From a virus, in IMG/VR virus record IMGVR_UViG_3300022562_000747, positions 117,158 through 181,157 of that record: a stretch of 64,000 nt of DNA, one strand, 5' to 3'. Numbering within the stretch: the stretch's first letter is position 1; every line of letters begins with the position of its first letter. A model generated the notes under the pieces. It searched no databases. It saw nothing but the letters and a program-made list of their open reading frames with translations, and was not told the DNA's origin. Below are positions 1 through 64,000 of this stretch, piece by piece. Made by a program: the position numbers and the translations under genes.

Positions 1-255
1 ATTGTTAGTGATAAGAAAAAATTGACCCTGCAAGCATTGGATATGAAAAATCCCACCGGGAACATCTATAAACAAAAATGCACTAATGGGGAAGGAACAA
101 GCAAATTCATTAGTGCCTTTGCGGCTGAGAAAATCAATCTTCTAATGTCAATGGATTATAATGTAACAATAGGCAAGGGAGTTGCCGAGTTCAAGGGTAA
201 GGATGTTACCTATTGGATTGCTCCGCAAGCAAAGTTTTCAACATATGAAGATTAA
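1..255 (+). CDS. 45: DNA polymerase sliding clamp, C-terminal part (gp45)
   Basis: The frame is open to the left edge, so only the last 84 residues are present and the true start lies outside the window. The sequence ends in an NYDVTIG-like strand, a Phe-Lys pair and a YWIA motif near the C-terminus, as I remember from gp45 of T4-like phages. The clamp is a ring that tethers DNA polymerase and, in T4, activates late transcription. The clamp-loader genes follow after two small genes, which is the expected neighbourhood. The identification rests mainly on context plus these weak motifs. Confidence 0.75.
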   Translation: MVSDKKKLTLQALDMKNPTGNIYKQKCTNGEGTSKFISAFAAEKINLLMSMDYNVTIGKGVAEFKGKDVTYWIAPQAKFSTYED

Positions 256-258
256 AAA

Positions 259-642
259 ATGAAAAAAATTGAAATTGGTTTGAATACAGCGGTTGATTTT
301 TTCCACACTTTGAATCAAAAGGCTGGATGGTGGGATGATCCGGAAACGGGTGAAAGTCTTCGAACAAATCCATATGTTATCGGAACCAAATTAGGTCTAA
401 TTCATTCGGAAATATCCGAAGCATTGGAAGCGTATCGCAAGGATACTATGGATGATCATTTACCGAATCGAAGGGGGGTCGCTGTTGAATTAGCCGATGC
501 CTTTATTCGATTGTTTGATATTTGCGGAGTATTGGGTATCGATAATATCGGAACTGTTATTATAGAAAAACACAATTACAACCAAAAGAGAGCCGATCAC
601 AAGGTAGATAATCGTCGCAAAAAGGGTGGAAAGAAATTCTAA
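259..642 (+). CDS. MazG-like nucleotide pyrophosphohydrolase
   Basis: A 127-residue all-helical protein. Around residues 50-60 it has HSEISEALEAYR, and near 80-90 VELADAFIRLFD. Together these resemble the acidic ExxE...ExxD metal-binding helices of the MazG/all-alpha NTP pyrophosphohydrolase superfamily, which hydrolyse (d)NTPs to monophosphates. The C-terminus is basic (RRKKGGKKF). It lies between gp45 and gp44 and shares its stop region with the next gene (TAATG overlap). The true substrate cannot be inferred. A second MazG-like gene is at 54831. Confidence 0.7.
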   Translation: MKKIEIGLNTAVDFFHTLNQKAGWWDDPETGESLRTNPYVIGTKLGLIHSEISEALEAYRKDTMDDHLPNRRGVAVELADAFIRLFDICGVLGIDNIGTVIIEKHNYNQKRADHKVDNRRKKGGKKF

Positions 643-884
643 TGATTTCTATATGTAAAAATTGCAGGTTTCATGAAAAAGTTTCAAGCTATGTCGGAGT
701 ACCATTTCACCATTGTTTACATCCATTTTTACGAAAAACAGATATAGTAACAGGTGAAAAAGTTGCAACTGGATCACTTAATTGTTATGATGTAAGAGCT
801 AACAAAGATAAGTGTGGTCTAACAGGTAAATGGTATGAATCAAAAAGTGGGTTTAAATTTGGGGGTACGATACTACATGAATAA
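642..884 (+). CDS. Cysteine-rich hypothetical protein
   Basis: An 80-residue protein starting at an ATG that overlaps the upstream stop. Cysteines lie in CKNC near the N-terminus, then C26, C48 and C58, with a histidine next to C26, suggesting a small metal-binding fold. I do not recognise a family. It ends seven bases inside the clamp loader gene, so the two are likely translationally coupled. Confidence 0.6.
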   Translation: MISICKNCRFHEKVSSYVGVPFHHCLHPFLRKTDIVTGEKVATGSLNCYDVRANKDKCGLTGKWYESKSGFKFGGTILHE

Positions 885-1812
885 AGATTTTGTATGGGCT
901 GAAAAATATCGTCCTGCTACAATAGATGAATGTATTCTTCCCAAAGAATTGAAAGAAACCTTTCATTCTTTTGTAAAAAACGGCGATATTCCCAATCTAT
1001 TGTTGATTGGTCCCCCGGGTTGTGGAAAAACCACCATTGCCATTGCCATGCTCAAAGAACTTGAGTGTGATTATATGGTTATTGACGGATCGCTTAAGGG
1101 GGATATGGATACCCTTCGAAATGAGATTGCTAATTTTGCTTCGACTGTCTCGTTTGTCGGCAAGCGCAAGTATATTATTCTGGATGAAGCGGATTATATC
1201 AATTGGCGCACCCAACCAGCATTGCGAAATTTTACCGAGACTTATAGCTCGAATTGTGGGTTTATCCTGACGTGTAATTACGCTAACCGCATTCTAAAGG
1301 AACTACGTTCGCGTTGTGCTAATATTGAGTTTACCATTGCCAAGGATGAACGTCCAGTTCTGGCTAAACAATTCCTGAAACGTTTGACCCAAATCCTTGA
1401 TGCCGAGGGGGTAAAATACGATAAGACTACATTGGTTGAAGTGATCACCAAGTATTTCCCCGATTGGCGGCGAATGCTCAATGAAATTCAGCGTTATGCC
1501 GTTAACGGTAAAATTGATTATGGTATTCTTACTAGCCTATCATCTATTTCAATCAAGGAATTGGTTGGATATATGAAGAATAAGGATTTTACCAAAGTAA
1601 GGCAATGGGCGGCAGAAAATTTGGCTAATGATTCTCAATCTATTTTCCGAGAGTTTTACAATGAAGCTTCAGTTTATTTTGAACCTTCCTATATTCCGGA
1701 ATTAGTTGTTACCCTTGCCAAGTATCAACATCAGGCTTTGTTTAGTGCCGATCAGGAAATCAACCTTGCAGCCTTTTTGGTTGAAGTTATGGTAGAGGCG
1801 ATCTGGAAATGA
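877..1812 (+). CDS. 44: Clamp loader large subunit (gp44)
   Basis: AAA+ ATPase of 311 residues, close to T4 gp44 (319). Starting at ATG 877, behind GGGGG, gives MNKDFVWAEKYRPATIDE, the usual WxEKYRP start of clamp loaders. Walker A is GPPGCGKTT at about residue 45, Walker B is ILDEAD at about 103, and sensor 1/arginine-finger regions (FILTCNYANR, LRSRC) follow. The protein opens the gp45 ring and loads it on primer-template DNA using ATP. The upstream in-frame ATG at 835 lies inside the preceding gene and has no good ribosome site, so it was rejected. Confidence 0.95.
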   Translation: MNKDFVWAEKYRPATIDECILPKELKETFHSFVKNGDIPNLLLIGPPGCGKTTIAIAMLKELECDYMVIDGSLKGDMDTLRNEIANFASTVSFVGKRKYIILDEADYINWRTQPALRNFTETYSSNCGFILTCNYANRILKELRSRCANIEFTIAKDERPVLAKQFLKRLTQILDAEGVKYDKTTLVEVITKYFPDWRRMLNEIQRYAVNGKIDYGILTSLSSISIKELVGYMKNKDFTKVRQWAAENLANDSQSIFREFYNEASVYFEPSYIPELVVTLAKYQHQALFSADQEINLAAFLVEVMVEAIWK

Positions 1813-2186
1813 CAGAACCATTTGACTATTTGAACAGTATAATGTTCAAGAAAGAATACTTGATGGATGATGAAGATAACGAAAAAAAGTATCCTCCATT
1901 CATGGTCAATCGTGGTTTGTCTCAACATATTGATTGTTTACTTTTTTCCAATGAAATGAATATTCATTATGATTTGGATAATAAATTGCAATATGATTAC
2001 CTGTATCATTCTATTCGCAAGATGCATCGTAAGCTTGGAAAATGGGCAAAACGTCCGGATGATGATATTGTAGGAGTAATATCGAAATATTTCAAGGTCA
2101 ATATCCGTCGAGCAAGAGAATTTGCATCTCTAATGACAGAGAAACAAAAACGTGAAGTCATGATGAAGGGAGAAACAAATGGCTGA
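1809..2186 (+). CDS. 62: Clamp loader small subunit (gp62)
   Basis: A 125-residue protein overlapping the gp44 stop by four bases. It contains YPPFMVNRGLS near residue 30, the signature I associate with gp62 of T4-like phages, and an RRAREFA helix near the C-terminus. gp62 is the non-ATPase subunit that forms the gp44(4):gp62(1) loader. It is shorter than T4 gp62 (187 residues). Position directly after gp44 supports the call. Confidence 0.88.
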   Translation: MTEPFDYLNSIMFKKEYLMDDEDNEKKYPPFMVNRGLSQHIDCLLFSNEMNIHYDLDNKLQYDYLYHSIRKMHRKLGKWAKRPDDDIVGVISKYFKVNIRRAREFASLMTEKQKREVMMKGETNG

Positions 2187-2445
2187 AAATGAAACTGATA
2201 AACTTTTGGCAGCATTCGCAGGCTTGTTTTTGCTTCCATTTATATTGTTCTTTGCTACGATAATTGGAACCGTAGCAGGAGCAATTGGAGGATGGGCTGT
2301 TGGTTTATTCTATGGGGATACTATTCTTTTTATTCTGAACCAATTGGGTGTCCATGGAGTAACCATGGGACAATTCGGAGCCTTTTTGGGATTTGTGGGG
2401 GGATTTTTCAAATCAGTATATATGTTTAGAAATCCTAAAAAATAA
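2179..2445 (+). CDS. Small membrane protein
   Basis: An 88-residue protein with two hydrophobic segments (about residues 10-35 and 40-75), glycine-rich (GTVAGAIGGWAVGLF), consistent with a two-pass inner-membrane protein. It overlaps gp62 by eight bases and the next gene by one. No family recognised. Confidence 0.6.
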   Translation: MAENETDKLLAAFAGLFLLPFILFFATIIGTVAGAIGGWAVGLFYGDTILFILNQLGVHGVTMGQFGAFLGFVGGFFKSVYMFRNPKK

Positions 2446-2954
2446 TGAATTTTCGAAAAGCTAATCTGGACGATATTGACGATATCCTTCGTTTGGAAAG
2501 ACTTGGTTTTGGAGAGCATCGATTTTCTCGTAATGCCCTTCGAAACCAGTTGAAATCCAAGAGCGTTGATGTTTTGGTAGCCGAAGATTTCAAAACAATA
2601 GGATTTACTAAACAATATAGTAATTCTAAATTTAGTATTGTTCCATCCAAGGTTTTTAGAAGTGAAAAATGTATTGGATATGTAAGTGTTTTCTATAGGT
2701 CCAATAGTTCCAAGGCTCTAATAGCCTCAATTACGGTTGATCCAGCTTATAGACATAAAGGAATAGCCACAAAATTGATGGAAAAAGCTATAATATATGC
2801 TTATGACCGGGATATTACCCAAATCAAGCTACAGGTAGCCAAAACCAATACCAATGCTATAAAGATAAATACTAAGTTCGATTTCAAAATTGAAAAAACA
2901 TTATCGAATTATTATGGTAAAGGAAAATCTGCTTACCTGATGGTCAAGAATTAG
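2445..2954 (+). CDS. GNAT-family N-acetyltransferase
   Basis: A 169-residue protein with the GNAT core. Residues about 95-115 contain ITVDPAYRHKGIATKLM, matching the V-x-P-x-x-R-x-x-G-I-A acetyl-CoA binding loop (motif A), and motif B follows with TNTNAIKINTKFDFK. It begins MNFRKANLDDIDDILRLE, as in RimI-like acetyltransferases. The substrate (protein N-terminus or small molecule) is unknown. The gene is coupled to its upstream neighbour through overlapping TAATG. Confidence 0.82.
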   Translation: MNFRKANLDDIDDILRLERLGFGEHRFSRNALRNQLKSKSVDVLVAEDFKTIGFTKQYSNSKFSIVPSKVFRSEKCIGYVSVFYRSNSSKALIASITVDPAYRHKGIATKLMEKAIIYAYDRDITQIKLQVAKTNTNAIKINTKFDFKIEKTLSNYYGKGKSAYLMVKN

Positions 2955-2963
2955 GAGAGAAAA

Positions 2964-3122
2964 ATGGAACCACTTGTTGGATTAATAGTAGCAGTTGCTT
3001 GGCTAATTGGAACCATTTGGTTATTCAAGGAACAACATTGGGGATGGGGAATTGCCGGAATATTTATTCCTATCATTTCTATTATCTATCTAGTATATCG
3101 GTATTTACCAAAGGGAACCTAA
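2964..3122 (+). CDS. Small two-helix membrane protein (52 aa)
   Basis: ATG at 2964 behind GGAGAG. It encodes 52 residues with two hydrophobic stretches (VGLIVAVAWLIGTIWLF and GIAGIFIPIISIIYLVY). No recognised family. It ends one base before the next start codon. Confidence 0.65.
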   Translation: MEPLVGLIVAVAWLIGTIWLFKEQHWGWGIAGIFIPIISIIYLVYRYLPKGT

Positions 3123-3123
3123 G

Positions 3124-3534
3124 ATGAAATTTTTAGTATATGGAATACTCGCTCTATTTTTAGGAACTGGTTTAGTTTATGCGGCTCCGACTTCTGAAAA
3201 AGAAAAACCAATAACCCAAGAATTGAAACCCGGGGAAAAACCTTTAGAAGATCAAGGAAAAGATGGAATTATCATTTATTCTGTTCCGACTAAGGTTACC
3301 TGTATGACTAAAGAGGATGGGGATAATTTTGTAAAATACAGTATGTTGCAACCATATTTTGTTGCTAAGTCAAATAATCAAGCGTTTTTAGTAATGGTAA
3401 ATCCTGTTAATAAAACATGGGCAATAATGATTGTTCCTGAGCCGGGAAAACAAACTATGATTTGTATAGCAGGAGGGGGTACTGGTTTTGCAATCAATCC
3501 TGATGGAGCAAAAGAAACTAATGAAACAAAATAA
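3124..3534 (+). CDS. Exported hypothetical protein with signal peptide
   Basis: A 136-residue protein starting MKFLVYGILALFLGTGLVYA followed by APTSEK, a typical Sec signal peptide with an AxA-like cleavage site near residue 20. The mature part is beta-rich with two cysteines. Presumably periplasmic. No family recognised. Confidence 0.65.
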   Translation: MKFLVYGILALFLGTGLVYAAPTSEKEKPITQELKPGEKPLEDQGKDGIIIYSVPTKVTCMTKEDGDNFVKYSMLQPYFVAKSNNQAFLVMVNPVNKTWAIMIVPEPGKQTMICIAGGGTGFAINPDGAKETNETK

Positions 3535-3721
3535 TTGGCGACCTCTTGATATCAAGAATTTTCTCCCCGGAATGTATTATGATTTCAAAATGAAGGATAA
3601 TACAATAATTGAGGGGGGTATGTTCAAAGGTGGGAAATTCGGCAATCGATATGGTCTTCCAATCGGTAAACCCCGATTTTTCCGATATCAAAAATTCGTC
3701 GTTCAGGAACTTAAGATATGA
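3521..3721 (+). CDS. Hypothetical protein
   Basis: A 66-residue protein. I prefer ATG 3521 (MKQNNWRPL) over an upstream ATG at 3488 because GGAG lies about 10 bases before it and the overlap with the preceding gene stays short. It is basic at the C-terminus. No family recognised. Confidence 0.5.
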   Translation: MKQNNWRPLDIKNFLPGMYYDFKMKDNTIIEGGMFKGGKFGNRYGLPIGKPRFFRYQKFVVQELKI

Positions 3722-3876
3722 TCGATAAAAGGGTCTTAAAACTATTAGAGGAATATCTTCAAAATCCTGACCTTTCGGATGATATTCGGGAACATTATCA
3801 AAAATTCGTAAAAATGGTGCAGGAAAACAAGCCTCTACCTACGGGGAAACGCCTAAAGGTTAGAAATAAGCTGTAG
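3718..3876 (+). CDS. Small helical protein (52 aa)
   Basis: ATG overlaps the upstream TGA (ATGA). It encodes 52 residues, mostly charged and helical (LLEEYLQNP...IREHYQKFVK) with a basic tail. Unknown function. It ends just at the late-type promoter before regA. Confidence 0.55.
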   Translation: MIDKRVLKLLEEYLQNPDLSDDIREHYQKFVKMVQENKPLPTGKRLKVRNKL

Positions 3877-3889
3877 AATAAATACTATA
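3877..3889 (+). promoter_or_regulatory. T4-type late promoter upstream of regA
   Basis: AATAAATACTATA matches the T4 late consensus TATAAATACTATT at 11 of 13 positions. A start site near 3896 would give a leader of about 38 bases to regA. In T4 such sites are read by RNA polymerase with gp55 and gp33, activated by the gp45 clamp. Confidence 0.6.
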
Positions 3890-3933
3890 CTGGCTATGTC
3901 GCTCATATAATAATAAAAAGAATGGAGTGAAAA

Positions 3934-4344
3934 ATGAATGAAACTGACAGTTTATTTCGAGGTTATGGAATTGAAGTTATCCTACCTGACGATCAAGCAT
4001 TTCTAAAAATCCGAGAAACATTACAACGTATTGGCGTTGCTTCCCGTAAAGATAAGACTTTGTATCAATCTGCTCATATTCTACATAAACAGGGACAATA
4101 TGCGATTCTACATTTTAAGGAATTGTTTGCTCTGGATGGAAAGAAAACCGATTTTTCGGAAGATGATCGCCAACGTCGAAACGCGATTGCGTCACTTTTG
4201 GAAGAATGGAATTTGGTCAAGATTAAAAACCCTGACCTAGTAATTGACAAGGCTCCGATGAGTCATATCAAGGTAGTCCGTTACAAGGAAAAAAACGATT
4301 GGGTTTTAAAGTGTAAATATTCCGTAGGAAGGAAAAAAGTCTGA
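3934..4344 (+). CDS. regA: Translation repressor RegA
   Basis: A 136-residue homologue of T4 RegA (122 aa). The conserved run FLKIRETLQRIGVASRKDK, then LYQSAHILHKQGQYAILHFKELFALDGK, corresponds to the T4 sequence around residues 12-60. RegA binds early mRNAs at their ribosome sites and blocks translation. The start is ATG 3934 behind GGAGTG. Its last codon and TGA stop lie inside the 5' acceptor strand of the following tRNA, so tRNA processing would remove the 3' end of this mRNA. Confidence 0.95.
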   Translation: MNETDSLFRGYGIEVILPDDQAFLKIRETLQRIGVASRKDKTLYQSAHILHKQGQYAILHFKELFALDGKKTDFSEDDRQRRNAIASLLEEWNLVKIKNPDLVIDKAPMSHIKVVRYKEKNDWVLKCKYSVGRKKV

Positions 4345-4411
4345 TGGTCTTGGGATCGCCACGGCTTCTAATCTGTATGGCAGACGGGTTCGAATCCCGT
4401 ATCAGACGCCA
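4339..4411 (+). tRNA. tRNA-like gene, probable anticodon UCU (Arg)
   Basis: Perfect 7-bp acceptor (GTCTGAT with ATCAGAC), encoded CCA and a canonical T-arm (ACGGG, loop TTCGAAT, CCCGT). The anticodon arm is irregular: ACGG/CTGT pairs leave an 8-base loop CTTCTAAT, most simply read as TCT; a 7-base reading would give CTA. The D-arm is poor and position 8 is G instead of T. It may be a degenerate or unusual tRNA. The first six bases overlap the regA 3' end. Confidence 0.7.
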
Positions 4412-4459
4412 ATTTAAGAGGACAATAAGATGATCAGATAGATGCATTAGGGCACCACC

Positions 4460-4510
4460 TTTTACTCTCCAAAATAAATTCAACCAAATTTATAACAAAG
4501 GAGAGTAAAA
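4460..4510 (+). promoter_or_regulatory. Hairpin masking the Shine-Dalgarno site of the 4510 gene
   Basis: TTTTACTCTCC (4460-4470) is perfectly complementary to GGAGAGTAAAA (4500-4510), which holds the Shine-Dalgarno GGAG and the A of the start codon. The loop is 29 bases. When folded, the ribosome site is hidden, so translation should be off in long transcripts and on in transcripts starting inside the loop or when the stem is opened. T4 uses similar hairpins for lysozyme and other late genes. Confidence 0.7.
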
Positions 4511-4899
4511 TGAAAGATTATCTTAAAACAAAATGTTGTTCACTGGCAGAAGAAGCCAAAATTATTCGCAGACTTGAACGTTCCCGTATCAAAAAGGGAC
4601 GGCGAGCCGCGTCATTAGGTAAAACCGAGGCGGCAAATTATCACTATTCAGTCTTATTCGGATTGCGCGACCATCGCACTAGAGATGTGCGACAGGAATC
4701 TCGTCATTCGAATTTGGCGTATGGTTTTATAAAAGGTCGCGAATATAATGAAATTGAACAGTCGGCTTTCAAACAACCAAATTGGAAACGTGTTCAAACA
4801 TTAGTGGAAAAATATGGCGAGGGGGATAAAACAATCCTACTCGAAAATTTTGCTACGTGGAAAAACAAGGCTATCGTTTCATTCGAAAAGAAAGCCTAA
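4510..4899 (+). CDS. Hypothetical basic helical protein
   Basis: A 129-residue, strongly helical, Arg/Lys-rich protein (EEAKIIRRLERSRIKKGRRAA near the N-terminus). No family recognised. Translation appears controlled by an 11-bp stem that covers its ribosome binding site. It is followed by a strong stem-loop and is the last plus-strand gene before the minus-strand block. Confidence 0.6.
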   Translation: MKDYLKTKCCSLAEEAKIIRRLERSRIKKGRRAASLGKTEAANYHYSVLFGLRDHRTRDVRQESRHSNLAYGFIKGREYNEIEQSAFKQPNWKRVQTLVEKYGEGDKTILLENFATWKNKAIVSFEKKA

Positions 4900-4906
4900 A
4901 ATAAAA

Positions 4907-4941
4907 ACAGGTCCGGGGTTTATTCCGGACCTGTACTTTCA
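4907..4941. terminator. Bidirectional terminator between convergent blocks
   Basis: A 10-bp perfect stem (ACAGGTCCGG / CCGGACCTGT) with an 8-base loop. On the minus strand it is followed by TTTTTATTTT, a good intrinsic terminator for the gene at 4994-5197. On the plus strand it is followed by TACTTTC, a weaker tract. It sits in the convergent gap. Confidence 0.75.
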
Positions 4942-4993
4942 CCCGCATTTAGACAATCAGGAGGTGATACAAAAACGCAGGTGAGGGGCGAGC

Positions 4994-5197
4994 TTAGGAA
5001 GCCATTCGGTAATAATTTACCCGATTGCCGTTCGAACCCCGCGTATTCAGGTAAATGGTATTACCCTCATTACGAAGATCACGAACTGCCGCCGAAACGC
5101 TATTCAAGCCGGTCTTACGCTGGCATTGCGTAACCGGATGGTTCTTACTATCGCTTAGAAGCCTGAATAGCTTGTCGATCTTAGTCAGCTTAGTCAT
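4994..5197 (-). CDS. Small helix-turn-helix DNA-binding protein
   Basis: A 67-residue protein with a winged-helix-like pattern: KIDKLFRLLSDSKNHPVTQCQ, then GLNSVSAAVRDLRNEGNTI, ending in a short beta hairpin (NRVNYYRM). This resembles helix-turn-helix proteins in which the second helix reads DNA. It is the promoter-proximal gene of a minus-strand unit with its own sigma70 promoter at 5256-5284, so it may be an early regulator. Confidence 0.65.
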   Translation of the reverse strand: MTKLTKIDKLFRLLSDSKNHPVTQCQRKTGLNSVSAAVRDLRNEGNTIYLNTRGSNGNRVNYYRMAS

Positions 5198-5255
5198 TAT
5201 TAATTTCTCCTTGTTTTAAATTCGCCGCGAATAAAGATTCACAAGCCTATTGTCT

Positions 5256-5284
5256 ATAGTATCACACCTTGGGATCAGAGTCAA
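5256..5284 (-). promoter_or_regulatory. Sigma70-type promoter for the HTH gene
   Basis: On the minus strand TTGACT, 17 bases, TACTAT. The -35 lies in the 3' end of the upstream small gene. It points to the HTH gene, leaving a leader of about 55 bases. Confidence 0.7.
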
Positions 5285-5438
5285 GCGTTTTTTTCACGTC
5301 CCTTACATATATTTTCCACAAATTTTTATGGACATATTTATAAGGTCCCAATAATTGTTTTACGTTGACTAGGCGATAAGCTTCATCATCCGGACGGCGT
5401 AATATTTCACCGGTTTTTATATTTTGAATTGTTTTCAT
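5262..5438 (-). CDS. Small hypothetical protein (58 aa)
   Basis: Begins MKTIQNIKTGEILRRPDDEAYRLV, a start shared by many small phage proteins of unknown function (MKTIxNIKTGEIxR...DEEA). 58 residues. Its ATG abuts the stop of the preceding minus-strand gene with no gap, so it is the last gene of that operon. Confidence 0.7.
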   Translation of the reverse strand: MKTIQNIKTGEILRRPDDEAYRLVNVKQLLGPYKYVHKNLWKIYVRDVKKTLDSDPKV

Positions 5439-5888
5439 TTAGTTATCAAACCAAAATACAATGCGATAATTATCGAAAAATTTATCATCATTTTCATCAT
5501 ATTTTTCTACCCCGAAATAATAACTTTCGGGATATTTTTCTCTATATCCATTTTCTTCGGCAAGTTGATATTCAGTTTCCAAGAATATTTTAGAAGCCTC
5601 TTTCAATGGCAACCATGAATGAGAATGACCATCCCCACCCCATTGAGCAACCATTTCTTGGGTAGTTTCGGAAATATCAAGGGGAAGTCCACGCGCCGCA
5701 GGTCCGTTTCCTCTTACTCCTGCCAATGCAGCAAAACGTTCATAATTCCGCCCTCTGGCTACGGGAGAATCCCAATCAAATTCGCCTTTTTTGGCATATA
5801 ACCGATGATGACCAAGGAAGGTATCAATCCCCACCCATTTGCCGTCTTTTCGGCGTTTTTCTAAAACTAGATGAATATCGCAACTCAT
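5439..5888 (-). CDS. Conserved phage-type hypothetical protein
   Basis: A 149-residue protein beginning MSCDIHLVLEKR, with LGHHRLYA and GGDGHSHSWLPLKEA motifs. This layout is common in hypothetical proteins of large phages. I know of no assigned activity. The histidine clusters (GHH, GDGHSHS) could bind metal, but this is speculation. It sits in a compact minus-strand operon. Confidence 0.6.
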   Translation of the reverse strand: MSCDIHLVLEKRRKDGKWVGIDTFLGHHRLYAKKGEFDWDSPVARGRNYERFAALAGVRGNGPAARGLPLDISETTQEMVAQWGGDGHSHSWLPLKEASKIFLETEYQLAEENGYREKYPESYYFGVEKYDENDDKFFDNYRIVFWFDN

Positions 5889-5889
5889 T

Positions 5890-6078
5890 TTATCCCTCTA
5901 CTGTCTCTATTGGTTGCCATGTAATCTCTCCCGTAGAACGATTCCAATATGCCTGTTCGAGAACTTTTTCATCAGGTATATAATTACCCGTAAGAGGATC
6001 AGTTGTCCAATGCCTAATAATTCGCCAACGCAAGGCAGTTGTTCTTTCTATAATAGCACTTTCTTCCGGTTTATTCAT
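5890..6078 (-). CDS. Hypothetical protein
   Basis: 62 residues from ATG 6078 (MNKPEESAII), chosen because it overlaps the upstream stop as elsewhere in this operon. Contains WRIIRHWTTDPLTGNYIPDE and W-rich strands. No family recognised. Confidence 0.5.
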   Translation of the reverse strand: MNKPEESAIIERTTALRWRIIRHWTTDPLTGNYIPDEKVLEQAYWNRSTGEITWQPIETVEG

Positions 6079-6664
6079 TACGATTTTCATATTCTTTTGC
6101 CCGTTCTTCAAGATCATCAATAGAACAATCGAAGATCATTTCTTCATTTTCAGGATTAGCGTTATCCCAAAAATTGGTAGAAAATGCTTTCACCCGCAAT
6201 TCATTTTGATTGCCTTTATAAATTTCATAGCGATATTCGATATCGCCCGGGGCTACATCATAAACCTCTTGACCCCTTCCGGAATGAAGCAAACGAACAC
6301 CCCCACCCGATAAATCGGAATCCGGATAAGGATTTTCTAATTTTACAATTGCTTCACCAATATTTCCTCCGAAACGATTAGCGTTCGATTTTTTTAAATT
6401 TTCGGGTTTTCTTGTTTTCTCTATTCCCTCAATAAATTGATCATCACACCACCAAGGTAATTTATTGGCAGTTATAAATGCAGCCGCAAATTCGTCCGCT
6501 TCATAACGGGGCAAATGCCATGCAAAGATTAGAGCTTGTTTTATTGATTTTGCGGCTCTGGTGGGATAATTATCCGAATGTTTATAAACGTGGTAAGTGC
6601 GACCATCGCCCATACCCCATTCAGGATCGTTATCGATAAATGAATAAACTCCGCGTGTGGACAT
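6071..6664 (-). CDS. Conserved hypothetical protein (MSTRGVYSF type)
   Basis: The start is placed at ATG 6664, behind GGGG, giving MSTRGVYSFIDND and 197 residues. A longer frame to 6697 overlaps a small gene. Proteins with this N-terminus (S-T-R-G-x-Y-x-F) and a following YHVYKHSDNYP are frequent in phages and plasmids, function unknown. Second gene of the minus-strand operon. Confidence 0.6.
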   Translation of the reverse strand: MSTRGVYSFIDNDPEWGMGDGRTYHVYKHSDNYPTRAAKSIKQALIFAWHLPRYEADEFAAAFITANKLPWWCDDQFIEGIEKTRKPENLKKSNANRFGGNIGEAIVKLENPYPDSDLSGGGVRLLHSGRGQEVYDVAPGDIEYRYEIYKGNQNELRVKAFSTNFWDNANPENEEMIFDCSIDDLEERAKEYENRNE

Positions 6665-6665
6665 T

Positions 6666-6740
6666 TCAACCCCTATACATATTGATTGCTGTTCCAATTA
6701 GAAAGCACAATGATCCAGCAATATAAAACCAATTTGCCAT
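6666..6740 (-). CDS. 24-residue membrane peptide
   Basis: ATG at 6740 behind AGGAAGAAT encodes MANWFYIAGSLCFLIGTAIN plus four residues, a single hydrophobic helix. It ends two bases upstream of the next start. Good ribosome site and operon position argue that it is expressed. Confidence 0.55.
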   Translation of the reverse strand: MANWFYIAGSLCFLIGTAINMYRG

Positions 6741-6814
6741 AATTCTTCCTGTGCCGAATCCAGTTTGTTATATCGGCTTTAGTGCACGGATTTACCCCAC
6801 ACCGCTGGAAATAA

Positions 6815-6842
6815 CGTCAGGTGTTTAGGAGGCGACCTGACG
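6815..6842 (-). terminator. Stem-loop, probable terminator after the AT-hook gene
   Basis: CGTCAGGT / ACCTGACG perfect 8-bp stem with a 12-base loop, about 45 bases downstream of the minus-strand gene 6888-7367. On that strand it is followed by TTATTTCC, a weak T tract. Confidence 0.5.
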
Positions 6843-6887
6843 CGCCTATTTCGCGGACTGAGCTTAAGTGCCGACCACGCCTAACTT

Positions 6888-7367
6888 TTACGCTACTCCT
6901 GCCAGCTTTTGCTTCGCTGCCCGTAACTGGGCGCGAATATCATCCATTGCCTTTTTCTTTTCAACAACCGGGGCGGTAGCCTTGACCGGCTTTACCTTTG
7001 GCTTGATTTCAACAATGACTTGCTTGACCGGCTTTTCTACCGTTTTCTTGGCTTTGTTCTTGCTGCCCTTGGGACGACCACGCTTCCTCGGAACCTTATT
7101 CAATTCCGCTTCAGCTTGGGCGATCTTGCCACGCAAAAACTCCACCATTCCCGCTTGCGTAATGTGCTGCACCAAATGCTTCATGGCATCCAGCTTAGAC
7201 ATTACATGGGGAAGGTGGACAAACCGAAATTCGGTATGACCTTTGGTTGCAACTTGGAATAGCTGCAACTTTTCTGTCCGACCCGACACGTTCAACTTAT
7301 ACGTGCCATTGATGCAGGACACACCCGCGACCTTTATCTGTCGGGGCTTCTTTGTTTTATCGCTCAT
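6888..7367 (-). CDS. AT-hook-like basic DNA-binding protein
   Basis: 159 residues. The middle carries RKRGRPKGSKNK, a clear AT-hook (RGRP core) that binds the minor groove of AT-rich DNA. It is followed by a Lys/Pro/Val-rich linker and a basic C-terminal helix. The N-terminal 60 residues look like a small beta domain. Possible roles are nucleoid-like binding of phage or host DNA, or transcription control. Higher GC in the coding sequence than its neighbours. Read from its own promoter at 7410-7438. Confidence 0.7.
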   Translation of the reverse strand: MSDKTKKPRQIKVAGVSCINGTYKLNVSGRTEKLQLFQVATKGHTEFRFVHLPHVMSKLDAMKHLVQHITQAGMVEFLRGKIAQAEAELNKVPRKRGRPKGSKNKAKKTVEKPVKQVIVEIKPKVKPVKATAPVVEKKKAMDDIRAQLRAAKQKLAGVA

Positions 7368-7409
7368 TATATAAAGTTTTCCTCATAGGTTGTAGTCACC
7401 ATGGTTCTA

Positions 7410-7438
7410 AGTATGCCTGAAAACTGGTTCAAAGTCAA
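7410..7438 (-). promoter_or_regulatory. Sigma70-type promoter for the AT-hook gene
   Basis: Minus strand TTGACT, 17 bases, CATACT, about 35 bases upstream of the start codon at 7367. Confidence 0.6.
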
Positions 7439-7596
7439 GTTTTTTATTTTTCAATGATATCAATGGGTTATAGAGCCATGCTTTTTTTGTAATAGAGCTA
7501 TGCGTTTAGGACATACCAATCAGGGTTGTATTTGAAATAATTATAAAATTTCTGATTATCCGGCTAACTCATTGATATCATTATGAAACAAAATTG

Positions 7597-7625
7597 TTGA
7601 CTTAGGGGTGGGGCTATGGTAGGCT
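7597..7625 (+). promoter_or_regulatory. Possible early promoter
   Basis: TTGACT, 17 bases, TAGGCT. The -10 is weak. The preceding bases (CATTGAT...) loosely recall the repeated early promoter. The ATG at 7634 lies 8 bases past the -10, as in the other early promoters of the window. Confidence 0.35.
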
Positions 7626-7633
7626 TTATTCAC

Positions 7634-7807
7634 ATGAAAATAATGTCCTTCAATGAACGATTCACCCGCGCCTTTCTTACGGCGATTTTATATATGTTAG
7701 CTATACATTATATAGCTCCAAATAATGGATCATTCAATGCTGTAGTGCTTTATATAACTTTTATGTTTTTGAGCGCAATGCAATATTTCGAAGGGAAAGT
7801 GTCTTGA
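7634..7807 (+). CDS. Small membrane protein
   Basis: 57 residues from ATG 7634 (MKIMSFNERF), with two hydrophobic segments (AFLTAILYMLAIHYIA and AVVLYITFMFLSAM). Unknown function. It overlaps the TTG start of the next gene. Confidence 0.5.
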   Translation: MKIMSFNERFTRAFLTAILYMLAIHYIAPNNGSFNAVVLYITFMFLSAMQYFEGKVS

Positions 7808-8010
7808 CTGAAACGCCAAAATTATGCACTACCTATGTCCGTCCCGCGCAAGCGAACAATTCATGGGAATATGGAATCGTCGCGCCGCTAGGTGATGGCA
7901 GGGAGCGATTTATTCCGCGCGGTTGGGCGAGCAAGGATATTGCTGATGCCCGCGCCGCCGATCTTGCGGCTACCGGCGATGAATATTTAGAAAGTCTAAA
8001 GAGGCTATAA
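7804..8010 (+). CDS. Hypothetical protein (TTG start)
   Basis: 68 residues, TTG start overlapping the upstream TGA. Contains SWEYGIVAPLGDGRERFIPRGWASKDIADARAADL. No family recognised. Coding GC is higher than in its neighbours. Confidence 0.5.
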   Translation: MTETPKLCTTYVRPAQANNSWEYGIVAPLGDGRERFIPRGWASKDIADARAADLAATGDEYLESLKRL

Positions 8011-8264
8011 TGACTCAAAAACCTGAATTGTTAGGATACATTGTGTCCGATACCCCGTATAACCGGGAATTTTTTCCATATCTAATTGGGCGCGGCTTTG
8101 CGGCTCCCCCGGGATATGAACAAATTTTGCCCTATCGGTCCATCAAAACCGAAGGGTTTTATGCTATCCCCAAGGCGGTGGAACCGGAGAAATCCGATCC
8201 AATTTTAGAAACCATTGACCCATCTTGGGCTGACGATGGTTCCGATCCGGGAAAATCCGAATAA
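8010..8264 (+). CDS. Hypothetical protein
   Basis: 84 residues, ATG overlapping the upstream TAATG. Proline- and acid-rich C-terminus. No family recognised. Ends inside the upstream element of the early promoter at 8262. Confidence 0.5.
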   Translation: MTQKPELLGYIVSDTPYNREFFPYLIGRGFAAPPGYEQILPYRSIKTEGFYAIPKAVEPEKSDPILETIDPSWADDGSDPGKSE

Positions 8265-8321
8265 CCCCTTGATTTTCCATCGTTCTTAGTTCTTGACTCG
8301 AACCCGAATCTATGGTAAAAT
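8262..8321 (+). promoter_or_regulatory. Repeated early promoter, copy 1
   Basis: A 36-bp conserved block (TAACCCCTTGATTTTCC ... TTAGTTCTTGAC) ends in the -35 TTGACT (8293), then 17 bases and TAAAAT (8316-8321). The start codon at 8330 is only 8 bases past the -10, so the transcript would begin at or 1-2 bases before the ATG. Three closer copies occur at 56654, 57244 and 57454. Confidence 0.75.
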
Positions 8322-8329
8322 TATAAACA

Positions 8330-8533
8330 ATGTCGAGATATTCTGACCGCTTCGAAGAAATCTATATGCCGATCCCGGCAGGCACAAAAGTCCGGGACCA
8401 TCATGGCGACCTTGGCATTATTGTTCGCTGTCTTTCCCCTAAAAACACAAAATACACTGTTCGCTTCGAAGATGGCGATGCTATTCGATTTGTGGGCGAT
8501 CTAACCGTTATATATGATAACGACAAATACTGA
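8330..8533 (+). CDS. Hypothetical protein on a near-leaderless transcript
   Basis: 67 residues. GTKVRDHHGDLGIIVRCLS followed by KYTVRFEDGDAIRF suggests a small SH3-like or KOW-like barrel. No Shine-Dalgarno site; the expected transcription start is at the ATG itself. No family assigned. Confidence 0.55.
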   Translation: MSRYSDRFEEIYMPIPAGTKVRDHHGDLGIIVRCLSPKNTKYTVRFEDGDAIRFVGDLTVIYDNDKY

Positions 8534-8778
8534 TGGAAACATTTATTTTCAAACGTTATCGAATTGTCCGCATTGATACAATGAACGGTAAACGGACATT
8601 TTTATGGTCATATGACCATGAAGATGATGCCAAAGCTTGTCTAAATGACTACCAAAACGATCCGGATAAATTATCGTTTCATAGCTATGAAATGGTAGAT
8701 TCGGGGGTTCCATACGTTGAGATTGAATTGCTCGATATACCCCGATCCATCTTAGCTAAATTTGAGGAAAAGAAATGA
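8533..8778 (+). CDS. Hypothetical protein
   Basis: 81 residues, start overlapping the upstream TGATG. Alpha/beta pattern, mostly charged. No family recognised. Confidence 0.5.
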   Translation: METFIFKRYRIVRIDTMNGKRTFLWSYDHEDDAKACLNDYQNDPDKLSFHSYEMVDSGVPYVEIELLDIPRSILAKFEEKK

Positions 8779-9395
8779 ACGTCGAACCTGTTGAAACAAA
8801 AACCGTTGGACTTTTTACCGTAAAGATATTTCCCGATTATGGAAATGATCAAGAATGTCCCCTTGATGGTTGGGATAATGATATCAAATTTGTAACATTT
8901 GAAAGACGTTCTACTCTCTCAAATTATCACGATTTTGATAAACCTGACGATGTTGAAAAGTGGGCGAAAAAGAATCGTTATGAAGTCTTTCCGCTTTTCA
9001 AGTATGAACATGGCTTAGTTTCCTATTCAACTAGTTCATTCCGGGGGCGAGCGCATCATGCCGAATGGGATTCAGGACCGGTAGGGTTTGTTCTGATCAA
9101 GAAATCGGCATATCGCAAGCCTGCTAAACGTGCCGAGATTGCCGAAAGCATTTGCCAAAGTGTGACCAAATGGTGCAACGGTGAGTATTACGGTTACACT
9201 ATTGAACAGGACGATGAAATTATTGAATCCTGTTGGGGATTTGAAGATTCCGATTATTGTCTTTCGGAAGCTATGAATTTGGCTAAATTTCTTACCAAAG
9301 AACCAAAAATGTGTGATGAATGTGGAGTCAATAGAGCCGATCCACCCTCAAAACTTTGTCCCGGTTGCCAAGCTTATAAGGAACATACCCAATGA
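8775..9395 (+). CDS. Conserved phage-type protein with C-terminal zinc ribbon
   Basis: 206 residues. The N-terminal half contains FPDYGNDQECPLDGWDND and VTFERRSTLSNYHDF, a pattern seen in many large-phage hypothetical proteins. The C-terminus has CDECGVNRADPPSKLCPGC, two CxxC pairs that should bind zinc. Function unknown. Overlaps both neighbours by four bases. Confidence 0.65.
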   Translation: MNVEPVETKTVGLFTVKIFPDYGNDQECPLDGWDNDIKFVTFERRSTLSNYHDFDKPDDVEKWAKKNRYEVFPLFKYEHGLVSYSTSSFRGRAHHAEWDSGPVGFVLIKKSAYRKPAKRAEIAESICQSVTKWCNGEYYGYTIEQDDEIIESCWGFEDSDYCLSEAMNLAKFLTKEPKMCDECGVNRADPPSKLCPGCQAYKEHTQ

Positions 9396-9643
9396 ACAAT
9401 TTTGATATATTTTTTGTAATATTTTATATAATTTTGGGAGTTCCAGCTATGGCTTGGGTAATGATTCAATCTTTTCAACAAACTTTGACTTGGGGTATTC
9501 TCTTATATTCTATCGTAATTGGTCCGTTTATCGGATTACCCATTCTTCTTCTTGTGTTTTTAGTCTTAGGTATAATAAAACTTTTCTCCTATGAATTTTG
9601 GAATAAACCGGTATTCAAAAAAAGGAAAAAATATGCTCAATAA
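9392..9643 (+). CDS. Membrane protein
   Basis: 83 residues with two to three strongly hydrophobic segments and a basic cytoplasmic tail (KPVFKKRKKY). No family recognised. Confidence 0.55.
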   Translation: MNNFDIFFVIFYIILGVPAMAWVMIQSFQQTLTWGILLYSIVIGPFIGLPILLLVFLVLGIIKLFSYEFWNKPVFKKRKKYAQ

Positions 9644-9791
9644 GGAAGCCGTCGAAAATTTTATCAAGAATGATCGTCAATGGACTCGTCCTATGCGGAT
9701 AGCTCATGCGAAATATCAGCTATCCATCGCCAAAAACGCCGATGATAAGGAATTTTGGACGGAAATTCTGAATCGTAATGAAGGGGAATGA
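9633..9791 (+). CDS. Small helical hypothetical protein
   Basis: 52 residues from ATG 9633 (MLNKEAVENF), which has AAAAGGAAAAAAT upstream. An in-frame ATG at 9591 lies deep inside the preceding gene. No family recognised. Confidence 0.5.
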   Translation: MLNKEAVENFIKNDRQWTRPMRIAHAKYQLSIAKNADDKEFWTEILNRNEGE

Positions 9792-9792
9792 A

Positions 9793-10275
9793 ATGAGTCA
9801 TACAGTCTCTAATCACGACGAAATCATCGATTCACGCGATGTTATCGATCAGCTTGAAACGTTGGAAGATCAGTATCAAGAATTGAAGGATGCTGTTCAA
9901 GATTCATCCGATCAAATAGATACTATCGATGATGAAGATAATGAATATGATAAAAAAGAACTTATAGAAAGTTATGAAAGTGCCAAGATATCCTTAGAAC
10001 TTTGGGAGCAGGATAATCTTGCTGAATTGAAGGTTTTGCGAGATTTTGCCGAAGAAGGTGAATCATTGTCGCGAGATTGGCGGCATGGCGAAACCCTGAT
10101 TCGTGAGGATTATTGGGTCGATTATGTGAAACAAATGCTTGAGGATTGTGGCGACCTTCCCCGCGATCTTCCGGACTATATCGAAATTGATTGGGATAAA
10201 ACCGCCAATAATATTGCGATGGATTATTCTACATTGGAATTTGATGGGGTAACTTACTATATTAGGAGTTCGTGA
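9793..10275 (+). CDS. ArdA-like antirestriction/hypothetical protein
   Basis: 160 residues from ATG 9793 behind GGGGAA. N-terminal coiled-coil-like acidic region (DQLETLEDQYQELKDA). The C-terminal third (REDYWVDYVKQMLEDCGD, then DYIEIDWDKTA and MDYSTLEFDGVTYYIR) matches the pattern I know from proteins annotated near ArdA antirestriction families: very acidic, DNA-mimic-like, ending in DGxTYYxR. The activity is not certain. Confidence 0.5.
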   Translation: MSHTVSNHDEIIDSRDVIDQLETLEDQYQELKDAVQDSSDQIDTIDDEDNEYDKKELIESYESAKISLELWEQDNLAELKVLRDFAEEGESLSRDWRHGETLIREDYWVDYVKQMLEDCGDLPRDLPDYIEIDWDKTANNIAMDYSTLEFDGVTYYIRSS

Positions 10276-10427
10276 TGAATAAAGCAAAAAAGATTGTCGA
10301 AACCATTCTTGACGATATGACAGATCGTGGTGGATTGTCGGGAGTATGGGATATGATTGATGATGATATCCAAGAGGAAATCAAGGAAACTTGGGTCAAA
10401 TTAGTCGAAAAAATATTGAAAAAATGA
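10275..10427 (+). CDS. Small acidic helical protein (50 aa)
   Basis: ATG shares a base with the upstream TGA. 50 residues (MNKAKKIVETILDDMTDRGG...). Unknown. Followed by an ATGA overlap with the next gene. Confidence 0.5.
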   Translation: MNKAKKIVETILDDMTDRGGLSGVWDMIDDDIQEEIKETWVKLVEKILKK

Positions 10428-10597
10428 CCGATAAATACGTTGAAGTATTACGAAAAATAGCCGAGCAAAAACTACCGTCCGAAATGGATGATGGCGGCGA
10501 GGGTGCTGACTATGAATATGCCTATGAAGCTATTGTAAATCTTGCTCGTTATATTTTGAAAGATGATTCCAAAAATGAATCGCGAAAAGATATATGA
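10424..10597 (+). CDS. Small acidic hypothetical protein
   Basis: 57 residues from ATG 10424 (MTDKYVEVLRK), in ATGA overlap with the previous gene. Contains SEMDDGGEGADYEYAYEAI. No family recognised. Confidence 0.5.
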   Translation: MTDKYVEVLRKIAEQKLPSEMDDGGEGADYEYAYEAIVNLARYILKDDSKNESRKDI

Positions 10598-10904
10598 ACA
10601 GTATAAAGTAAAAATGGGTTTTATAGCTTCCCCCGGCAAGTTCGAGGGCGAGCCGGTATATGCTCCATATTTCTATGACATTTCCCTATATGATTGTGTA
10701 GAAATGTATAATGAGGATTGTTTTTCGGAGGTTATTATCAAAATTAAACCGGAAGATCGTGAAATGTTTCCGGAAATAACTGCCGTAGCCGAATATGTTA
10801 GTGTGCAGGAAAATGGTGATGGATTTGTAAAAATCCAACTATTAACTGAACAGGATTTTGAAAAAATCCAAGCCTATTATGAATTATGGGATAGTGATTT
10901 TTAA
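10575..10904 (+). CDS. Hypothetical protein
   Basis: 109 residues from ATG 10575 (MNREKIYEQYK); an ATG at 10563 is an alternative. Acidic alpha/beta protein, no family recognised. Its stop overlaps the stop of the convergent homing endonuclease by four bases. Confidence 0.5.
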   Translation: MNREKIYEQYKVKMGFIASPGKFEGEPVYAPYFYDISLYDCVEMYNEDCFSEVIIKIKPEDREMFPEITAVAEYVSVQENGDGFVKIQLLTEQDFEKIQAYYELWDSDF

Positions 10905-11449
10905 GAGCCGTAATTACAAAGCCATCCTTTATGATGGTTATATTTACCTTTTGCAACATGAGTAAGAGCCGCTTGAGAAAGATTGTATTCTCTTGAAAAT
11001 TTACTTAAATTACGAATTTTAAATACTTTATTTTGAGGACTAATTAATATATAATTTTTAGATCGAAGATTGGCGTTTTTAGCAGCAATATTTGGTAATT
11101 TCATTGGATTGTTTTTATACATTCTTTCTTTTACATGAGGTAAATTATTAGGATTACGTTTATCAAACATATATGGTCCTGCTCCACCACTTCCTTCTTC
11201 TATCCGGAGGTTTGCCCATTGATCAGATTCGACAATATTCCAGACTTTAGAGTAAAAAGTACCAGCTTCTTTTAATTCTTCGGGGGTATTATAAGTTCCA
11301 ACAATATAGGTGGATATATCAGTACCATGAATTTTTATATGATTTTTCCAATATTTTCCTGATCCATTATATTGGTAAGGATTATGTTTAGTATAACCCA
11401 AATATTTCAATCTAGTTTTATTATGTTGTTTGATATAAAGATAAAACAT
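10901..11449 (-). CDS. GIY-YIG-like homing endonuclease
   Basis: 182 residues starting MFYLYIKQHNKTRLKYLG with YTKHNPYQYNGSGKYWKNH, the YLYIxxH...KYLGyT...YxGSGkyW pattern of free-standing GIY-YIG/Seg-like endonucleases. The C-terminal half has a NUMOD-like DNA-binding repeat (VFKIRNLSKFSREYNLSQAALTHVAKGK...HHKGW). It starts inside the spanin stop codon (TGATG), so it sits as an insertion behind the spanin operon. Confidence 0.8.
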   Translation of the reverse strand: MFYLYIKQHNKTRLKYLGYTKHNPYQYNGSGKYWKNHIKIHGTDISTYIVGTYNTPEELKEAGTFYSKVWNIVESDQWANLRIEEGSGGAGPYMFDKRNPNNLPHVKERMYKNNPMKLPNIAAKNANLRSKNYILISPQNKVFKIRNLSKFSREYNLSQAALTHVAKGKYNHHKGWLCNYGS

Positions 11450-11745
11450 CAATTTTTGAATCTTCGTTTAGCATTTGTATAAAATTGTTTAAGAGAAGCC
11501 ATACTTGCACCACATACCTTATTGTTTTCATCTAATCGAACAATTAATCGAGCTACCTCTAAATCTGTAAGAGTTTCAGGTTTAGGTAAATTAGCTAATT
11601 GTGGACAAGAATACATACTATCCGGGGGAGCAACCACGATGTATTTGTCCTGCACGATAATTTGGGGAGGATTCATAAATTTAGCAAGACTTTCACAACC
11701 ACCTAACATCGATCCTAAACCAATAATTAATAATATTCTAAACAT
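11449..11745 (-). CDS. Outer spanin lipoprotein (Rz1-like)
   Basis: 98 residues from ATG 11745, about 8 bases past AGGA. Signal sequence FRILLIIGLGSMLGGC with lipobox LGGC places the lipidated cysteine at about residue 17. The mature part is proline-rich at first (NPPQIIVQDKYIVVAPP), as in Rz1 proteins. It should sit in the outer membrane and pair with the inner spanin just upstream to fuse membranes at lysis. Confidence 0.75.
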   Translation of the reverse strand: MFRILLIIGLGSMLGGCESLAKFMNPPQIIVQDKYIVVAPPDSMYSCPQLANLPKPETLTDLEVARLIVRLDENNKVCGASMASLKQFYTNAKRRFKN

Positions 11746-11747
11746 GA

Positions 11748-12152
11748 TCATTTTCCTAATTGTCTAATTGTTTCTTTTAATATTTGAGAAGATTCTCGAT
11801 TTGCCTTAGCCGCTTCGGTAGAATCAAGAAATGCATCCAATTTATCATTTTTAGTATTAATATTTTGAATAGTTGCTGCTAATTCGGCGGATAATCTCTT
11901 TTCTGCCTCAACCAAATATTTGGTATCTTCGGCAAATTGTTTTTGGTTTTTTAAAACCTGTTCTAATTGTGCTTTTTGATCTTTTAGTAATTGGGTTTGA
12001 GAAGCATTATGGGAAATTGACCAATACAGACCAGAAATCAAAGCGATAACTCCAATTCCCAATAGTAAATATCCTGAAAGTTCAGCCCAAATACTCCCAA
12101 GACCGGTCCAAACTGCTATACCTGCACCTTTAATAACCTTCAAAAAAGACAT
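11748..12152 (-). CDS. Inner spanin (Rz-like)
   Basis: 134 residues from ATG 12152 behind GGAGG. One transmembrane segment (LLLGIGVIALISGLYWSI), then a long periplasmic coiled coil (QTQLLKDQKAQLEQVLKNQKQ and on to the end). Adjacent to and overlapping the Rz1-like gene, as expected for a two-component spanin. Length and topology agree with Rz. Sequence similarity to known Rz is not obvious, so the call is structural. Confidence 0.7.
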   Translation of the reverse strand: MSFLKVIKGAGIAVWTGLGSIWAELSGYLLLGIGVIALISGLYWSISHNASQTQLLKDQKAQLEQVLKNQKQFAEDTKYLVEAEKRLSAELAATIQNINTKNDKLDAFLDSTEAAKANRESSQILKETIRQLGK

Positions 12153-12180
12153 TGACAACCTCCACCAAATGATATATTAT
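12152..12180 (+). promoter_or_regulatory. Sigma70-type promoter for the NodB gene
   Basis: TTGACA, 17 bases, TATTAT. The -35 overlaps the start of the divergent inner spanin gene. Expected transcription start near 12187; the gene begins at 12206 with CGGAGA before it. Confidence 0.75.
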
Positions 12181-12205
12181 ATTTAGGACAACGGAGAATA
12201 TAAAA

Positions 12206-12910
12206 ATGAAACTGACTACCCTATTTACTCTTTTTCTTATGATAGCAACTCCAACCTTGGCGGCTGAATGTATTCCGTCCCGGGTTGCTGGTCCTAATCC
12301 TATGGATAAGGTAGGCGAGGAATATGGTAAAACTGTTTCAAGTTTAAAAGATCATCAAGTTATTTTAACATTTGATGATGGTCCAAGTCCGGGAAATACC
12401 CAAAGAGTTTTGGAAATTTTGAAAAATAATTGTATTTCGGCAGTATTTTTTGTTATTGGAGAAAAAGCACAACGGCATCAAGAGTTAGTCCGGATGATGG
12501 CTAATTATGGTCATATTGTTGGTTCTCATTCTTGGAGCCATCCCCAACCGTTCAATCGATTTTCCAATGTTGTAACAGCATCAGAAATAGATAATGGAGC
12601 CAGTATTGTTCATCAACTTGTGCCGAATAATGACCGATCATTTTTTCGTTATCCGGGATTTGGACACAATTCTTTTACCGAACATTATACTGAACGACAA
12701 GGTTTAACTGTATGGGGAGCCAATATTGATCCTAAAGATTGGAAAGAACCGGGAACAGAAACTTTAGTTCAACGCATTCTTTCGCAGCTATCTAAATTAC
12801 ACCGAGGAATTATAGTTCTTCATGAAAATCATACAACTACAGTAGCAGCTTTACCATCTATTATAAAAAGCTTGCGTGAGAATGGTTATGAAATAGTGGG
12901 GATTTTTTGA
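12206..12910 (+). CDS. Exported polysaccharide deacetylase (NodB domain)
   Basis: 234 residues with signal peptide (MKLTTLFTLFLMIATPTLAA). NodB motifs are clear: TFDDGPSP (motif 1, two catalytic/metal Asp), HSWSHPQ (motif 2, metal His pair), RYPGFGHN (motif 3, Arg), the DPKDW region (motif 4) and IIVLHENH (motif 5, His). Such enzymes remove N-acetyl groups from peptidoglycan, chitin or surface polysaccharide. In a phage it could modify host envelope glycan in the periplasm. It has its own strong promoter, which suggests expression apart from the late block. Confidence 0.88.
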   Translation: MKLTTLFTLFLMIATPTLAAECIPSRVAGPNPMDKVGEEYGKTVSSLKDHQVILTFDDGPSPGNTQRVLEILKNNCISAVFFVIGEKAQRHQELVRMMANYGHIVGSHSWSHPQPFNRFSNVVTASEIDNGASIVHQLVPNNDRSFFRYPGFGHNSFTEHYTERQGLTVWGANIDPKDWKEPGTETLVQRILSQLSKLHRGIIVLHENHTTTVAALPSIIKSLRENGYEIVGIF

Positions 12911-13149
12911 TCTATCTTCTAGCATTTTTGGCAATGTTTGCTTTGGATTTTGTATGGGCATATTATACAAAGTCCATTCAAGATAATGCTATTATGATGG
13001 CAGGAATAACTGCCATGCTTATCCTACTTTTGAATAGTGCGGTTACTTTGAGCTATGTTGATGATCAATGGGCGATCATTCCAGCAGCTTTAGGGGCATT
13101 TTTAGGCACTATTTCCGCCATGAAACTACATGGACCATCAAAAAGCTAA
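12907..13149 (+). CDS. Small integral membrane protein
   Basis: 80 residues, TTG start overlapping the NodB stop. Three hydrophobic segments (LLAFLAMFALDFVWAYY, GITAMLILLLNSAVTLSYV, IIPAALGAFLGTISAM). The DFVWAYYTK start is typical of small prophage membrane proteins of unknown function. Confidence 0.6.
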   Translation: MIYLLAFLAMFALDFVWAYYTKSIQDNAIMMAGITAMLILLLNSAVTLSYVDDQWAIIPAALGAFLGTISAMKLHGPSKS

Positions 13150-13160
13150 ATATTAAAAAG

Positions 13161-13349
13161 GTGGATCATGATTTTGAATACCAAAAAAAAACTGTTATCA
13201 ATTTGGATGAAAAAGCCTATGAGGATTTCATCCGATATATCAATAGTCCACCCAAACCGTCAAAGGTTTTAATTGATTTGATGAAACGTGTCACCCTATG
13301 GGAGAAAAACAAAAAGGATGCGACCAATGACTTTATTTCAGAAGATTAA
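13161..13349 (+). CDS. DUF1778-like antitoxin-type protein
   Basis: 62 residues from a GTG at 13161 (start codon uncertain). Contains LDEKAYEDFIRYINSPPKPSKVLIDLMK, which matches the helix-turn-PP-x-P-x-x-x-L ending of DUF1778 (TacA-like) antitoxins. Those normally pair with a GNAT toxin. None lies next to it; the only GNAT gene is at 2445. It may act alone as a small DNA-binding protein or as an antidote to a host toxin. Confidence 0.55.
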   Translation: MDHDFEYQKKTVINLDEKAYEDFIRYINSPPKPSKVLIDLMKRVTLWEKNKKDATNDFISED

Positions 13350-13770
13350 AGATATTTTGTTCGCCAAATCTGAGCATGATAAATTCTTCGAAGAATATAC
13401 AGAATATATGAAAGATATAGCAAAAAATTCTGCTCAAACGGATAAAATAATCGAAGAAATTCAATTAATGCTCAAGAAAATAAAAACAAAAGAAAAACAA
13501 ATGGCAAATACCACAATTCAAAACATTATTGAACCTGATTCCCTACCAAAACCTGTCGATATTAGTGAAATCAATATCGAGGTTCCGGAAATGATGATCC
13601 AGCAAGCCGCAGGATCAATTGGAGGGGTCAATAATTTCGTCCGATTATTACAAACGGCGAATTTATATAGAGAAGCCAATTTGACCCCGATTTATCTAAC
13701 CAATGCGTCCCAAACCGCTTTGCGGGTTGTTGCCCGAGAATTTTTAGAAAATCCGTATATTATCAACTAA
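13327..13770 (+). CDS. Hypothetical coiled-coil protein
   Basis: 147 residues from ATG 13327 (MTLFQKIKDILF). The N-terminal third is coiled coil. The remainder (from a second ATG at 13501) is a compact alpha/beta region with GGVNNFVRLLQTANLYREANLTPIY. The two halves could be separate proteins. No family recognised. Confidence 0.5.
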   Translation: MTLFQKIKDILFAKSEHDKFFEEYTEYMKDIAKNSAQTDKIIEEIQLMLKKIKTKEKQMANTTIQNIIEPDSLPKPVDISEINIEVPEMMIQQAAGSIGGVNNFVRLLQTANLYREANLTPIYLTNASQTALRVVAREFLENPYIIN

Positions 13771-13777
13771 AAAGGTC

Positions 13778-13806
13778 TTGACAATCCCCTCTAAATACAT
13801 TATACT
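13778..13806 (+). promoter_or_regulatory. Sigma70-type promoter for hsp20
   Basis: TTGACA, 17 bases, TATACT. Leader of about 65 bases before the AAAGGAG ribosome site. Confidence 0.75.
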
Positions 13807-13875
13807 ACTACCATATACCATAGATGCCAATAATGGGTCTATAAAATATCAACTCGCTTATAAAGGAGAAACAAT

Positions 13876-14367
13876 ATGTTTAGTAACCTTCCGTCTATTT
13901 CTGACCAATTCAACAAATATTTCCTTGGCTTTGACGATATGTTCGAGCGTTTGCAGGATTTTGGGGTCAGTGTCCAACATGAAGTCGCCAAAAATTGGCC
14001 ACCTTTTAATATCGTAAAGAATAAAGAAAATTCCTACACCATTGAAATGGCTGTAGCAGGTTTCGGCTCTAACGATATCAATGTTGAAATGGGCGATGGC
14101 ACCTTGACCATTACAGGCAAGATGCAATCAACTGATGAAAAGGATACCGGTAATTATCTATTCAAGGGAATTGCCGAGCGATCCTTCACCCGCAAGTTTA
14201 GTCTTGCCGACACTGTTGAAGTGAAAAATGCTGAATTAGTCAATGGTATGCTAAAGGTTTATCTTGACAATCTAGTGCCTATGGCAAAAGCTATCAAGAA
14301 AATCCCAATTCTCAATGGAAACGGGAAAACCGAAGATACTCGCGAACTATTGAACGAGAAAGCGTAA
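13876..14367 (+). CDS. Small heat-shock protein (Hsp20/IbpA type)
   Basis: 163 residues with an alpha-crystallin domain from about residue 45. WPPFNIVKNKENSYTIEMAVAGF, then LTITGKM, GIAERSFTRKFSLADTVEV and NGMLKVYL are the standard Hsp20 beta strands. N-terminus (SNLPSISDQFNKYFLGFDDMF) resembles IbpA. Acts as an ATP-independent holdase. Hsp20 genes are common in T4-like phages of aquatic bacteria, possibly helping virion assembly. Own promoter at 13778. Confidence 0.93.
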   Translation: MFSNLPSISDQFNKYFLGFDDMFERLQDFGVSVQHEVAKNWPPFNIVKNKENSYTIEMAVAGFGSNDINVEMGDGTLTITGKMQSTDEKDTGNYLFKGIAERSFTRKFSLADTVEVKNAELVNGMLKVYLDNLVPMAKAIKKIPILNGNGKTEDTRELLNEKA

Positions 14368-14522
14368 TGTGTCGGAGATTGAATGAGGGATTCAAGGAAG
14401 CATTCAAAAGGCTCTTTGGTCCTAAGAATGAATTGGAAGATTATATAAAAGGGTCCACCAGTATTGCGGAAATAGAACGCCGCCAACAGGAATGGCACTT
14501 TGATCTTCACAATTATCGCTAA
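14367..14522 (+). CDS. DUF3563-like small protein
   Basis: 51 residues; ATG shares its A with the Hsp20 stop TAA. The sequence ELEDYIKGSTSIAEIERRQQEW resembles the DUF3563 pattern (E-x-Y-L-x-x-x-x-D-x-A-x-x-E-R-R). Function unknown. Confidence 0.55.
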   Translation: MCRRLNEGFKEAFKRLFGPKNELEDYIKGSTSIAEIERRQQEWHFDLHNYR

Positions 14523-14545
14523 TTTATAATAACCAAATAATACTA

Positions 14546-14573
14546 TGGGGGGGCGTTTTGCTCCCCCTTTTTA
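14546..14573 (+). terminator. Intrinsic terminator after hsp20 unit
   Basis: GGGGGGGC / GCTCCCCC stem with a TTTT-containing loop, followed by TTTTT. Lies immediately before the DNA polymerase promoter. Confidence 0.85.
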
Positions 14574-14574
14574 C

Positions 14575-14603
14575 TTGACTTTGCCATATTATTCAAGTAT
14601 AAT
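14575..14603 (+). promoter_or_regulatory. Sigma70-type promoter for DNA polymerase
   Basis: TTGACT, 17 bases, TATAAT (perfect -10). The polymerase ATG is at 14627 with AAAAGGAC before it. Confidence 0.85.
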
Positions 14604-14626
14604 AGAGGATTATCAAAAGGACAAAT

Positions 14627-17149
14627 ATGGCATTTTTCTATACAAACGTATATCAGCGATCCAATAAAATATACATTCGGGGTTATAATAACGACAAACG
14701 TTTTCAAGACGTTGCCGATTATGAACCATATTTATTCATTCCAGACAAGGATGGCAAATCAGACTACCATACCTTACAAGGTGAACCGGTAAAAAGAATA
14801 TCTTTCAATTCTATAAAAGAAGCCCGAGATTTCGTAAAGAAATACGAAGATGTTGAAAATGCCGCTTTTTATGGTATGACCAATTTCCAGTATGTAGCCT
14901 TGAACGACGAATTTCCGGGGATGATCGATTATAATCCCAAGGTTATTTCTGTTGCTTCACTCGATATCGAAGTTCATTCTCCCAACGGATTTCCAGACGT
15001 TGATAAAGCTGATCAAATGGTATCGGCTATTACACTAATCAAACGAGACAAGATCATCACATTTGGATTGAAAGCTTTTACACCATCTGATCCCAATGTT
15101 ACCTATATTCTTTGTGATGATGAAAAGGATTTGTTGAAAAAATTTATTGCTATCTGGAGTGATGATCATCCGGATGTGGTTACCGGCTGGAATATTGAAA
15201 TGTTTGATATTCCCTACCTAGTCAACCGAATCCGCAAATTACTTGGTAACAAATGGGTCAATCTTCTTTCGCCATATGGATTCGTTTATCCACGCGAAAT
15301 AATTCGGGGAAAGTATGCCAGTTCCAATTTTGATGACCGAAAAGAAATCGTTTATGATATCACTGGTATTTCCCAATTAGACTATCAACAGCTTTATCGT
15401 AAATTCACTTTCACCAACCATGAAAGTTATGCTCTTGGGCATATTGCTTTTGTGGAATTGGGTGAGAAGAAAATCGACTATTCGGAAGTCCGATCCTTGG
15501 CTGAATTGTATGAGAAGGATCACGACAAATATATAAATTATAACGTCCGGGACGCCGTATTGGTGGACAAGCTAGAAAAGAAACTTGGTTTCATTCAACT
15601 AGTGTTTGCTTTGGCATACAAAGCTAAAATCAATTACGTTGATGCTTTGACTACCCTTCGTCCATGGGACGTGATCATTCACAATCATTTGATGGAAAAA
15701 AAGATAGTTATTCCGCAAGCATTCAATCAGGATATGCGTCCGTTTGAGGGAGCCTATGTGAAAGACGTTCAAATCGGAATGCATCGATGGGTGGTATCCT
15801 TCGACTTGAACTCTCTATATCCGTCTATTATTTCGCAATGTAACATTTCACCTGAAACGATGGTAAAGAAAATTGAAATTCCATCCATTGATGAAATTCT
15901 CAAGACCAAATCAATCAATACTAAAGATTTTGATAACATCAATATGCTAAAGGATTGTGAACTATCATTGGTCGCCAACGGTTGGTGTTATATCCGAGAG
16001 AAAAAGGGTTTCCTTGGAGAACTGGTCGATATTTTTATTGCTGATCGTTCTTCCATCCGAAAAGAAATCAAGGTTTTACAAAAAGAAAACAATTCCAAGA
16101 ACGAAAACAAAATCTCTCAATTACATAATTACCAGTGGGCGCTAAAGATTTTGACCAATGGTTTGTATGGAGCCTTGGGTAACCGTTATTTCCGTTGGTT
16201 CAATGTTGATCTTGCCGAATCAATTACCAAAACAGGACAATTAGCTGATCGATGGATTGCCGATGCACTCAATGATTATCTCAATAAAGAGCTATCTTCT
16301 CAAGATATGGATTACATTATCGCGGGAGATACTGATTCCGTCTATATCAATCTTGAACCGCTGGTCCAAAAGAACTTTGCATCACTCGATGATACAAAGC
16401 GGATCGTTGAATTTTTGGACAAGGTATGTAAGGAAAAACTGGAACCTTTTATTAAGCGACAGTATCTATCTCTTGGCGAGATGCTTAATTCTTATAACCA
16501 AAAACTGATAATGAACCGGGAAGCTATCTGCAATAAAGCAATCTTCCGGGGCAAAAAAATGTATATTCTCAATGTCTGGAATAGTGAAGGTATTGCCTAT
16601 GAAAAACCCAAGCTGAAAATCAAGGGTATTGAAGCTGTCCGTTCCAGCACCCCTATGGTTTGTCGTAATTCTATTCGGGAAGCTTTAAGTGTTATCATGA
16701 ACAAGGAAGAAACTGATTTGCATCAGTTTGTTGCTGAGTTTGAAAAGAAATTCATGGAACTACCATTCGAAGATATTGCTTTTCCCCGAACCTTGAACAA
16801 TTTGGAAACCTATTATGATCCAAATACATTGTTCAAATTGCATTGTCCTATCCATGTGCGAGGATCGATCCTTTACAATAAATTGTTGCAGGATAAAAAG
16901 CTTACATCCAAATATCAAGTTATTCATAATAAGGATAAAATCAAATTTGCTTATTTGAAAAAACCCAATCCAATAAATGAACATGTTATAGCTGCCTATA
17001 ATGAACTACCCGAGGAATTAGGATTGACTAAATACATTGATCATGATATGCAGTTTGAAAAGGCATTTCTATCGCCAATTCGTTCCATTACTTCCATTAT
17101 CGGCTGGAACACCGAAAAACAAAACACATTACTAGGATTTTTTCAATAA
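14627..17149 (+). CDS. 43: Family B DNA polymerase (gp43)
   Basis: 840 residues, compared with 898 in T4 gp43. The 3'-5' exonuclease domain shows SLDIEVHSPNGFPDV (ExoI, Asp-Glu pair), DVVTGWNIEMFDIPYL (ExoII) and YNVRDAVLVDKL (ExoIII). The polymerase domain shows SFDLNSLYPSII (motif A), KILTNGLYGALGN (motif B) and AGDTDSVYI (motif C with both catalytic Asp). The C-terminus ends in LLGFFQ, likely the clamp-binding tail. No intein or frameshift seen. It begins a block containing uvsX and 41. Confidence 0.97.
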   Translation: MAFFYTNVYQRSNKIYIRGYNNDKRFQDVADYEPYLFIPDKDGKSDYHTLQGEPVKRISFNSIKEARDFVKKYEDVENAAFYGMTNFQYVALNDEFPGMIDYNPKVISVASLDIEVHSPNGFPDVDKADQMVSAITLIKRDKIITFGLKAFTPSDPNVTYILCDDEKDLLKKFIAIWSDDHPDVVTGWNIEMFDIPYLVNRIRKLLGNKWVNLLSPYGFVYPREIIRGKYASSNFDDRKEIVYDITGISQLDYQQLYRKFTFTNHESYALGHIAFVELGEKKIDYSEVRSLAELYEKDHDKYINYNVRDAVLVDKLEKKLGFIQLVFALAYKAKINYVDALTTLRPWDVIIHNHLMEKKIVIPQAFNQDMRPFEGAYVKDVQIGMHRWVVSFDLNSLYPSIISQCNISPETMVKKIEIPSIDEILKTKSINTKDFDNINMLKDCELSLVANGWCYIREKKGFLGELVDIFIADRSSIRKEIKVLQKENNSKNENKISQLHNYQWALKILTNGLYGALGNRYFRWFNVDLAESITKTGQLADRWIADALNDYLNKELSSQDMDYIIAGDTDSVYINLEPLVQKNFASLDDTKRIVEFLDKVCKEKLEPFIKRQYLSLGEMLNSYNQKLIMNREAICNKAIFRGKKMYILNVWNSEGIAYEKPKLKIKGIEAVRSSTPMVCRNSIREALSVIMNKEETDLHQFVAEFEKKFMELPFEDIAFPRTLNNLETYYDPNTLFKLHCPIHVRGSILYNKLLQDKKLTSKYQVIHNKDKIKFAYLKKPNPINEHVIAAYNELPEELGLTKYIDHDMQFEKAFLSPIRSITSIIGWNTEKQNTLLGFFQ

Positions 17150-17571
17150 TGAGATTAGAACAATATTGTTATACACGTAAAGATTTCAAGATTGAATGGT
17201 TTTCGGGAACAGGTCCGGGTGGACAAAACCGAAACAAAGTTCAAACTTGTGTTCGTATAACACACATTCCAAGCGGTATAAAATCAATAGGACAGACTGA
17301 GCGAACCCGCACTGGTAATTTTCGTTTAGCCTTTCAAAACCTTGGAAAGAAAATAGAAATGTGGGTCAAAAAACAAATCGCTTTAGAATCTGTTCCCCGT
17401 AAAAAAATAGATGAACGAATAAGAACATATCATTTTGTGGATAATTGGGTCAAAGATCATCTATCTGGACATACCATTCCAGCTTCCCTTTTGGACAAGA
17501 AATTTGGGGAATTGATAACTGCTCGTAATATCGCAAAACACTTGGAGATAGTTAATGAAAGAATTTCTTAA
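17149..17571 (+). CDS. GGQ release-factor-like protein (possible ribosome rescue)
   Basis: 140 residues with GTGPGGQNRNKVQTCVRITH at about residue 21, the GGQ peptidyl-tRNA hydrolysis loop. The following segment (DERIRTYHFVDNWVKDHLSG) matches the end of class I release factors (ERIRTYNFPQNRVTDHR). The codon-recognition domains of RF1/RF2 are missing, so it resembles RF-H/ArfB-type rescue proteins that free stalled ribosomes. It overlaps the polymerase stop by one base. Confidence 0.85.
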   Translation: MRLEQYCYTRKDFKIEWFSGTGPGGQNRNKVQTCVRITHIPSGIKSIGQTERTRTGNFRLAFQNLGKKIEMWVKKQIALESVPRKKIDERIRTYHFVDNWVKDHLSGHTIPASLLDKKFGELITARNIAKHLEIVNERIS

Positions 17572-17974
17572 AGAAACTATTGGTCTAATTGTGTTGACTT
17601 TGTTGTTTGCTCTAGTATTTGGAGCATTCAATAAATCTCATGCCCGCACTTGGAAACAAGGCGCAATGCGATATATTCATTATCACAATAATTGCCATGC
17701 TGGTAGTAAACCTGTTATTGCTTCGTTTTATTGGCAGGGACAACGGCTGGCATCCGGGGGACGTTTCAATCCCAATGGACATTCAGTTGCCCATCGATCA
17801 TTGCCTTTTGGACATAAACTTCGAGTAACCAATCCTAAAAATAGAAAAAGTGTTTGGGTAGTAGTCAATGATCGCGGTCCTTATGTAAAAGGGGTAACTC
17901 TTGATTTATCACGCGGCGCTGCTCGCCATATCGGAATGACTAGCTCACAATATGTATGTGTGGAGGGACTATGA
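17555..17974 (+). CDS. Exported RlpA-like double-psi beta-barrel protein
   Basis: 139 residues with an N-terminal signal segment (LKETIGLIVLTLLFALVFGAF). The barrel region has IASFYWQGQRLASGGRFNP, then LPFGHKLRVTNPKN and VVVNDRGPYVKGVTLDLS, all hallmarks of RlpA/expansin-like domains (ASWYG...GE.FN...HRTLPFGT.V.V......V.VRI.DRGP.V.GR..DLS). In RlpA the Asp in DRGP is catalytic for septal peptidoglycan cleavage. Probably acts on host cell wall in the periplasm. Confidence 0.85.
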   Translation: MKEFLKETIGLIVLTLLFALVFGAFNKSHARTWKQGAMRYIHYHNNCHAGSKPVIASFYWQGQRLASGGRFNPNGHSVAHRSLPFGHKLRVTNPKNRKSVWVVVNDRGPYVKGVTLDLSRGAARHIGMTSSQYVCVEGL

Positions 17975-18180
17975 CTATAGCACCCGAAGATCAAAAATTT
18001 TTGAAATTTCTTTTTTATACCGAAGGGGTGGATAGAGAAGCAGGATTTTGTTTGTTAGAAGGAAGATTTTTGGGTTATTTACATTATAAAACGATGTTAT
18101 ATCTTATACTATATCCAATAATGTTTATATGGGAATTTTGTCGATTTATAAAATATAAAATATGGAGAAAAATACAATGA
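17971..18180 (+). CDS. Small membrane-associated protein
   Basis: 69 residues from ATG 17971 (ATGA overlap with the RlpA stop, behind GGAGGG). One hydrophobic segment (TMLYLILYPIMFIWEF) and a basic tail. No family recognised. Confidence 0.5.
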   Translation: MTIAPEDQKFLKFLFYTEGVDREAGFCLLEGRFLGYLHYKTMLYLILYPIMFIWEFCRFIKYKIWRKIQ

Positions 18181-18437
18181 AAGAAAACGATTTCGGATTT
18201 ACCTTTGTTGATGAAACTGAATACGAAACTTATGAACGTAGTCTGAAAGATCAACTATCAAAAATATCAACAACAACCGATATAACTCAAAAAAAGCTTG
18301 ATCAGATTTTGGGGATTATTGCCCCATTCTTGAAACAACTTGCTTCCGACCCATCCAAGATTTATATCAAATGGGAAAATCGAAGCAATAAAATCAAGGA
18401 AATCCAAGACAAAATTGATAAAGTGTTAGGAACATAA
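18177..18437 (+). CDS. Small coiled-coil protein
   Basis: 86 residues from ATG 18177 with GGAG upstream. Helical, with heptad-like pattern in the C-terminal half. No family recognised. Confidence 0.5.
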   Translation: MKENDFGFTFVDETEYETYERSLKDQLSKISTTTDITQKKLDQILGIIAPFLKQLASDPSKIYIKWENRSNKIKEIQDKIDKVLGT

Positions 18438-18593
18438 ATGGCACGTTCTGATACATTAACTGCAAAAGCAAATCGTTTACTTGTTCTTGGTGATTATGCA
18501 GTAAATCGTGCCGAGAGTCGCCGCCTCCTTAGAAAATGTCGCCATTATCGACGGTTGGCAAAAGAAGCTCGAAAAATAGAACAAAAGAAATAG
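18438..18593 (+). CDS. Small basic protein (51 aa)
   Basis: 51 residues, Arg/Lys-rich (RRLLRKCRHYRRLAKEARKI); ATG directly after the upstream stop. Likely nucleic-acid binding, but no family recognised. Confidence 0.55.
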   Translation: MARSDTLTAKANRLLVLGDYAVNRAESRRLLRKCRHYRRLAKEARKIEQKK

Positions 18594-18604
18594 GAGAATA
18601 AATT

Positions 18605-19237
18605 ATGTCAGAAGTAAAAGTTGTAATTGAATTGCCGGGAGATGGCGGTAATTATGAAGTGATTGATGATGCAATAAGCTCTACCAAGGGTGTTCCGGGT
18701 ATGGCTCTTGAAATTGGCTTGCGCCGAGGCGGGGGTTGCAAACATATGATTGATATGATGGTTGCCTCTGATCAAAAAAGAGTTTTATTGGCTATCGATC
18801 CTTATGGTAATATTGACTATGTTACCAAGATTGGGGGTCCTACTACTGTAGTAACTAAAATGGACTATACCAATAAAATGCGTAATGAATGTTTGATAAA
18901 TATGTATCTATATTGTCTGAAAAACAATATAAACTTTATATTTTTCAATCTTGAAGATACTGAGTTTATGAACCGATTTGCTGATGGTATTCCCGTTTAT
19001 GAAGAAAATAAACGGATGGAAACTCAATATGCTGTAATCTATTTTGATGGACCCCATGAAGTTGAGCCGGTTATGAAAGAAGTTGAATTTTTCGAACCTC
19101 GCGCCCCCAAGGGAGCCGTCTTTGTCTTTGACGATGTAACCTATTATGATCATTCAGTGATAGATAAATTTATGCTGGATCGGGGTTGGACTAATAAACT
19201 AAAGACCCATCATAAGTGGTCATATCTCAAAGGATAA
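18605..19237 (+). CDS. Class I methyltransferase-like protein
   Basis: 210 residues. ALEIGLRRGGGCKHMIDMM around residue 35 resembles the SAM-binding glycine loop, LLAIDPYGN the acidic residue after strand 2, and VIYFDGPHEVEPVMKEVEFF plus GAVFVFDDV the later strands of a Rossmann methyltransferase, like those that modify sugars or surface polymers. Substrate unknown. GGAG ribosome site before ATG 18605. Confidence 0.65.
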   Translation: MSEVKVVIELPGDGGNYEVIDDAISSTKGVPGMALEIGLRRGGGCKHMIDMMVASDQKRVLLAIDPYGNIDYVTKIGGPTTVVTKMDYTNKMRNECLINMYLYCLKNNINFIFFNLEDTEFMNRFADGIPVYEENKRMETQYAVIYFDGPHEVEPVMKEVEFFEPRAPKGAVFVFDDVTYYDHSVIDKFMLDRGWTNKLKTHHKWSYLKG

Positions 19238-19238
19238 G

Positions 19239-20057
19239 ATGCTAATTCACATTCTAACTCTAATCGTAGCCCTAATTATTTCGGCTGTAGCAGGATTTTT
19301 TTCTGTTTATGGTATCGGTATTATTTTCTCCGGTTCCTTCATATCGGCTATAATAATGGGTAGCGTTTTAGAATTGGGAAAAGTGGTTGCGGTATCGTGG
19401 CTGTATCGAAATTTCAAAACAGCCACATTCTTATTGAAAAGCTATCTAATCGGGGCTATTGTTGTTCTATCCTTGATAACATCCTTGGGTATATTTGGTT
19501 ATCTGTCTCGCGCCCATCTTGAACAAACCATATTGATCAATACGGGAGCCGCCAGCCAGATTTCCCTTATCCAGACAAAGATTGATCAACAAAAAGAGGC
19601 GGTTTCTGATTATGATAAACGAATAGACCTTATAAACAAGGCACAAGATAACCTAGTAAAAACCAATCGATCCAATACAGCGTTACGGAATGAACAACGG
19701 CAAAGAGAAAATCGTAATCAATTATATGATGAACGAAATAAAATTCAGAATACAATAAACGATCTGGAACAACAAAAGGTCAAACTTGAAAATGAAAACA
19801 AAAAAGTCCAGCTTGATGTTGGACCAATCCGATATGTATCCGATGCTATATTTGGCAATACCGATCAGAATACCGTTGATAAGACTGTTCGTTTTCTTAT
19901 CATAATAATAATGTTTGTGTTCGACCCCCTAGCTATAGCACTAATTGTCGCCGCCAATCATGGTTTAGTATTGATGAAAAAGGAAAAAGACTTGACTCCT
20001 TCGGACGATCCTGATATACTTAGGATAAGAAAGAATAGCCTAAAAGAATTTGAATAA
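19239..20057 (+). CDS. Membrane protein with central coiled coil
   Basis: 272 residues: three hydrophobic segments within residues 1-90, a 110-residue coiled coil (about 105-205: QTKIDQQKEAVSDYDKRIDLI onwards), then another transmembrane segment (FLIIIIMFVFDPLAIALIV). The same architecture occurs in T4-like phages of marine bacteria, where it is unassigned. The coiled coil would be on one face of the inner membrane. Confidence 0.6.
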   Translation: MLIHILTLIVALIISAVAGFFSVYGIGIIFSGSFISAIIMGSVLELGKVVAVSWLYRNFKTATFLLKSYLIGAIVVLSLITSLGIFGYLSRAHLEQTILINTGAASQISLIQTKIDQQKEAVSDYDKRIDLINKAQDNLVKTNRSNTALRNEQRQRENRNQLYDERNKIQNTINDLEQQKVKLENENKKVQLDVGPIRYVSDAIFGNTDQNTVDKTVRFLIIIIMFVFDPLAIALIVAANHGLVLMKKEKDLTPSDDPDILRIRKNSLKEFE

Positions 20058-20071
20058 AGGGAAATTATATT

Positions 20072-20335
20072 ATGAGAATGAATAGTAAACAAAAACAAGA
20101 CCTATATTATATAATTCTCGACCATATTTCAGACATAAACAATAAACTTTTAGAAATCAACTCTGATAGTTTATATAATAATTTTACTAGCACCCATAGG
20201 TTGCTATATGATAAAATTTACACGTTTGAATGTCTAATATTTGCTGAAATCAAAAACCTAGAACAAGAAAAACAAAAAGAAATATTGCTCAAAAAGGAAA
20301 AATCTCTCAATGAAAAAGACCCATACCAAGTCTAA
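20072..20335 (+). CDS. Small coiled-coil protein
   Basis: 87 residues, helical, ending in a charged coil (AEIKNLEQEKQKEILLKKEK). It overlaps the uvsX start by 26 bases, so may be coupled to it. No family recognised. Confidence 0.5.
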   Translation: MRMNSKQKQDLYYIILDHISDINNKLLEINSDSLYNNFTSTHRLLYDKIYTFECLIFAEIKNLEQEKQKEILLKKEKSLNEKDPYQV

Positions 20336-21380
20336 GAAAACAAAAATCAATAACGAATTACGTGATAGAATCCTCAAAATATCCACTCTTGAAGATACAT
20401 CGATGTTATTGGATAGTATCGTCTTTTCTAAAAAGGATATGATTACGACTCCGGTTCCGATGATGAATGTTGCCCTATCAGGATCATTTGATGGAGGATT
20501 GTTACCCGGGGCGCTTATGATTGCAGGTCCATCCAAACATTTCAAAACCTTGTTTGGTTTATTGTTGGTATTTTCTTTCTTACAACAATATCCAGACGGT
20601 ATTGTATTGTTTTACGATTCCGAATTTGGCACTCCCAAACAATATTTCAAACTATTCGGTATTGATGAAAGTCGAGTCATTCATTCTCCTGTTGCAGTTG
20701 TTGAAGATATGACTACTGATATTCTCAATCAAGTCAACGCAATTGAAAAAGGCGAACATGTATTGATTCTAGTAGATTCTATCGGAAATTTGGCGTCCTC
20801 AAAAGAATTAGATGATGCTACAGCCGGTAAAGATAAGACTGATATGACCCGAGCTAAGAAAATCAAGGCTCTATTCCGGATGCTTATTTCAAAGATCAAT
20901 TTGAAAGGTATTCCAATGATTGTTATCAATCACACATATAAAACATTAGATTTGTTTTCCAAGGATGTTGTCGGAGGCGGAACTGGTCCTATTTACGGAA
21001 CCAATGATATTTGGATCGTAGGTCGTCAACAAGACAAGGATGGCAAAGTATTAGAAGGCTTCAACTTTATCATCAGGATTGAAAAATCTCGCACCGTCAA
21101 GGAAAAGAGCCAAATTCCAATTGAGGTTTCGTTTGAATCCGGTATCCAAAAATGGAGCGGATTTCTTGATCTGGCAATTGAAGCGGGTATTGTGCAACAA
21201 TCAGGCATATGGTATAATATTGCCGAAACCCGGTTTCGCCGGAATGAAATTGAATATAATGGTGAAATTTGGCAGAATTTAATGCCGCAATTACAAGAAT
21301 ACGTCGAGAAGAAATACAAGCTTCCCGAGGGTATTATTATAAATGAAGATAAAGTAGAAAGTGAAACTGTTTCCGAATGA
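20310..21380 (+). CDS. uvsX: UvsX RecA-like recombinase
   Basis: 356 residues. Walker A is GPSKHFKT (T4 UvsX has GPSKSFKS), Walker B VLILVDSIGNL. VINHTYKTLDLFSKDVVGGG and then GTNDIWIVGRQQ mark the L1/L2 DNA-binding region. N-terminus carries a Lys-rich patch. It forms ATP-dependent filaments on single-stranded DNA for recombination-dependent replication and repair. Followed by the helicase with ATGA overlap. Confidence 0.95.
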   Translation: MKKTHTKSKKTKINNELRDRILKISTLEDTSMLLDSIVFSKKDMITTPVPMMNVALSGSFDGGLLPGALMIAGPSKHFKTLFGLLLVFSFLQQYPDGIVLFYDSEFGTPKQYFKLFGIDESRVIHSPVAVVEDMTTDILNQVNAIEKGEHVLILVDSIGNLASSKELDDATAGKDKTDMTRAKKIKALFRMLISKINLKGIPMIVINHTYKTLDLFSKDVVGGGTGPIYGTNDIWIVGRQQDKDGKVLEGFNFIIRIEKSRTVKEKSQIPIEVSFESGIQKWSGFLDLAIEAGIVQQSGIWYNIAETRFRRNEIEYNGEIWQNLMPQLQEYVEKKYKLPEGIIINEDKVESETVSE

Positions 21381-22768
21381 TTGAAAGAACTATTCTTTCC
21401 AGTTTAGTCCATGATGAAAACTATGCTCGTAAAGTTCTACCTTATATAAAATCTGAATATTTTCAGAATAAATCCGAGCAAGTTGTTTTCAACATAATTT
21501 TCGATCATATCAATCGGTATAACACTATACCGAGTGTATCGACGCTTTTTGTCGAATTGAACAATCGTAAAACAAATATCGATGAACATGAGTTCAAGGA
21601 AGTCAGTGATATTGTTACGGGTTTACAAACTAAACAGGAATGTGATCTACAATGGCTGGTTGATAAAACCGAAGCATTTTGCCAAGAAAAAGCAATCTAT
21701 AATGGTATTATAGAATCAGTTCGTATTCTAAATGATAAATCGGGAAAAATGACTAAACATGCTATTCCCGGTATTCTACAAAATGCATTGGCAGTATCCT
21801 TTGATACTCATATCGGTGTTGATCTAATCAATGATGCTGATGATTGGTTCGAACGTGTTCGCGCTCCCCATATTCGGGTTCCGTTTGATCTTGATATGAT
21901 GAACAAGATCACCAAGGATGGATTATTGAAAAAAACCTTGAACCTATTCATGGGAGGTGTAGGTTTTGGTAAGACCTTGTGGATGTGTCATCTTGCCGGG
22001 GCTAATCTACTATTAGGTAAAAACGTATTGTATATTACCTTGGAAATGTCGGAAGACCAAATTTCCGAACGTATCTATGCTAATATGCTCAACGTTCCGC
22101 TGGATCAGCTTGATATTATTCCCAAAGATGTATTTTTAGCTAAAGTAGATAAACTAAAGGAAAAGACAACCGGTAAGCTTATTGTTCATGAATATCCAAC
22201 CAGTGGAGCCGGGGCAGCAAATTTCCGACACTTATTGAACGAATTGAAGATCAAGAAGAACTTTATTCCGGATATTGTCTATATTGACTATCTGAATATC
22301 TGTATTTCCAATCGAGTAAAATTCTCTCCGCAAATTGGTATGTATCTATACGTCAAGATGATTTCCGAAGAAATTCGAGGATTGGCAATTGAACAAAATG
22401 TCCCAATTGTATCGGCTACGCAAATAAATCGAGAAGGGTTTACAGCGTCCGATCCGGGTATGGAAAACATATCCGAATCATTTGCTCTTGCCGCTACCGC
22501 CGACCTGATCTTGATCATTGTGGTATCGGATGAATTGATCAAGCTAGGGCAATATATGATCAAACAAGTAAAAAATCGATATTCAGATATGAACAAAAAT
22601 AATAAATTTGTTATCGGTGTTGACCGCAGCAAGATGCGACTTTATAATGTAGAACAAAAGGCTCAAACTTTGATTCAACCTCCCACCAGTAATGAACCCA
22701 AAAGTATATCGGAACGAGCAATGGCAATGGTCCATAAACCAAAATTTGACTTTAAGGATTTCAAATGA
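21377..22768 (+). CDS. 41: Replicative DNA helicase (gp41, DnaB family)
   Basis: 463 residues, similar to T4 gp41 (475). Walker A GGVGFGKT near residue 195, Walker B DIVYIDYL, then VSATQINREGF and the C-terminal KNRYSDMNKNNKF...DRSKMRLYNV region typical of DnaB-type motors. The N-terminal 150 residues are the helical primase-interaction domain. The hexamer unwinds DNA at the fork and works with gp61 (35104). Confidence 0.95.
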   Translation: MIERTILSSLVHDENYARKVLPYIKSEYFQNKSEQVVFNIIFDHINRYNTIPSVSTLFVELNNRKTNIDEHEFKEVSDIVTGLQTKQECDLQWLVDKTEAFCQEKAIYNGIIESVRILNDKSGKMTKHAIPGILQNALAVSFDTHIGVDLINDADDWFERVRAPHIRVPFDLDMMNKITKDGLLKKTLNLFMGGVGFGKTLWMCHLAGANLLLGKNVLYITLEMSEDQISERIYANMLNVPLDQLDIIPKDVFLAKVDKLKEKTTGKLIVHEYPTSGAGAANFRHLLNELKIKKNFIPDIVYIDYLNICISNRVKFSPQIGMYLYVKMISEEIRGLAIEQNVPIVSATQINREGFTASDPGMENISESFALAATADLILIIVVSDELIKLGQYMIKQVKNRYSDMNKNNKFVIGVDRSKMRLYNVEQKAQTLIQPPTSNEPKSISERAMAMVHKPKFDFKDFK

Positions 22769-23247
22769 AAATAGAAGAATTGCCGGAACGCCTACGTTGG
22801 CAACCTCCTACAACTGGCATGGAAAAACAAATAGCTAGATTAGTTGAAATGTTGAGATATGGAGAACATAGACGATCTGAATTTGCCGAAACAATTGAGG
22901 CAACTATGGCATATGCCTATAGCCTTGAAAAACAATTGCGTCACATTTATAAAGAAAAATACGAATTAGAAGAATGTCTTGCCGTTTCAACTCCACCTTT
23001 TACAGCAAAGTGGTCTATTGATCAAGCTATATCTAGGGAAGGTTATATATTTGATTGGTATATAGAACCACTTCATTGGCGTTGTTATTTAAATGAATCT
23101 CAAACAAGAGCCGATGAAAAACTTTGGAAACGAATACGATCCTCAACTTATAAGCAATTACTCAAAAAAGTCCGGAAACAATTCGAAAAAACTTTCCCAA
23201 CATACGCTCCAAAATACGCTCCAAAATACGTCCCTAAAAGTAAATAG
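22765..23247 (+). CDS. Hypothetical protein with YAPK repeats
   Basis: 160 residues, overlapping the helicase stop by four bases. Helical; the C-terminus is YAPKYAPKYVPK, a short tandem repeat coded by repeated TACGCTCCAAAA units. No family recognised. Last gene before a double terminator. Confidence 0.55.
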   Translation: MKIEELPERLRWQPPTTGMEKQIARLVEMLRYGEHRRSEFAETIEATMAYAYSLEKQLRHIYKEKYELEECLAVSTPPFTAKWSIDQAISREGYIFDWYIEPLHWRCYLNESQTRADEKLWKRIRSSTYKQLLKKVRKQFEKTFPTYAPKYAPKYVPKSK

Positions 23248-23259
23248 TTTTCCCCAACT

Positions 23260-23284
23260 AAGCCCCTTCGGGGGCTTCTTTTTT
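23260..23284 (+). terminator. Intrinsic terminator 1 after replication block
   Basis: AAGCCCC-TTCG-GGGGCTT stem with UUCG tetraloop, followed by CTTTTTT. Confidence 0.92.
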
Positions 23285-23286
23285 GT

Positions 23287-23299
23287 CCTAAATACTACA
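23287..23299 (+). promoter_or_regulatory. Possible T4-type late promoter
   Basis: CCTAAATACTACA shares the TAAATACTA core with the T4 late consensus (9 of 13). It lies between two stem-loops and upstream of the virion block. Confidence 0.4.
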
Positions 23300-23325
23300 T
23301 GTTCAACCAACATGTAGGTTTTTTT
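23295..23325 (+). terminator. Intrinsic terminator 2, overlapping the next gene leader
   Basis: CTACATGTT / AACATGTAG perfect 9-bp stem, 5-base loop, then GTTTTTTT. The tract ends right at ATG 23326. The in-frame ATG at 23299 lies in the stem and is not a likely start. Confidence 0.8.
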
Positions 23326-25284
23326 ATGCTCAAAGATGAATATTGTTATCCTGAATCGGTTATTTTGATCGATGAAGCCATAATTTATGAAAAGGCAAAT
23401 GAAGCCAAATCGGTAACCGAACCAGCAGTTCCCAAGCCTACCAAATCCCGTATGTCAAGCCAAAGTCATCTTGACCATGCCGAGGATTTGTTGATTCGTA
23501 AAGGTGAAAGAGGCTTTGATGATATTTTGTCGAGTCTTGGAAAGACCTATGACTATATTCGGGGGCGACACCGAAATGGTTACAGTATTTCCATGAAATT
23601 TGATGGTAGTCCGGGTATTCTTTGGGGTTATATCAAAGGCAAATTCTTTGTCGCAACCAAATCCTTTTTCAATAAGACCCCCAAAATCAATTTCACCGAA
23701 AAGGATATTGCAACTAATCATGCAAGTTCTTCGAGTATTCAGAAAAAACTTAAATTGATGTTGAAATATCTCCCGGCAGTTACCCCCAAAACAGGTATAT
23801 TTCGGGGAGACTTGATGTTCACTCCCGGTGATGTTTCTCAAGATGGGGATGATATCAATTTTACTCCCAATACCCTGACCTATCATGTTCCTTCGACTAC
23901 CCCGGAAGGAAAAGAACTTCTAAAAGCCAAGATAGGCTTAGTTCCTCACATGATTTATCATGAACAAGAAAATGGCGATCTAAAGGCTACCTTTGATAGC
24001 AGTTTGGCTAAATTCCGTCGAAGTCCTGATGTTTACTTATTCGACCCAAAAATTACTGGACCTTTCGACTTTCCTCCGAATAAACAGCAACAATTTGCTT
24101 CAGAATTGATGAAGGCTCGAAATCTTCAAAAGACCTTGGCTGATCTACATGTATTTGATGCAATAAAGGATCATGAGCCTCTATTATTGAGCTACATCAA
24201 TTCATCAATCAAGGAAAAGAAAGAACGATCCGTTGCAGGTTACATATCTTTTGTTCAAAAATTGTTCAAAAAACATATCGAACATGTAAAATTGGATAAA
24301 ACTAAGAACCGTATCCAAAAGGAAGTTGATGCCGAATTATTCCGGATCAATCAGAACAAGAAGGGTATTGAAACCCTATTCGATGCCCATAATCATATCC
24401 AAAACGCCAAGCAAGTTCTTGTTGATGTTCTATCTAAGACTTCTCCCTATAAAGAAACTATTCTAGGCAAACCCTCCAAACCGGAAGGTTTTGTCGTATC
24501 TGTTCATGGTCAACCGGTCAAGCTTGTGGATCGAAAGGAATTTTCCGCTGCTAATTTTGATTGGAACACTAAGGTCGATCCCGAAGATAATCCAATGGTC
24601 ATATCATGGGGACGTATGAATCCTATGACAGCAGGACACGAAAAGATGATGAATATTGGAAGTGATATTGCTCGCCGTATTGGAGCTAAACAAAAGGTCA
24701 TTATGTCCCGAAGTCAGGACCCGGAGAAAAATCCTCTAACTCCTCAAGAAAAATTGAAATGGGCAAAGACTCTATTCCCGGGCAAAGATATTGCTGTTGC
24801 GGGAGAAAATGAACCAACCCTTATTGCTCAATTACAACATATGTATAATAGTGGGGTCAAAGACCTTACTATGGTTGCAGGTAGTGATCGAACCAAAGAA
24901 TATACCAAAATCCTTGCTCGATATAACGGTCCCGGTGAAAACAAGCTATTTAATTTCAAGCGAGTTAGGGTTGTATCAGCAGGCGAGCGTGATCCAGATA
25001 GTGAAGGTATTGCAGGTATCAGCGCAAGCAAGGTTAGAAGCGCCGCTGCCAAGAATGATTATAAAACCTTCTCGTCAATGATCCCTAAACACGTATCTTC
25101 TCTTGCCCGTCAAGACCTATTCCATACCCTTCGAGCTAATCAAGGATTGGTAAAAATAGGCTCAGATACTCCGGGGATAGCTCTTAGCATATATTCTAAA
25201 CGGAAACAGGGGGATAAGGTGGGTGATGATTCTAGGCGCGAGATTGAAAAACGCAAAAAACAAGGAAATTGGACCGGAAAATAA
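23326..25284 (+). CDS. Ligase-like nucleotidyltransferase fused to a cytidylyltransferase-like domain
   Basis: 652 residues from ATG 23326. The N-terminal part (about residues 90-400) carries SMKFDGSPGILWG, like the KxDG nucleotidyl-lysine motif of DNA/RNA ligases, then FRGDLMF and, further on, KPEGFVVSVHG and VKLVDRKEF, which resemble ligase motifs III, IV and V. The C-terminal part (from about 420) has ISWGRMNPMTAGHEKMM, an HxGH-type nucleotidylyltransferase motif, and GISASKVRSAA, like the ISxSxxR motif of the same superfamily. Similar proteins occur in T4-like marine phages. Substrate unknown; RNA or cofactor adenylylation is possible. Confidence 0.7.
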   Translation: MLKDEYCYPESVILIDEAIIYEKANEAKSVTEPAVPKPTKSRMSSQSHLDHAEDLLIRKGERGFDDILSSLGKTYDYIRGRHRNGYSISMKFDGSPGILWGYIKGKFFVATKSFFNKTPKINFTEKDIATNHASSSSIQKKLKLMLKYLPAVTPKTGIFRGDLMFTPGDVSQDGDDINFTPNTLTYHVPSTTPEGKELLKAKIGLVPHMIYHEQENGDLKATFDSSLAKFRRSPDVYLFDPKITGPFDFPPNKQQQFASELMKARNLQKTLADLHVFDAIKDHEPLLLSYINSSIKEKKERSVAGYISFVQKLFKKHIEHVKLDKTKNRIQKEVDAELFRINQNKKGIETLFDAHNHIQNAKQVLVDVLSKTSPYKETILGKPSKPEGFVVSVHGQPVKLVDRKEFSAANFDWNTKVDPEDNPMVISWGRMNPMTAGHEKMMNIGSDIARRIGAKQKVIMSRSQDPEKNPLTPQEKLKWAKTLFPGKDIAVAGENEPTLIAQLQHMYNSGVKDLTMVAGSDRTKEYTKILARYNGPGENKLFNFKRVRVVSAGERDPDSEGIAGISASKVRSAAAKNDYKTFSSMIPKHVSSLARQDLFHTLRANQGLVKIGSDTPGIALSIYSKRKQGDKVGDDSRREIEKRKKQGNWTGK

Positions 25285-25292
25285 TCTATATT

Positions 25293-25305
25293 TATAAATA
25301 CTACG
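25293..25305 (+). promoter_or_regulatory. T4-type late promoter for the papain-like gene
   Basis: TATAAATACTACG matches the T4 late consensus at 11 of 13 positions, with the complete TATAAATACTA core. It is followed by AAAGGAG and ATG 25322. Confidence 0.8.
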
Positions 25306-25321
25306 AATAAAGGAGAATTAT

Positions 25322-26287
25322 ATGCCAAATCCACACAAATTATTCCGATTAGGTAAACATCCCAAGAAAACTGACCGTCGCACTTTGCAATTGGCACGAT
25401 ACTTGCCTACATTGCCGACACCCCCGACTAAAATTGATCATGCGTCGAAATTACCGGCTAATATCGGAATGATGGGAAATGATGTGTATGGAGATTGCAC
25501 TGTTGCAGCCGCAGGACATATGATTCAATCATGGTCAGTATATGCCGATGGTTTATTGACTATTCCAGATTCCGACATTATAGCAGCTTATAAAATCGTA
25601 TCACCAAATGATGATGGCGCATATTTGTTGGATGTTCTAAATCTCTGGAAAAAAACCGGGGTAGGAGTGGATAAGATCGAAGGATTTGTTGAAACTGGAA
25701 TGGCTGATCTTATTCAAGCAAAGATAAGCATCCAATATTTCGGATCAGCTTATATTGGTATGTCCCTTCCAAACACCAATACTTTTGGTCCTTGGGATGT
25801 TCCTAATCCAACATGGTCCCCCAATCCATACAATGGTCATGCAGTCAATTTGATGGCATATGATGATTCTCGACAAATGTTCAAGGTTGCAACTTGGGGT
25901 GAAATATGGGATATGTCCTATGGCTGGTTCCGCAAGTATTGTGATGAAAGTTATGCAGTTTTGAATGATCTGTCTCTATTGAGTCAAACCGGGAAAACTC
26001 CGGAAGGATTTGATTGGAATGCTCTTGTCTATGACTTGCAGCATATTGGCGATCCGATTGTTGATCCTATTCCGGAACCAACTCCAACTCCAACCCCGAC
26101 ACCATCAGGACCAATTGATATTACAGGTTTAGGGGGAGCCTATTGGGTTGTTTATTTGAACGATGTAGCTCAAACCCCGCAACATAGCCAGCAATTCGAA
26201 GCGGTGCAACATATAGATAAATTAAGATGGGAAAATCCAAACGCAAAATTAGAAATTAAACATAACGTTATTTACGTTGTAAAATAA
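25322..26287 (+). CDS. Papain-like cysteine peptidase-type protein
   Basis: 321 residues. Around residue 60: GNDVYGDCTVAAAGHMIQSW, the C1-type catalytic cysteine in a GDC(T/V)xAA setting. Near residue 178: YNGHAVNLMAYDD, the catalytic histidine. Then FKVATWGEIWDMSYGWFRKY, replacing the usual N-S-W segment. After a PTPTPTPTP linker (about residue 258) comes a small 60-residue C-terminal domain (GAYWVVYLNDV). Such proteins are also found in bacterial genomes with unknown targets. Late expression suggests a virion or lysis role. Confidence 0.7.
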   Translation: MPNPHKLFRLGKHPKKTDRRTLQLARYLPTLPTPPTKIDHASKLPANIGMMGNDVYGDCTVAAAGHMIQSWSVYADGLLTIPDSDIIAAYKIVSPNDDGAYLLDVLNLWKKTGVGVDKIEGFVETGMADLIQAKISIQYFGSAYIGMSLPNTNTFGPWDVPNPTWSPNPYNGHAVNLMAYDDSRQMFKVATWGEIWDMSYGWFRKYCDESYAVLNDLSLLSQTGKTPEGFDWNALVYDLQHIGDPIVDPIPEPTPTPTPTPSGPIDITGLGGAYWVVYLNDVAQTPQHSQQFEAVQHIDKLRWENPNAKLEIKHNVIYVVK

Positions 26288-26337
26288 CGAATTAGACCTT
26301 GAATTTTTGCGTCTTTTCGAGAAAGTAATTCCGACAT
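26272..26337 (-). pseudogene. Probable remnant of an HNH-type endonuclease (21 aa)
   Basis: Minus strand ATG 26337 behind AGAGG encodes MSELLSRKDAKIQGLIRYFT plus one residue, then stop. This resembles the first 20 residues of HNH homing endonucleases that continue GKPCKHGH (recollection). A minus promoter lies just upstream. It overlaps the 3' end of the papain-like gene. Confidence 0.4.
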
Positions 26338-26360
26338 ATAATCCTCTTATATTTCCATAA

Positions 26361-26389
26361 ATAATATCACAAATTAGTAATAAAGTCAA
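26361..26389 (-). promoter_or_regulatory. Sigma70-type promoter on the minus strand
   Basis: TTGACT, 17 bases, TATTAT on the minus strand, pointing at the 21-residue frame and then antisense into the papain-like gene. Confidence 0.6.
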
Positions 26390-26446
26390 TCCCAAAAAAC
26401 CTAAATATCATAGTAGTTAGCCTACGGGAACCCTATGGAGAAAATA

Positions 26447-29400
26447 ATGATAAATGGACCATTCACTCAACCTTTGGACAATATTGCCAAGGCTTATCAA
26501 GAAATCCACAAAAAGACGATAGAAGATGCCGAAAAAGCGGAATCTGCCAAGGTTGAGGCTAATACTCAACCTTTGAAAGAAGGATTTGATGATTATAACG
26601 AAATCGCCAAGGAACTAATCAAACGTTCCAAAGGTAAAGTCACCAAAGAACATATCCGAGATTTGGAAGATGAGCGTGATTCCCGAGGCTCTTTGGATTG
26701 GGATGAAGTTGCTCATCATATAAAAAAACATGGTGGAACTGTTGTTGAAGAAACCAAAAAGAAAGATAAAAAAAAGGTATGGAGTAAGGATGGCGACCCC
26801 AAGGAATATGGGGTAGATAAAGAACGTGAATTGGCAAAGGAAGAAAAGATTGACGAAATCAGTGTTGCCGCTGAAAAGAATTATTATAAGAAAAGCCATG
26901 GTTGGATAAGCAAGAAAACCCGCGAATTGAATAAACGGGCTTATCATGCCATTTCGGCTGATGAAGTTCCTTCTAAAAAGGAACGGGATAAAGTCGAACA
27001 GCGAAAGAAAATCAGCAACAAAGTATATCACAAGTTGATGGATGAAACTCAGCTTGATGAAATTTCCAAAAGAGCTTTAACAACCTACATTGACAAATCT
27101 GCTCAAGATTATAATTCTGCTAATAAAGAACGATATAATCAACTAACTTCATTCTATACAACGGCTGAAAAAAGACGCGATAAAAGATTGAAAGGAATTG
27201 GAACAGCATTCAAAAAATTACAGAATAAAATTTATCATGCTGATGAAGAAACTCAATTTGAGGAAGGATTTGCTCCGGTAACAAAAGACCGTCGAGGAAA
27301 ATGGTGGGCTGTTGATGTTGAATCTGGTATGGAACATCATGGTCCTTTCGATACCGAAGATGAAGCTCATTCGGCTCATGAAAAATGGGAAGCTGGTATT
27401 GCGCGTGAAGCTGAAAGAATGCGTAAAGCTTACATGTTGCAAAAATCCGGAAAAATGGATGAAGCAAAACGTCAATCAGTAATTGATGTATCCAGTGAAG
27501 ATGCTGCTCGTTCTATTCGAGATGCAACCCGTAAGAATTACGAAACAGCATCTAAACAAAAATTCCGTACTGATGATGCATATGCCAATGCCTTCCTATA
27601 TCCGAAAATCATTGGAAAATCAAAGGGATTGAAAATTCCGTTTATGTCCGAGGGTTTGAATGAAGCTCTTGATGTTCCGACTCCTTCCGCCGAAGAACTA
27701 GCCAAAAAATACAAACTATCTCTTGACCAAATCACCCAAATGATCAAGGTTGGAGCGGAAGTCGAGAAAGAACATACAACAACTGAAAAGAATGCCGAGG
27801 AAATTGCCCGTGACCATCTTGGCGAACGTCCTGATTATTATGACAAGTTGAAGAAAATGGAGGATTCTAAGGTTACTAAACCGGTCAAGGAAGAAACACT
27901 TGATGAAATATCATTTGATAAACTGGATCGATATATGCCCAAAGCACAAAAAGAATTGCAAACATATGGAATGAATAAACCCGAAACCGATCTAAGCATT
28001 TATGGTGACAGTAAAGCCGAGCAAGCAAGAGGGGCAGCTTATGAAAAGGATATTGATCGTCGCCGCCAAAATCGTAAATCAGGTCTAATGACAGCTTATC
28101 TCAAGATGAAAGCCCGCGCCAAAATTCCAGCGACTTATAATGATGATGATTTGTATCAAAGGGAAGAAACCGAATTGAATGAACTAAATCGATCCACCCT
28201 TGCATCTTATATTCCTAAAGCATATGCTAGTGGTGTTGATTCAACAAGTGATGCCCAAGCTTATTATGTTGGATGGACTGATCCTGATAAACCAAGACAA
28301 CAACGTAATCTTTATCGAAAATCTATGGAAAAAAACTGGGACAAAGTTGGAAATCGAGCAAGGGGTGTTCGTCTTGCTACTAAAAAACTTCAAGACCCTA
28401 AGTATGGAAGATTTGCGACCACTATTGGATTTCAAGCACATCAAGCTGCTACAAAAGAAGAAACCGAATTGAATGAACTTCAATCCAAGGGTGAATTTCA
28501 TCAAAAATTTAAATATGGAGATTGGCCAAAACCCGAACCAGCACAACTTAGTCTTTTCAAAAAGAAAAGAAAGCCTTTGAATAAAAGACCGACTGAATAT
28601 AAGAAAAAAGAATACAAGAGTTTTCCAATTGAAGTTCAAAAGAAAGCAAAACTTGTTCACAAGATGATGGGACAACAAGCGGTTTCGAGATATGAACCTG
28701 CATATCGTGAAGGTTTGAAAGAAAAAATTGCAAAATCAAAACAACGCCAAACAAAATCAGCTAAAAATTTCAAACTATCCCAAACACAATGGATAAAAAT
28801 GAAGAATGAAGAAACTCAGCTTGATGAATTAAACCGCTCAACTCTTGCATCTTATATCAAGAAGGCTCATGTTAGTGGATTGAAAGCAGCAGCAGAAGGT
28901 GAAGAAGCATATCAAGATAATTATCATTATGGTCGTGGTTGGGATACATTTCTCAAAAAAATGTATAAAGCAAATGCCGTTGGGGAAAAGCGTGAACGTG
29001 GTATCAACCTTGCGGCTAAAAAACTTCAAGACCATAAGTATGGAAGATTTGCAACTACTATTGGATTTCAAGCACACCAAGCTGCTGCCCATCGAAACGA
29101 AGAAACCATAAATGAAGGAAAATTACGTCCGCGTAAGATTTCCAGCATTATGAATGACAAACGTGATTGGCAAGGTAATTCCGAAAGAGCAAGGGGAAAT
29201 CCTGAATATCCAGCGGTTTGGCCAAAATATGATGAAAAGAATATTGGGGGCGGGGTCCTTCGCACAACTCATATTCCCAAGGAAAAAGTTGCGGAATATG
29301 AAAAGGATGTTGTCAAAAAAGGTGTAGCGGCTGGCAAATTCCTGAAACAACAACGCAAGGATTGGCTTGCTAAGAAAAAAGGTGAACGTGAAAAGGTTAA

Positions 29401-29458
29401 GATAAAGAATTTGGGGGTAGCTTGGGGATTTAACCCGGGCACCATGGGAGTCACCTGA
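26447..29458 (+). CDS. Long modular protein with repeated helical units separated by (L/I)xE motifs
   Basis: 1003 residues from ATG 26447 (MINGPFTQPLDN), behind GGAG; an ATG at 26435 lies in that ribosome site. Very Lys/Glu-rich and helical. It is a string of modules, each introduced by an acidic joint such as KIDEIS, TQLDEIS, TLDEIS, TELNEL or TQLDEL. Two modules (about 28170-28460 and 28813-29090) are close copies: NRSTLASYIxKA, then a variable part, then LAxKKLQDxKYGRFATTIGF. The (L/I)xE joints fit the T4 prohead protease site, so it could be an internal head polyprotein. I recall similar repeats in T4-like marine phages without known function. Confidence 0.6.
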   Translation: MINGPFTQPLDNIAKAYQEIHKKTIEDAEKAESAKVEANTQPLKEGFDDYNEIAKELIKRSKGKVTKEHIRDLEDERDSRGSLDWDEVAHHIKKHGGTVVEETKKKDKKKVWSKDGDPKEYGVDKERELAKEEKIDEISVAAEKNYYKKSHGWISKKTRELNKRAYHAISADEVPSKKERDKVEQRKKISNKVYHKLMDETQLDEISKRALTTYIDKSAQDYNSANKERYNQLTSFYTTAEKRRDKRLKGIGTAFKKLQNKIYHADEETQFEEGFAPVTKDRRGKWWAVDVESGMEHHGPFDTEDEAHSAHEKWEAGIAREAERMRKAYMLQKSGKMDEAKRQSVIDVSSEDAARSIRDATRKNYETASKQKFRTDDAYANAFLYPKIIGKSKGLKIPFMSEGLNEALDVPTPSAEELAKKYKLSLDQITQMIKVGAEVEKEHTTTEKNAEEIARDHLGERPDYYDKLKKMEDSKVTKPVKEETLDEISFDKLDRYMPKAQKELQTYGMNKPETDLSIYGDSKAEQARGAAYEKDIDRRRQNRKSGLMTAYLKMKARAKIPATYNDDDLYQREETELNELNRSTLASYIPKAYASGVDSTSDAQAYYVGWTDPDKPRQQRNLYRKSMEKNWDKVGNRARGVRLATKKLQDPKYGRFATTIGFQAHQAATKEETELNELQSKGEFHQKFKYGDWPKPEPAQLSLFKKKRKPLNKRPTEYKKKEYKSFPIEVQKKAKLVHKMMGQQAVSRYEPAYREGLKEKIAKSKQRQTKSAKNFKLSQTQWIKMKNEETQLDELNRSTLASYIKKAHVSGLKAAAEGEEAYQDNYHYGRGWDTFLKKMYKANAVGEKRERGINLAAKKLQDHKYGRFATTIGFQAHQAAAHRNEETINEGKLRPRKISSIMNDKRDWQGNSERARGNPEYPAVWPKYDEKNIGGGVLRTTHIPKEKVAEYEKDVVKKGVAAGKFLKQQRKDWLAKKKGEREKVKIKNLGVAWGFNPGTMGVT

Positions 29459-29483
29459 AACCGAAAACCTACGGGGAACCGGG

Positions 29484-30053
29484 ATGAGTAAACTATCAAC
29501 CGACAAAATACGCTATCTAGCGGCTCTTGGTCTTGCAGGCGATCAAGTCCATATCGGCTATTATGTCGCCGCTATGGAAAATCCATACGAAACGGTGCGT
29601 GATTCATTCCGTCGTGAATATGCCGCCGATGTTCTCAATAAATTGCTCGATATTGCAGCCGAAGATCAGCTTGTCTATGACCATATTGTATCCAATCTGA
29701 CCAAAGGAAATCCCAACCGTGAACGAGGACGCCCATGGATCAGTGATAGGGCTATGGAAGCTATCGAGGACAAAGCGGTTGAAAGTGGTATTCCGGTTCC
29801 GATATTGCTTGAGTTATATAATCGAGGGTATAACCAACCGCCCAAAATTCACTTAACTAAGGAAAATCAGGCATTCAATTGTATCAATAGCTATATTGCC
29901 AAGGGAAAAGCATGGCGCGACAATCCGGATTTACGATTGGATGGCACTGATTCCCTTCGCCAAATCTATTCCAATGATACCCCCGGGGAGCCTAATAGTC
30001 TAAATACTAAGAAATCGACTATTGATACTATCAAAAGGATTGTGAAAAAATGA
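29484..30053 (+). CDS. Hypothetical virion-block protein
   Basis: 189 residues, ATG behind GGGAACCGGG. N-terminal LSTDKIRYLAALGLAGDQVHIG and an all-helical body. No family recognised. It sits between two modular proteins and overlaps the second by four bases. Coding GC is slightly higher than in its neighbours. Confidence 0.5.
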   Translation: MSKLSTDKIRYLAALGLAGDQVHIGYYVAAMENPYETVRDSFRREYAADVLNKLLDIAAEDQLVYDHIVSNLTKGNPNRERGRPWISDRAMEAIEDKAVESGIPVPILLELYNRGYNQPPKIHLTKENQAFNCINSYIAKGKAWRDNPDLRLDGTDSLRQIYSNDTPGEPNSLNTKKSTIDTIKRIVKK

Positions 30054-32473
30054 CTAGACCTTTTCAAAGTCTTGAATCTGTTATTCGAGAACATCTAGCA
30101 AGAAAGGACCTTCATGAAGCTGACAATGTGGGGGAACGGGGAGTTATTGCATCCACCGATACACAAAATGTTTCTACGCCGACTGAAACCGCGCCTGATA
30201 AAAAGAACAAAAAGAAAAAAGAAGACGCAATTCAGAATGATCCCAACACAATTGAAATAGGAAAAACATCACCAATTGATTTAGCTCCAACAACTGACGA
30301 TCCCAAGATCACTGATTTGGTTGATAAAAAAGACAAGAAAATAGTTGAAGAAAAAGAAAAAACTTTGGGTAAGGGCATTCATTATCGTAATTATCATAAT
30401 CATATTCGTAAAGAAGTAATGAGAATTTTATCAGCTAATCAAAATTTAGCGGATAAACACGAAATAAGACCAAGAGGGGACCAAAAAAATGAAGAAAAGA
30501 CTTCGCAAATTATGGACCAAAGCAAAAAGATTCTTACCCAAGAAATCCAAGAAACGCCCATCATCGATCAAAATCGAAATGCCGAAGAAAAAATTTCGCA
30601 TTTAGATGAACGTAAAGACCAAACTGCCGAAGATGAACGTGTTTCAATGTATCATCGTGCCGGAAACGCCGAAGCCACTAAGAAACACCGAAAAGAAAAG
30701 ATAGTTCATCGAACCCGACAAACTATCAACGGAATACGTTTGCGTCAAAGAAAGATCAAGGAAGAAACCATTGATGAAACAAGTGATGTAGCGTTGAAAC
30801 GTTATAGACTTGCCCTTGCGCGAAGGCTTGGAATACCGGAAAATAAAATCCCCAAAATGAAAGGGGAATACAAAGATCATGAACATATTCCAATTGCTCC
30901 AACCCCATTGCTTGATAAAGGAAAATATCAACGAGTAGATTCGCATGGTGTTGTGCGTGAGGATACATTTGATCCATTTGCTGCTACTGGACAGTTGATT
31001 TCAAATATTATCAAAACAATTGCTCAAGCAAGAATGACACATAATAAACGAGCTAAAAACTCGCAATATAAAAATCATCCCCATCAAACTCAAAAAGCTC
31101 CTCCACCAGCTTCGGTTCCTCCGATACAGTCGGTCCAAAAACCTCCTCCGACACAATCAGCGTTGCCTCCACAATCGGGACAACCATCTGTGCAAGCCCC
31201 GGCTCCAAAACCAAAGAAACCAAAGTCTCCAACAGTATCTTATAAGATTGGACAAAAATGGAAACCGGCTCGACAAAAATTTAGAAACAAAGCCGAAGCT
31301 AATGCATTTATTCTATCAGCACTCAAAAGCAAGGGAGCAGGCTCCGGAGTTACATGGCGAATCAACGAAGGAATGATGAAGCGTTGGTTGATGGATATGG
31401 AATACCATGCCGATACTGTTCTACAAGCCAAGAAAGGTGACCGCAAAGCTGCTAAACAGGAATTTTTGAAGAAATTCCCCAACCAAGGTCATGTATTCGA
31501 TAATCATATGAAAGCTAATGATGAATACAATAGCGGACAGCAACAAGAAGAAACCATCAATGAACTTTATGGAAAAGGAACAGATTTATTCAATATTTAT
31601 CGTCACTGGAAAGATGAAGCTGAGAATGACGAAACAAAAACTAGTGCCGAAGCTAGAACAAAAACAAATAGAGCAGCTAATCTTATAAATCGTGGTAGAA
31701 ATTACAAGAATTGGAAAAAGAATGTAGCTTCAACTTCTAAAAAGTTTTATCAACAAGATTTAGAACGTAATAAAAAGGAAATGTCCGAAGAAACTATCAA
31801 TGAAATCTCCAAAAGGAGAGCCTTGGATTATATTGGGGGAGCCGTTGGATCAGTTGCCAATAAAAACATGAATTTGGGATATGAAATTGGTATTGGTAAA
31901 AAGGACGAAAAACGTTCCGAAAAAACCCGTAAACTAGGAAATAGGCAAGCATATATATCAATAGCAGCAAATAAGCTTGCTAAAAAGTGGGTCCGGGTTC
32001 CGGCAACCGAAGAAGTTGTTATGGAAGCAAAAAGAGCCGGTCTAACCCCGCGCGATACCGGCGATCAGCATATCATTAACCAACTAAGAACAGCCCAAGA
32101 TTTTGGTACTCATTCCCTTCGATTCAAGGATAATTCAACCCTTGACGTTGATCGAGCAACGGCTGACAAGATTTTGGACAAATATGAGGGATTGCGAACC
32201 TCTATTGACAAAGAATCCATGACCAATAGGCTATGGGCTTCGAAGCAATCCTTTAACGATTATATGAGTGGAAAGCCGGAAACTGTCCAAAAATCCGGAC
32301 CTTCCATGCCGTTTGGATTTGTTCCCAAGGGTCTAAAAGCCGGTAAAACCGGAGCATCTCGTAATCCAAGTCCTCTTGACCATAAAATAGCCAAGCCTTT
32401 TAGCTCAAAAGAGCTTGAAGATAAGGGAATCAAGTATCGAGAAGGGGAAAAGGACCCGAAATTTTGGACATAA
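30050..32473 (+). CDS. Second modular protein with (L/I)xE joints and Pro-rich linker
   Basis: 807 residues. N-terminal 180 residues are Lys/Glu-rich and look disordered. Modules begin after ETIDETS, ETINELY and ETINEIS joints, related to those in the 26447 gene. Between them is a PQSGQPSVQAPAPKPKKPK-type proline linker (about residues 345-395). The C-terminal region has TPRDTGDQHIINQLRTAQD and ends in REGEKDPKF. Probably a virion or head-associated protein, by analogy and position. Confidence 0.55.
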   Translation: MTRPFQSLESVIREHLARKDLHEADNVGERGVIASTDTQNVSTPTETAPDKKNKKKKEDAIQNDPNTIEIGKTSPIDLAPTTDDPKITDLVDKKDKKIVEEKEKTLGKGIHYRNYHNHIRKEVMRILSANQNLADKHEIRPRGDQKNEEKTSQIMDQSKKILTQEIQETPIIDQNRNAEEKISHLDERKDQTAEDERVSMYHRAGNAEATKKHRKEKIVHRTRQTINGIRLRQRKIKEETIDETSDVALKRYRLALARRLGIPENKIPKMKGEYKDHEHIPIAPTPLLDKGKYQRVDSHGVVREDTFDPFAATGQLISNIIKTIAQARMTHNKRAKNSQYKNHPHQTQKAPPPASVPPIQSVQKPPPTQSALPPQSGQPSVQAPAPKPKKPKSPTVSYKIGQKWKPARQKFRNKAEANAFILSALKSKGAGSGVTWRINEGMMKRWLMDMEYHADTVLQAKKGDRKAAKQEFLKKFPNQGHVFDNHMKANDEYNSGQQQEETINELYGKGTDLFNIYRHWKDEAENDETKTSAEARTKTNRAANLINRGRNYKNWKKNVASTSKKFYQQDLERNKKEMSEETINEISKRRALDYIGGAVGSVANKNMNLGYEIGIGKKDEKRSEKTRKLGNRQAYISIAANKLAKKWVRVPATEEVVMEAKRAGLTPRDTGDQHIINQLRTAQDFGTHSLRFKDNSTLDVDRATADKILDKYEGLRTSIDKESMTNRLWASKQSFNDYMSGKPETVQKSGPSMPFGFVPKGLKAGKTGASRNPSPLDHKIAKPFSSKELEDKGIKYREGEKDPKFWT

Positions 32474-32487
32474 CAACAAAAAAATTT

Positions 32488-32500
32488 GATAAATATAATA
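32488..32500 (+). promoter_or_regulatory. Possible late promoter before the structural gene
   Basis: GATAAATATAATA keeps the ATAAATA core of the late consensus (9 of 13). It is followed by AAGGAG and ATG 32520. Confidence 0.45.
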
Positions 32501-32519
32501 TAAACTAAGGAGAATAAAC

Positions 32520-33368
32520 ATGGCACAATGGGGAAATACTGACGTTGTATCTAATTCCGTGACTTGGGCGGCTGAAACTATTCAGGCTGGTAGCGGAAAA
32601 ACTGCGATTGCAGCTAATAATACAGCTTTATACCAAAATACCACACCCAATGCATTCGTTGCAGGATTGACCATTGGTCAGTTTGGAGCTTCCAAGACTG
32701 AAATGAAGGTGACTTCCGGGGAAGGTCCCAAGGTCCATGCTCCGGGTTGGCAACTACGCCGAGTTGGTCAGGGACCGCTTATTGGTCTTACTGTTTCGGA
32801 TGGATCGAATTTCGTCAACGGGGAAACTCTTATAGTCAGTGGCGGAACAGTCAATGCTACTTTGGTTCTAACCACCAACGCAACAGGCAATCTTGTTTCG
32901 GCAACGCCGATTGGTGGCGGTGTCTTTGATGCTGATGCAACTTTAGTTTACACTTACACCCATGAAAAGCATTTGGAAGATTTGACCGTTACGGGTGGAA
33001 CAACCGCTTATAACAACACCGATTACATTGTTGTATCAAATGGTATTGCTGATGCATACTCTACCGTAGTGACTAACGCAACCGGTTACATGACCAATAC
33101 AACTCTTACAGGATTGATTACCAATCCGGGATTGTTTGGAAACACCGAAGCTAATACTGATGTTGTCATTACTGTTTATGCGGCAAATGGTGCAGCATCG
33201 AATGGTACAGGCGCAACATTGGTTGCTAACCTTGCAGCATCTTCGGGAGGAACCAATACGGCTCCGATCCTTGGTGGTCGCGCTGGTCGTGTTACCTATG
33301 AAGCGTTGGCAGTTGTAAAGAAGATTTCGGACGGCGTAGCTGATGATGCAATTCTTCCTAACTCTTAA
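32520..33368 (+). CDS. Virion structural protein (T4-like marine-phage type)
   Basis: 282 residues, Thr/Gly/Asn-rich beta protein. N-terminus MAQWGNTDVVSNSVTWAAET and the split APGWQLRRVGQG ... GGRAGRVTYEALAVVKKI flank a variable insert. In T4-like cyanophages the same halves occur next to each other (GWxLRxVGTGGRAGRVxYETLVAM), so about 170 residues of beta-rich sequence (SDGSNFVNGETLIVSGGTV ...) are inserted here. Likely a decoration or appendage protein. Strong AAGGAG ribosome site. Confidence 0.65.
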   Translation: MAQWGNTDVVSNSVTWAAETIQAGSGKTAIAANNTALYQNTTPNAFVAGLTIGQFGASKTEMKVTSGEGPKVHAPGWQLRRVGQGPLIGLTVSDGSNFVNGETLIVSGGTVNATLVLTTNATGNLVSATPIGGGVFDADATLVYTYTHEKHLEDLTVTGGTTAYNNTDYIVVSNGIADAYSTVVTNATGYMTNTTLTGLITNPGLFGNTEANTDVVITVYAANGAASNGTGATLVANLAASSGGTNTAPILGGRAGRVTYEALAVVKKISDGVADDAILPNS

Positions 33369-33383
33369 TAGGAAGGATATATT

Positions 33384-33674
33384 ATGACTGAACAAAGTCA
33401 GACCGTTCTGGAATTACCAACCAAATCGTCGGCTAATTCAACCGACAAGATTCTGATTATTTCCGATGCAGCCAGTGCCAATGGCGGTAACGTAGCTCTT
33501 ATTCTCGTCAGTAATCTTTTTGGTAATTCTAATGCTGTTCCGGTAGGTCAAGATAATCCAGCTAATTCCTCCAGTTGGACCGGACCTTCCGGAACAGTTT
33601 TTTTCAGCAATACTTATGGCTATGTTGCAATAGCTAACAATACACTTCGGAGATTTGCAATCGAAGATTTCTAA
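33384..33674 (+). CDS. Small virion-type protein
   Basis: 96 residues: VLELPTKSSANSTDKILIISDAASANGG, then SSWTGPSGTVFFSNTYGYVAIANN. It resembles short structural proteins adjacent to the previous gene type in marine T4-like phages. Function not known. Confidence 0.55.
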   Translation: MTEQSQTVLELPTKSSANSTDKILIISDAASANGGNVALILVSNLFGNSNAVPVGQDNPANSSSWTGPSGTVFFSNTYGYVAIANNTLRRFAIEDF

Positions 33675-33689
33675 TTATGACGGGTTATA

Positions 33690-34079
33690 ATGTTACAAGT
33701 GCTTAATGATAAAAATTTCCTCATATATTGTGCTTCAGTTTATGACAATCCCAATTGTCGAGACACGAAGGAGTTTCTTGAGGACCTGCAAAGGATCAAA
33801 TATATCAAAAAGTTAATAACTCGTTATGTGGAATCCGGAAATCTCAAGGAAAGGTTAATTCTTAATCATCTCATCGTTCTTTCCAATGTTTTTCCCGCTG
33901 AAGCTCTTGCCCGTATATTATATCTGAAAATGGAGGCTCAAATGCCTTATTTGAAGCCTTTTTTAGTAATGATGGGTCTTTTACCCCGGTTTATCTATAA
34001 TATTGGGGAGATAAATAGAATAGACACCGATTTAATATTGCTTGATAAAGGAATCGTTGAACGATTGAGAAAGATATGA
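33690..34079 (+). CDS. Conserved T4-like phage hypothetical protein
   Basis: 129 residues, all-helical: LNDKNFLIYCASVYDNPNC, EEFLEDLQRIKYIKKLI-type helix, LNHLIVLSNVFPAEALARIL and LPYLKPFLVMMG-like helix. I recall this protein as conserved in T4-like marine phages near structural genes; no function known. Confidence 0.6.
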   Translation: MLQVLNDKNFLIYCASVYDNPNCRDTKEFLEDLQRIKYIKKLITRYVESGNLKERLILNHLIVLSNVFPAEALARILYLKMEAQMPYLKPFLVMMGLLPRFIYNIGEINRIDTDLILLDKGIVERLRKI

Positions 34080-34267
34080 ATAGGAAACATATAGTCGAAA
34101 ATGTCCCAACTAACTCTATGGGGTTGTCGAGTGCAACCCCCGGCTCCGGTCCTATTGATACCTTCAATCCCATTCTCAATCGTAATAAAGTTATACGCCG
34201 GTTCATGACTGTTTGGAAAAAAAGAAAGGAAAAGAATAGTCATGACCATAGTAAAGAGTCCTCCTAA
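34076..34267 (+). CDS. Small conserved hypothetical protein
   Basis: 63 residues in ATGA overlap with the previous gene. Contains VENVPTNSMGLSSATPGSGPIDTF and a basic tail (WKKRKEKN). Similar short proteins follow the preceding gene type in related phages. Confidence 0.5.
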   Translation: MNRKHIVENVPTNSMGLSSATPGSGPIDTFNPILNRNKVIRRFMTVWKKRKEKNSHDHSKESS

Positions 34268-34769
34268 CAACAACGGAAACGGTAACGGGGCTACCGCCTA
34301 CTATCATTACCTAAGCTGGCAAAATGTCGTTGCTACAGCTACCTTGATTCTGTTGATTGGGGGAGCTTTTTGGGCATTGGCATATAATCCAATTCAAAAC
34401 GATATCAAGGACCTGAAGTCAATAGTCAATGAAATACGAAGATCAGATGTCGAGAATTATGAAAAATTACGAAATGAAATAGGTGGTCATTCTAAAATTG
34501 ACGAAAGCATTTATGTGACAAACAAAGAATATAAAGAATTTCGAGAACGTCAAGCAAAAACAAATGATGAAGTTTCCAAATTACTTGAACATATGGAAAA
34601 TCGCCTAGATGCTTTACATAATCAACAGCAGGTATTGATTGAATTTAAGAATAATCTTGTTGCTGATTTGGTAAGACTAAAAAATCGAGTTCTATATATT
34701 GAACGTATTGTCTTAAGATATGTTGGACCAAAACACAATGATGTCACTATTCCTCCACCCGAAAAGTAA
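34242..34769 (+). CDS. Membrane-anchored coiled-coil protein
   Basis: 175 residues. One transmembrane helix (VVATATLILLIGGAFWALAY, about residues 30-50) followed by a 100-residue coiled coil. Topology recalls spanin- or antiholin-like periplasmic coils, but there is no partner lipoprotein beside it. Confidence 0.55.
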   Translation: MTIVKSPPNNNGNGNGATAYYHYLSWQNVVATATLILLIGGAFWALAYNPIQNDIKDLKSIVNEIRRSDVENYEKLRNEIGGHSKIDESIYVTNKEYKEFRERQAKTNDEVSKLLEHMENRLDALHNQQQVLIEFKNNLVADLVRLKNRVLYIERIVLRYVGPKHNDVTIPPPEK

Positions 34770-34998
34770 TATCATAAAAGTTCCTTGTTTTGTAAACGTC
34801 ATTTATTATCGACCACAATCTTTATTACTTCAACAATTTGGTTGGGAAACCTTGGATGAACCCCCGAGATATCCCCGTATTATAAAATTCTTCAATTACT
34901 GGCATCATAATATTCATGCTGTAATACAAGAAGCAACTATTACCGAGAGAAATAACTCCAAAATTATAAACGTGGATCGTCTTATCAAGTTATCATAA
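34741..34998 (+). CDS. Hypothetical protein
   Basis: 85 residues from ATG 34741 (MSLFLHPKSN), overlapping the previous gene. Contains FGWETLDEPPRYPRIIKFFNYW. No family recognised and a weak ribosome site. Confidence 0.4.
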   Translation: MSLFLHPKSNIIKVPCFVNVIYYRPQSLLLQQFGWETLDEPPRYPRIIKFFNYWHHNIHAVIQEATITERNNSKIINVDRLIKLS

Positions 34999-35011
34999 CA
35001 AAAGATTCCAC

Positions 35012-35039
35012 TTGACAAGTTTTTGAGGTGTGTTATACT
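35012..35039 (+). promoter_or_regulatory. Sigma70-type promoter for the primase
   Basis: TTGACA, 16 bases, TATACT. Leader of about 57 bases before the primase ATG at 35104. Confidence 0.75.
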
Positions 35040-35103
35040 CAATTCTGTGAAAAATATAGTAATAAAGACATTGTAAATCATTACCTACTAGATGTAGTAT
35101 AAC

Positions 35104-36120
35104 ATGTATATTGAAAAAAAGTATATATCATTCCTATCCAGCCGTTTATTGAAATTTAAATGGAAATCCGGTATATTAGCCAATTGTCGTTGTCCTTTTT
35201 GTGGTGATTCCAAGACTAATCCCAATAAAGCTAGGTTCTATTTTTATACTCGATCCAATAAATGGTTCACAGTATGTCATAATTGTTCCTATAGTGCTAC
35301 TTTTCCAAAATTTCTCAAAAAAATTGATGAAAAGCTTTATTCCGAATATATCATTGAGGTTTTGAGTGATAATAAGCCTATTATTGAAGATTCTCAATTT
35401 GTTGATGAATTACGCTTTGATAATGAAGATGCATTCAAGACTTTTATAAAACTTGACAAGATATCTTCCTTACCCTTGTATCATCCTGCCAAGAAATATG
35501 TGGATTCTCGTAAAATCCCCAATCCTTATCATGCTATATTCAGATGGTGTCCTAATTTCATGGAATGGAGCAATAAAAGAATACCGGGAAAATTCAAACC
35601 AGAAGCCCTTGAGCATGATGAAGGAAGAATATTAATCCCATTCTTTAATAAAAACAACCATTTTTTTGCTTATACAGGACGATCATTATCTCCAATAGCC
35701 GAGGTCCGCTATATCACTATTGTTTTAAATTCCAAGGAATTATTGTTATGGGGAGCGAATAAAATCGACTATGAACGCCCAATCAAGGTAACCGAAGGTC
35801 CTATCGATGCTACATTTTTGAATAATTGTATTGCTTTAGCGGGAAATAGCATTTCTTCCTTGACAAATCTAGCCGAACGTGATAGATTCATTATAGTTCT
35901 GGATAATGAACCCCACTCAAAAGAGGCGAAGAAAAAATTCTCGCGGGCAATTGACCAAGGTTTTAAAGTTGTCCTTTTTCCCAATAATATAAAGGAAAAA
36001 GATATAAATGCCATGGTATTAGCAGGATATTCACCGGATTATCTGGAATATGTTATCAACAACAATATCTATTCGGATATTGAAGCTCGAATGAAACTAG
36101 AGGAATGGTCTAAACGATGA
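35104..36120 (+). CDS. 61: DNA primase (gp61)
   Basis: 338 residues (T4 gp61: 342). N-terminal zinc finger CRCPFCGDSKTN...CHNC. Toprim-type region: KVTEGPIDATFLNN (catalytic Glu) and then FIIVLDNEPHSKE (Asp-containing second motif), followed by KDINAMVLAGY. Synthesises RNA primers with the gp41 helicase. No good Shine-Dalgarno site is visible before the ATG. Confidence 0.93.
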   Translation: MYIEKKYISFLSSRLLKFKWKSGILANCRCPFCGDSKTNPNKARFYFYTRSNKWFTVCHNCSYSATFPKFLKKIDEKLYSEYIIEVLSDNKPIIEDSQFVDELRFDNEDAFKTFIKLDKISSLPLYHPAKKYVDSRKIPNPYHAIFRWCPNFMEWSNKRIPGKFKPEALEHDEGRILIPFFNKNNHFFAYTGRSLSPIAEVRYITIVLNSKELLLWGANKIDYERPIKVTEGPIDATFLNNCIALAGNSISSLTNLAERDRFIIVLDNEPHSKEAKKKFSRAIDQGFKVVLFPNNIKEKDINAMVLAGYSPDYLEYVINNNIYSDIEARMKLEEWSKR

Positions 36121-36455
36121 AAGTAGAATTGGAATTTAAACCCGTAACATCTGATCCCCTTCCCACTGTTATAATGGACCTTGATAAAGTTTTCTTTCAT
36201 TATCCGCTTATATGGTCGATAATAGTAAGTTTCTTTTCGGCTGTAATATTTGGAATATTTGTTCTTCCAATTATTCAGCTTGGCTGGTTACAAGGATTAT
36301 TGTTACTTGGAGGAACTTTTGGTTCCTTTGGATTAATACTTGTTGTTGCTTATTTTTTGGGAGAATATATCACCAAAGATACCAATGTATTCAAGGTAAT
36401 GTATCGGTCATGGAAAGAAAATTGGTGCGCTCCCGTGGAGTTTACCAATGACTGA
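36117..36455 (+). CDS. Small membrane protein
   Basis: 112 residues in ATGA overlap with the primase. Two transmembrane helices (LIWSIIVSFFSAVIFGIFVLP and LLLLGGTFGSFGLILVVAYF). No family recognised. Confidence 0.55.
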   Translation: MKVELEFKPVTSDPLPTVIMDLDKVFFHYPLIWSIIVSFFSAVIFGIFVLPIIQLGWLQGLLLLGGTFGSFGLILVVAYFLGEYITKDTNVFKVMYRSWKENWCAPVEFTND

Positions 36456-36756
36456 TATTACCAATTGGGCTGATACCGTTCATATAATGAAATATCCGGG
36501 AAGAAATGCATTTACCGGAGAGGAAGAATATCTCATTGAACGTATCATGGTTCCCCTTGATCATTATCAGATGGGTAATTTGATTGATGCTATTGGACAG
36601 GTTCAAGATACCGGTGATTGGTGGCATGAAATTTGCCATATTGTTGCCCGGGCTATGCAAGTAGCTCGTTTGGATAAATTACATAGTAATAGAGGAAATA
36701 CCTTTACCTTGCAAGACGTAATCGATGGAAACATCCGGAGAGAAAATGGACCTTGA
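36448..36756 (+). CDS. Hypothetical protein
   Basis: 102 residues; overlaps the previous gene by eight bases. Contains MKYPGRNAFTGEEEYLIERI and DTGDWWHEICHIVARAMQ. No family recognised. Confidence 0.5.
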   Translation: MTDITNWADTVHIMKYPGRNAFTGEEEYLIERIMVPLDHYQMGNLIDAIGQVQDTGDWWHEICHIVARAMQVARLDKLHSNRGNTFTLQDVIDGNIRRENGP

Positions 36757-36925
36757 AAAAATGGCATTTGATTATTTTATGAAAAAAGTGGTGCCGGAAG
36801 CTGATCTTGTTACAGCCAATTCCGAGGAAGCATATGTAACCCCGGATGGTTCTGATAAATTTGAAATAACAAAAACTACAGCGTCTTATGATTTTCAAAA
36901 GTGGCTCAATCCAAGGATGATATAA
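36746..36925 (+). CDS. Small hypothetical protein
   Basis: 59 residues from ATG 36746 (MDLEKMAFDYF), with GGAGAG upstream. No family recognised. Confidence 0.5.
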   Translation: MDLEKMAFDYFMKKVVPEADLVTANSEEAYVTPDGSDKFEITKTTASYDFQKWLNPRMI

Positions 36926-37294
36926 ATGATCGATATTGGCAGCTTGGTGGTTTGTATTACTGATTGGGAACATCTAAAACAAACTATGCCTTATTGGTAT
37001 TACAATGTTCCAAATAAACCCGTAAAAGGTTTGATTTATACAATAAGAGGATTTTCGAAACCTGTTTATTGTGAAGAATATAAAGAAACAATTCAAGGTA
37101 TCTTTCTTGAAGAAATTTATAATCCGGCTGTTAATTGGGAATGGGGTTTGAATACTAAAGATGAAAATAAACTGGAAGGTAATTTTGATATAAAAGGTTT
37201 TGTCCCTGTTCAAAAACCAAGTATCGAAAATATCCGTGAATTATTGACCAAACCTCCCTCTCCTGAATTATTGGAAGAATATGAAAAAGCCTAA
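36926..37294 (+). CDS. Hypothetical protein
   Basis: 122 residues. N-terminal IDIGSLVVCITDWEH then VKGLIYTIRGFSKP suggests a small beta-barrel. C-terminal helix PSIENIRELLTKPPSPELLEE resembles short phage proteins of unknown function. Confidence 0.5.
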   Translation: MIDIGSLVVCITDWEHLKQTMPYWYYNVPNKPVKGLIYTIRGFSKPVYCEEYKETIQGIFLEEIYNPAVNWEWGLNTKDENKLEGNFDIKGFVPVQKPSIENIRELLTKPPSPELLEEYEKA

Positions 37295-37487
37295 AATACC
37301 TTCAAACCTGAAAGATGCTCATGATATTCTAATCATGAAATGTGCAGCTACTTTAGCTGATGGTCGAATTGGGTGGATTAAAAATGTAAGACGACTTATT
37401 CATTTGCTTGAAGTTTATAATCCGGCTCTTTCATATCAATATGAAGATGTAAAAAAATTGTATGAACCAAAAAATCGTTCAAGATGA
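37281..37487 (+). CDS. Small hypothetical protein
   Basis: 68 residues, basic and helical, overlapping both neighbours. Its 3' end encodes the start of the FkbM gene in another frame. Confidence 0.45.
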   Translation: MKKPKIPSNLKDAHDILIMKCAATLADGRIGWIKNVRRLIHLLEVYNPALSYQYEDVKKLYEPKNRSR

Positions 37488-38097
37488 AGCAAACGTAAGA
37501 CGATTGATTGAAGCCCTCCCGGACGATGCCCCGGGGGTAGCTTTTGATATTGGAGCTAACTTTGGTATATACACGAAAATTCTAGCAACTAAATTTCAGG
37601 ATGTATATGCTTTTGAACCTGATCCAAGCAATATGTTTGTTTTACAGGAAAATATAAAAGAACCCAATGTTCATTTTGTGCGAGCCGCATTGGGAAGAAA
37701 TCCAGCCGGAATGGTAAATCTTTATCGTTGTTGGAATCCCGGAGGAAGCACAATCAATGAAGAATGTCCAAGATTTGCAGGATGGGGTCATACATGGGAT
37801 AATTTCATATCGGTGCCGGAAACTACCTTGGACACGTTTACTAAATCCTATATTCCGTGGAACAATCTCAAATTCATCAAGTGTGATGTTGAAGGGGCTG
37901 AAACTTTCCTGTTCGAACATGGAAAGGATACCTTACTAAATAATCGATTGACTATGGTTTTGGAAGTGCATCAAACAGTCAATTTTGCTCGCCTTTACCA
38001 ATTATTCAAGGAAGTGGGATATCAAGTATATGATATATTTCATCAACCCGTTTCCGAATTAACCTATGATGCATATTATATAGTGACCAATGAGTGA
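37462..38097 (+). CDS. FkbM-family methyltransferase 1
   Basis: 211 residues. SAM-binding motif AFDIGANFGIYTKILA, acidic residue in VYAFEPDPSNMFVLQENI, then LDTFTKSY and LKFIKCDVEGAETFLFEHG, all typical of FkbM enzymes (D-x-G-A-N-x-G; K-x-D-V-E-G-x-E). These O-methylate sugars or polyketides. In phages they may modify glycans on DNA or surface polymers. A paralogue follows with eight-base overlap. Confidence 0.88.
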   Translation: MNQKIVQDEANVRRLIEALPDDAPGVAFDIGANFGIYTKILATKFQDVYAFEPDPSNMFVLQENIKEPNVHFVRAALGRNPAGMVNLYRCWNPGGSTINEECPRFAGWGHTWDNFISVPETTLDTFTKSYIPWNNLKFIKCDVEGAETFLFEHGKDTLLNNRLTMVLEVHQTVNFARLYQLFKEVGYQVYDIFHQPVSELTYDAYYIVTNE

Positions 38098-38698
38098 AGA
38101 AAACGTAAAAAATTATATAGAAGATTTACCTGATAACCAACCCGGGGCAGCGTTGGATATTGGAGCCTGTATTGGACAATATACCGGCTTGTTGGCAAAA
38201 AAATTTGAAATGGTGTATGCGGTTGAAGCTGACCTTTTGAATGTCAGTCGTTTGACCGAGAATATACGAAACATCGAAAATGTTACAATCATTCCCAAAG
38301 CTATGGCGGCTAATGATGGTCATGTGAAATTATTTACAGCCCATCATCCCGGGTGTCATACTATTGTGGAAAAGGAAGAACATTTAAAAAAATGGGGATT
38401 TTCTCTCGAAAGACATAGGGTGGTTCCAGCAACTACTTTGAATACCATTTATAAAAGATACAAGAATATAAAATTCATCAAATGTGACATAGAAGGCGGG
38501 GAAGATTACATTTTTTACGAGGCTAAAGAATTGTTGACTTCAACCAAGCTAACTGTTATACTTGAAACACATGTAAGTATCGATCATAAGAAATTATATA
38601 CCTTTTATAAAGATATGGGATATTCCATTTACAGCCTAGACAAAATGGAACCAGTAGATAATTTTCTCCATGAACAACATTATTTATTGAGGAATTAA
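38090..38698 (+). CDS. FkbM-family methyltransferase 2
   Basis: 202 residues, tandem paralogue of the previous gene: ALDIGACIGQYTGLLA, VYAVEADLLNVSRLTENI, LNTIYKRYKNIKFIKCDIEGGEDYIF. The first motif has GACIG in place of GANFG. Probably a local duplication with divergence; same reaction class, perhaps a different acceptor. Confidence 0.85.
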   Translation: MSEENVKNYIEDLPDNQPGAALDIGACIGQYTGLLAKKFEMVYAVEADLLNVSRLTENIRNIENVTIIPKAMAANDGHVKLFTAHHPGCHTIVEKEEHLKKWGFSLERHRVVPATTLNTIYKRYKNIKFIKCDIEGGEDYIFYEAKELLTSTKLTVILETHVSIDHKKLYTFYKDMGYSIYSLDKMEPVDNFLHEQHYLLRN

Positions 38699-38928
38699 TG
38701 GCAGACGTTTTCAAAGAGGGAATTGAAACATCACGTTTTTATTCAGATAGCGGCGATAAGGAAGCCGTGGTAAAAAGAGATGCTTATGGAATGTATTTTA
38801 TCGAGTTCTATAATCAGGGAAATATGATAGATATGACGGAATATCCGAAACTAACCTTCAATACAGTCGAGGATATTGCCGAGGATTATGTAAGTAATGG
38901 AAAAGCGCGTCATGAATCTGTTGAGTAA
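38698..38928 (+). CDS. Hypothetical protein
   Basis: 76 residues; ATG directly overlaps the upstream TAATG. Beta-rich start (VKRDAYGMYFIEFYNQGNMI), then a helix (VEDIAEDYVSNGKARHE). Resembles small phage proteins of unknown role. Confidence 0.5.
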   Translation: MADVFKEGIETSRFYSDSGDKEAVVKRDAYGMYFIEFYNQGNMIDMTEYPKLTFNTVEDIAEDYVSNGKARHESVE

Positions 38929-39388
38929 ATTTTTTTTAGTATTAATCCTGATTATCTTTGGATTGTTTGTTTTTAGTGTCTTTTTTGAATTTCGAAAAGC
39001 ATATGCGGCTGATTACCGGGAGCCTGATGTAATAAATTATTATGATACTCTTAAACAACCTGATGATGATACAACAGGATGTTGTGGTCCCGGAGATGTT
39101 TATCAAGCAGATAAAACAGATAATTGTAATCCAAGTATAAGAAATGAAAGAATTGATTGCGCTCTTGTTGCGATCATTACCGATACAAGACCGGATGAGG
39201 TTCATTTGCAAAATGGGAGAATTATTAGGAGAGCGCATATTCCGGTAGGAACTAGAATACCGATTCCCCACAAAAAGATAAGGAAACACCCTATTCCTAA
39301 TCCAACCGAACATAATATAATTTTTGTGAAGTTTTATGAAGATGGGGGTTCTATTGTTTATTGTTGGGAGCCAGCAGTAGGTATATGA
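38912..39388 (+). CDS. Exported cysteine-rich protein
   Basis: 158 residues from ATG 38912 (MNLLSKFFLVLILIIFGLFV), an uncleaved or cleavable signal segment with an AYAA site near residue 30. Mature part has TTGCCGPGDVYQ and further single cysteines, suggesting disulfides in the periplasm. I know of CCGxxD-type exported proteins of Alphaproteobacteria with no assigned function; similarity here is only in this motif. Confidence 0.5.
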   Translation: MNLLSKFFLVLILIIFGLFVFSVFFEFRKAYAADYREPDVINYYDTLKQPDDDTTGCCGPGDVYQADKTDNCNPSIRNERIDCALVAIITDTRPDEVHLQNGRIIRRAHIPVGTRIPIPHKKIRKHPIPNPTEHNIIFVKFYEDGGSIVYCWEPAVGI

Positions 39389-39789
39389 TCAATCCATTAT
39401 TACAAACACTTCCGAAACGTCCTTATTCCAATTATATGGAATTTGTTCAGATTCGAAGGGAAAAACATGGAAAACATTTTGGAGTTGTTCTAAAATATCC
39501 ATGTTTGTATTGTGATGGATATTATCGAATTGTAGCTCCATGGGAACGTCCCGACCCCGTTGAAGGATATAAGATGGCTGATCGAATTGATTGTCCTCAT
39601 TGTGCCAAAGGGGAATCCAATGAAGCAGTTTATAAAAAACATTATAAAAAGATCATTGCCGAATGGAAAGACAAATATCAAAAAGCCAAGGCGGCAAGAA
39701 AAATTCAAAAAAGCGCCTTTGTTAAGATCAAGAAATATCTATCGAAGGAAGAATTGAAGGCAGTTGGATTTGGTGTGTTATGGAAATGA
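39385..39789 (+). CDS. Zinc-finger hypothetical protein
   Basis: 134 residues from ATG 39385 (ATGA overlap). Two CxxC pairs (CLYCDGYYR and IDCPHCAKG, about 35 residues apart) form a likely zinc ribbon. C-terminal basic helices (KYQKAKAARKIQKSAF). Possibly nucleic-acid binding. Confidence 0.55.
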   Translation: MINPLLQTLPKRPYSNYMEFVQIRREKHGKHFGVVLKYPCLYCDGYYRIVAPWERPDPVEGYKMADRIDCPHCAKGESNEAVYKKHYKKIIAEWKDKYQKAKAARKIQKSAFVKIKKYLSKEELKAVGFGVLWK

Positions 39790-40205
39790 AAGTAGAAGCA
39801 TTCCGGGGAAAATATAGATTCCTATCGAATTTCTATCCGGCTATTGTAAGTTATGGGGAAATTGATTTTCCAACCGTCGAACATGCTTATCAAGCTGCAA
39901 AGTTTGATACAGATGAAGAACGGAAACATATCGCTAATTTAGCGACCCCGGCTGAAGCTAAAAGAGCAGGAAAACGTGGTCATAAGGTAACCGATGAAAT
40001 AAAACTAGGAACTATGAAGCTTTTGGTGTTTCGTAAATTCTTTGCTCATGAAAATTTGAGACAAAGATTATTGGAAACAGGAGAAGCTGAATTGATTGAA
40101 GGAAATTATTGGCATGACACCTTTTGGGGTCAATGTCCAATTGGAACCGGAGAAAACCATCTTGGTCGTATTTTGATGAAAGTAAGAGAGGCTTTTAGGA
40201 ATTGA
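39786..40205 (+). CDS. NADAR-family protein (YbiA-like)
   Basis: 139 residues from ATG 39786 (ATG 39780 is also possible). FRGKYRFLSNFYPAIVSYG, then FPTVEHAYQAAKF, IKLGTMKLLVFRKF and the end NYWHDTFWGQCP...NHLGRILMKVRE are the hallmark NADAR/YbiA motifs. The family acts on N-glycosidic bonds of ribose; members paired with DarT2 remove ADP-ribose from DNA guanine. In this phage, close to NAD salvage genes, it may undo host ADP-ribosylation defence. Confidence 0.88.
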   Translation: MKVEAFRGKYRFLSNFYPAIVSYGEIDFPTVEHAYQAAKFDTDEERKHIANLATPAEAKRAGKRGHKVTDEIKLGTMKLLVFRKFFAHENLRQRLLETGEAELIEGNYWHDTFWGQCPIGTGENHLGRILMKVREAFRN

Positions 40206-40206
40206 A

Positions 40207-40686
40207 ATGAATCCAATACTATATCTACTAATGCGTAATGATATTCCGAGCATGAACCCGGGTAAGCTTGCGGCTCAAGCTGCACATGTTGCCAATGCTT
40301 TCGAATATGAGTTCAATAAGAGTGGTTCAGCCAAGAAAAATCTTGGTAAGCTGTATAAGGCATGGAAGAACCAAACCAAGCAAGGATTTGGAACAACCAT
40401 TTGTCTTGGAGCTAATGAAGATCAGTTTTTGTTTCAAGGAAGAAATCTTGGCAATGGTTATTTGAATGGATGTTTTTCGGGAGAGGTTTATGATCCGACC
40501 TATCCTTGTTCTATTCCTATTGAAGTTGCGGATTATTTGAATCAATCTAATTTGTCTCAACAAATCATTTTTAAGGAAGATTCAGCTATTTTTCTTCGAA
40601 ATGAATTGGTTGGAATGTATGTCTTTGGAGACAAGGAAAATGAGGAAGTTCAATTTCTTGTTGGTGGTTTGGAGTTATATCCATGA
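40207..40686 (+). CDS. Peptidyl-tRNA hydrolase, PTH2-like
   Basis: 159 residues. LYLLMRNDIPSMNPGKLAAQAAHVANAFEYE matches the PTH2 start (R-x-D-L-x-M-x-x-G-K-x-A-A-Q-x-x-H), including the catalytic Lys, Gln and His region; KQGFGTTICLGANEDQ follows. PTH2 releases peptides from peptidyl-tRNA dropped by ribosomes. The rest of the protein (about 60 residues) diverges from archaeal PTH2. Useful beside phage tRNAs and the GGQ rescue-like protein. Confidence 0.72.
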   Translation: MNPILYLLMRNDIPSMNPGKLAAQAAHVANAFEYEFNKSGSAKKNLGKLYKAWKNQTKQGFGTTICLGANEDQFLFQGRNLGNGYLNGCFSGEVYDPTYPCSIPIEVADYLNQSNLSQQIIFKEDSAIFLRNELVGMYVFGDKENEEVQFLVGGLELYP

Positions 40687-41195
40687 AGAAATTTTCTATC
40701 ATAAAAGATGGAAAAAAATTATGTATGCATTGTAAAGAAATGAAATCTCTTGAGCAATTTAGTGTTGCAAAACGAGGATTGGGTGGTGTAGCCGCATATT
40801 GCAAACCTTGTTTCGTTATTAGGTATAAATCCTCTCCGGAATTATCACGAAAACGGACATATGCTTATCGTAAAAGAAATAGAGAAAAATGGTTATCAAT
40901 GCATCGCATTCACCAATTTCGTCGTAGAACACAACAAAAATTTTTAGATGATGGAACCGTAACTGAAAATTTTTTGATTGGATTATATAAAACAGAAAAT
41001 TGTTTTTATTGTGAAAAATATATACAACCTGAAAAACGAACGGCTGATCATAAAATACCTCTTGCAAGAAACGGTTGGCATTCAGCATCTAATATAGTTA
41101 TGGCTTGTTTTTCTTGTAATTCATCAAAAAGCGCCCTAACTTCTGAAGAATATATGGAGAAAATAAATGACCATAACTGCCAAAATAATTTGTGA
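40683..41195 (+). CDS. HNH homing endonuclease
   Basis: 170 residues. N-terminal zinc finger (CMHCKEMKSLEQFSVAKRG...YCKPC) as in many phage HNH proteins, then CFYCEK, RTADHKIPLARNGWHSASNIVMACFSCNSSK, the complete H-N-H motif with two CxxC pairs. Sits between PTH2 and ThyX, overlapping each at its ends, as typical for a free-standing homing gene inserted beside a conserved target. Confidence 0.88.
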   Translation: MKKFSIIKDGKKLCMHCKEMKSLEQFSVAKRGLGGVAAYCKPCFVIRYKSSPELSRKRTYAYRKRNREKWLSMHRIHQFRRRTQQKFLDDGTVTENFLIGLYKTENCFYCEKYIQPEKRTADHKIPLARNGWHSASNIVMACFSCNSSKSALTSEEYMEKINDHNCQNNL

Positions 41196-42081
41196 TAGTA
41201 TTAGTCCCGAAGGTATCCGACTTACAACTATGCAACTTAGATACCCGAGATTCATACATGCAGAGGTAATGACCCATCGCCAATTTTCACGTAATGCTTC
41301 ATCATCCCGGGCAGTTCCGGTTGAAAAACTGATTGAGGATATCAAGAACGATACAGCCGGTCCAATTTTTTGGGGAAAAAACCAACCGGGAATGCAAGCA
41401 TTCGAAGAATGTACTAATTTAGTATATGGAACATATTCAAATGAACAAGCATGGTTGGTAGCTAGGGATCGTGCTATTGATATGGCTCAAGAATTTCACA
41501 AAGCTGGTTATCACAAGCAAATAGTGAACCGTTTGCTTGAACCATTTTCCCATATCAATGTTGTTGTTACATCAACCGAATGGTCGAATTTCTTTGCCCT
41601 TCGTATTCATCCAAGTGCCCAACCTGAAATCCAGCAATTGGCTCGCAGTATGAAACTAGCAATGGATATCAGTACACCTAAAAAACTTGATTATGGACAT
41701 TGGCACCTTCCTTATATTACTGAGGAAGATAAAACACAACTGGAAGGTGATTTGAAAGCCTTGAAATATGCGGGTGGTGATCAAGGTGTACCAAAACTAA
41801 ATGTTGAAAAAGAATTTATTGATACTTTGATAAAATGTTCTGTTGCCCGTTGTGCCCGAGTTTCCTATATGACTTATGAAATGAAGAAACCAACCGTTGC
41901 CGAAGATTTGAAATTGTATGAACGTCTTTTAGGAGCGCAACCAATCCACGCTAGTCCTGCGGAGCATATGGCTTATCCTGACATGAAAGATTCCCTAAAT
42001 AATTGGCACCATCCGGAATTACATGGTAATTTCAGAGGATGGATTCAATATCGAAAAACTTTAGAAGGGGAATGTCAATGA
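41167..42081 (+). CDS. thyX: FAD-dependent thymidylate synthase (ThyX)
   Basis: 304 residues. The THRQFSRNASSSRAVP segment (residues about 37-52) corresponds to the ThyX signature RHRxxSxNxxSxR, with Thr in place of the first Arg. C-terminal half: LIKCSVARCARVSYMTYE and HASPAEHMAYPD carry the flavin and substrate residues. Makes dTMP from dUMP with methylene-THF and NAD(P)H. GGAG before the start. Longer than classical ThyX, as in other phage versions. Confidence 0.9.
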   Translation: MTITAKIICDSISPEGIRLTTMQLRYPRFIHAEVMTHRQFSRNASSSRAVPVEKLIEDIKNDTAGPIFWGKNQPGMQAFEECTNLVYGTYSNEQAWLVARDRAIDMAQEFHKAGYHKQIVNRLLEPFSHINVVVTSTEWSNFFALRIHPSAQPEIQQLARSMKLAMDISTPKKLDYGHWHLPYITEEDKTQLEGDLKALKYAGGDQGVPKLNVEKEFIDTLIKCSVARCARVSYMTYEMKKPTVAEDLKLYERLLGAQPIHASPAEHMAYPDMKDSLNNWHHPELHGNFRGWIQYRKTLEGECQ

Positions 42082-42611
42082 ATTTATCAAAAAAGGAAAA
42101 AAATGCATGGGTTGCTGGACTATTAGAAGGCGAAGGATGTTTTCGAATAAATGAAAATTATCCAAGAATTACATGTGAAATGACTGATGAAGATACAATT
42201 AGGCGTTTACATAAAATTATAGGAAAAGGATCGATTTTATATAATAAGCCTCGAATAATACAATCTTATCAAAATATAAAAAAACGAAAACCAACTTGGT
42301 GTTGGGGTGTTTCATCAGCTAATGATGTTTTAGATATTTCAAATAAAATTATTCCATATATGAGTGATCGTCGTCAACAAAAAATACAAGAAATTAGGGA
42401 ACTTGCTTCACAAATACTTGAAAGACGAAAAGAACGGAAAAATAATGTAATATGTAGAAAATGTGGAATAAAACTTCACAAAAAAAATCAACATCCTTCT
42501 CGAATAAAACGCGGAGAACGTATTTGTTTGAAATGTTTATATACATATGAACATCATTATCATGAAACTGTTAGAAAACCAAAAAAGAGGGTGAATGCCA
42601 ATGAATCCTGA
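42078..42611 (+). CDS. LAGLIDADG homing endonuclease
   Basis: 177 residues from ATG 42078 (ATGA overlap with ThyX, AGGGGA upstream). One LAGLIDADG-like motif, WVAGLLEGEGCFRI, so it should work as a dimer. C-terminal zinc ribbon CRKCGIKLHKKNQ...CLKC. AT-rich with many lysines, unlike ThyX, which suggests acquisition. With the HNH gene it flanks ThyX on both sides. Confidence 0.85.
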   Translation: MNLSKKEKNAWVAGLLEGEGCFRINENYPRITCEMTDEDTIRRLHKIIGKGSILYNKPRIIQSYQNIKKRKPTWCWGVSSANDVLDISNKIIPYMSDRRQQKIQEIRELASQILERRKERKNNVICRKCGIKLHKKNQHPSRIKRGERICLKCLYTYEHHYHETVRKPKKRVNANES

Positions 42612-42764
42612 TATCAAAATGATTCAAGATGCTCTTATGCGTGAGGGCATATTGAGGGAGATTATGTAATTGTTCCGGAGGATTTTTTCTTTCGTCTAAA
42701 TAGAGCATTGAATCCTCCCCGGGAAAGTATTTTAGACCAACTTATAGAAAAGGAAACACAATGA
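42601..42764 (+). pseudogene. Frameshifted small gene
   Basis: ATG 42601 reads MNPDIKMIQDALMREG and then stops at 42667. In the -1 frame the reading continues from about 42649 as GDYVIVPEDFFFRLNRALNP and on to TGA 42762-42764, overlapping the next ATG as normal genes here do. One missing base near GAGGGC would restore a protein of about 54 residues. A sequencing gap, a mutation or a programmed frameshift could explain it. Confidence 0.5.
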
Positions 42765-42955
42765 CTAAATGGGAATATACATCAATACCAATTGCAAAAA
42801 TGCAAGTGCAACAATTGAATGAAATGGGACAATTGGGATGGGAGCTAGTGACTGTTGTTTCAGTTCCGACTCGTAATGATTTGGATTTTGTTTTCAAACG
42901 ACCTATTGAAATTTTTGAAGCAGGACCGGAAATTGGGAAATCTCTAACTGGATAA
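42761..42955 (+). CDS. DUF4177-like small protein
   Basis: 64 residues: MTKWEYTSIPIA...LNEMGQLGWELVTVVSVP...DFVFKRP. The W-E-Y...L-N-x-x-G-x-x-G-W-E-L-V pattern is that of DUF4177. Function unknown. Confidence 0.7.
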   Translation: MTKWEYTSIPIAKMQVQQLNEMGQLGWELVTVVSVPTRNDLDFVFKRPIEIFEAGPEIGKSLTG

Positions 42956-43043
42956 ATAGAGGCAACGTATCTTCCTTAACGATGCCCATCCCGATCATAA
43001 TTTCTATTATGATTGCAAAAAATTTTATAAAAAGGAGTCCTCA

Positions 43044-45122
43044 ATGTCGGCTGTTGCTTCCCCTCAAATTGTTGAAACCCCAAAAAATATTGCGCCAATC
43101 ATGCCCCAAACGAAAGAAATAGAAACAATAGAAAAAGAAGCACAACCGGAAATAACCAATTCAACATTTTTCCCTTCTTTGTTTCAAGAATATGTCTATA
43201 TCAGTCGATATGCTCGTTATTCCTATGAAAATGGAAGACGAGAAAAATGGGATGAAACAGTAGCTCGCTATTTCAATTTTTACAAGAACCATTTGAAAGA
43301 ACGTTGTGGTTATAATCTAACCGACAAGATAAGAAAAGAACTGGAAACATCTATTTTGAATCTTGAAGTTATGCCAAGTATGCGTTGCCTAATGACCGCA
43401 GGACCGGCTCTGGAACGTGATGAAATGGCAGGCTTCAATTGTTCTTACCTAGTCATTGATAATCCCAAAGCTTTTTCCGAAGCATTATATATTTTGATGG
43501 TGGGAACCGGCGTCGGTTTTTCAGTTGAACGTCAATATGTGCAAAAGCTTCCGGAAGTTCCCGAAGAATTACATCCATCTGATACAACCATTATTGTTGC
43601 GGATTCCAAAATTGGTTGGGCAAAGGGTTTGAATGAATTGATTTCTATGTTGTATATGGGTTCAATTCCCAAGTATGATTTGAGTAAGCTAAGACCAGCG
43701 GGTGCGCCGCTAAAGACCTTCGGAGGGCGATCATCTGGACCTGAACCCTTAGATCGATTGTATAAATTCGTTATTGAAATTTTCAAGGAAGCCAAGGGCA
43801 ATAAACTAACATCTTTACAATGCTATGATATTGTTTGCATGGTTGGAGAATGTGTGGTTTCAGGAGGGGTTCGACGTTCCGCTACTATTTCCTTGTCTAA
43901 TTTGTCCGATGATCGAATGAGAACAGCAAAATCCGGACAATGGTGGACCTTGACCCCATGGCGATCTATTGCCAATAATAGTGCAGTTTATAATGACCGC
44001 CGCCCAACTATGGATACATTCATGGCGGAATGGAAATCTCTTTATGATTCCAAATCAGGCGAACGGGGTATATTTTCGCGTTATGCAGCCCGAAATGTTA
44101 TTGAAAGAGGAAATGCATTTAGAAAGCAACATTTCGAAAAAGTCAAAGGTGTCCGTTATCGTGATACCGAGCATGAATGGGGATGCAACCCATGTTCTGA
44201 AATCCTTTTGCGACCAAATGAAGTCTGCAATTTGACCGAAGTGATTGTTCGTCCAAGTGATGATTTGGAAGAATTGAAATATAAAGTCCGGATGGCAGCT
44301 ACCCTTGGAACATATCAGTCAACATTGACTAACTATCGTTTCCTTTCCAAGAAATGGAGTCAGAATGCCAATGATGAACGATTGTTGGGTGTTTCCTTGA
44401 CCGGTATCATGGATCATAAGGTCCTGTCCGGACAAGCTGGCAAAGAAAAACTAAAAGATATGCTGACTGAACTGCGAAAGGAAGCTATCAAGACTAACAT
44501 TGCAGTTGCCAATGAATTAGGTATTGAAGCGGCGACGGCAGTAACTTGTGTGAAACCATCCGGAACCGTATCATCATTGGTTGATTCAGCGGCAGGCATT
44601 CATGGTCGCCATTCGCCTTATTACATTCGCACTGTTCGTTCCGATAAGAAAGACCCTGTAGCTCAATTGCTTATTGAGGCAGGTGTTCCTTATGAGGAAG
44701 ATCAAATGCGCCCGACACACAATTGGGTATTCTCGTTTCCGCAGAAATCTCCCAAGTCGGCTGTATTGCGTGATAATTTGACGGCTCTTGATCAATTGGA
44801 TGTTTGGTTAGTCTATCAGATGTATTGGGCGGATCATAAACCATCGATCACAGTGTCGGTAAAAGAGGAAGAATGGCTTGATGTAGGAGCATGGGTTTAT
44901 CGTCATTTCGAATATATGTCGGGAGTATCGTTCCTGCCATATTCCGATCATTCCTACGCTCAAGCGCCATATCAGGAAATTACCGAAGAACAATATCATG
45001 AATGGGTGAAGAAAATGCCCAAGGCTATCAATTGGGCGCACCTTTCGAATTATGAAAAGAACGATACTACAACAGCAAGTCAGGAATTAGCTTGTAGTTC
45101 CGCCGAAGGATGTAATATATAA
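43044..45122 (+). CDS. nrdJ: Class II (B12-dependent) ribonucleoside-triphosphate reductase
   Basis: 692 residues. MRCLMTAGPALERDEMAGFNC and VGTGVGFSVERQ near the start, CVVSGGVRRSATISLSN, the active-site loop GCNPCSEILLRPNEVCNLTE, and CVKPSGTVSSLVDSAAGIH match the monomeric adenosylcobalamin RTPR family. The C-terminus ends ELACSSAEGCNI, a cysteine pair for re-reduction. It makes dNTPs without a second subunit or oxygen, but depends on host or environmental cobalamin. Leader holds AAAAAGGAG before ATG. Confidence 0.93.
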   Translation: MSAVASPQIVETPKNIAPIMPQTKEIETIEKEAQPEITNSTFFPSLFQEYVYISRYARYSYENGRREKWDETVARYFNFYKNHLKERCGYNLTDKIRKELETSILNLEVMPSMRCLMTAGPALERDEMAGFNCSYLVIDNPKAFSEALYILMVGTGVGFSVERQYVQKLPEVPEELHPSDTTIIVADSKIGWAKGLNELISMLYMGSIPKYDLSKLRPAGAPLKTFGGRSSGPEPLDRLYKFVIEIFKEAKGNKLTSLQCYDIVCMVGECVVSGGVRRSATISLSNLSDDRMRTAKSGQWWTLTPWRSIANNSAVYNDRRPTMDTFMAEWKSLYDSKSGERGIFSRYAARNVIERGNAFRKQHFEKVKGVRYRDTEHEWGCNPCSEILLRPNEVCNLTEVIVRPSDDLEELKYKVRMAATLGTYQSTLTNYRFLSKKWSQNANDERLLGVSLTGIMDHKVLSGQAGKEKLKDMLTELRKEAIKTNIAVANELGIEAATAVTCVKPSGTVSSLVDSAAGIHGRHSPYYIRTVRSDKKDPVAQLLIEAGVPYEEDQMRPTHNWVFSFPQKSPKSAVLRDNLTALDQLDVWLVYQMYWADHKPSITVSVKEEEWLDVGAWVYRHFEYMSGVSFLPYSDHSYAQAPYQEITEEQYHEWVKKMPKAINWAHLSNYEKNDTTTASQELACSSAEGCNI

Positions 45123-45286
45123 TGAAAAAGAAATCTATTCTGGATGATGAAGAATGGAATCGTCATTATTCCCCATCTTTGGTTCAAAGTATCCTTGAAA
45201 CGGAAAATGATCGTATTTTACAAGAGATATATAAGACGTATGAGGAAATGAATGAAAAAATTCTGGAAATATATAAATCACAGTAA
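45122..45286 (+). CDS. Small hypothetical protein (54 aa)
   Basis: Begins at an ATG overlapping the RNR stop (TAATG). Acidic, helical (LDDEEWNRHYSPSLVQSILE). Unknown. Confidence 0.5.
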   Translation: MKKKSILDDEEWNRHYSPSLVQSILETENDRILQEIYKTYEEMNEKILEIYKSQ

Positions 45287-45491
45287 TATAAAGCTGGCAA
45301 TTGACCTCAATCCCTTCGTTTGGTCATTCCGCTATATGCATCAGGGACCGACTGAAAGTGATCCAACTTTAAATATTTGGTATATTAGATTCCTTCCCCT
45401 AAGTATTATCTTGACTATTGATGATGGAACTGTTATACTAATAGATGATGCGGAAAATTATGAATTAGTGGATATTGTATCGGATTTATAA
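45252..45491 (+). CDS. Small hypothetical protein
   Basis: 79 residues, overlapping the previous gene by 35 bases. Beta-rich: NPFVWSFRYMHQGP, IWYIRFLPLSIILTIDDGT. Similar to small phage proteins I have seen without function. Confidence 0.5.
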   Translation: MKKFWKYINHSNIKLAIDLNPFVWSFRYMHQGPTESDPTLNIWYIRFLPLSIILTIDDGTVILIDDAENYELVDIVSDL

Positions 45492-45494
45492 AAT

Positions 45495-45581
45495 ATGGCA
45501 ATAGAATGGTATGAACATTTCAGTTATTTGCATTATACTGATAAAATTATTGAATATTTAGAGAAGAAAGAAAATGACTGA
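45495..45581 (+). CDS. Very small open frame (28 aa)
   Basis: MAIEWYEHFSYLHYTDKIIE and eight more residues. Only three bases after the previous stop and overlapping the next start, so it fits the packed operon. No family, weak evidence. Confidence 0.35.
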   Translation: MAIEWYEHFSYLHYTDKIIEYLEKKEND

Positions 45582-45735
45582 TACAGACGTATTAGATGTT
45601 GATATTTCTGATGAAGAACTAGAAAGAATAGCATTAGGAACAAAAGAACGAAATGATACTGGTTGGATGACTACCTGTCCAGCAAATTGTTTGGTAATGC
45701 TTTGTATGGGGAATAAAAATGATACCCGGGGGTGA
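45574..45735 (+). CDS. Small acidic hypothetical protein
   Basis: 53 residues, overlaps the previous frame and ends two bases before the next start. TDVLDVDISDEELERIALGT is strongly acidic; two later cysteine pairs (TCPANC, LC). Unknown. Confidence 0.45.
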   Translation: MTDTDVLDVDISDEELERIALGTKERNDTGWMTTCPANCLVMLCMGNKNDTRG

Positions 45736-45736
45736 A

Positions 45737-45919
45737 ATGAAATTGCCTAAAATGAACGGCAAGGAAATATCGCCCGGGATTTGGATAATAGGGGAACCGA
45801 CTCCCGTTATTGGAACCGATAAATTGCGATGTTTGGCTGATGTTTATGGAATGCTTGCTTTGGTTGAACTTAAAATTACATTTTCGGAAAATGGTATATG
45901 TTTAGACCAAAATCCATAG
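45737..45919 (+). CDS. Small hypothetical protein
   Basis: 60 residues from ATG 45737 (MKLPKMNGKEISPGIWI), behind GGGGG. GIWIIGEPTPVIGTDKLRCLADVYGMLALVE looks like a small beta fold. Unknown. Confidence 0.5.
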   Translation: MKLPKMNGKEISPGIWIIGEPTPVIGTDKLRCLADVYGMLALVELKITFSENGICLDQNP

Positions 45920-46071
45920 AAGAAGCAATTGCGCGAATTATTTTTGAAAATATTCCCGATATAGATGGGGCTGCTGCTCATTGGCTATTTTATAAAGAGG
46001 ATTTGATAATGGCGGCACAAGAAATTCTAAGACGATATCCATTGAAAATAGGAGATGAAAATGGCAAATAG
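45898..46071 (+). CDS. Small hypothetical protein (57 aa)
   Basis: MFRPKSIEEAIARIIFENIP..., helical; overlaps the genes on both sides. No family recognised. Confidence 0.5.
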   Translation: MFRPKSIEEAIARIIFENIPDIDGAAAHWLFYKEDLIMAAQEILRRYPLKIGDENGK

Positions 46072-46216
46072 TTATTATCCACCCGATCCATATAATGGTT
46101 GGAGAAATTTGGATTCATCAGGTAATTATCCAGCATCCCGAATTATGACCGACACATCCGGACAATGGCAATGTGTCTATTATTCCAGTTTCCTTCGGAT
46201 ATATCAACAAAGATAA
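46061..46216 (+). CDS. Small hypothetical protein (51 aa)
   Basis: MANSYYPPDPYNGWRNLDSS..., aromatic-rich; overlaps the previous gene by 11 bases. No family recognised. Confidence 0.45.
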   Translation: MANSYYPPDPYNGWRNLDSSGNYPASRIMTDTSGQWQCVYYSSFLRIYQQR

Positions 46217-46221
46217 TACCA

Positions 46222-46437
46222 ATGGACCCAACATCTGCCGGGGATATGCGAGCCGATCTTATGCGTCGGTGGTATGAACGCAATCGTGAAGGTTGGTTTG
46301 ACAGACATAGACCTAGTGCTGACCGCAAAGGTTATCATGCTGATGAATGGATGTTGGGATTGATGAATGAAGCCCGCCGTATAGATTCTCTTTCCGATAA
46401 AGAACTTATCAAAGAATGTAATGGAGACATAAAATGA
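46222..46437 (+). CDS. Hypothetical protein
   Basis: 71 residues from ATG 46222 (MDPTSAGDMRADLM). An ATG at 46165 would overlap the upstream gene. Basic helical with WYERNREGWFDRHRP. Unknown. Confidence 0.45.
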   Translation: MDPTSAGDMRADLMRRWYERNREGWFDRHRPSADRKGYHADEWMLGLMNEARRIDSLSDKELIKECNGDIK

Positions 46438-46634
46438 ACGAAAGCACCCTTTTGGTATTACTCGAAGATATGATCAATATCATCATGGAAAATGTTGAGG
46501 ATGAACGTCAACGTGCCGAAATATACACCGAAATGTTACAATCCTTCGAGGCGGCTGGTCTGGAAGATTATGAAGCAACATTGGGTTTTGATCCGGTGTT
46601 TGATAATGTAATATCGGAGAATTATATTGCGTAA
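46434..46634 (+). CDS. Small acidic helical protein
   Basis: 66 residues in ATGA overlap. LLVLLEDMINIIMENVEDERQRAEIY. No family recognised. Confidence 0.45.
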   Translation: MNESTLLVLLEDMINIIMENVEDERQRAEIYTEMLQSFEAAGLEDYEATLGFDPVFDNVISENYIA

Positions 46635-46668
46635 CCGATGGTGTGAGCGAAAACCTGTGGAGCCTGAA

Positions 46669-47019
46669 ATGATGGAATCTGAATGTAGTGAAGTTCCTGA
46701 TGCTATGACTAAAGATTTTTGGGAGAAAGCGAGATTAGTTATGCCGGATATTCCCAAGGAAGCTCTTGATGCGGCATTAGAAGCATTCAGTACGGCTAGT
46801 GGATATCCAATACCCGCCGCTGTCGCAACAGGATCACGTCTTGAAACTGGTATGGAAGCCGCCCTCAAAGCCGCCGCGCCGTACATAACACAAGGCTATT
46901 ATGAAGAATGCACTAAATTGCGTCCAGTAATTGAAACACTTAGTAAAGAAAATACTCGTTTGAAAACAATAATTGATCAACAACAACGTGACGCTAGAAC
47001 TGGAATTAGATCATGGTAG
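46669..47019 (+). CDS. Hypothetical protein
   Basis: 116 residues from ATG 46669 (MMESECSEVP), with GTGGAG upstream. MTKDFWEKARLVMPDIPKEALDAALEAF, then a C-terminal coiled coil. It shares the phrase PKEAxxxxxxxL with the next gene, hinting at a common ancestor. Higher GC in its middle. Unknown. Confidence 0.5.
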   Translation: MMESECSEVPDAMTKDFWEKARLVMPDIPKEALDAALEAFSTASGYPIPAAVATGSRLETGMEAALKAAAPYITQGYYEECTKLRPVIETLSKENTRLKTIIDQQQRDARTGIRSW

Positions 47020-47405
47020 AAATTCCCAAGGAAGCAATTGCAATTGTAAAAGAAAAACTAAAACTAACTGATAGTTTAGTTGAATATGTTCTCGAAGCTG
47101 TGTATCCTATAATCTTTGAAAAAATTATAAATGATTCTAAAGTTTTACAGGAATCAGCATGGCAGCTTGGTTATAATAGTGGAAAAGCAATAACTGAAGA
47201 TGCTGAATTGCCAATTGAACCATGGGTTCATCCCGGAATGAGCGAATCCGAAGAAACGGAACATTATGTCGAAGTTTGTGTTTATAATGAAGGTGTGGAA
47301 GCAGCGGCGAAAGAAATAGAAAACAGTATTGGGCGGGGATTTCGATCATCATTGACGCTAAGTGAACTCGCCGCCGCTGTCCGCGATATCAAGAAAATCC
47401 CCTAA
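47013..47405 (+). CDS. Hypothetical protein
   Basis: 130 residues, overlaps the previous gene by seven bases. EIPKEAIAIVKEKLKLTDSLVEYVLEAVYP; C-terminal SLTLSELAAAVRDIKKIP. Possibly related to the previous protein. Unknown. Confidence 0.5.
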   Translation: MVEIPKEAIAIVKEKLKLTDSLVEYVLEAVYPIIFEKIINDSKVLQESAWQLGYNSGKAITEDAELPIEPWVHPGMSESEETEHYVEVCVYNEGVEAAAKEIENSIGRGFRSSLTLSELAAAVRDIKKIP

Positions 47406-47452
47406 TTTTATAAAAAATCGTATATAATCACGAAAAAGTGATCAAAAAACCC

Positions 47453-47493
47453 TTGACTTTACCCCTAAGAAGGCTTATATTATAAATAACATA
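47453..47493 (+). promoter_or_regulatory. Overlapping early and late promoters of the NAD salvage operon
   Basis: A sigma70-type promoter (TTGACT 47453, 17 bases, TATATT 47476-47481) is joined to TATAAATAACATA (47481-47493), which matches the T4 late consensus at 10 of 13 positions. The operon could be read both early and late. Confidence 0.65.
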
Positions 47494-47536
47494 GCGGTGG
47501 AGTATCGCTATCCTCAGACAGTAAGGGAGACTTACT
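47491..47536 (+). promoter_or_regulatory. Two leader hairpins, one showing the ribosome site in its loop
   Basis: First hairpin ATAGCG/CGCTAT (47491-47511). Second hairpin AGTAAG/CTTACT (47520-47536) has the Shine-Dalgarno GGAGA as its entire five-base loop, and its 3' arm abuts the ATG at 47537. It may be the target of a translational regulator such as RegA, or may present the site for efficient initiation. Confidence 0.6.
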
Positions 47537-48586
47537 ATGACGAAAAAATATAATTTTCTAGTTTTTATTGGACGATTTCAACCTTTTCATGCTGGACACC
47601 AACATGTTCTCGAAAAGGCTCTTAGTTTATCCGACAATGTAATAGTTTTGGTTGGTTCATCCAACGTTCACCGATCCGTCGAAAATCCATGGTCATTTGA
47701 AGAACGCGAAGGCATGATAAAAAATGCCTTGGTTCATAAACTTTCGGCTTATCAGGAATTAGTTATAAAACCTCTTGAAGATTTTCATAACGATACCGCT
47801 TGGGTTATGTCCGTTCAAGATATAGTCGATAAAGTCGCAAATGAATGGGAAACCCATAATACCAAGATTGGTCTAATTGGTTATGATAAGGATTCCACGT
47901 CATATTACCTAAAGATGTTTCCGACTTGGGATGTTGTCGAAATCGATACCCAATATGGAACCATCAACGCTACCCAAATCCGCGAACAGTATTTCCAAGA
48001 CGCCCCGATCATTTCCGAATTTCTTCCGGATACGGTTAGATCGTTTTTGCGAGAGTTTGCTCTTGGTGACACCTTCAAATGGGTGTTGAAAGAATACAAA
48101 TACATTCGCGATTATAAAAAGATTTGGGAAAACGCACCCTTCCCGCCGACATTCGTAACAGTTGACCCCGTTGTGGTTCAATCTGGTAATATCCTTTTGG
48201 TTACCCGAAAGGAACCTCCCTATGCTGGTTCCTTAGCATTGCCGGGAGGCTTTCTCAATGTAAACGAAACATTGGAAAACGCCGTTGTCCGGGAATTGAA
48301 AGAGGAAACCCGTATTAGAGACAATAAGGGCGAAATTCCCCCCGCTATGTTGAAATCGTTCATCACTAAGCGAGAGGTGTTTGATAACCCGAATAGATCG
48401 AAACGGGGTCGAACAATTACCCATGCCTTCCTATTCGATCTTCCCAAAAAGGATGATCTATATATGGTCAAGGGTGATGATGATGCCGAACATGCCGCAT
48501 GGTATAGCTTGGCAGAACTAAAGAATGAGGATTTCATGGAAGATCACGCTTTCATAATCCAGAAAATGTTAGAGATAAAGTTCTGA
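47537..48586 (+). CDS. Bifunctional NMN adenylyltransferase / Nudix hydrolase
   Basis: 349 residues. N-terminal nucleotidylyltransferase: FIGRFQPFHAGHQHVLEKAL (HxGH), later INATQIREQYF. C-terminal Nudix domain from about residue 200 with GGFLNVNETLENAVVRELKEET, a full Nudix box (G-x5-E-x7-REL-x-EE). The same fusion occurs in cyanobacteria and as NatV in vibriophage KVP40. The first domain makes NAD+ from NMN and ATP; the Nudix domain probably hydrolyses ADP-ribose. Works with the next gene. Confidence 0.92.
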   Translation: MTKKYNFLVFIGRFQPFHAGHQHVLEKALSLSDNVIVLVGSSNVHRSVENPWSFEEREGMIKNALVHKLSAYQELVIKPLEDFHNDTAWVMSVQDIVDKVANEWETHNTKIGLIGYDKDSTSYYLKMFPTWDVVEIDTQYGTINATQIREQYFQDAPIISEFLPDTVRSFLREFALGDTFKWVLKEYKYIRDYKKIWENAPFPPTFVTVDPVVVQSGNILLVTRKEPPYAGSLALPGGFLNVNETLENAVVRELKEETRIRDNKGEIPPAMLKSFITKREVFDNPNRSKRGRTITHAFLFDLPKKDDLYMVKGDDDAEHAAWYSLAELKNEDFMEDHAFIIQKMLEIKF

Positions 48587-48615
48587 AAGGGGTAGGGGAG
48601 TCCTATTCCTAGTAA

Positions 48616-48636
48616 ATGAGAAGGAGAAAATCTCAT
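48616..48636 (+). promoter_or_regulatory. Hairpin with the NAMPT ribosome site in the loop
   Basis: ATGAGA (48616-48621) pairs with TCTCAT (48631-48636). The loop AGGAGAAAA contains the Shine-Dalgarno AGGAG and the 3' arm covers the first two bases of the ATG at 48635. The layout mirrors the hairpin before the upstream gene. Confidence 0.6.
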
Positions 48637-50050
48637 GATGTATCGTAAAAATCCAATCCTAAACACCGATAGCTACAAGGCTTCGCACTATCTGCAATAT
48701 CCCCCGGGAACAACCAATGTATCATCGTATATTGAAAGCCGGGGCGGGGAATACGATGAAGTTGTATTCTTCGGTTTGCAAGCTTGGCTCAAGGAAAATT
48801 TGATGAATGAGGCAAGCCTAGTTACTATGGCAGATATTGACGATGCCGAGGCGGTCTTTACAGCCCATGGTGAACCTTTCAACCGTAAAGGTTGGGAGCG
48901 CATTGTAAAAGAACACAAGGGTCGATTGCCCCTAAAAATCGAGGCAGTTGATGAAGGGACTGTAATGCCCCCGAGCAACGTTTTGGTTCAGGTGTATAAT
49001 ACCGATCCGGAATTGCCTTGGCTAACGTCATATATCGAAACATCCCTGCTACGGGGAATTTGGTATCCGACTACGGTAGCAACCCGATCCCGATTTATCA
49101 AGAAATTGATCAAGCGATATCTTGATGAAACGGCGGATAATTCCGATGGTTTACCATTCAAGCTACATGATTTTGGGTTTAGGGGTGTTTCATCCTATGA
49201 ATCCGGTGTCTTGGGTGGAATGGGACACTTGGTAAACTTCCTTGGCACCGATACTGTCGGAGCATTAGAAGGGGCAAGAGCCTACTATGATGAACCAATC
49301 GCTGGTTTCTCAATTCCAGCGGCGGAACACTCGACAATTACCGCTTGGGGTAAGGAAAACGAATATAAAGCCTATGAGAATATGATTGATCGATTTGGGG
49401 GTCCGGGAAAACTTGTTGCCGTTGTCTCTGACTCTTACAATATCATGAATGCGGTCAATCAGATTTGGGGTAATGAACTACGGAATAAGATTATGAGATT
49501 TGGCGGAACGTTGGTTATCCGTCCGGACTCTGGAACTCCGTGGATTATTGTTCCGGAAATTCTCAATGCTCTAGGAGAAAAGTTTCCGACTACGGTAAAC
49601 TCCAAGGGTTATAAAATGCTTCCGGATTATCTCCGTATCATTCAGGGGGATGGTATCAATCAGGTATCAATTGGTAAAATTCTTGAAGCCGTCAAGAAAA
49701 ATGGTTGGTCCACTGATAATGTCGCCTTCGGAATGGGAGGAGCAATGTTGCAGGATTTGACTAGAGATACGTTGAGTTTTGCAATGAAAGCAAACGCAAT
49801 CCTGACGGAAGAATCAATGACCTATGAGGGACATTCCGGATGGATCGATGTTTACAAAAAGCCGGTTGGAGATAATGGAAAATCTTCGAAGGCAGGTCGA
49901 TTAGCACTGATCAATCGCAAGGGTAAGTTCGAAACGGTGCCAGTTGAAGTTGCTGACGATTATCCAAATCTCTTGAAGGTTCGTTATAATAAGTATCAGC
50001 TAGAAAATACCACTACCTTCAAGGAAATCCGCGAAAGAGCGGCATTATAA
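48635..50050 (+). CDS. nadV: Nicotinamide phosphoribosyltransferase (NAMPT/NadV)
   Basis: 471 residues, typical NAMPT length. NPILNTDSYKASHYLQYPPGT and SSYIESRGG at the start, FGFRGVSSYESGVLGGMGHL in the middle, then VVSDSYNIMNAVNQIWG, VIRPDSGTP and NVAFGMGGAMLQ are conserved NAMPT blocks. Makes NMN from nicotinamide and PRPP, the first step of NAD+ salvage; the preceding gene completes it. This gene pair corresponds to the NAMPT-NMNAT route (NARP2) shown in phages to restore NAD+ during host immune depletion. Confidence 0.95.
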   Translation: MMYRKNPILNTDSYKASHYLQYPPGTTNVSSYIESRGGEYDEVVFFGLQAWLKENLMNEASLVTMADIDDAEAVFTAHGEPFNRKGWERIVKEHKGRLPLKIEAVDEGTVMPPSNVLVQVYNTDPELPWLTSYIETSLLRGIWYPTTVATRSRFIKKLIKRYLDETADNSDGLPFKLHDFGFRGVSSYESGVLGGMGHLVNFLGTDTVGALEGARAYYDEPIAGFSIPAAEHSTITAWGKENEYKAYENMIDRFGGPGKLVAVVSDSYNIMNAVNQIWGNELRNKIMRFGGTLVIRPDSGTPWIIVPEILNALGEKFPTTVNSKGYKMLPDYLRIIQGDGINQVSIGKILEAVKKNGWSTDNVAFGMGGAMLQDLTRDTLSFAMKANAILTEESMTYEGHSGWIDVYKKPVGDNGKSSKAGRLALINRKGKFETVPVEVADDYPNLLKVRYNKYQLENTTTFKEIRERAAL

Positions 50051-50063
50051 AATAACCAAGATA

Positions 50064-50097
50064 AATACCCCATGGTAACAACCGTGGGGTATTTTTT
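50064..50097. terminator. Terminator between NAMPT and the convergent GIY-YIG gene
   Basis: AATACCCCATGG / CCGTGGGGTATT stem (one mismatch, 12 positions), six-base loop, then TTTT on the plus strand. The T run overlaps the stop codon of the minus-strand gene. Confidence 0.88.
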
Positions 50098-50818
50098 ATG
50101 TTGTAATCCATGATTTTACGAAGAATGCGTTTTTTCTTTGTTCCCAATACAGTTTTCGAGCTTTACTCATTTTTTGTTTAGCTTCATCTGTTTGTTGTTT
50201 TCCAAACATTGGATTATTTGATCCGAGATTATTTTCTTTATGTAAATTATAAGATTTTTTTCTTGCATCTCGCATTTTTTGTTTATGTTCTTCAGATTTA
50301 GGTCTGCCACGTTGAAAATTACTTATTTTGTTTTTTGTTTCTTCTGAAAGTTTTTTACCCAAATTACCTTGTCTGATTTTTTCTATAGTTTCTTTAGAAT
50401 GATTCCGTCCTGTTGATGCAACAAAAAATCGATTCATTATGTTACGATTATAAAACGCTCTTTCTCCATTTGGTAATTTAGCATTGAGAACATCATGGCG
50501 AAATTGTTCTGCGACCTCAGTATATGATAATTCTCTTTTAGTTTCACATAATTTTAGAAATTGAAATCTAAAATTTTCTTTTCCTAATCGTTGAATATCT
50601 TCATTCAACTCGTCTGATGAACTAGTATATTCTTTCCAATCGCTATCTTTTATAATAACCTTACGATTTTTTTTACCCTTTATTTTTTTTCTTTTTCTAA
50701 AACGAAATTGTTTTTTCCCAATATAAGCCTGTCCCGAAAGGATATTTGTAATAATATAAACAACCCCAAAATATTTATTTGGGTCAAAATCGGTATCAAC
50801 TTCCCAATGTCCGTACAT
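50096..50818 (-). CDS. GIY-YIG homing endonuclease with NUMOD3 repeats
   Basis: 240 residues. GVVYIITNILSGQAYIGKKQ is the GIY-YIG core (V-V-Y...A-Y-I-G-K). Catalytic-region continuation: DSDWKEYTSSSDELNEDI, and a Glu-rich FRFQFLKLC strand. C-terminal repeats (GRNHSKETIEKIRQGNLGKKLSEE..., GRPKSEEHKQKMRDARKKS, NPMFGKQQTDEAKQKMS) are NUMOD3 DNA-binding motifs. It lies convergent to NAMPT, a probable target-flanking insertion. Confidence 0.92.
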   Translation of the reverse strand: MYGHWEVDTDFDPNKYFGVVYIITNILSGQAYIGKKQFRFRKRKKIKGKKNRKVIIKDSDWKEYTSSSDELNEDIQRLGKENFRFQFLKLCETKRELSYTEVAEQFRHDVLNAKLPNGERAFYNRNIMNRFFVASTGRNHSKETIEKIRQGNLGKKLSEETKNKISNFQRGRPKSEEHKQKMRDARKKSYNLHKENNLGSNNPMFGKQQTDEAKQKMSKARKLYWEQRKNAFFVKSWITT

Positions 50819-50849
50819 AAATAGTTCCTCAGTTTATAATATATTTATC

Positions 50850-50878
50850 TTGACTTAGAGGGTTTCTTGTGTTACACT
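50850..50878 (+). promoter_or_regulatory. Sigma70-type promoter
   Basis: TTGACT, 17 bases, TACACT; drives the exported-protein gene with GTG start at 50907 (AGAGAGG before it). Confidence 0.7.
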
Positions 50879-50906
50879 TTATCCATACTTAGAAAAGAGA
50901 GGAATA

Positions 50907-51245
50907 GTGCGAAAGTTTTTTATAATATTGGCTTCTTTTTTCATATTCTCCCACACCGCAAACGCTCTAACATCCAAGTTTGATGGGGAATGGGATTTTA
51001 CCATTTATAGCGCCTGTGATAAATCCGAAAATAAAATCAGCATTACTATAAAAGCACCGCGAGTTAATTCGTCTGAAAAAGTTCTTGACTTGGTGGGCGG
51101 AATAAGCGATAATGGTAAGATAGATATCGTTGCTGTTTATAATGGTAAGACCTTTTATACAAAAGGGATTATTATGCAAAAGACCGGAAGCGGTGAATGG
51201 GTATCCGATAATTGTTCCGGAACATGGAAAGCGGAAAAGAAATAA
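50907..51245 (+). CDS. Exported hypothetical protein
   Basis: 112 residues from GTG 50907. Signal peptide MRKFFIILASFFIFSHTANA. Mature part is a small beta protein with two cysteines (C37 and C104), FDGEWDFTIYSACDKSEN and a final SDNCSGTWKAEKK, like lipocalin-type or host-secreted small beta domains. Periplasmic role unknown. Own promoter. Confidence 0.6.
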   Translation: MRKFFIILASFFIFSHTANALTSKFDGEWDFTIYSACDKSENKISITIKAPRVNSSEKVLDLVGGISDNGKIDIVAVYNGKTFYTKGIIMQKTGSGEWVSDNCSGTWKAEKK

Positions 51246-51517
51246 TGGTAATTGAAACTATAAAAACTATCAAGGCATTCAAATGTAGTTCAGGACATCT
51301 TCATGAATCATTTGAAGAAGCAAAAGATTGTGAATTTGATGAATTGGTTTTTGATGCTTTTCAATCTTCTCCGTCCGGGTTTTATCGTGATATAGGTGGA
51401 GATAAAAGAATTAGAGAATTTGCTCAACTTTTACGAGGAAATGTTTATCCAAATTTTCGCAAAAAATTGATAAAAGCTTTGGAATATCTTCAAATACATT
51501 TTGGATTCAATGAATGA
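51245..51517 (+). CDS. Hypothetical protein
   Basis: 90 residues from ATG 51245 (TAATG overlap). FKCSSGHLHESFEEAKDCEFDEL is a pattern seen at the start of short phage proteins. Unknown. Confidence 0.5.
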   Translation: MVIETIKTIKAFKCSSGHLHESFEEAKDCEFDELVFDAFQSSPSGFYRDIGGDKRIREFAQLLRGNVYPNFRKKLIKALEYLQIHFGFNE

Positions 51518-51693
51518 GCAATAAACGCCAAAAATATGCTAATCCCCCCGATTCGGTAACAATGGTGTTCCGCCCCCGAGGAAAATCTCTCAAAAAAGGT
51601 TCTCAAAATCGTCGCGTTATTGCGATTGGTTTGGACGAAAAACGCGAATATTTTTTACATTCAACCAAAGGCTACCGTAATAGGAGAAAATAA
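51514..51693 (+). CDS. Small basic protein (59 aa)
   Basis: ATG 51514 overlaps the upstream TGA. MSNKRQKYANPPDSVTMVFR, then GKSLKKGSQNRRVIAIGLDEK. Basic, probably nucleic-acid binding. Its last codons form the ribosome site (AGGAGA) of the next gene. Confidence 0.55.
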   Translation: MSNKRQKYANPPDSVTMVFRPRGKSLKKGSQNRRVIAIGLDEKREYFLHSTKGYRNRRK

Positions 51694-52163
51694 TGCCTTA
51701 TGTGCCAAGTGAAAAGACCGAAGGAAAACTCGATGATCGTTTTTATCTTGATCCAACAATAAAACAATTAGCCGAAGATATTGCTACTGTAAGTGCAAGA
51801 CACGGTTATGAGGGAGCCTTTGCAGGTGAATTGAATTATTCTCTTACTCGTTTATTGCAAGAACTTCCCCGGGAACTTATCAAACAAAACCAAATCAAGG
51901 AAGAATTGCGTTATTGGATGCAGCCCTTGATGTATGGGGTATTGCTTGATGTTGCCTTAGAGCATAAGCGTCGGGTAAATGTTGCATACGAAGCCGAACA
52001 GATTGTAAAATCCGGTGATTGTTATGATACCCCATATTATACCCGACTTGTTGAAGTAGTCGATAAGGAAGGGAAACATATCGGTTATCAGGAAATTATG
52101 ATGAAACGTTCAAATGATACGCTTTTTGAAGATAAACTACCCCAAAAAATGGTAGTGGAGTGA
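51693..52163 (+). CDS. Conserved phage hypothetical protein (DUF6899-like)
   Basis: 156 residues. Start MPYVPSEKTEG, then AGELNYSLTRLLQELPRELI resembles a conserved phage family that I recall as DUF6899 (GDLNYxITxLL). No activity known. Followed by the deoxyribosyltransferase-like pair. Confidence 0.55.
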   Translation: MPYVPSEKTEGKLDDRFYLDPTIKQLAEDIATVSARHGYEGAFAGELNYSLTRLLQELPRELIKQNQIKEELRYWMQPLMYGVLLDVALEHKRRVNVAYEAEQIVKSGDCYDTPYYTRLVEVVDKEGKHIGYQEIMMKRSNDTLFEDKLPQKMVVE

Positions 52164-52171
52164 GGAGAAAA

Positions 52172-52651
52172 ATGACTTATAAGTATGTTTATCTTGCTGG
52201 TCCTATTATGGGCTGCACTGAGGGGGAAGCGAAAGATTGGCGAAAATTCGTAGCCGACAAGATTGCTCCATATGGAATTGTTGGGGTATCACCTTTACGG
52301 TGTGAACCAATTGTTGGCGAACGTTATAATTTGACGTATGATACCGATCCAAAATTTGGCGCACCCCGAGCAATTGCCGGTAAGAATTATTTCGATGTTC
52401 GCAATTGTGATATGACCTTAGCATATCTTCCCAAACCCGAAGCGGGTAAATATCCATCCCTTGGAACAGTCGGAGAAATTTTCTGGACCAATGGGGTTGG
52501 AAAGCAAACAATTCTAGTTTCAGATGATCCTCTTATCATGAAACATCCGGTTATTGATTCGGTTGTGGCATGGAAATTGGAAAAGCTTCAAGATGCCTGT
52601 GAAGTTATTGTAGGTGTTATGGGAGCATATACGGGAGGAAAAAATGTTTAG
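52172..52651 (+). CDS. Nucleoside 2-deoxyribosyltransferase-like protein 1
   Basis: 159 residues from ATG 52172 (AGGAGA upstream). YKYVYLAGPIMGCTEGEAKDWR at the start, FDVRNCDMTLAYLPK in the middle and LGTVGEIFWTNGVGKQTILVS near the end match the nucleoside 2-deoxyribosyltransferase fold (Y-L-A-G-P; D-x-x-D; G-T-x-x-E catalytic Glu). Might recycle deoxynucleosides or make modified bases. Tandem paralogue follows. Confidence 0.78.
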   Translation: MTYKYVYLAGPIMGCTEGEAKDWRKFVADKIAPYGIVGVSPLRCEPIVGERYNLTYDTDPKFGAPRAIAGKNYFDVRNCDMTLAYLPKPEAGKYPSLGTVGEIFWTNGVGKQTILVSDDPLIMKHPVIDSVVAWKLEKLQDACEVIVGVMGAYTGGKNV

Positions 52652-53054
52652 GACAATTTATCTTTGTGGTCCAATATTTGGATGCACCGATGAAGAATGT
52701 AAGGATTGGCGTGATTATGTAACCAATTTGTGGAAAGATGATTTTCCATTATCTGAACGAAAAACATTGGACCCAATGCGTCGGGATTATCGGGGTCGCA
52801 CCGATGATTTTTACGAAGAACTTGTTGAATTGGACAAGATTGATGTTATGAATAGTGATGTTATTTTGGTCAATTATGATAAGCCTAGCGTTGGCACTAG
52901 TATGGAAATTATGTATGCATGGGAACGAGGTAAATTGGTGGTAGTTGTTACCAAGGAAGGCACCCCGATCAGTCCGTGGATGTTATATCATAGCCATAAA
53001 ATTGCTCATTCATTTTTAGATGCAATCAATTATATAGAGGGATTGAATAAATGA
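52644..53054 (+). CDS. Nucleoside 2-deoxyribosyltransferase-like protein 2
   Basis: 136 residues from ATG 52644 (GGGAGG upstream). FRTIYLCGPIFGCTDEECKDWR, VMNSDVILVNYDKPSVGTSMEIMYAWERGKLVVVV: same motifs as the previous gene, including the Glu of MEI. Shorter. Paralogue made by tandem duplication, overlap eight bases. Confidence 0.8.
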   Translation: MFRTIYLCGPIFGCTDEECKDWRDYVTNLWKDDFPLSERKTLDPMRRDYRGRTDDFYEELVELDKIDVMNSDVILVNYDKPSVGTSMEIMYAWERGKLVVVVTKEGTPISPWMLYHSHKIAHSFLDAINYIEGLNK

Positions 53055-53524
53055 CCAAAATAACCGAGAAATGGGATCGCTTTTATCTGGAATTAGCCGA
53101 GTTTGTTGCAACTAAACTATCCAAAGACCCTTCAACTAAAGTGGGGGCAGTTCTAGTAAATTACGATCATAATAAAGAATTTCTTGGTTATAATGGTTTT
53201 CCCCGGGGTGTGGACGACGATCCAGCCCGATATGATAATCGGGAATTGAAATACAAGATGGTTGTTCATGCCGAAGTGAATGCCATCCTCAAGGCAGGAT
53301 TTTATTCTAAAGGTGGAACATTATATGTTTATCCAGCTTTTTCCCTTCCTCCAATTTGCAATGAATGTGTAAAGTATGCAATTCAAAGTGGAGTCAAGGA
53401 AATTGTTGGATTTGTTCCGACTCCTGAAGATGCCGAAAGAGCAAAACGTTGGCAGGAATCAATTGATATTGCCCGAACAATGTGTGATGAAGCCGGGGTT
53501 ACTTATAGAGGCGTTGTAAGATAA
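53051..53524 (+). CDS. dCMP deaminase family protein
   Basis: 157 residues. STKVGAVLVNYDHNKEFLGYNGFPRGVDD, VVHAEVNAILKAG (zinc His and catalytic Glu), and LPPICNECVKYAIQSG (two zinc cysteines; the usual PCxxC is here ICNEC). Converts dCMP to dUMP, the ThyX substrate. Overlaps the previous gene by four bases in a nucleotide metabolism operon. Confidence 0.9.
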   Translation: MTKITEKWDRFYLELAEFVATKLSKDPSTKVGAVLVNYDHNKEFLGYNGFPRGVDDDPARYDNRELKYKMVVHAEVNAILKAGFYSKGGTLYVYPAFSLPPICNECVKYAIQSGVKEIVGFVPTPEDAERAKRWQESIDIARTMCDEAGVTYRGVVR

Positions 53525-53568
53525 TGGATTTACGTTACATATCGGAACTAAAAAAGGAATGAAACCAA

Positions 53569-54057
53569 ATGAACCAAAAATCAGTACAAAAATTCGTCAA
53601 AAGAGAGAAGAACTTCAAACAGAACTTAAAACCCTCAATAGTAAAGGGAAAAAATATAGCTGATGGAAGTGGTTTAAGATATAATACTGGTAAAAATAAA
53701 CTTGAATTAATTCCTTCAGAATGGGAATGGGCGTTGGGTATGATCTTGACCCGAGGTGCAATAAAATATGATGTAAGAAACTGGGAAAAAGGAATGAGTC
53801 ATTCTTATGTTCTTGGTTCAGGACGCCGCCATTTAGTCAAGTATTTGGCGGGTGAGAGATATGATCCTGAAACTGGTTGCCATCATCTGGCAATGGTTGC
53901 ATGGAACATGTTGGCTCTAATGACCTATGACATTCGGGGTATTGGAGAGGATGATCTAAAGGATGTTGGGAACTTGGAATGGTTGGAAAAAACAGCCGTC
54001 GATCCCGGTCCTGCGTTACAGAAACTAATGGAAGAAAAGAATTTGCAACCTAAATAA
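53569..54057 (+). CDS. DUF5664-like (dATP/dGTP diphosphohydrolase N-terminal type) protein
   Basis: 162 residues. SGLRYNTGKNKLELIPSEW, GAIKYDVRNWEKGMSHSYVLGSGRRHLVKYLAGE and then GCHHLAMVAWNMLALMTYD are the conserved blocks of this phage family. Some members precede MazZ-like domains; here it stands alone. Nucleotide-related role is inferred from context. Confidence 0.75.
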   Translation: MNQKSVQKFVKREKNFKQNLKPSIVKGKNIADGSGLRYNTGKNKLELIPSEWEWALGMILTRGAIKYDVRNWEKGMSHSYVLGSGRRHLVKYLAGERYDPETGCHHLAMVAWNMLALMTYDIRGIGEDDLKDVGNLEWLEKTAVDPGPALQKLMEEKNLQPK

Positions 54058-54261
54058 ATGCTAAATTTGGAAAAAACAATAGTTATAATTGTTGTGGGAT
54101 TTATGCTTTCGAATTGTACCATATCAAAAGATTACTCATTGAGTTTGAGTATTCCAAGCATTCCTCATGATGAAATAGTTCATCCAGATGCATTAGTCTC
54201 ATTGGATAGTTCGCCAGATTTTTCAGGTTTACAAGTAACAATTACTAGGACATTTCCATGA
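54058..54261 (+). CDS. Small lipoprotein
   Basis: 67 residues; start directly after the upstream stop. IVIIVVGFMLSNCTISKDYS has a lipobox-like LSNC. The rest is short and Ser/Pro-rich. It precedes another lipoprotein with four-base overlap. Confidence 0.55.
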   Translation: MLNLEKTIVIIVVGFMLSNCTISKDYSLSLSIPSIPHDEIVHPDALVSLDSSPDFSGLQVTITRTFP

Positions 54262-54821
54262 AAAAGATTATAATTTTTTTCTTATTGGGTCTGATTCTTG
54301 GAAGCTGTGCAGCTACACCCGAAGAAAGACAATTAGTGCGTCAAACTGCGGGTGAAAGTACAACCTTCCAATTACAAGGTACTGATGTAGCTTTAAATCG
54401 TTTGCATCCAATATTTGCAAAACGGTTGTCGTCTGCAATCAAGGAAGCTCGAAAACAAGGATTGAATGTTGGATGTTTTTCAGCATATCGTCCCCCGGGA
54501 TTCAATATCGGGAAATATATAGACAAATATAATTCCCTTCATGCCTATGGTTTGGCTTGTGATGTATATGGTTTGGGGGGTCCAGATGATATAAGGGCAT
54601 TTGTATGGTATCATATTGCCAAGAGACATAATCTTTGGAATCCTTACTATGGAACCAAATCATGGGCATGGGAATATAACCATTATCAGATGTATAAGAA
54701 TATAAAGAAAATTCCCGCCAAATATAAACTTCGGGAAACTATCAAAGATGAAGGTCCTAAAAATATAGTCGATATGTGGCACGAAGGAACTGTGTTATTC
54801 TTTACTCAAATCTTTCATTGA
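54258..54821 (+). CDS. Lipoprotein D-Ala-D-Ala carboxypeptidase-like (M15) protein
   Basis: 187 residues. Signal KKIIIFFLLGLILGSCAATPE with lipobox LGSC. Catalytic pattern SLHAYGLACDVYG (S-x-H-x-x-G-x-A-x-D: zinc His and Asp) and WEYNHYQM (E-x-x-H: catalytic Glu and zinc His) define the M15 peptidase/endolysin fold. A lipid anchor is unusual for a lysis peptidase; it would hold the enzyme on the inner or outer membrane facing peptidoglycan. Confidence 0.82.
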   Translation: MKKIIIFFLLGLILGSCAATPEERQLVRQTAGESTTFQLQGTDVALNRLHPIFAKRLSSAIKEARKQGLNVGCFSAYRPPGFNIGKYIDKYNSLHAYGLACDVYGLGGPDDIRAFVWYHIAKRHNLWNPYYGTKSWAWEYNHYQMYKNIKKIPAKYKLRETIKDEGPKNIVDMWHEGTVLFFTQIFH

Positions 54822-54830
54822 GGATATATT

Positions 54831-55106
54831 ATGGTTGTAACTAAAAATCCTGAAAAATTTACCTTAGATCAGGTTGTTTTCGATGTTCGTGAAGAATTAG
54901 AACGGGCTACATCAATTCATGGTCCGTTCTATTCTCCCCATGAAGGATATGCCGTCTTATTAGAGGAAGTCGATGAATTATGGGACGAAATTAAAAAAGG
55001 AAAGGGTCGTTCTTTATCTTATAAGGGAATGACCGAAGCAATTCAAGTAGCAGCAATGGCAATGCGTTTAGCAATGGACTTATATTATGCCAAACCCAAG
55101 GAATAA
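54831..55106 (+). CDS. MazG-like protein
   Basis: 91 residues. DVREELERATSIHGPFYSPHEGYAVLLEEVDELWDEIKKGKG resembles MazG-type proteins (E-E-x-D-E-L-x-x-E), with TEAIQVAAMAMRLAMD as the second helix. It lacks a clear second acidic pair, so activity is less sure than for the 259 gene. Confidence 0.6.
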   Translation: MVVTKNPEKFTLDQVVFDVREELERATSIHGPFYSPHEGYAVLLEEVDELWDEIKKGKGRSLSYKGMTEAIQVAAMAMRLAMDLYYAKPKE

Positions 55107-55308
55107 ACCTCAAGCCAGAAACCTATTGGATGGAACGGGGGTCACCTATTCCAATCTTTTACGGTTCCTTGAAAATGCAACCAAAGATTTGGAAACGGAA
55201 GGTAAGGAAGATGCTGCCTTTTATTTCGGTCAGTTTCATGATTGGTTGCGAAATCACTACCACCCAAGCAAAAGTTTTATTTATGAATCTCGCATTTTGG
55301 GGTTATGA
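55087..55308 (+). CDS. Hypothetical protein
   Basis: 73 residues, overlapping the MazG-like gene by 20 bases. LLRFLENATKDLETEGKEDAAFYFGQFHDWL. No family recognised. Confidence 0.45.
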   Translation: MPNPRNKPQARNLLDGTGVTYSNLLRFLENATKDLETEGKEDAAFYFGQFHDWLRNHYHPSKSFIYESRILGL

Positions 55309-55439
55309 TGATTTATCCAATCTATAGGAAAATTTGGGAAGAATTTCATAATAAAAAAATTCCAAATGGTTGGCATATACATCATGGAGTAAAAAGAATA
55401 TATAAGGAGAAATCAAGTGCCTTGGCCCCGAAAACATAA
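55305..55439 (+). pseudogene. Truncated HNH endonuclease remnant (44 aa)
   Basis: ATG 55305 in ATGA overlap. YPIYRKIWEEFHNKKIPNGWHIHH looks like the start of HNH_3-type homing endonucleases (YRxIWExxHGxIPxGYxIHHIDGN), but the frame then diverges and stops, without the N-H part. Confidence 0.5.
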
Positions 55440-55509
55440 ACCCCGAACTGGACGCCGCAAGATTGGTTCGAAGAAACGTCGCGCCCGTCATAAGAACAAA
55501 CATAGGTAA
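55417..55509 (+). CDS. 30-residue highly basic peptide
   Basis: GTG 55417 with a strong AAGGAG ribosome site. About half of the residues are Arg, Lys or His (PWPRKHKPRTGRRKIGSKKR and on). Likely binds nucleic acid or ribosome. A similar small basic protein is at 59190. Confidence 0.55.
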   Translation: MPWPRKHKPRTGRRKIGSKKRRARHKNKHR

Positions 55510-55511
55510 AA

Positions 55512-55787
55512 ATGCAAAAGATAGTTTTTTATTGTGATCGATGTGGCACTGATATAATGCATAATGGTGTCTATGATCTTCAGCTAAATTTACATTATAG
55601 TGGTTTGGCTAACGATATAATTTACTTATCCGGAGATTTTTGTGCAGAATGTTATAATATTATCAAACAAAAAATCGGTAAGGAATTAGAATTTAACCGT
55701 TTTCAAACTTATGAGAATATAAGAAAAATTATGGAATGGGATGTTACACCCAAGCCGCCCGAAGATCATCATCCGACAGATTCGTAA
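55512..55787 (+). CDS. Hypothetical protein with paired cysteines
   Basis: 91 residues. FYCDRCGTDIMHNGVYDL and DFCAECYNIIKQKIG: two CxxC pairs, a likely zinc ribbon of a kind common in phage and Gram-positive small proteins. Its 3' end overlaps the convergent lysozyme gene by 44 bases. Confidence 0.6.
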   Translation: MQKIVFYCDRCGTDIMHNGVYDLQLNLHYSGLANDIIYLSGDFCAECYNIIKQKIGKELEFNRFQTYENIRKIMEWDVTPKPPEDHHPTDS

Positions 55788-56391
55788 CATTTAGATCAAG
55801 ACCTTTGTTACCCGGACAACGAATACCGGGAACCCAATGAGGTTCAGGACCTACCCCATCACCAGTATATTGCCATAAGAAGAAATCATCAAACCCATTC
55901 GGGAAACGATAACGCGATCCATATTGGGCAAGCCAAAGCTTATGGGATGTGATGTAATCCCGATCCACTCGATTTAGATCATCAATTGTTTCTTTCAGCT
56001 TATTACCCGAATAGATAATAGCCTTGCGACCCATCTTTTCTTCGATAAGATGCAAGAAATCGACGGCTTGATGAATGGTCATATCAGACCTGCGATTTTC
56101 TTCATAGTCTAAGGCTAAAAGGGTTCGAGGATCAGGTTGAGATGCATCAAGGAATTTATTGACTTGAGCAACGACATTTTCGGCGGAATTGAAATGATAG
56201 GCTCCCCATTCTAATCCAACCGACAAGGCTCCCTCTCTAAATTCATCATACATGGGGTCTTTATAATTGGTGCCTTGGCTGGCTTTGCAAATTATTCCGA
56301 CAATGCCATAATCCTTGACTTTTTGCCAATCTTGACGGTCAATTTCTTCATAATGTGAAATATCGACCACTTTGGGAATGAAATCGGTCAT
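55744..56391 (-). CDS. GH25 lysozyme (endolysin)
   Basis: 215 residues from ATG 56391, about nine bases past GGAGAA; an ATG at 56406 is possible. VVDISHYEEIDRQDWQKVK, GIICKASQGTNYKDP, WGAYHF, LLALDYE (catalytic Asp/Glu), LWLAQYG and FLWQYTGDG are standard GH25 blocks. It hydrolyses the MurNAc-GlcNAc bond. No signal peptide, so it would need a holin, not identified in this window. Confidence 0.92.
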   Translation of the reverse strand: MTDFIPKVVDISHYEEIDRQDWQKVKDYGIVGIICKASQGTNYKDPMYDEFREGALSVGLEWGAYHFNSAENVVAQVNKFLDASQPDPRTLLALDYEENRRSDMTIHQAVDFLHLIEEKMGRKAIIYSGNKLKETIDDLNRVDRDYITSHKLWLAQYGSRYRFPNGFDDFFLWQYTGDGVGPEPHWVPGIRCPGNKGLDLNVTNLSDDDLRAAWV

Positions 56392-56409
56392 TTTGTTGTT
56401 CTCCATTTT

Positions 56410-56422
56410 CCTAAATACTATT
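56410..56422 (+). promoter_or_regulatory. T4-type late promoter
   Basis: CCTAAATACTATT matches the T4 late consensus at 11 of 13 positions. It lies in the 49-base gap between the divergent lysozyme gene and ATG 56441; GGGGAGG follows. The reverse strand reads AATAAATAG, a weaker element. Confidence 0.65.
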
Positions 56423-56440
56423 TATTAGGGGAGGGCTTCT

Positions 56441-56653
56441 ATGGCATCTACAACCGAGGAACGGAAAGCGAAACGTTTGAAACAATTACAAGAAAATGTC
56501 GAAGCCCAAATTCTTATGACGGACGGTCCCGAAGATTTGCTGTTATTAGCCACTATATTCCTAGCTACTGCCAAAAACATCTTTTTATCGAATTTTCCCA
56601 AAGAACATACCCGCGACGTTTTGCATAAGTATGTGGACGATGTTACAAAATGA
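56441..56653 (+). CDS. Hypothetical protein
   Basis: 70 residues, helical. KRLKQLQENVEAQILMTDGPEDLLLLATIFLATAKNIF. No family recognised. Its stop overlaps the start of the repeated promoter copy 2. Confidence 0.5.
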   Translation: MASTTEERKAKRLKQLQENVEAQILMTDGPEDLLLLATIFLATAKNIFLSNFPKEHTRDVLHKYVDDVTK

Positions 56654-56713
56654 TAACCCATTGATTTTCCACGTTTCTTAGTTCTTGACTCTACCCCTTT
56701 TATGTGATAAATT
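56654..56713 (+). promoter_or_regulatory. Repeated early promoter, copy 2
   Basis: TAACCCATTGATTTTCC ... TTAGTTC then TTGACT (56685), 17 bases, TAAATT (56708-56713). ATG 56720 begins six bases after the -10, so the mRNA is predicted to be leaderless. Confidence 0.8.
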
Positions 56714-56719
56714 CTTATC

Positions 56720-56989
56720 ATGACTGAAAAATGCAAATACATAGTATTCGAAGATGATCTTGGTTTAGAGGTCATTATAGTCTTTCCAAATGTAGTAAAA
56801 CATTCGGATATCAAAGTAAATGGCAACATAGTGAGTGCTGGTTTTATTACTAGATGGGAAAATGGACTTAATTATGACTGTGGCTATACTTGCTATGGTA
56901 AGTCGATTAGTTTAGGCGTCGAAAGTCGCCCTGAAAAAGATGCAAAAATAGCTAAAAGACAGCTTGCCACTATGTTGATTAGTGATTGA
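56720..56989 (+). CDS. Hypothetical early protein
   Basis: 89 residues, predicted leaderless mRNA. CKYIVFEDDLGLEVIIVFPNVVKHSDIKV, VSAGFITRW: this beta pattern with VGVESRPEKD-like end (LGVESRPEKDAKIAKR) occurs in small phage early proteins. Function unknown. Confidence 0.6.
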   Translation: MTEKCKYIVFEDDLGLEVIIVFPNVVKHSDIKVNGNIVSAGFITRWENGLNYDCGYTCYGKSISLGVESRPEKDAKIAKRQLATMLISD

Positions 56990-56992
56990 ATT

Positions 56993-57271
56993 ATGAAGAA
57001 AACTCTCAAATTTGGCAAATACCCCGCCGATGGTTTTGTTGCCACCCTTGAAGAATATTACAAGGATGGTTTTGAAACTGGTGCCTCTTGGAAAGAGGAT
57101 TATATTCCGGGGGGTCCGTGGGTTTGCTCCTATGGTTTCATTTTGACGCATGATGCCGATTGGCAGGCTTATTGCCAGCATACCAAGGATGGCAACGCCG
57201 AATGGCTCCGGGGGTTCAAGGCAGGATTAGATTCTCAATCCTCTAACCCATTGAAATCTCACGTTTCTTAG
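56993..57271 (+). CDS. Hypothetical early protein
   Basis: 92 residues, three bases after the previous stop. GKYPADGFVATLEEYYKDGFETGASW, then WLRGFKAGL. The last nine residues are encoded by the repeat that forms promoter copy 3. No family recognised. Confidence 0.55.
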   Translation: MKKTLKFGKYPADGFVATLEEYYKDGFETGASWKEDYIPGGPWVCSYGFILTHDADWQAYCQHTKDGNAEWLRGFKAGLDSQSSNPLKSHVS

Positions 57272-57303
57272 TTCTTGACATCATAAGAACATTCTGCTAT
57301 GAT
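57244..57303 (+). promoter_or_regulatory. Repeated early promoter, copy 3
   Basis: TAACCCATTGAAATCTC ... TTAGTTC, TTGACA (57275), 17 bases, TATGAT (57298-57303). Unlike the other copies no gene starts at the expected +1 (ATG there is followed at once by TGA); it seems to drive a non-coding RNA. Confidence 0.75.
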
Positions 57304-57309
57304 TAGCTT

Positions 57310-57450
57310 ATATGTGACGGTGTTACTCCACCTCCCTTGCCCCGGGGGTCGAAGCGTGGTAGCCGAGAGGGAAAAGAGGGCTAACCGGAAAAAAGTCCTA
57401 TTTCCGGGGATGGCAGGGGGGACGCAGCCCATTCAAAAGGCTAGGCAAAC
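57310..57450 (+). ncRNA. Candidate small structured early RNA
   Basis: About 140 bases between promoter copies 3 and 4, GC-rich compared with the surroundings. Visible pairings: CCGGAAA/TTTCCGG (perfect 7 bp), GGTAGCC/GGCTAACC (one bulge), and outer CCTCCCTTGCC with GGCAGGGGGG. No convincing gene: the longest frame uses an ATG inside the -10 box. Type unknown. Confidence 0.55.
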
Positions 57451-57453
57451 TTC

Positions 57454-57513
57454 TAACCCATTGATTTTCCACGTTTCTTAGTTCTTGACATAGACAAAAT
57501 CTTGTGCTAGGAT
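57454..57513 (+). promoter_or_regulatory. Repeated early promoter, copy 4
   Basis: TAACCCATTGATTTTCC ... TTAGTTC, TTGACA (57485), 17 bases, TAGGAT (57508-57513). ATG 57519 begins six bases after the -10: leaderless layout again. Confidence 0.8.
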
Positions 57514-57518
57514 TAGTT

Positions 57519-57737
57519 ATGATGACAAAAAGCAAGATCAATACCGCAAGGCTCCGGAACAAGGAACCTTCGACGTATCAGAAAATGCGAGCTATTGTCC
57601 GTAAATGGGATGATTTAATACATTTTATGCATTATGATTATCGCCAAGTTGATACAATTGACCTAAACAGTCACGCTCGTATTCGTATGTCCAAAACAGC
57701 CGAAGGTCACACACTCTTAGAGATTTTGGAAAGCTAA
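57519..57737 (+). CDS. Hypothetical early protein on a leaderless transcript
   Basis: 72 residues from ATG 57519 (a second ATG follows at 57522). Basic N-terminus (MMTKSKINTARLRNKEP) and a helix KMRAIVRKWDDLIHFMH. No Shine-Dalgarno; the predicted +1 coincides with the ATG. Confidence 0.55.
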   Translation: MMTKSKINTARLRNKEPSTYQKMRAIVRKWDDLIHFMHYDYRQVDTIDLNSHARIRMSKTAEGHTLLEILES

Positions 57738-57738
57738 C

Positions 57739-57933
57739 ATGACAAAACGTCAAGGATATTACCGCTTTTATAATGCAGGTAAATTCAATGGTCGCGGTGA
57801 GGATCATATTATGTTTTGTTTTTATGGTCCTGATAAAACTCCCGGGCAATGTCAACTTGTTCCGGCTTCACATGCTGCCGCAGAACTTGCAGCAATAAAG
57901 GCAAACCGAGATTATTTACCATTAACGGAATAA
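57739..57933 (+). CDS. Small early hypothetical protein
   Basis: 64 residues, one base after the previous stop. YYRFYNAGKFNGRGEDHIMFCFYGPD. No family recognised. Confidence 0.5.
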   Translation: MTKRQGYYRFYNAGKFNGRGEDHIMFCFYGPDKTPGQCQLVPASHAAAELAAIKANRDYLPLTE

Positions 57934-57940
57934 TTCACAT

Positions 57941-58252
57941 ATGACAAAAACAGACCTAATTCGACAAGATGCGCTTGATCACGCCCGTAATGGCGAGTCG
58001 ATGCGAAATTATGCTCTCATTATTGAGGGCTTCATGGACAAGGGAATCGCGGAAGATGACATTCTTCCGCGTGAGAATGTGTTCACCTATAATGCATGGA
58101 TGGCACAAGGTCGCCGCGTCAAGCGGGGCGAGCATGGTGTGAAGATCACCACGTTTATCCCGAAAAAGGATAAAAAGACCGGCGAGAAAAAGGGTGTCCG
58201 TCCGTGGATTTCGACAGTGTTCCATGTGACGCAAACGGAGAAGGTAGCGTGA
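57941..58252 (+). CDS. ArdC-like antirestriction N-terminal domain protein
   Basis: 103 residues. NVFTYNAWMAQGRRVKRGEHGVKITTF matches the ArdC/DUF1738-type ssDNA-binding domain (N-x-x-T-x-x-x-W...G-x-x-V-x-x-G-E-x-G). Only the N-terminal domain is present; the metallopeptidase-like part of ArdC is absent. Placed among early genes, a role against restriction or in DNA binding is plausible. Coding GC higher than in neighbours. Confidence 0.72.
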   Translation: MTKTDLIRQDALDHARNGESMRNYALIIEGFMDKGIAEDDILPRENVFTYNAWMAQGRRVKRGEHGVKITTFIPKKDKKTGEKKGVRPWISTVFHVTQTEKVA

Positions 58253-58518
58253 CAAATTTACCGGAACTGTGTTATACGCGCATTCTTGGCGCTGCCCCGG
58301 GTCACCGCATGGGCGTGATCAAATGTGATGTATCGGGATATTATCCTTGTGATTATGATCAAGCGAAATATTCCGATGAACAAATTGAGGATTGGGTTCG
58401 ATTGCTGAATGACCGCCTTGGGGTAACCCCGTCGCAACGTTTGGCAATGGAAACTGGTTCAATGTTTGGTTGGGATGTTCCGGGAGCAAATCCGGATAAT
58501 TGGAAAGGTCTGAAATGA
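58249..58518 (+). CDS. Hypothetical early protein (GTG start)
   Basis: 89 residues from GTG 58249, overlapping the ArdC-like stop (GTGA). LCYTRILGAAPGHRMGVIKCDVSGYYPCDYDQAKYSDEQIEDWVRLLNDRLGVTPSQRLAMETGSMFGW: the final part is common in phage early proteins (pattern ...VTxxQxxAMxxGSMFGWxxP). Function unknown. Confidence 0.65.
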   Translation: MTNLPELCYTRILGAAPGHRMGVIKCDVSGYYPCDYDQAKYSDEQIEDWVRLLNDRLGVTPSQRLAMETGSMFGWDVPGANPDNWKGLK

Positions 58519-58730
58519 CAACGCCTAAGATCAAATGGGTCTGGACAACATCGCGTAAATTAACCAGTTATGAAAAACGGTTTACCATACTTGAAGATCA
58601 GTATGGGGCAAAAGTCGAGTATCATATTACGGATCGTCTGAGTTTTCCGAAAGAAAAGGAAACGTTCAACGATTTACGCGAGTGTAAAGCATGGGCACAG
58701 ATGATCGTGGATAGGGATAATTTGATATGA
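58515..58730 (+). CDS. Hypothetical early protein, paralogue A
   Basis: 71 residues from ATG 58515 (ATGA). TPKIKWVWTTSRKLTSYEKRFTI ... DLRECKAWAQMI. The next gene has the same opening and ending pattern, so they are tandem paralogues. Confidence 0.55.
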   Translation: MTTPKIKWVWTTSRKLTSYEKRFTILEDQYGAKVEYHITDRLSFPKEKETFNDLRECKAWAQMIVDRDNLI

Positions 58731-58984
58731 ACATACCGAAGGTAAAATGGGTCAACCAAAATCCGGGAGCGAGTCCGGATGAAGGTCGTTATTGGGTAAG
58801 TTTGGAAGGTCGATTCTCGATTACCCCAAATTTCCGGCATACGATTTACCCGGACTCTTATACCGTTGTAGATGCTTTACAGCGTCGGGGTCCTGCAATG
58901 ACTCATGTAACCTTTGATACCATTCGGGATTGTAAGGATTGGGCTAACGATCAGGTCCGTATAACATTGGAGAATGCACTGTGA
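58727..58984 (+). CDS. Hypothetical early protein, paralogue B
   Basis: 85 residues (ATGA overlap). IPKVKWVNQNPGASPDEGRYWVSLEGRF ... TIRDCKDWANDQV: same layout as the preceding protein (K-W-V start, R-D/E-C-K-x-W-A end) with a longer loop. Function unknown. Confidence 0.55.
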   Translation: MNIPKVKWVNQNPGASPDEGRYWVSLEGRFSITPNFRHTIYPDSYTVVDALQRRGPAMTHVTFDTIRDCKDWANDQVRITLENAL

Positions 58985-59196
58985 AATTTAGTCGTACTTT
59001 AAATGATGATGTTATTCGTTTACATAATCTTGAACGAGTATTGGCAGATATGGATTTTGTAGCGAATGTAAAAAATACTTTTCGAACAGATGCTATAATA
59101 GAATCAGTTCGAGAAGAACGAAAATTTGTACAACAATGCTTAGAAGCACAAGTAAAAGCATTTTACAATGAAGAAACTAAGGATTGGCGATGGTAA
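58981..59196 (+). CDS. Hypothetical helical early protein
   Basis: 71 residues from GTG 58981 (GTGA overlap). VIRLHNLERVLADMDFVANVKNTFR and a long charged helix. No family recognised. Confidence 0.5.
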   Translation: MKFSRTLNDDVIRLHNLERVLADMDFVANVKNTFRTDAIIESVREERKFVQQCLEAQVKAFYNEETKDWRW

Positions 59197-59312
59197 AACG
59201 GCGAAGCATAATTGCCCGGGATTTAAAAACCCCGAAATATCGTCCACGTATTGTGGGCAATCGTAAACGGCGAGCTAATAAGCTGGCTTGTCGGGGAAAG
59301 GTAACCGATTAA
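59190..59312 (+). CDS. Small basic phage protein (40 aa)
   Basis: MVKRRSIIARDLKTPKYRPR then NRKRRANK. The R-D-L-x-x-P-x-Y-R-x-R-V-V layout followed by a basic stretch is a very common small phage protein of unknown function. Overlaps the previous gene. Confidence 0.65.
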   Translation: MVKRRSIIARDLKTPKYRPRIVGNRKRRANKLACRGKVTD

Positions 59313-59324
59313 GGAAATGAGACT

Positions 59325-59504
59325 ATGAAGAAAAAATCTATATATCTGCGACATAAACCGGTATATCATCCGGATCGTAAACCTTATGTTGTTGACAAGG
59401 TGGTAAATAGTATCGAGTACGATCCGGGTCAATTTCTGACAATAGATCAGGTCCAGAGCCTATGTCGGATGCCGAATTGGACCGTGAACGTAGGGAAAAA
59501 ATAA
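59325..59504 (+). CDS. Small hypothetical protein (59 aa)
   Basis: ATG 59325. KSIYLRHKPVYHPDRKPYVVDKVVNSIEYDPG, then LTIDQVQSLCRMPNWTV. The ending resembles short phage proteins with an ExxLCxxxxxxV motif. Unknown. Confidence 0.5.
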   Translation: MKKKSIYLRHKPVYHPDRKPYVVDKVVNSIEYDPGQFLTIDQVQSLCRMPNWTVNVGKK

Positions 59505-59505
59505 A

Positions 59506-59757
59506 ATGCCAGTGAAAGCACAAGAGAATGGACCCTATATTATAATTCCCCGCATTTCTTATTGGGGTAAGCGGGCAGGTGGTTTCTATAGTCCACTTAG
59601 ACCCAAAGGTGCGAATTATGAATGGGGTTTGATTGTAAAAATGAAAAAGTGGGGGGCTGGTTCTCAAAACAACGGTCCTACCGGTAAAAAGAATCGGTGG
59701 TATCAAGGTCGTTTTGGACATAGACCAAAACCCGCAAAGAAAACAAGTTCTACATGA
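59506..59757 (+). CDS. Hypothetical protein
   Basis: 83 residues, basic and Gly/Trp-rich (PRISYWGKRAGGFYSPLRPKG). No family recognised. Overlaps the next ATG by four bases. Confidence 0.5.
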   Translation: MPVKAQENGPYIIIPRISYWGKRAGGFYSPLRPKGANYEWGLIVKMKKWGAGSQNNGPTGKKNRWYQGRFGHRPKPAKKTSST

Positions 59758-59870
59758 TCCTCATTATTCTAATCGGCACTCTTGCCCTTGGAATAATGAT
59801 CGATAGGGCAATAGAGAGGCGAAGATGGCGGTATATCCGGAATGGACGGAAGAATTTACCAATGACCTAA
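59754..59870 (+). CDS. Very small membrane peptide (38 aa)
   Basis: MILIILIGTLALGIMIDRAI then an Arg-rich tail. ATGA overlap upstream; the next gene starts inside it. Plausible but weakly supported. Confidence 0.4.
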   Translation: MILIILIGTLALGIMIDRAIERRRWRYIRNGRKNLPMT

Positions 59871-60034
59871 AGCAGATGGTTGTTGGGGATCGTACCCATG
59901 TTGTGGTCGAAGCCTTGGCTCCGTTTGACCCGGATGCCCCGGTTGGTTTGGTCATGGAATGGGATGAAACGCGAGTTATTATCCGGGTGGATGGTAATCA
60001 GTGGCAGTTTAGACAAAAGGAAAATGTGTCATGA
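59825..60034 (+). CDS. Hypothetical protein
   Basis: 69 residues. Acidic beta-rich: TDDLKQ-type helix (EFTNDLKQMVVGD), then HVVVEALAPFDPDAPVGLVMEWDETRVIIRVDG. Possibly an SH3-like barrel. Overlaps the next gene. Confidence 0.5.
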   Translation: MAVYPEWTEEFTNDLKQMVVGDRTHVVVEALAPFDPDAPVGLVMEWDETRVIIRVDGNQWQFRQKENVS

Positions 60035-60216
60035 ATGAGACAGTGAACGAGATTGTGGAAATTCGTCCGGTTTATAAAAAGAAACACGTTTATAAAGACG
60101 GTTCGCCGGGGTTCAATCGGGGATTAGCGGAGGTTACCTTGACTCATATCAAGAAAGAAATCGCCGCTAATTCCAAAAATAGGCGCAAGTATCGAGAGGA
60201 TAATTTGATAGCCTAA
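60031..60216 (+). CDS. Hypothetical protein
   Basis: 61 residues, basic; last protein gene before the RNA region. VEIRPVYKKKHVYKDGSPGF, then IAANSKNRRKYRED. No family recognised. Confidence 0.5.
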   Translation: MNETVNEIVEIRPVYKKKHVYKDGSPGFNRGLAEVTLTHIKKEIAANSKNRRKYREDNLIA

Positions 60217-60226
60217 AAAAAAGTGC

Positions 60227-60255
60227 TTGACACGATAAAAAAAGTATGATAGGGT
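60227..60255 (+). promoter_or_regulatory. Promoter P1 of the RNA region
   Basis: TTGACA, 17 bases, TAGGGT (weak -10; a TATGAT overlaps just before). The GCTTGACACGA start is the same as in P2 at 60543, which has a good -10. Confidence 0.5.
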
Positions 60256-60261
60256 AAATAT

Positions 60262-60420
60262 TACAGTAAGGAAAGTTGCGATTTTCCTGTTCACTCGAAC
60301 AAGGGAGAAGCCAATGACCTAGCGGTTAAAAACCGCAATTTTGACGCAGAAAGCATGTGAATGCAGGAATATTGGGGTTTAATTCCCCTACCGGTCAAAA
60401 TAGGAACAAAGAAAAGTCTG
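60262..60420 (+). ncRNA. Candidate structured RNA 1
   Basis: No protein frame. Hairpins: GGAAA/TTTTCC near 60270, GTTC/GAAC, GCGGTT/AACCGC with an AAA loop (60322-60336), GCAT-GTGA-ATGC, and GGGG-TTTAATT-CCCC, which resembles a T-arm. TGACC (60315) pairs with GGTCA (60393). It has some tRNA-like traits but does not fold as a full tRNA. From 60421 to 60540 I see only an AT-rich stretch with a CCGG hairpin. Confidence 0.45.
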
Positions 60421-60542
60421 TTAAAATTATAATTTTTATAGAGATAAATATAGAGTACCCAGTACCGGTTTGCTGGTTCCGGATAAAAAAATCAGCATAA
60501 ACATAAAGTTAAGAAAAAAGTGAGATAAATAGAAAAAAGGGC

Positions 60543-60571
60543 TTGACACGACTAAATAGGTGTGATATAGT
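60543..60571 (+). promoter_or_regulatory. Promoter P2 of the RNA region
   Basis: TTGACA, 17 bases, TATAGT. Expected start near 60578. Confidence 0.85.
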
Positions 60572-60577
60572 CTCTTT

Positions 60578-60824
60578 CGTAACTGGAAATAGGAACAATG
60601 AACACAGGTTGTAAACATAGCAGAATATCACTCACGCAATTGCGTGATCGTGGCATTGCGCCATGTTTAGAATCTTGGTATAAGCCCTTCGGGCAAAATA
60701 CCGAGTAAAATCCAGCAAGGTCCGCCTTGCTGGTTATCCGGCGAGGCTAAAAACGGACCAAATCCGTAAAAATCTCGCCAGATAAGTTATACGCAGATTA
60801 CAATTTGCGTATAATGCATTTTTT
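60578..60824 (+). ncRNA. Candidate structured RNA 2 with terminator
   Basis: About 245 bases from promoter P2 to a terminator, no protein frame. Six stems: TCACGC/GCGTGA (60632), CTTGGTAT/ATACCGAG (60674-60705) enclosing GCCC/GGGC, CCAGCAAGG/CCTTGCTGG (60712-60733, 9 bp), GGCGAG/CTCGCC (60740-60779) enclosing ACGGA/TCCGT, and TTATACGCA/TGCGTATAA (60787-60814) followed by T6, which ends it. A discrete small RNA of unknown class. Confidence 0.7.
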
Positions 60825-60827
60825 CGC

Positions 60828-60856
60828 TTGACATACAGGCGAGAGAATGTTATGAT
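60828..60856 (+). promoter_or_regulatory. Promoter P3 of the RNA region
   Basis: TTGACA, 17 bases, TATGAT; starts right after the terminator of RNA 2. Expected start near 60863; reads towards the tRNA cluster. Confidence 0.88.
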
Positions 60857-60862
60857 GATAGG

Positions 60863-61031
60863 TTACGGGGTAAGTATAGCCCAACCGCTGGTAGTACGAT
60901 GGCGATAACTTTGCCATCCGGTAGGATTAGACGATGATCCTATTGTCCTTACGGGGTAAGTAAGGGGTGGTTTCGCTAGGGGTTATTTTCATCATGGATA
61001 AATCTTTATCCAAGGATTGAAAGAGTTTATG
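60863..61031 (+). ncRNA. Structured leader of the tRNA transcript
   Basis: Contains TTACGGGGTAAGTA twice (near 60865 and 60950), plus stems GATGGC/GCCATC, TAGGAT/ATCCTA and GGATAA/TTATCC (loop ATCT). No protein frame. Probably processed 5' leader or a separate RNA. Confidence 0.5.
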
Positions 61032-61156
61032 GGGATGTAGCTTAAGGTGGTAAAGCATCTCAACATTTATTCTTCTAATGATATCGTAGAAGAACCGTCA
61101 GATATCGGGCGGTTGTTTAGAAAGATGAGGGTTCGACTCCCTCCATTCTCTGCCCA
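61032..61156 (+). tRNA. tRNA-like gene with a large insertion
   Basis: 5' acceptor GGGGATG pairs with CATTCTC (61144-61150, two G-T pairs). The D-arm GCTT-AAGGTGGTA-AAGC and T-arm GAGGG-TTCGACT-CCCTC are canonical. Between D- and T-arms are about 70 bases instead of about 23, including TTCTTCTA/TAGAAGAA and CCG/CGG hairpins, so the anticodon cannot be assigned. Too short for a group I intron. CCA is not placed directly after the discriminator (TGCCCA). Confidence 0.5.
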
Positions 61157-61213
61157 TAGAGAAAGAACGAGGCGTCAGCACACGCCTACAATTCAATTCT
61201 TAGATAAAGATTT

Positions 61214-61288
61214 GCCACCGAAACATTGGTAGTGATGTACCGGTTTCGTAAACTGGAAAACCAAGTCCGACTCTTGGCGGTGGCTCCA
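61214..61288 (+). tRNA. tRNA-Thr(CGU)
   Basis: Acceptor GCCACCG/CGGTGGC, D-arm CATT/GATG with GG in the loop, anticodon arm CCGGT-TTCGTAA-ACTGG giving CGT, T-arm CCAAG-TCCGACT-CTTGG (second T-loop base is C), CCA encoded. Confidence 0.85.
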
Positions 61289-61289
61289 T

Positions 61290-61364
61290 GCCTCTTAAGC
61301 ATATGTGGTGATGCAGCCGCCTTGTAAGCGGCAGAATCAGATTCGATTTCTGAAAGAGGCTCCA
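61290..61364 (+). tRNA. tRNA-Thr(UGU)
   Basis: Acceptor GCCTCTT/AAGAGGC, D-arm GCAT/ATGC, anticodon arm GCCGC-CTTGTAA-GCGGC giving TGT, T-arm TCAGA-TTCGATT-TCTGA, CCA encoded. Confidence 0.93.
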
Positions 61365-61370
61365 ATTCAT

Positions 61371-61445
61371 GCTCCCTTCTTCTATCAGCTAGGAACCCCG
61401 GCTTTCAACCGGGAAAAACCGGGGCAGCACCGGTAGGGAGTGCCA
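61371..61445 (+). tRNA. tRNA-Glu(UUC) with GGCAGCA T-loop
   Basis: Acceptor GCTCCCT/AGGGAGT, anticodon arm CCCGG-CTTTCAA-CCGGG giving TTC, T-stem ACCGG/CCGGT, CCA encoded. The T-loop is GGCAGCA instead of TTCRANY, and the D-loop ATCAGCTA lacks the GG that normally docks with it. Otherwise a complete tRNA. Confidence 0.8.
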
Positions 61446-61450
61446 ATAAC

Positions 61451-61524
61451 GTCGCAATAGGCTAGTGGCAGACCATATCCTTGGTACGGATAGAACCATG
61501 GTTCGATTCCATGTTGCGGCACCA
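61451..61524 (+). tRNA. tRNA-Thr(GGU)
   Basis: Acceptor GTCGCAA/TTGCGGC (one G-T), D-arm GGCT/GACC (one mismatch), anticodon arm TATCC-TTGGTAC-GGATA giving GGT, T-arm CATGG-TTCGATT-CCATG, CCA encoded. Confidence 0.88.
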
Positions 61525-61537
61525 ATTCAAGAAAATA

Positions 61538-61561
61538 TAAACATTGGTTGCAGCCAATGTT
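61538..61561 (+). terminator. Stem-loop between tRNA genes
   Basis: AAACATTGG / CCAATGTTT perfect 9-bp stem with six-base loop; no good T run after it, so it may be a processing or weak termination signal. Confidence 0.4.
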
Positions 61562-61617
61562 TCTTATCAGTTGCCTTTTACCTTGACCTAACTCTGCAAA
61601 GTTTTTGAGGTAAACTG

Positions 61618-61689
61618 TTTCATATCGTCTAACGGAGAGGACACCGCCCTTTTGCGGCGGGAATATGGGTTCGAGTCCCATTGTGATCT
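61618..61689 (+). tRNA. tRNA with anticodon UUU, Glu-like body, defective acceptor
   Basis: D-arm GTCT-AACGGAGA-GGAC, anticodon arm CCGCC-CTTTTGC-GGCGG giving TTT (Lys), T-arm ATGGG-TTCGAGT-CCCAT. The TCGTCTAACGGAG...GGACACCGCCCTTT body resembles bacterial tRNA-Glu, where the anticodon is TTC. The acceptor TTTCATA/TGTGATC has two mismatches at its end and no CCA is encoded. May be a decaying gene or one needing 3' repair. Confidence 0.6.
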
Positions 61690-61817
61690 GCAATTGATCG
61701 GTTTCAAATTAGGAGTTCCTGTAGCTATTACGTGGAACGAAATGCGGGCAGTTATAGCTTCCCCGGCTCCTAAAATGCGCTGGACCCGACGCGGTAAAAT
61801 ATCGGGAACAAATTTAT
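61690..61817 (+). other. Gap between tRNAs holding a tRNA-sized stem-loop element
   Basis: No protein gene. TTAGGAG (61709) pairs with CTCCTAA (61767-61773), a 7-bp stem enclosing 51 bases with AGCTAT/ATAGCT and GTTCC/GGAAC pairings. The size fits a tRNA-like RNA but no anticodon or T-arm can be assigned. Confidence 0.3.
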
Positions 61818-61900
61818 GGGCAACTGGCATATGGAAACTGGTACACCTAACGGTTTTAGAAACCGCGCTTTTGAGAGTTCGAGTCTCTCGTTGCCTACCA
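61818..61900 (+). tRNA. tRNA-Leu(UAG)
   Basis: Acceptor GGGCAAC/GTTGCCT, anticodon loop TTTAGAA giving TAG, T-arm GAGAG-TTCGAGT-CTCTC, CCA encoded. The region between acceptor and anticodon stem is about 25 bases and the variable region only about 6, unlike normal class II tRNA-Leu. Confidence 0.8.
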
Positions 61901-61904
61901 ATAC

Positions 61905-61989
61905 GTGGCTGTGGGATAAGTTGAAATAGGAACACACAGCGGGCTTAAAATCCGTTCCTTTGCGAGTTCGAGTCTCGCCAGCCACACCA
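61905..61989 (+). tRNA. tRNA-Leu(UAA)
   Basis: Acceptor GTGGCTG/CAGCCAC, anticodon arm GCGGG-CTTAAAA-TCCGT giving TAA, T-arm GCGAG-TTCGAGT-CTCGC, CCA encoded. Expanded D region (27 bases) and short variable region, like the two neighbouring Leu tRNAs. Confidence 0.85.
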
Positions 61990-61994
61990 ATAAT

Positions 61995-62079
61995 GTCGTT
62001 GTGGGCTAATTCGAAATAGGCACACGTTACTGCCTCAAAAGCAGCGCCTTTGCGGGTTCGAATCCCGCCAACGACACCA
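61995..62079 (+). tRNA. tRNA-Leu(CAA)
   Basis: Acceptor GTCGTTG/CAACGAC, anticodon arm CTGC-CTCAAAA-GCAG giving CAA, T-arm GCGGG-TTCGAAT-CCCGC, CCA encoded. D region 27 bases, short variable region. Similar to the preceding gene, probably by duplication. Confidence 0.87.
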
Positions 62080-62083
62080 ATAA

Positions 62084-62157
62084 GGCTCATTAGTTTAAAA
62101 GTAGAACGTTGCTTTTACACGGCAATTGAAGCGGGGCAGTACCGTTATGAGCTACCA
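62084..62157 (+). tRNA. tRNA-Val(UAC) with GGCAGTA T-loop
   Basis: Acceptor GGCTCAT/ATGAGCT, D-stem GTTT/GAAC with loop AAAAGTA (no GG), anticodon arm TTGCT-TTTACAC-GGCAA giving TAC, T-stem AGCGG/CCGTT with loop GGCAGTA, CCA encoded. Second member of the unusual T-loop set. Confidence 0.78.
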
Positions 62158-62166
62158 ATTAAGTGC

Positions 62167-62218
62167 TTGACATGCTCTCAAGAGCATGTTATAGTGCTTA
62201 GTATGCTCGCAAGAGCAT
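62167..62218 (+). promoter_or_regulatory. Promoter P4 with duplicated palindrome
   Basis: TTGACA, 17 bases, TATAGT (62190-62195). ATGCTCTCAAGAGCAT (62172-62187) fills the spacer and ATGCTCGCAAGAGCAT (62203-62218) lies at the expected RNA 5' end, 31 bp away. The first could be a repressor operator; the second also forms a GCAA tetraloop hairpin. Confidence 0.82.
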
Positions 62219-63160
62219 TATAAAACACAAGTAAACTTTATAACTTTGGCGGTTTAGCGTCGTCAGGATAGCTTGGAGTGATCCAAGTTAAAGCTGTGTA
62301 TCCTATTAAACAGCGCCCGCAAGGGTCCATCTAAACAAGCCTAGTCGTCCCCGCGAGGGGCTATCAGGGATGATGGTAGTATATATGACGACAAGGTGTG
62401 GTCCGAAAGGATAGGGGTAAGCCTCTGCGAAAGCAAGCCCAACCTAATATCCCGCAAGGATAGCCACACATGCAAACTTGTCTAGTAGGTATCGACAATA
62501 GGTAGTTACAGTAATCCGATGCTTCGCGGCAAAGGGTGGGTAGCATGATCTTCGGGAGAACGGACCCCGCTATTCGGAGGGGAGACGTATATCCTAGAGT
62601 CAGGTTGAGTAACTCGCAAGGTGAAAAACAGTTGGTGTGTTGTATTTTGTTTCCCAAAAGGAAGCGAAGCAACCGAACCAGCACATCAAAATAGGTTTAG
62701 AAAAAATGATCCATGGCGGATCATCTGCATATGAAGCAGAAAGGATTGGTTCGATTCCAATTTTTTTCACCAGAGAAAACGCAAAGTCTGGTTCGATGTT
62801 GATTGAGAAATGGTCTAAACCAATGGCGGCTTGCCGTAACATTGGCGATGAAGCCCCGCAAGGGTGAAGTTGTTATTTGATCGAATTATCCTAATGGGTT
62901 AGCGCCCATGAATAGCTCGCAAGGCTAAGGGTGAGATGATCGGTGAGTAGATCAACATGACAAGTGAAACGCTACACTTCAAAAAAAGCGACCTTGTTAC
63001 ACTACATGCCGAAACGGTATGTGGATGAAAGGGAACCCTTATAGTGCGCTAGTCGCCGCACCCGAGCAGGGTGGGGGATAATCCTAGAAGGTGTAACGCT
63101 AAACCCTGTAGTCTCAAGGGTCTAAAATATTCTCCAAGCACATTACAATGTGTTTCGACA
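62202..63160 (+). ncRNA. Large ornate structured RNA with embedded tRNA (GOLLD/ROOL-like candidate)
   Basis: About 950 bases with no plausible gene, starting at promoter P4 and ending before a tRNA. Many short stems closed by stable loops: ATGCTC-GCAA-GAGCAT (62203), CCC-GCAA-GGG (62317), CCCC-GCGA-GGGG (62350), GGTCC-GAAA-GGAT (62400), TGC-GAAA-GCA, TATCC-CGCAA-GGATA, CCC-GCAA-GGG (62856), TAGC...GCTA with GCAA, CCG-AAA-CGG inside ACAT/ATGT (63002). A complete tRNA (62700-62772) sits inside. Giant phage RNAs of the GOLLD and ROOL classes are this size, lie near tRNAs and, for GOLLD, can contain a tRNA; class membership is not proven. Confidence 0.72.
62700..62772 (+). tRNA. tRNA embedded in the large RNA, anticodon AUG (His-type)
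   Basis: Acceptor GAAAAAA/TTTTTTC (six A-T pairs), D-arm GATC-CATGGCG-GATC, anticodon arm TCTGC-ATATGAA-GCAGA giving ATG, T-arm ATTGG-TTCGATT-CCAAT, discriminator A, CCA encoded. An A at position 34 and the lack of an extra G at the 5' end are unusual for tRNA-His. The CCA lies at the start of a possible CCAGA/TCTGG stem of the surrounding RNA. Confidence 0.85.
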
Positions 63161-63166
63161 ATATAA

Positions 63167-63241
63167 GCGTCTTTAATTCATTGGCAGAATGCTTGTTCGA
63201 CACGCAAGATGTAGAAAGTTCGATTCTTTCAAGACGCACCA
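63167..63241 (+). tRNA. tRNA-Val(GAC)
   Basis: Acceptor GCGTCTT/AAGACGC, D-arm ATTC-ATTGGCA-GAAT, anticodon arm CTTGT-TCGACAC-GCAAG giving GAC with C instead of T at position 33, T-arm GAAAG-TTCGATT-CTTTC, CCA encoded. If the closing T-G pair is ignored, CGA (Ser) is another reading. Confidence 0.78.
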
Positions 63242-63245
63242 TTTC

Positions 63246-63258
63246 GATAAATATATGT
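63246..63258 (+). promoter_or_regulatory. Possible late promoter
   Basis: GATAAATATATGT keeps the ATAAATA core of the late consensus. It precedes GTAGGAGA and ATG 63282. Confidence 0.4.
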
Positions 63259-63281
63259 AGTTCCATTGTAGGAGAACATAT

Positions 63282-63446
63282 ATGTTAGAAGGATTAATCG
63301 GATTTGCTATCGGGGCAATTGTTATTGGTGTTATTGCCAATCGCCGCCCTCAATGGTTTGCATCTATTGTAACCATGGCAAATAAAATCGATGATAAAGT
63401 CAACGCTGGTGTTACCAGTATAGTTGAAAAAGTTCAAAACAAATAA
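63282..63446 (+). CDS. Small membrane protein inside the tRNA cluster (54 aa)
   Basis: MLEGLIGFAIGAIVIGVIAN is one glycine-rich transmembrane helix, followed by an amphipathic segment. Strong GTAGGAGA ribosome site. The stop codon TAA directly abuts the first base of the next tRNA. A holin-like role is possible given size and topology but unproven. Confidence 0.6.
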   Translation: MLEGLIGFAIGAIVIGVIANRRPQWFASIVTMANKIDDKVNAGVTSIVEKVQNK

Positions 63447-63520
63447 TGTAGTGACCGCAGAAGCGACGAGAGCGCCCGATAAGCGTTTGCAAGAAGGGGC
63501 AGTACCTTCCACTACAACCA
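63447..63520 (+). tRNA. tRNA-Ile(GAU) with GGCAGTA T-loop
   Basis: Acceptor TGTAGTG/CACTACA, anticodon arm AGCGC-CCGATAA-GCGTT giving GAT with C at position 33, T-stem GAAGG/CCTTC with loop GGCAGTA, CCA encoded. The D region does not form a canonical arm (a CGC-AGAA-GCG mini-hairpin is possible) and has no GG. Third member of the unusual set. Confidence 0.7.
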
Positions 63521-63524
63521 ATAT

Positions 63525-63601
63525 GGACCCGTGACCGGAACTGGCTACGGCGCGGACTTTTAATCCGTTTTATGAGAGTTCGAGTCTCTCCGGGTCTGCC
63601 A
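63525..63601 (+). tRNA. tRNA-Lys(UUU)
   Basis: Acceptor GGACCCG/CGGGTCT, D-arm with CCG/CGG and GG in the loop, anticodon arm GCGGA-CTTTTAA-TCCGT giving TTT, T-arm GAGAG-TTCGAGT-CTCTC, CCA encoded. Confidence 0.92.
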
Positions 63602-63611
63602 ATATAAGGAG

Positions 63612-63658
63612 AGCATATTATGATAAAAAGAAAGGACAGCATATTATGATAAAAAGAA
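63612..63658 (+). repeat. Short direct repeat at a gene start
   Basis: A 21-base unit (AGCATATTATGATAAAAAGA plus A) occurs twice, 26 bases apart, at 63612 and 63638. Both copies contain an ATG; the first starts a nine-codon frame, the second starts the 63646 gene. Confidence 0.8.
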
Positions 63659-63924
63659 CAAGAATTCTCACTCAGAGATATCAGTTTGATGACTGGCCTT
63701 CAAATAAATCATTCGAAGCAATTGAGTATGATGCATCAGGCCAATTGTTTTGGATTGCATACGACGAAAGTCCTATTCAAGTAATCTTTGAACAGCGATC
63801 AGCAGAATGTTGTTTTCCAATCGATATTAATATGGCAGAACATATATTCGAAACGTTTGGAAGAAAACTTGATCGATCAAAATTACCAAAAGAAGTTTTA
63901 CATAGTAAAATGTGTATAAGTTAA
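63646..63924 (+). CDS. Hypothetical protein between tRNAs
   Basis: 92 residues. MIKRTRILTQRYQFDDWPSN, then FEAIEYDASGQLFWIAYDES. No family recognised. The duplicated start may affect initiation: the upstream copy has AAGGAGAG, the real start has AAAGGACAG. Confidence 0.55.
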   Translation: MIKRTRILTQRYQFDDWPSNKSFEAIEYDASGQLFWIAYDESPIQVIFEQRSAECCFPIDINMAEHIFETFGRKLDRSKLPKEVLHSKMCIS

Positions 63925-63925
63925 T

Positions 63926-64000
63926 ACACGCATGGCTTGATGGGGAAGCAATGGACTCTTAATCCATGAAATGCGAGTTCGAATCTCGCTGCGTGTACCA
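63926..64000 (+). tRNA. tRNA-Lys(CUU)
   Basis: Acceptor ACACGCA/TGCGTGT, D-arm GCTT/AAGC, anticodon arm ATGGA-CTCTTAA-TCCAT giving CTT, T-arm GCGAG-TTCGAAT-CTCGC, CCA ends exactly at the window edge. Confidence 0.93.

Follow-up and report, generated by a model that had tools for sequence, protein, structure and literature searches.

Among GOLLD RNAs, the env-38 member is 833 nt long and assembles into a 14-copy cage, where nucleotides 497-538 form a disordered loop inside (PMC12286853), and phage tRNAs are sometimes found in this linker loop (PMC12286853). About 800 GOLLDs are listed in PMC12286853. Traits of GOLLD include a conserved 3' domain, a structured but less conserved 5' domain of about 400 nt and an expression that rises in the course of lysis. 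GOLLD present in Mycobacterium tRNA arrays carries a pseudo-tRNA, for which Northern blots in M. aubagnense revealed no separate product (PMC6582537). In a prophage of L. brevis, GOLLD was dispensable for phage production, according to work cited in PMC7567579. ROOL, also a giant phage RNA found beside tRNAs, likewise forms an RNA cage.

The RNA considered here lies within a stretch of 64,000 nt, hereafter the window, corresponding to positions 117,158 to 181,157 of the IMG/VR record IMGVR_UViG_3300022562_000747. This viral record of 181 kb encodes a DNA polymerase sharing 43-45% identity with its counterparts in T4-like cyanophages, and no near DNA relative was found in INPHARED with the 25 kb of the phage searched. 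Nine tRNAs were called in 61214-64000. The window further contains two tRNAs uncalled by ARAGORN (62084-62157 and 63445-63520; Val(UAC)- and Ile(GAU)-like), which have 5-bp T-stems and a T-loop reading GGCAGTA instead of TTCRANY; Gly(UCC)-like tRNAs with the same T-loop occur at two GOLLD loci gathered for comparison (L046 near 3840-3920; L193 at 1012-1083, minus strand). The features of the RNA are as follows, in coordinates of the window.

62167 to 62195, plus strand: promoter-like site of the sigma-70 type (TTGACA-17-TATAGT, extended TG), proposed on consensus match alone, with a predicted start near 62202
62204 to 62217, plus strand: leader hairpin TGCTC-GCAA-GAGCA, just 3' of the predicted start
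62240 to 62629, plus strand: GOLLD 5' domain (the cap domain in the env-38 structure), which aligns and covaries with other GOLLDs
62339 to 62503, plus strand: long-range helix of the 5' domain, pairing 62339-62346 with 62494-62503 and enclosing much of the domain
62630 to 63120, plus strand: GOLLD 3' domain (RF02032 model positions 1-416)
62634 to 62687, plus strand: first hairpin of the 3' domain (helices 13 and 14), forming the 5' border of the linker
62688 to 62779, plus strand: linker of the 3' domain, i.e., the variable loop in the cage lumen of the env-38 structure (Rfam alignment; PMC12286853)
62700 to 62772, plus strand: embedded tRNA with anticodon AUG at 62731-62733 and encoded CCA (ARAGORN, Rfam)
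62902 to 62903, plus strand: GC dinucleotide within a loop aligned to L21a, where bridge B8 has its palindromic kissing loop (model positions 238-239)

When all Rfam models were searched with cmscan, 62630-63120 matched GOLLD (RF02032) over the full model, positions 1-416, with 180.1 bits for a gathering score of 150 (E 6.5e-50), and the same search found a single GOLLD copy in the whole 181-kb record. The original prediction had hesitated between a divergent GOLLD or ROOL member and a new class, and had proposed the covariance models of GOLLD, ROOL, HEARO, OLE and raiA as a check; GOLLD scored above its cut-off and the four others were unmatched up to an E of 1. Although the RNA resembles ROOL in its size, its phage setting and its tRNA neighbours (PMC12286853), it is barely conceivable that it is a ROOL or a new giant class, since the full GOLLD model is matched over the cut-off, ROOL is unmatched and the upstream region is homologous to the GOLLD 5' domain. 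As such, the GOLLD part of the prediction stood, ROOL was dropped and a new class was rejected. Divergence was rightly anticipated as well, considering the score of 180.1 bits over a gathering score of 150, the covarying 5' domain and the long branch of the window copy in the GOLLD tree (0.67 changes per site), the highest identity to any gathered GOLLD being 59%. Regarding the extent originally given, 62202-63160, a giant RNA is indeed present but an end exactly at 63160 is not upheld, the Rfam model stopping at 63120.

The Rfam model covers the 3' domain of GOLLD only, and the region upstream was thus considered through an alignment of 62205-62690 with the corresponding stretch of 19 other GOLLDs (n = 20). 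The RNAalifold consensus comprises 68 pairs, 47 of which show compensatory changes, and its cells are paired at 94.6%, versus 74.8% in shuffled alignments and about 40% when partners are slid; none of 500 shuffles reached any of five covariation measures. As the consensus structure was derived from the very alignment tested, the slid control is biased in its favour; the shuffles are non-phylogenetic. The long-range helix corresponds to helices 6 and 7, paired at 100% and 98%, respectively, and of the 49 pairs in the 5'-domain consensus, 44 are formed in the window. Alignment and covariation with other GOLLDs, the second check originally proposed, thus identify the region upstream as the GOLLD 5' domain and not a new element.

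Several features noticed at first reading were confirmed. The promoter-like site matches the sigma-70 consensus at 11 of 12 positions, all other sites in 61000-64000 scoring 9, in agreement with the claim of a consensus promoter proper to the RNA. At least nine tetraloop-closed helices had been announced, and 11 GNRA-closed helices of at least 3 bp were counted in 62202-63160; 500 dinucleotide shuffles gave 2.3 on average and never more than 7, and no other 959-base stretch of the window exceeded 6. The fold energy of 62202-63160 is -316.5 kcal/mol (z -5.4, with 0 of 20 shuffles equally low), and the 5' half folded separately gives a z of -2.4. No credible gene had been seen and none emerged, the ORFs overlapping the RNA reaching at most 106 aa and neither of the two ORFs tested having a Pfam match.

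Respective to env-38, the window RNA shares a 3' domain matched over the whole model, a 5' domain of comparable size (about 390-430 nt here versus 420 nt), location in a phage tRNA island and the presence of a tRNA in the linker, as reported for some GOLLD members; it differs by its divergence (at most 59% identity), by the completeness of its CCA-bearing linker tRNA and in being known from sequence alone. In GOLLD RNAs, loop L21a of bridge B8 bears a dinucleotide palindrome, either GC or CG (PMC12286853), which is present in the window as GC at 62902-62903, nucleotides 656-657 of env-38 having been equated with model positions 238-239 by counting in the present analysis. Since tRNAs within GOLLD are already in the literature, the window RNA is a divergent further member of known GOLLD. 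Membership, the two domains and the linker position of the tRNA can be read from the sequence itself, and the RNA is very probably a full-length GOLLD of about 880-920 nt, encoded by a T4-like phage and accommodating a complete tRNA in its 3'-domain linker.

This embedded tRNA (62700-62772) exhibits a complete cloverleaf with 7 of 7 acceptor pairs, A73 and CCA; it bears the anticodon ATG according to ARAGORN and scores 44.8 bits with the Rfam tRNA model, which bears out the full tRNA with encoded CCA originally seen in the middle of the RNA. Respective to the RF02032 model, it constitutes an insertion after the first 3' hairpin. Identity of tRNA-His relies on a GUG anticodon and on C73, which pairs with G-1. 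The embedded tRNA lacks these features, having A34 (AUG anticodon) and A73 in its sequence. The linker tRNA of another locus, L189, has the same AUG anticodon and CCA.

Like the window copy, GOLLDs of Mycobacterium arrays (prophiT49-2, L140) reside inside a tRNA cluster and have a tRNA-like element in the linker, but the latter is a pseudo-tRNA, without CCA in prophiT49-2, whereas the acceptor end is intact in the window. A tRNA occupies the same slot in GOLLDs of Phaeobacter phage MD18, DSS3_MAL1 and Mesorhizobium phage Cp1R7A-A1 (annotated Arg, Arg and Leu, respectively), with anticodons different from the AUG of the window; unlike in the latter, the acceptor is imperfect and CCA is missing in MD18 and Cp1R7A-A1. 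In public records of MD18, Phosso, DSS3_MAL1, DSS3P8, Cp1R7A-A1 and prophiT49-2, GOLLD itself is unannotated though RF02032 is matched over the cut-off (loci L074, L075, L076, L137, L138 and L139). The GOLLD of DSS3P8 lacks a tRNA in its linker.

GOLLD relatives were gathered through sequence patterns outside the linker together with BLAST, and confirmed with the Rfam model. Besides the copy of the window, 62 GOLLDs were found, three of them below the gathering score, and clustering at 95% resulted in 55 distinct GOLLDs, among them that of the window and a weak tandem copy, in a sample leaning to GOLLDs that resemble those behind the search patterns. Contig G097 has a tandem pair of GOLLDs (L191 and L196), separated by about 550 bases, of which one is strong with 178 bits and the other degenerate with 69 bits. 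Two loci from the pattern scan of genome contigs were discarded as chance matches, their genomes lacking GOLLD at E 0.001. GOLLD was also absent from all 44 searched records sharing the phage gene NAMPT and thus does not travel with it; in the window, NAMPT adjoins an NMNAT-Nudix fusion gene (47537-50050), an NAD salvage pair of a type that phages may use against NAD-depleting defences. Other RNAs were observed near GOLLD, namely a freshwater-1 RNA (L145, 812-874; 63.8 bits, below cut-off) and a skipping-rope RNA (L154, 1101-1235, minus strand; 47.1 bits, above cut-off). In phages MD18 and DSS3P8, as well as in the L162 contig, GOLLD is directly followed on its 3' side by a permuted tmRNA gene of the alpha type, located as follows.

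L078, 875 to 1290, minus strand: permuted tmRNA gene
L142, 2105 to 2491: permuted tmRNA gene
L162, 1008 to 1414, minus strand: permuted tmRNA gene

An Rfam tRNA match was present in the linker slot of 39 of the 55 distinct GOLLDs, to which L080 can be added by ARAGORN call only; elsewhere within the 3' domain of the surveyed GOLLDs, ARAGORN called no tRNA. The linker tRNA is missing from L160, L142, L143-145, L164-166 and others, the three highest-scoring GOLLDs (L143-145) having short linkers, and is therefore not essential to GOLLD. Its presence requires seven changes on the tree, at least four on well-supported branches, meaning the insert was gained or lost repeatedly; L160 and L163, with cores 91% alike, differ in this respect. 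Both the linker and the 5' domain evolve faster than the 3' core.

Such turnover, together with the 7/7 acceptor pairs and CCA of the window copy, is what would be expected if an ordinary tRNA gene of the island hitchhiked in a permissive loop of GOLLD, from which RNase P and RNase Z would free it for translation, with GOLLD operating as two pieces. This explanation is nevertheless doubtful when the linker tRNAs are considered as a whole. Against it, 29 of 33 full-length linker tRNAs are devoid of CCA, and in 26 of the 33 the acceptor stem is imperfectly paired. In other words, CCA is encoded in only 4 of the 33 (the window, L167, L189 and L193) versus 101 of 120 ordinary tRNAs from the same loci (Fisher p 1.6e-14), and the acceptor stem is perfect in 7 of 33 versus 109 of 120 (Fisher p about 1e-14), though these 120 controls were taken by hand among the matches listed, favouring higher scores, which may flatter them somewhat. 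These tests are phylogenetically non-independent, but the loss of CCA still gives p 0.0005 when counted by about 11 lineages. Considering the nearest neighbour by body identity, 31 of 36 linker tRNAs were closest to another linker tRNA and the other five to a tRNA from a different locus, their own locus never supplying the nearest one, and anticodons change inside lineages, which further speaks against ordinary hitchhiking genes, as do A34 and A73, unsuited to tRNA-His, in the window copy. The latter belongs to the five, with 0.75 to an ordinary tRNA from a different locus versus 0.72 to the best linker tRNA, and may be either a releasable tRNA or a tRNA-like domain whose end has stayed intact. 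Anticodons for Lys, Asn and Arg(UCU) fill 25 of 36 linker slots versus 37 of 343 ordinary tRNAs, but many of these linker tRNAs share descent and the excess by lineage is only about 5 of 11 (p 0.004).

With most linker tRNAs lacking acceptor tips and CCA, and some GOLLDs lacking the insert, a decaying relic without role could also be envisaged. It is, however, improbable, because the decay of a relic would affect every arm to the same degree, and the arms are unequally decayed. In the 39 linker tRNAs, pairing amounts to 98% in the D stem, 99.5% in the anticodon stem and 96% in the T stem, with many types of compensatory change, and U33 is kept in 36 of 39; pairing drops to 74% in the acceptor, where the outer three pairs are the worst paired.

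The presence in most GOLLDs sampled of an insert shaped like a tRNA, the end of which is usually damaged, suggests that the tRNA shape itself matters. As linker tRNAs are mostly closer to each other than to the tRNAs of their own phage, the linker would usually hold an inherited tRNA-like domain. The simplest account would then be that many large phages have, in the linker of GOLLD, a tRNA-like domain inherited with GOLLD, whose tRNA arms appear to be under selection, the acceptor end being unselected or selected against. The latter may apply because GOLLD would be severed if RNase P and RNase Z acted on the insert, a bisection that acceptor decay in most relatives would stop. In the part of the literature covered, no prior statement of this wide use of the slot, with decayed ends and preserved arms, was found, and earlier mention is possible.

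During infection, the window RNA would probably be transcribed from its own promoter and self-assemble into a closed cage enclosing the linker and its tRNA, with one linker tRNA per subunit on the inside, as extrapolated from the in vitro assembly of env-38; the window copy being on a long branch, its stoichiometry may differ. Its intact tRNA end would make excision possible, leaving a nicked GOLLD, unless it is shielded inside the cage. The tRNA fold might be retained because it is bound by host proteins or other factors that bind or cut tRNAs, though this is put forward with reserve. Equally tentative is the proposal that the tRNA-like domain of GOLLD, freed from the demands of charging and processing, is kept for its elbow and anticodon arm as a bait or docking site in the cage, the conceivable partners, as part of the same speculative reading, being tRNA-targeting host factors such as anticodon nucleases. 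Some defences do cut tRNA-Lys, e.g., AriB of PARIS (PMC11455837), which makes a bait a reasonable working hypothesis and nothing beyond that.

In the cage structure of 2025, the lumen is empty but for the disordered linker, and the role of GOLLD has been unexplained since its discovery. If this linker is usually a tRNA-like domain selected for its shape and not for charging, the function of GOLLD becomes testable.
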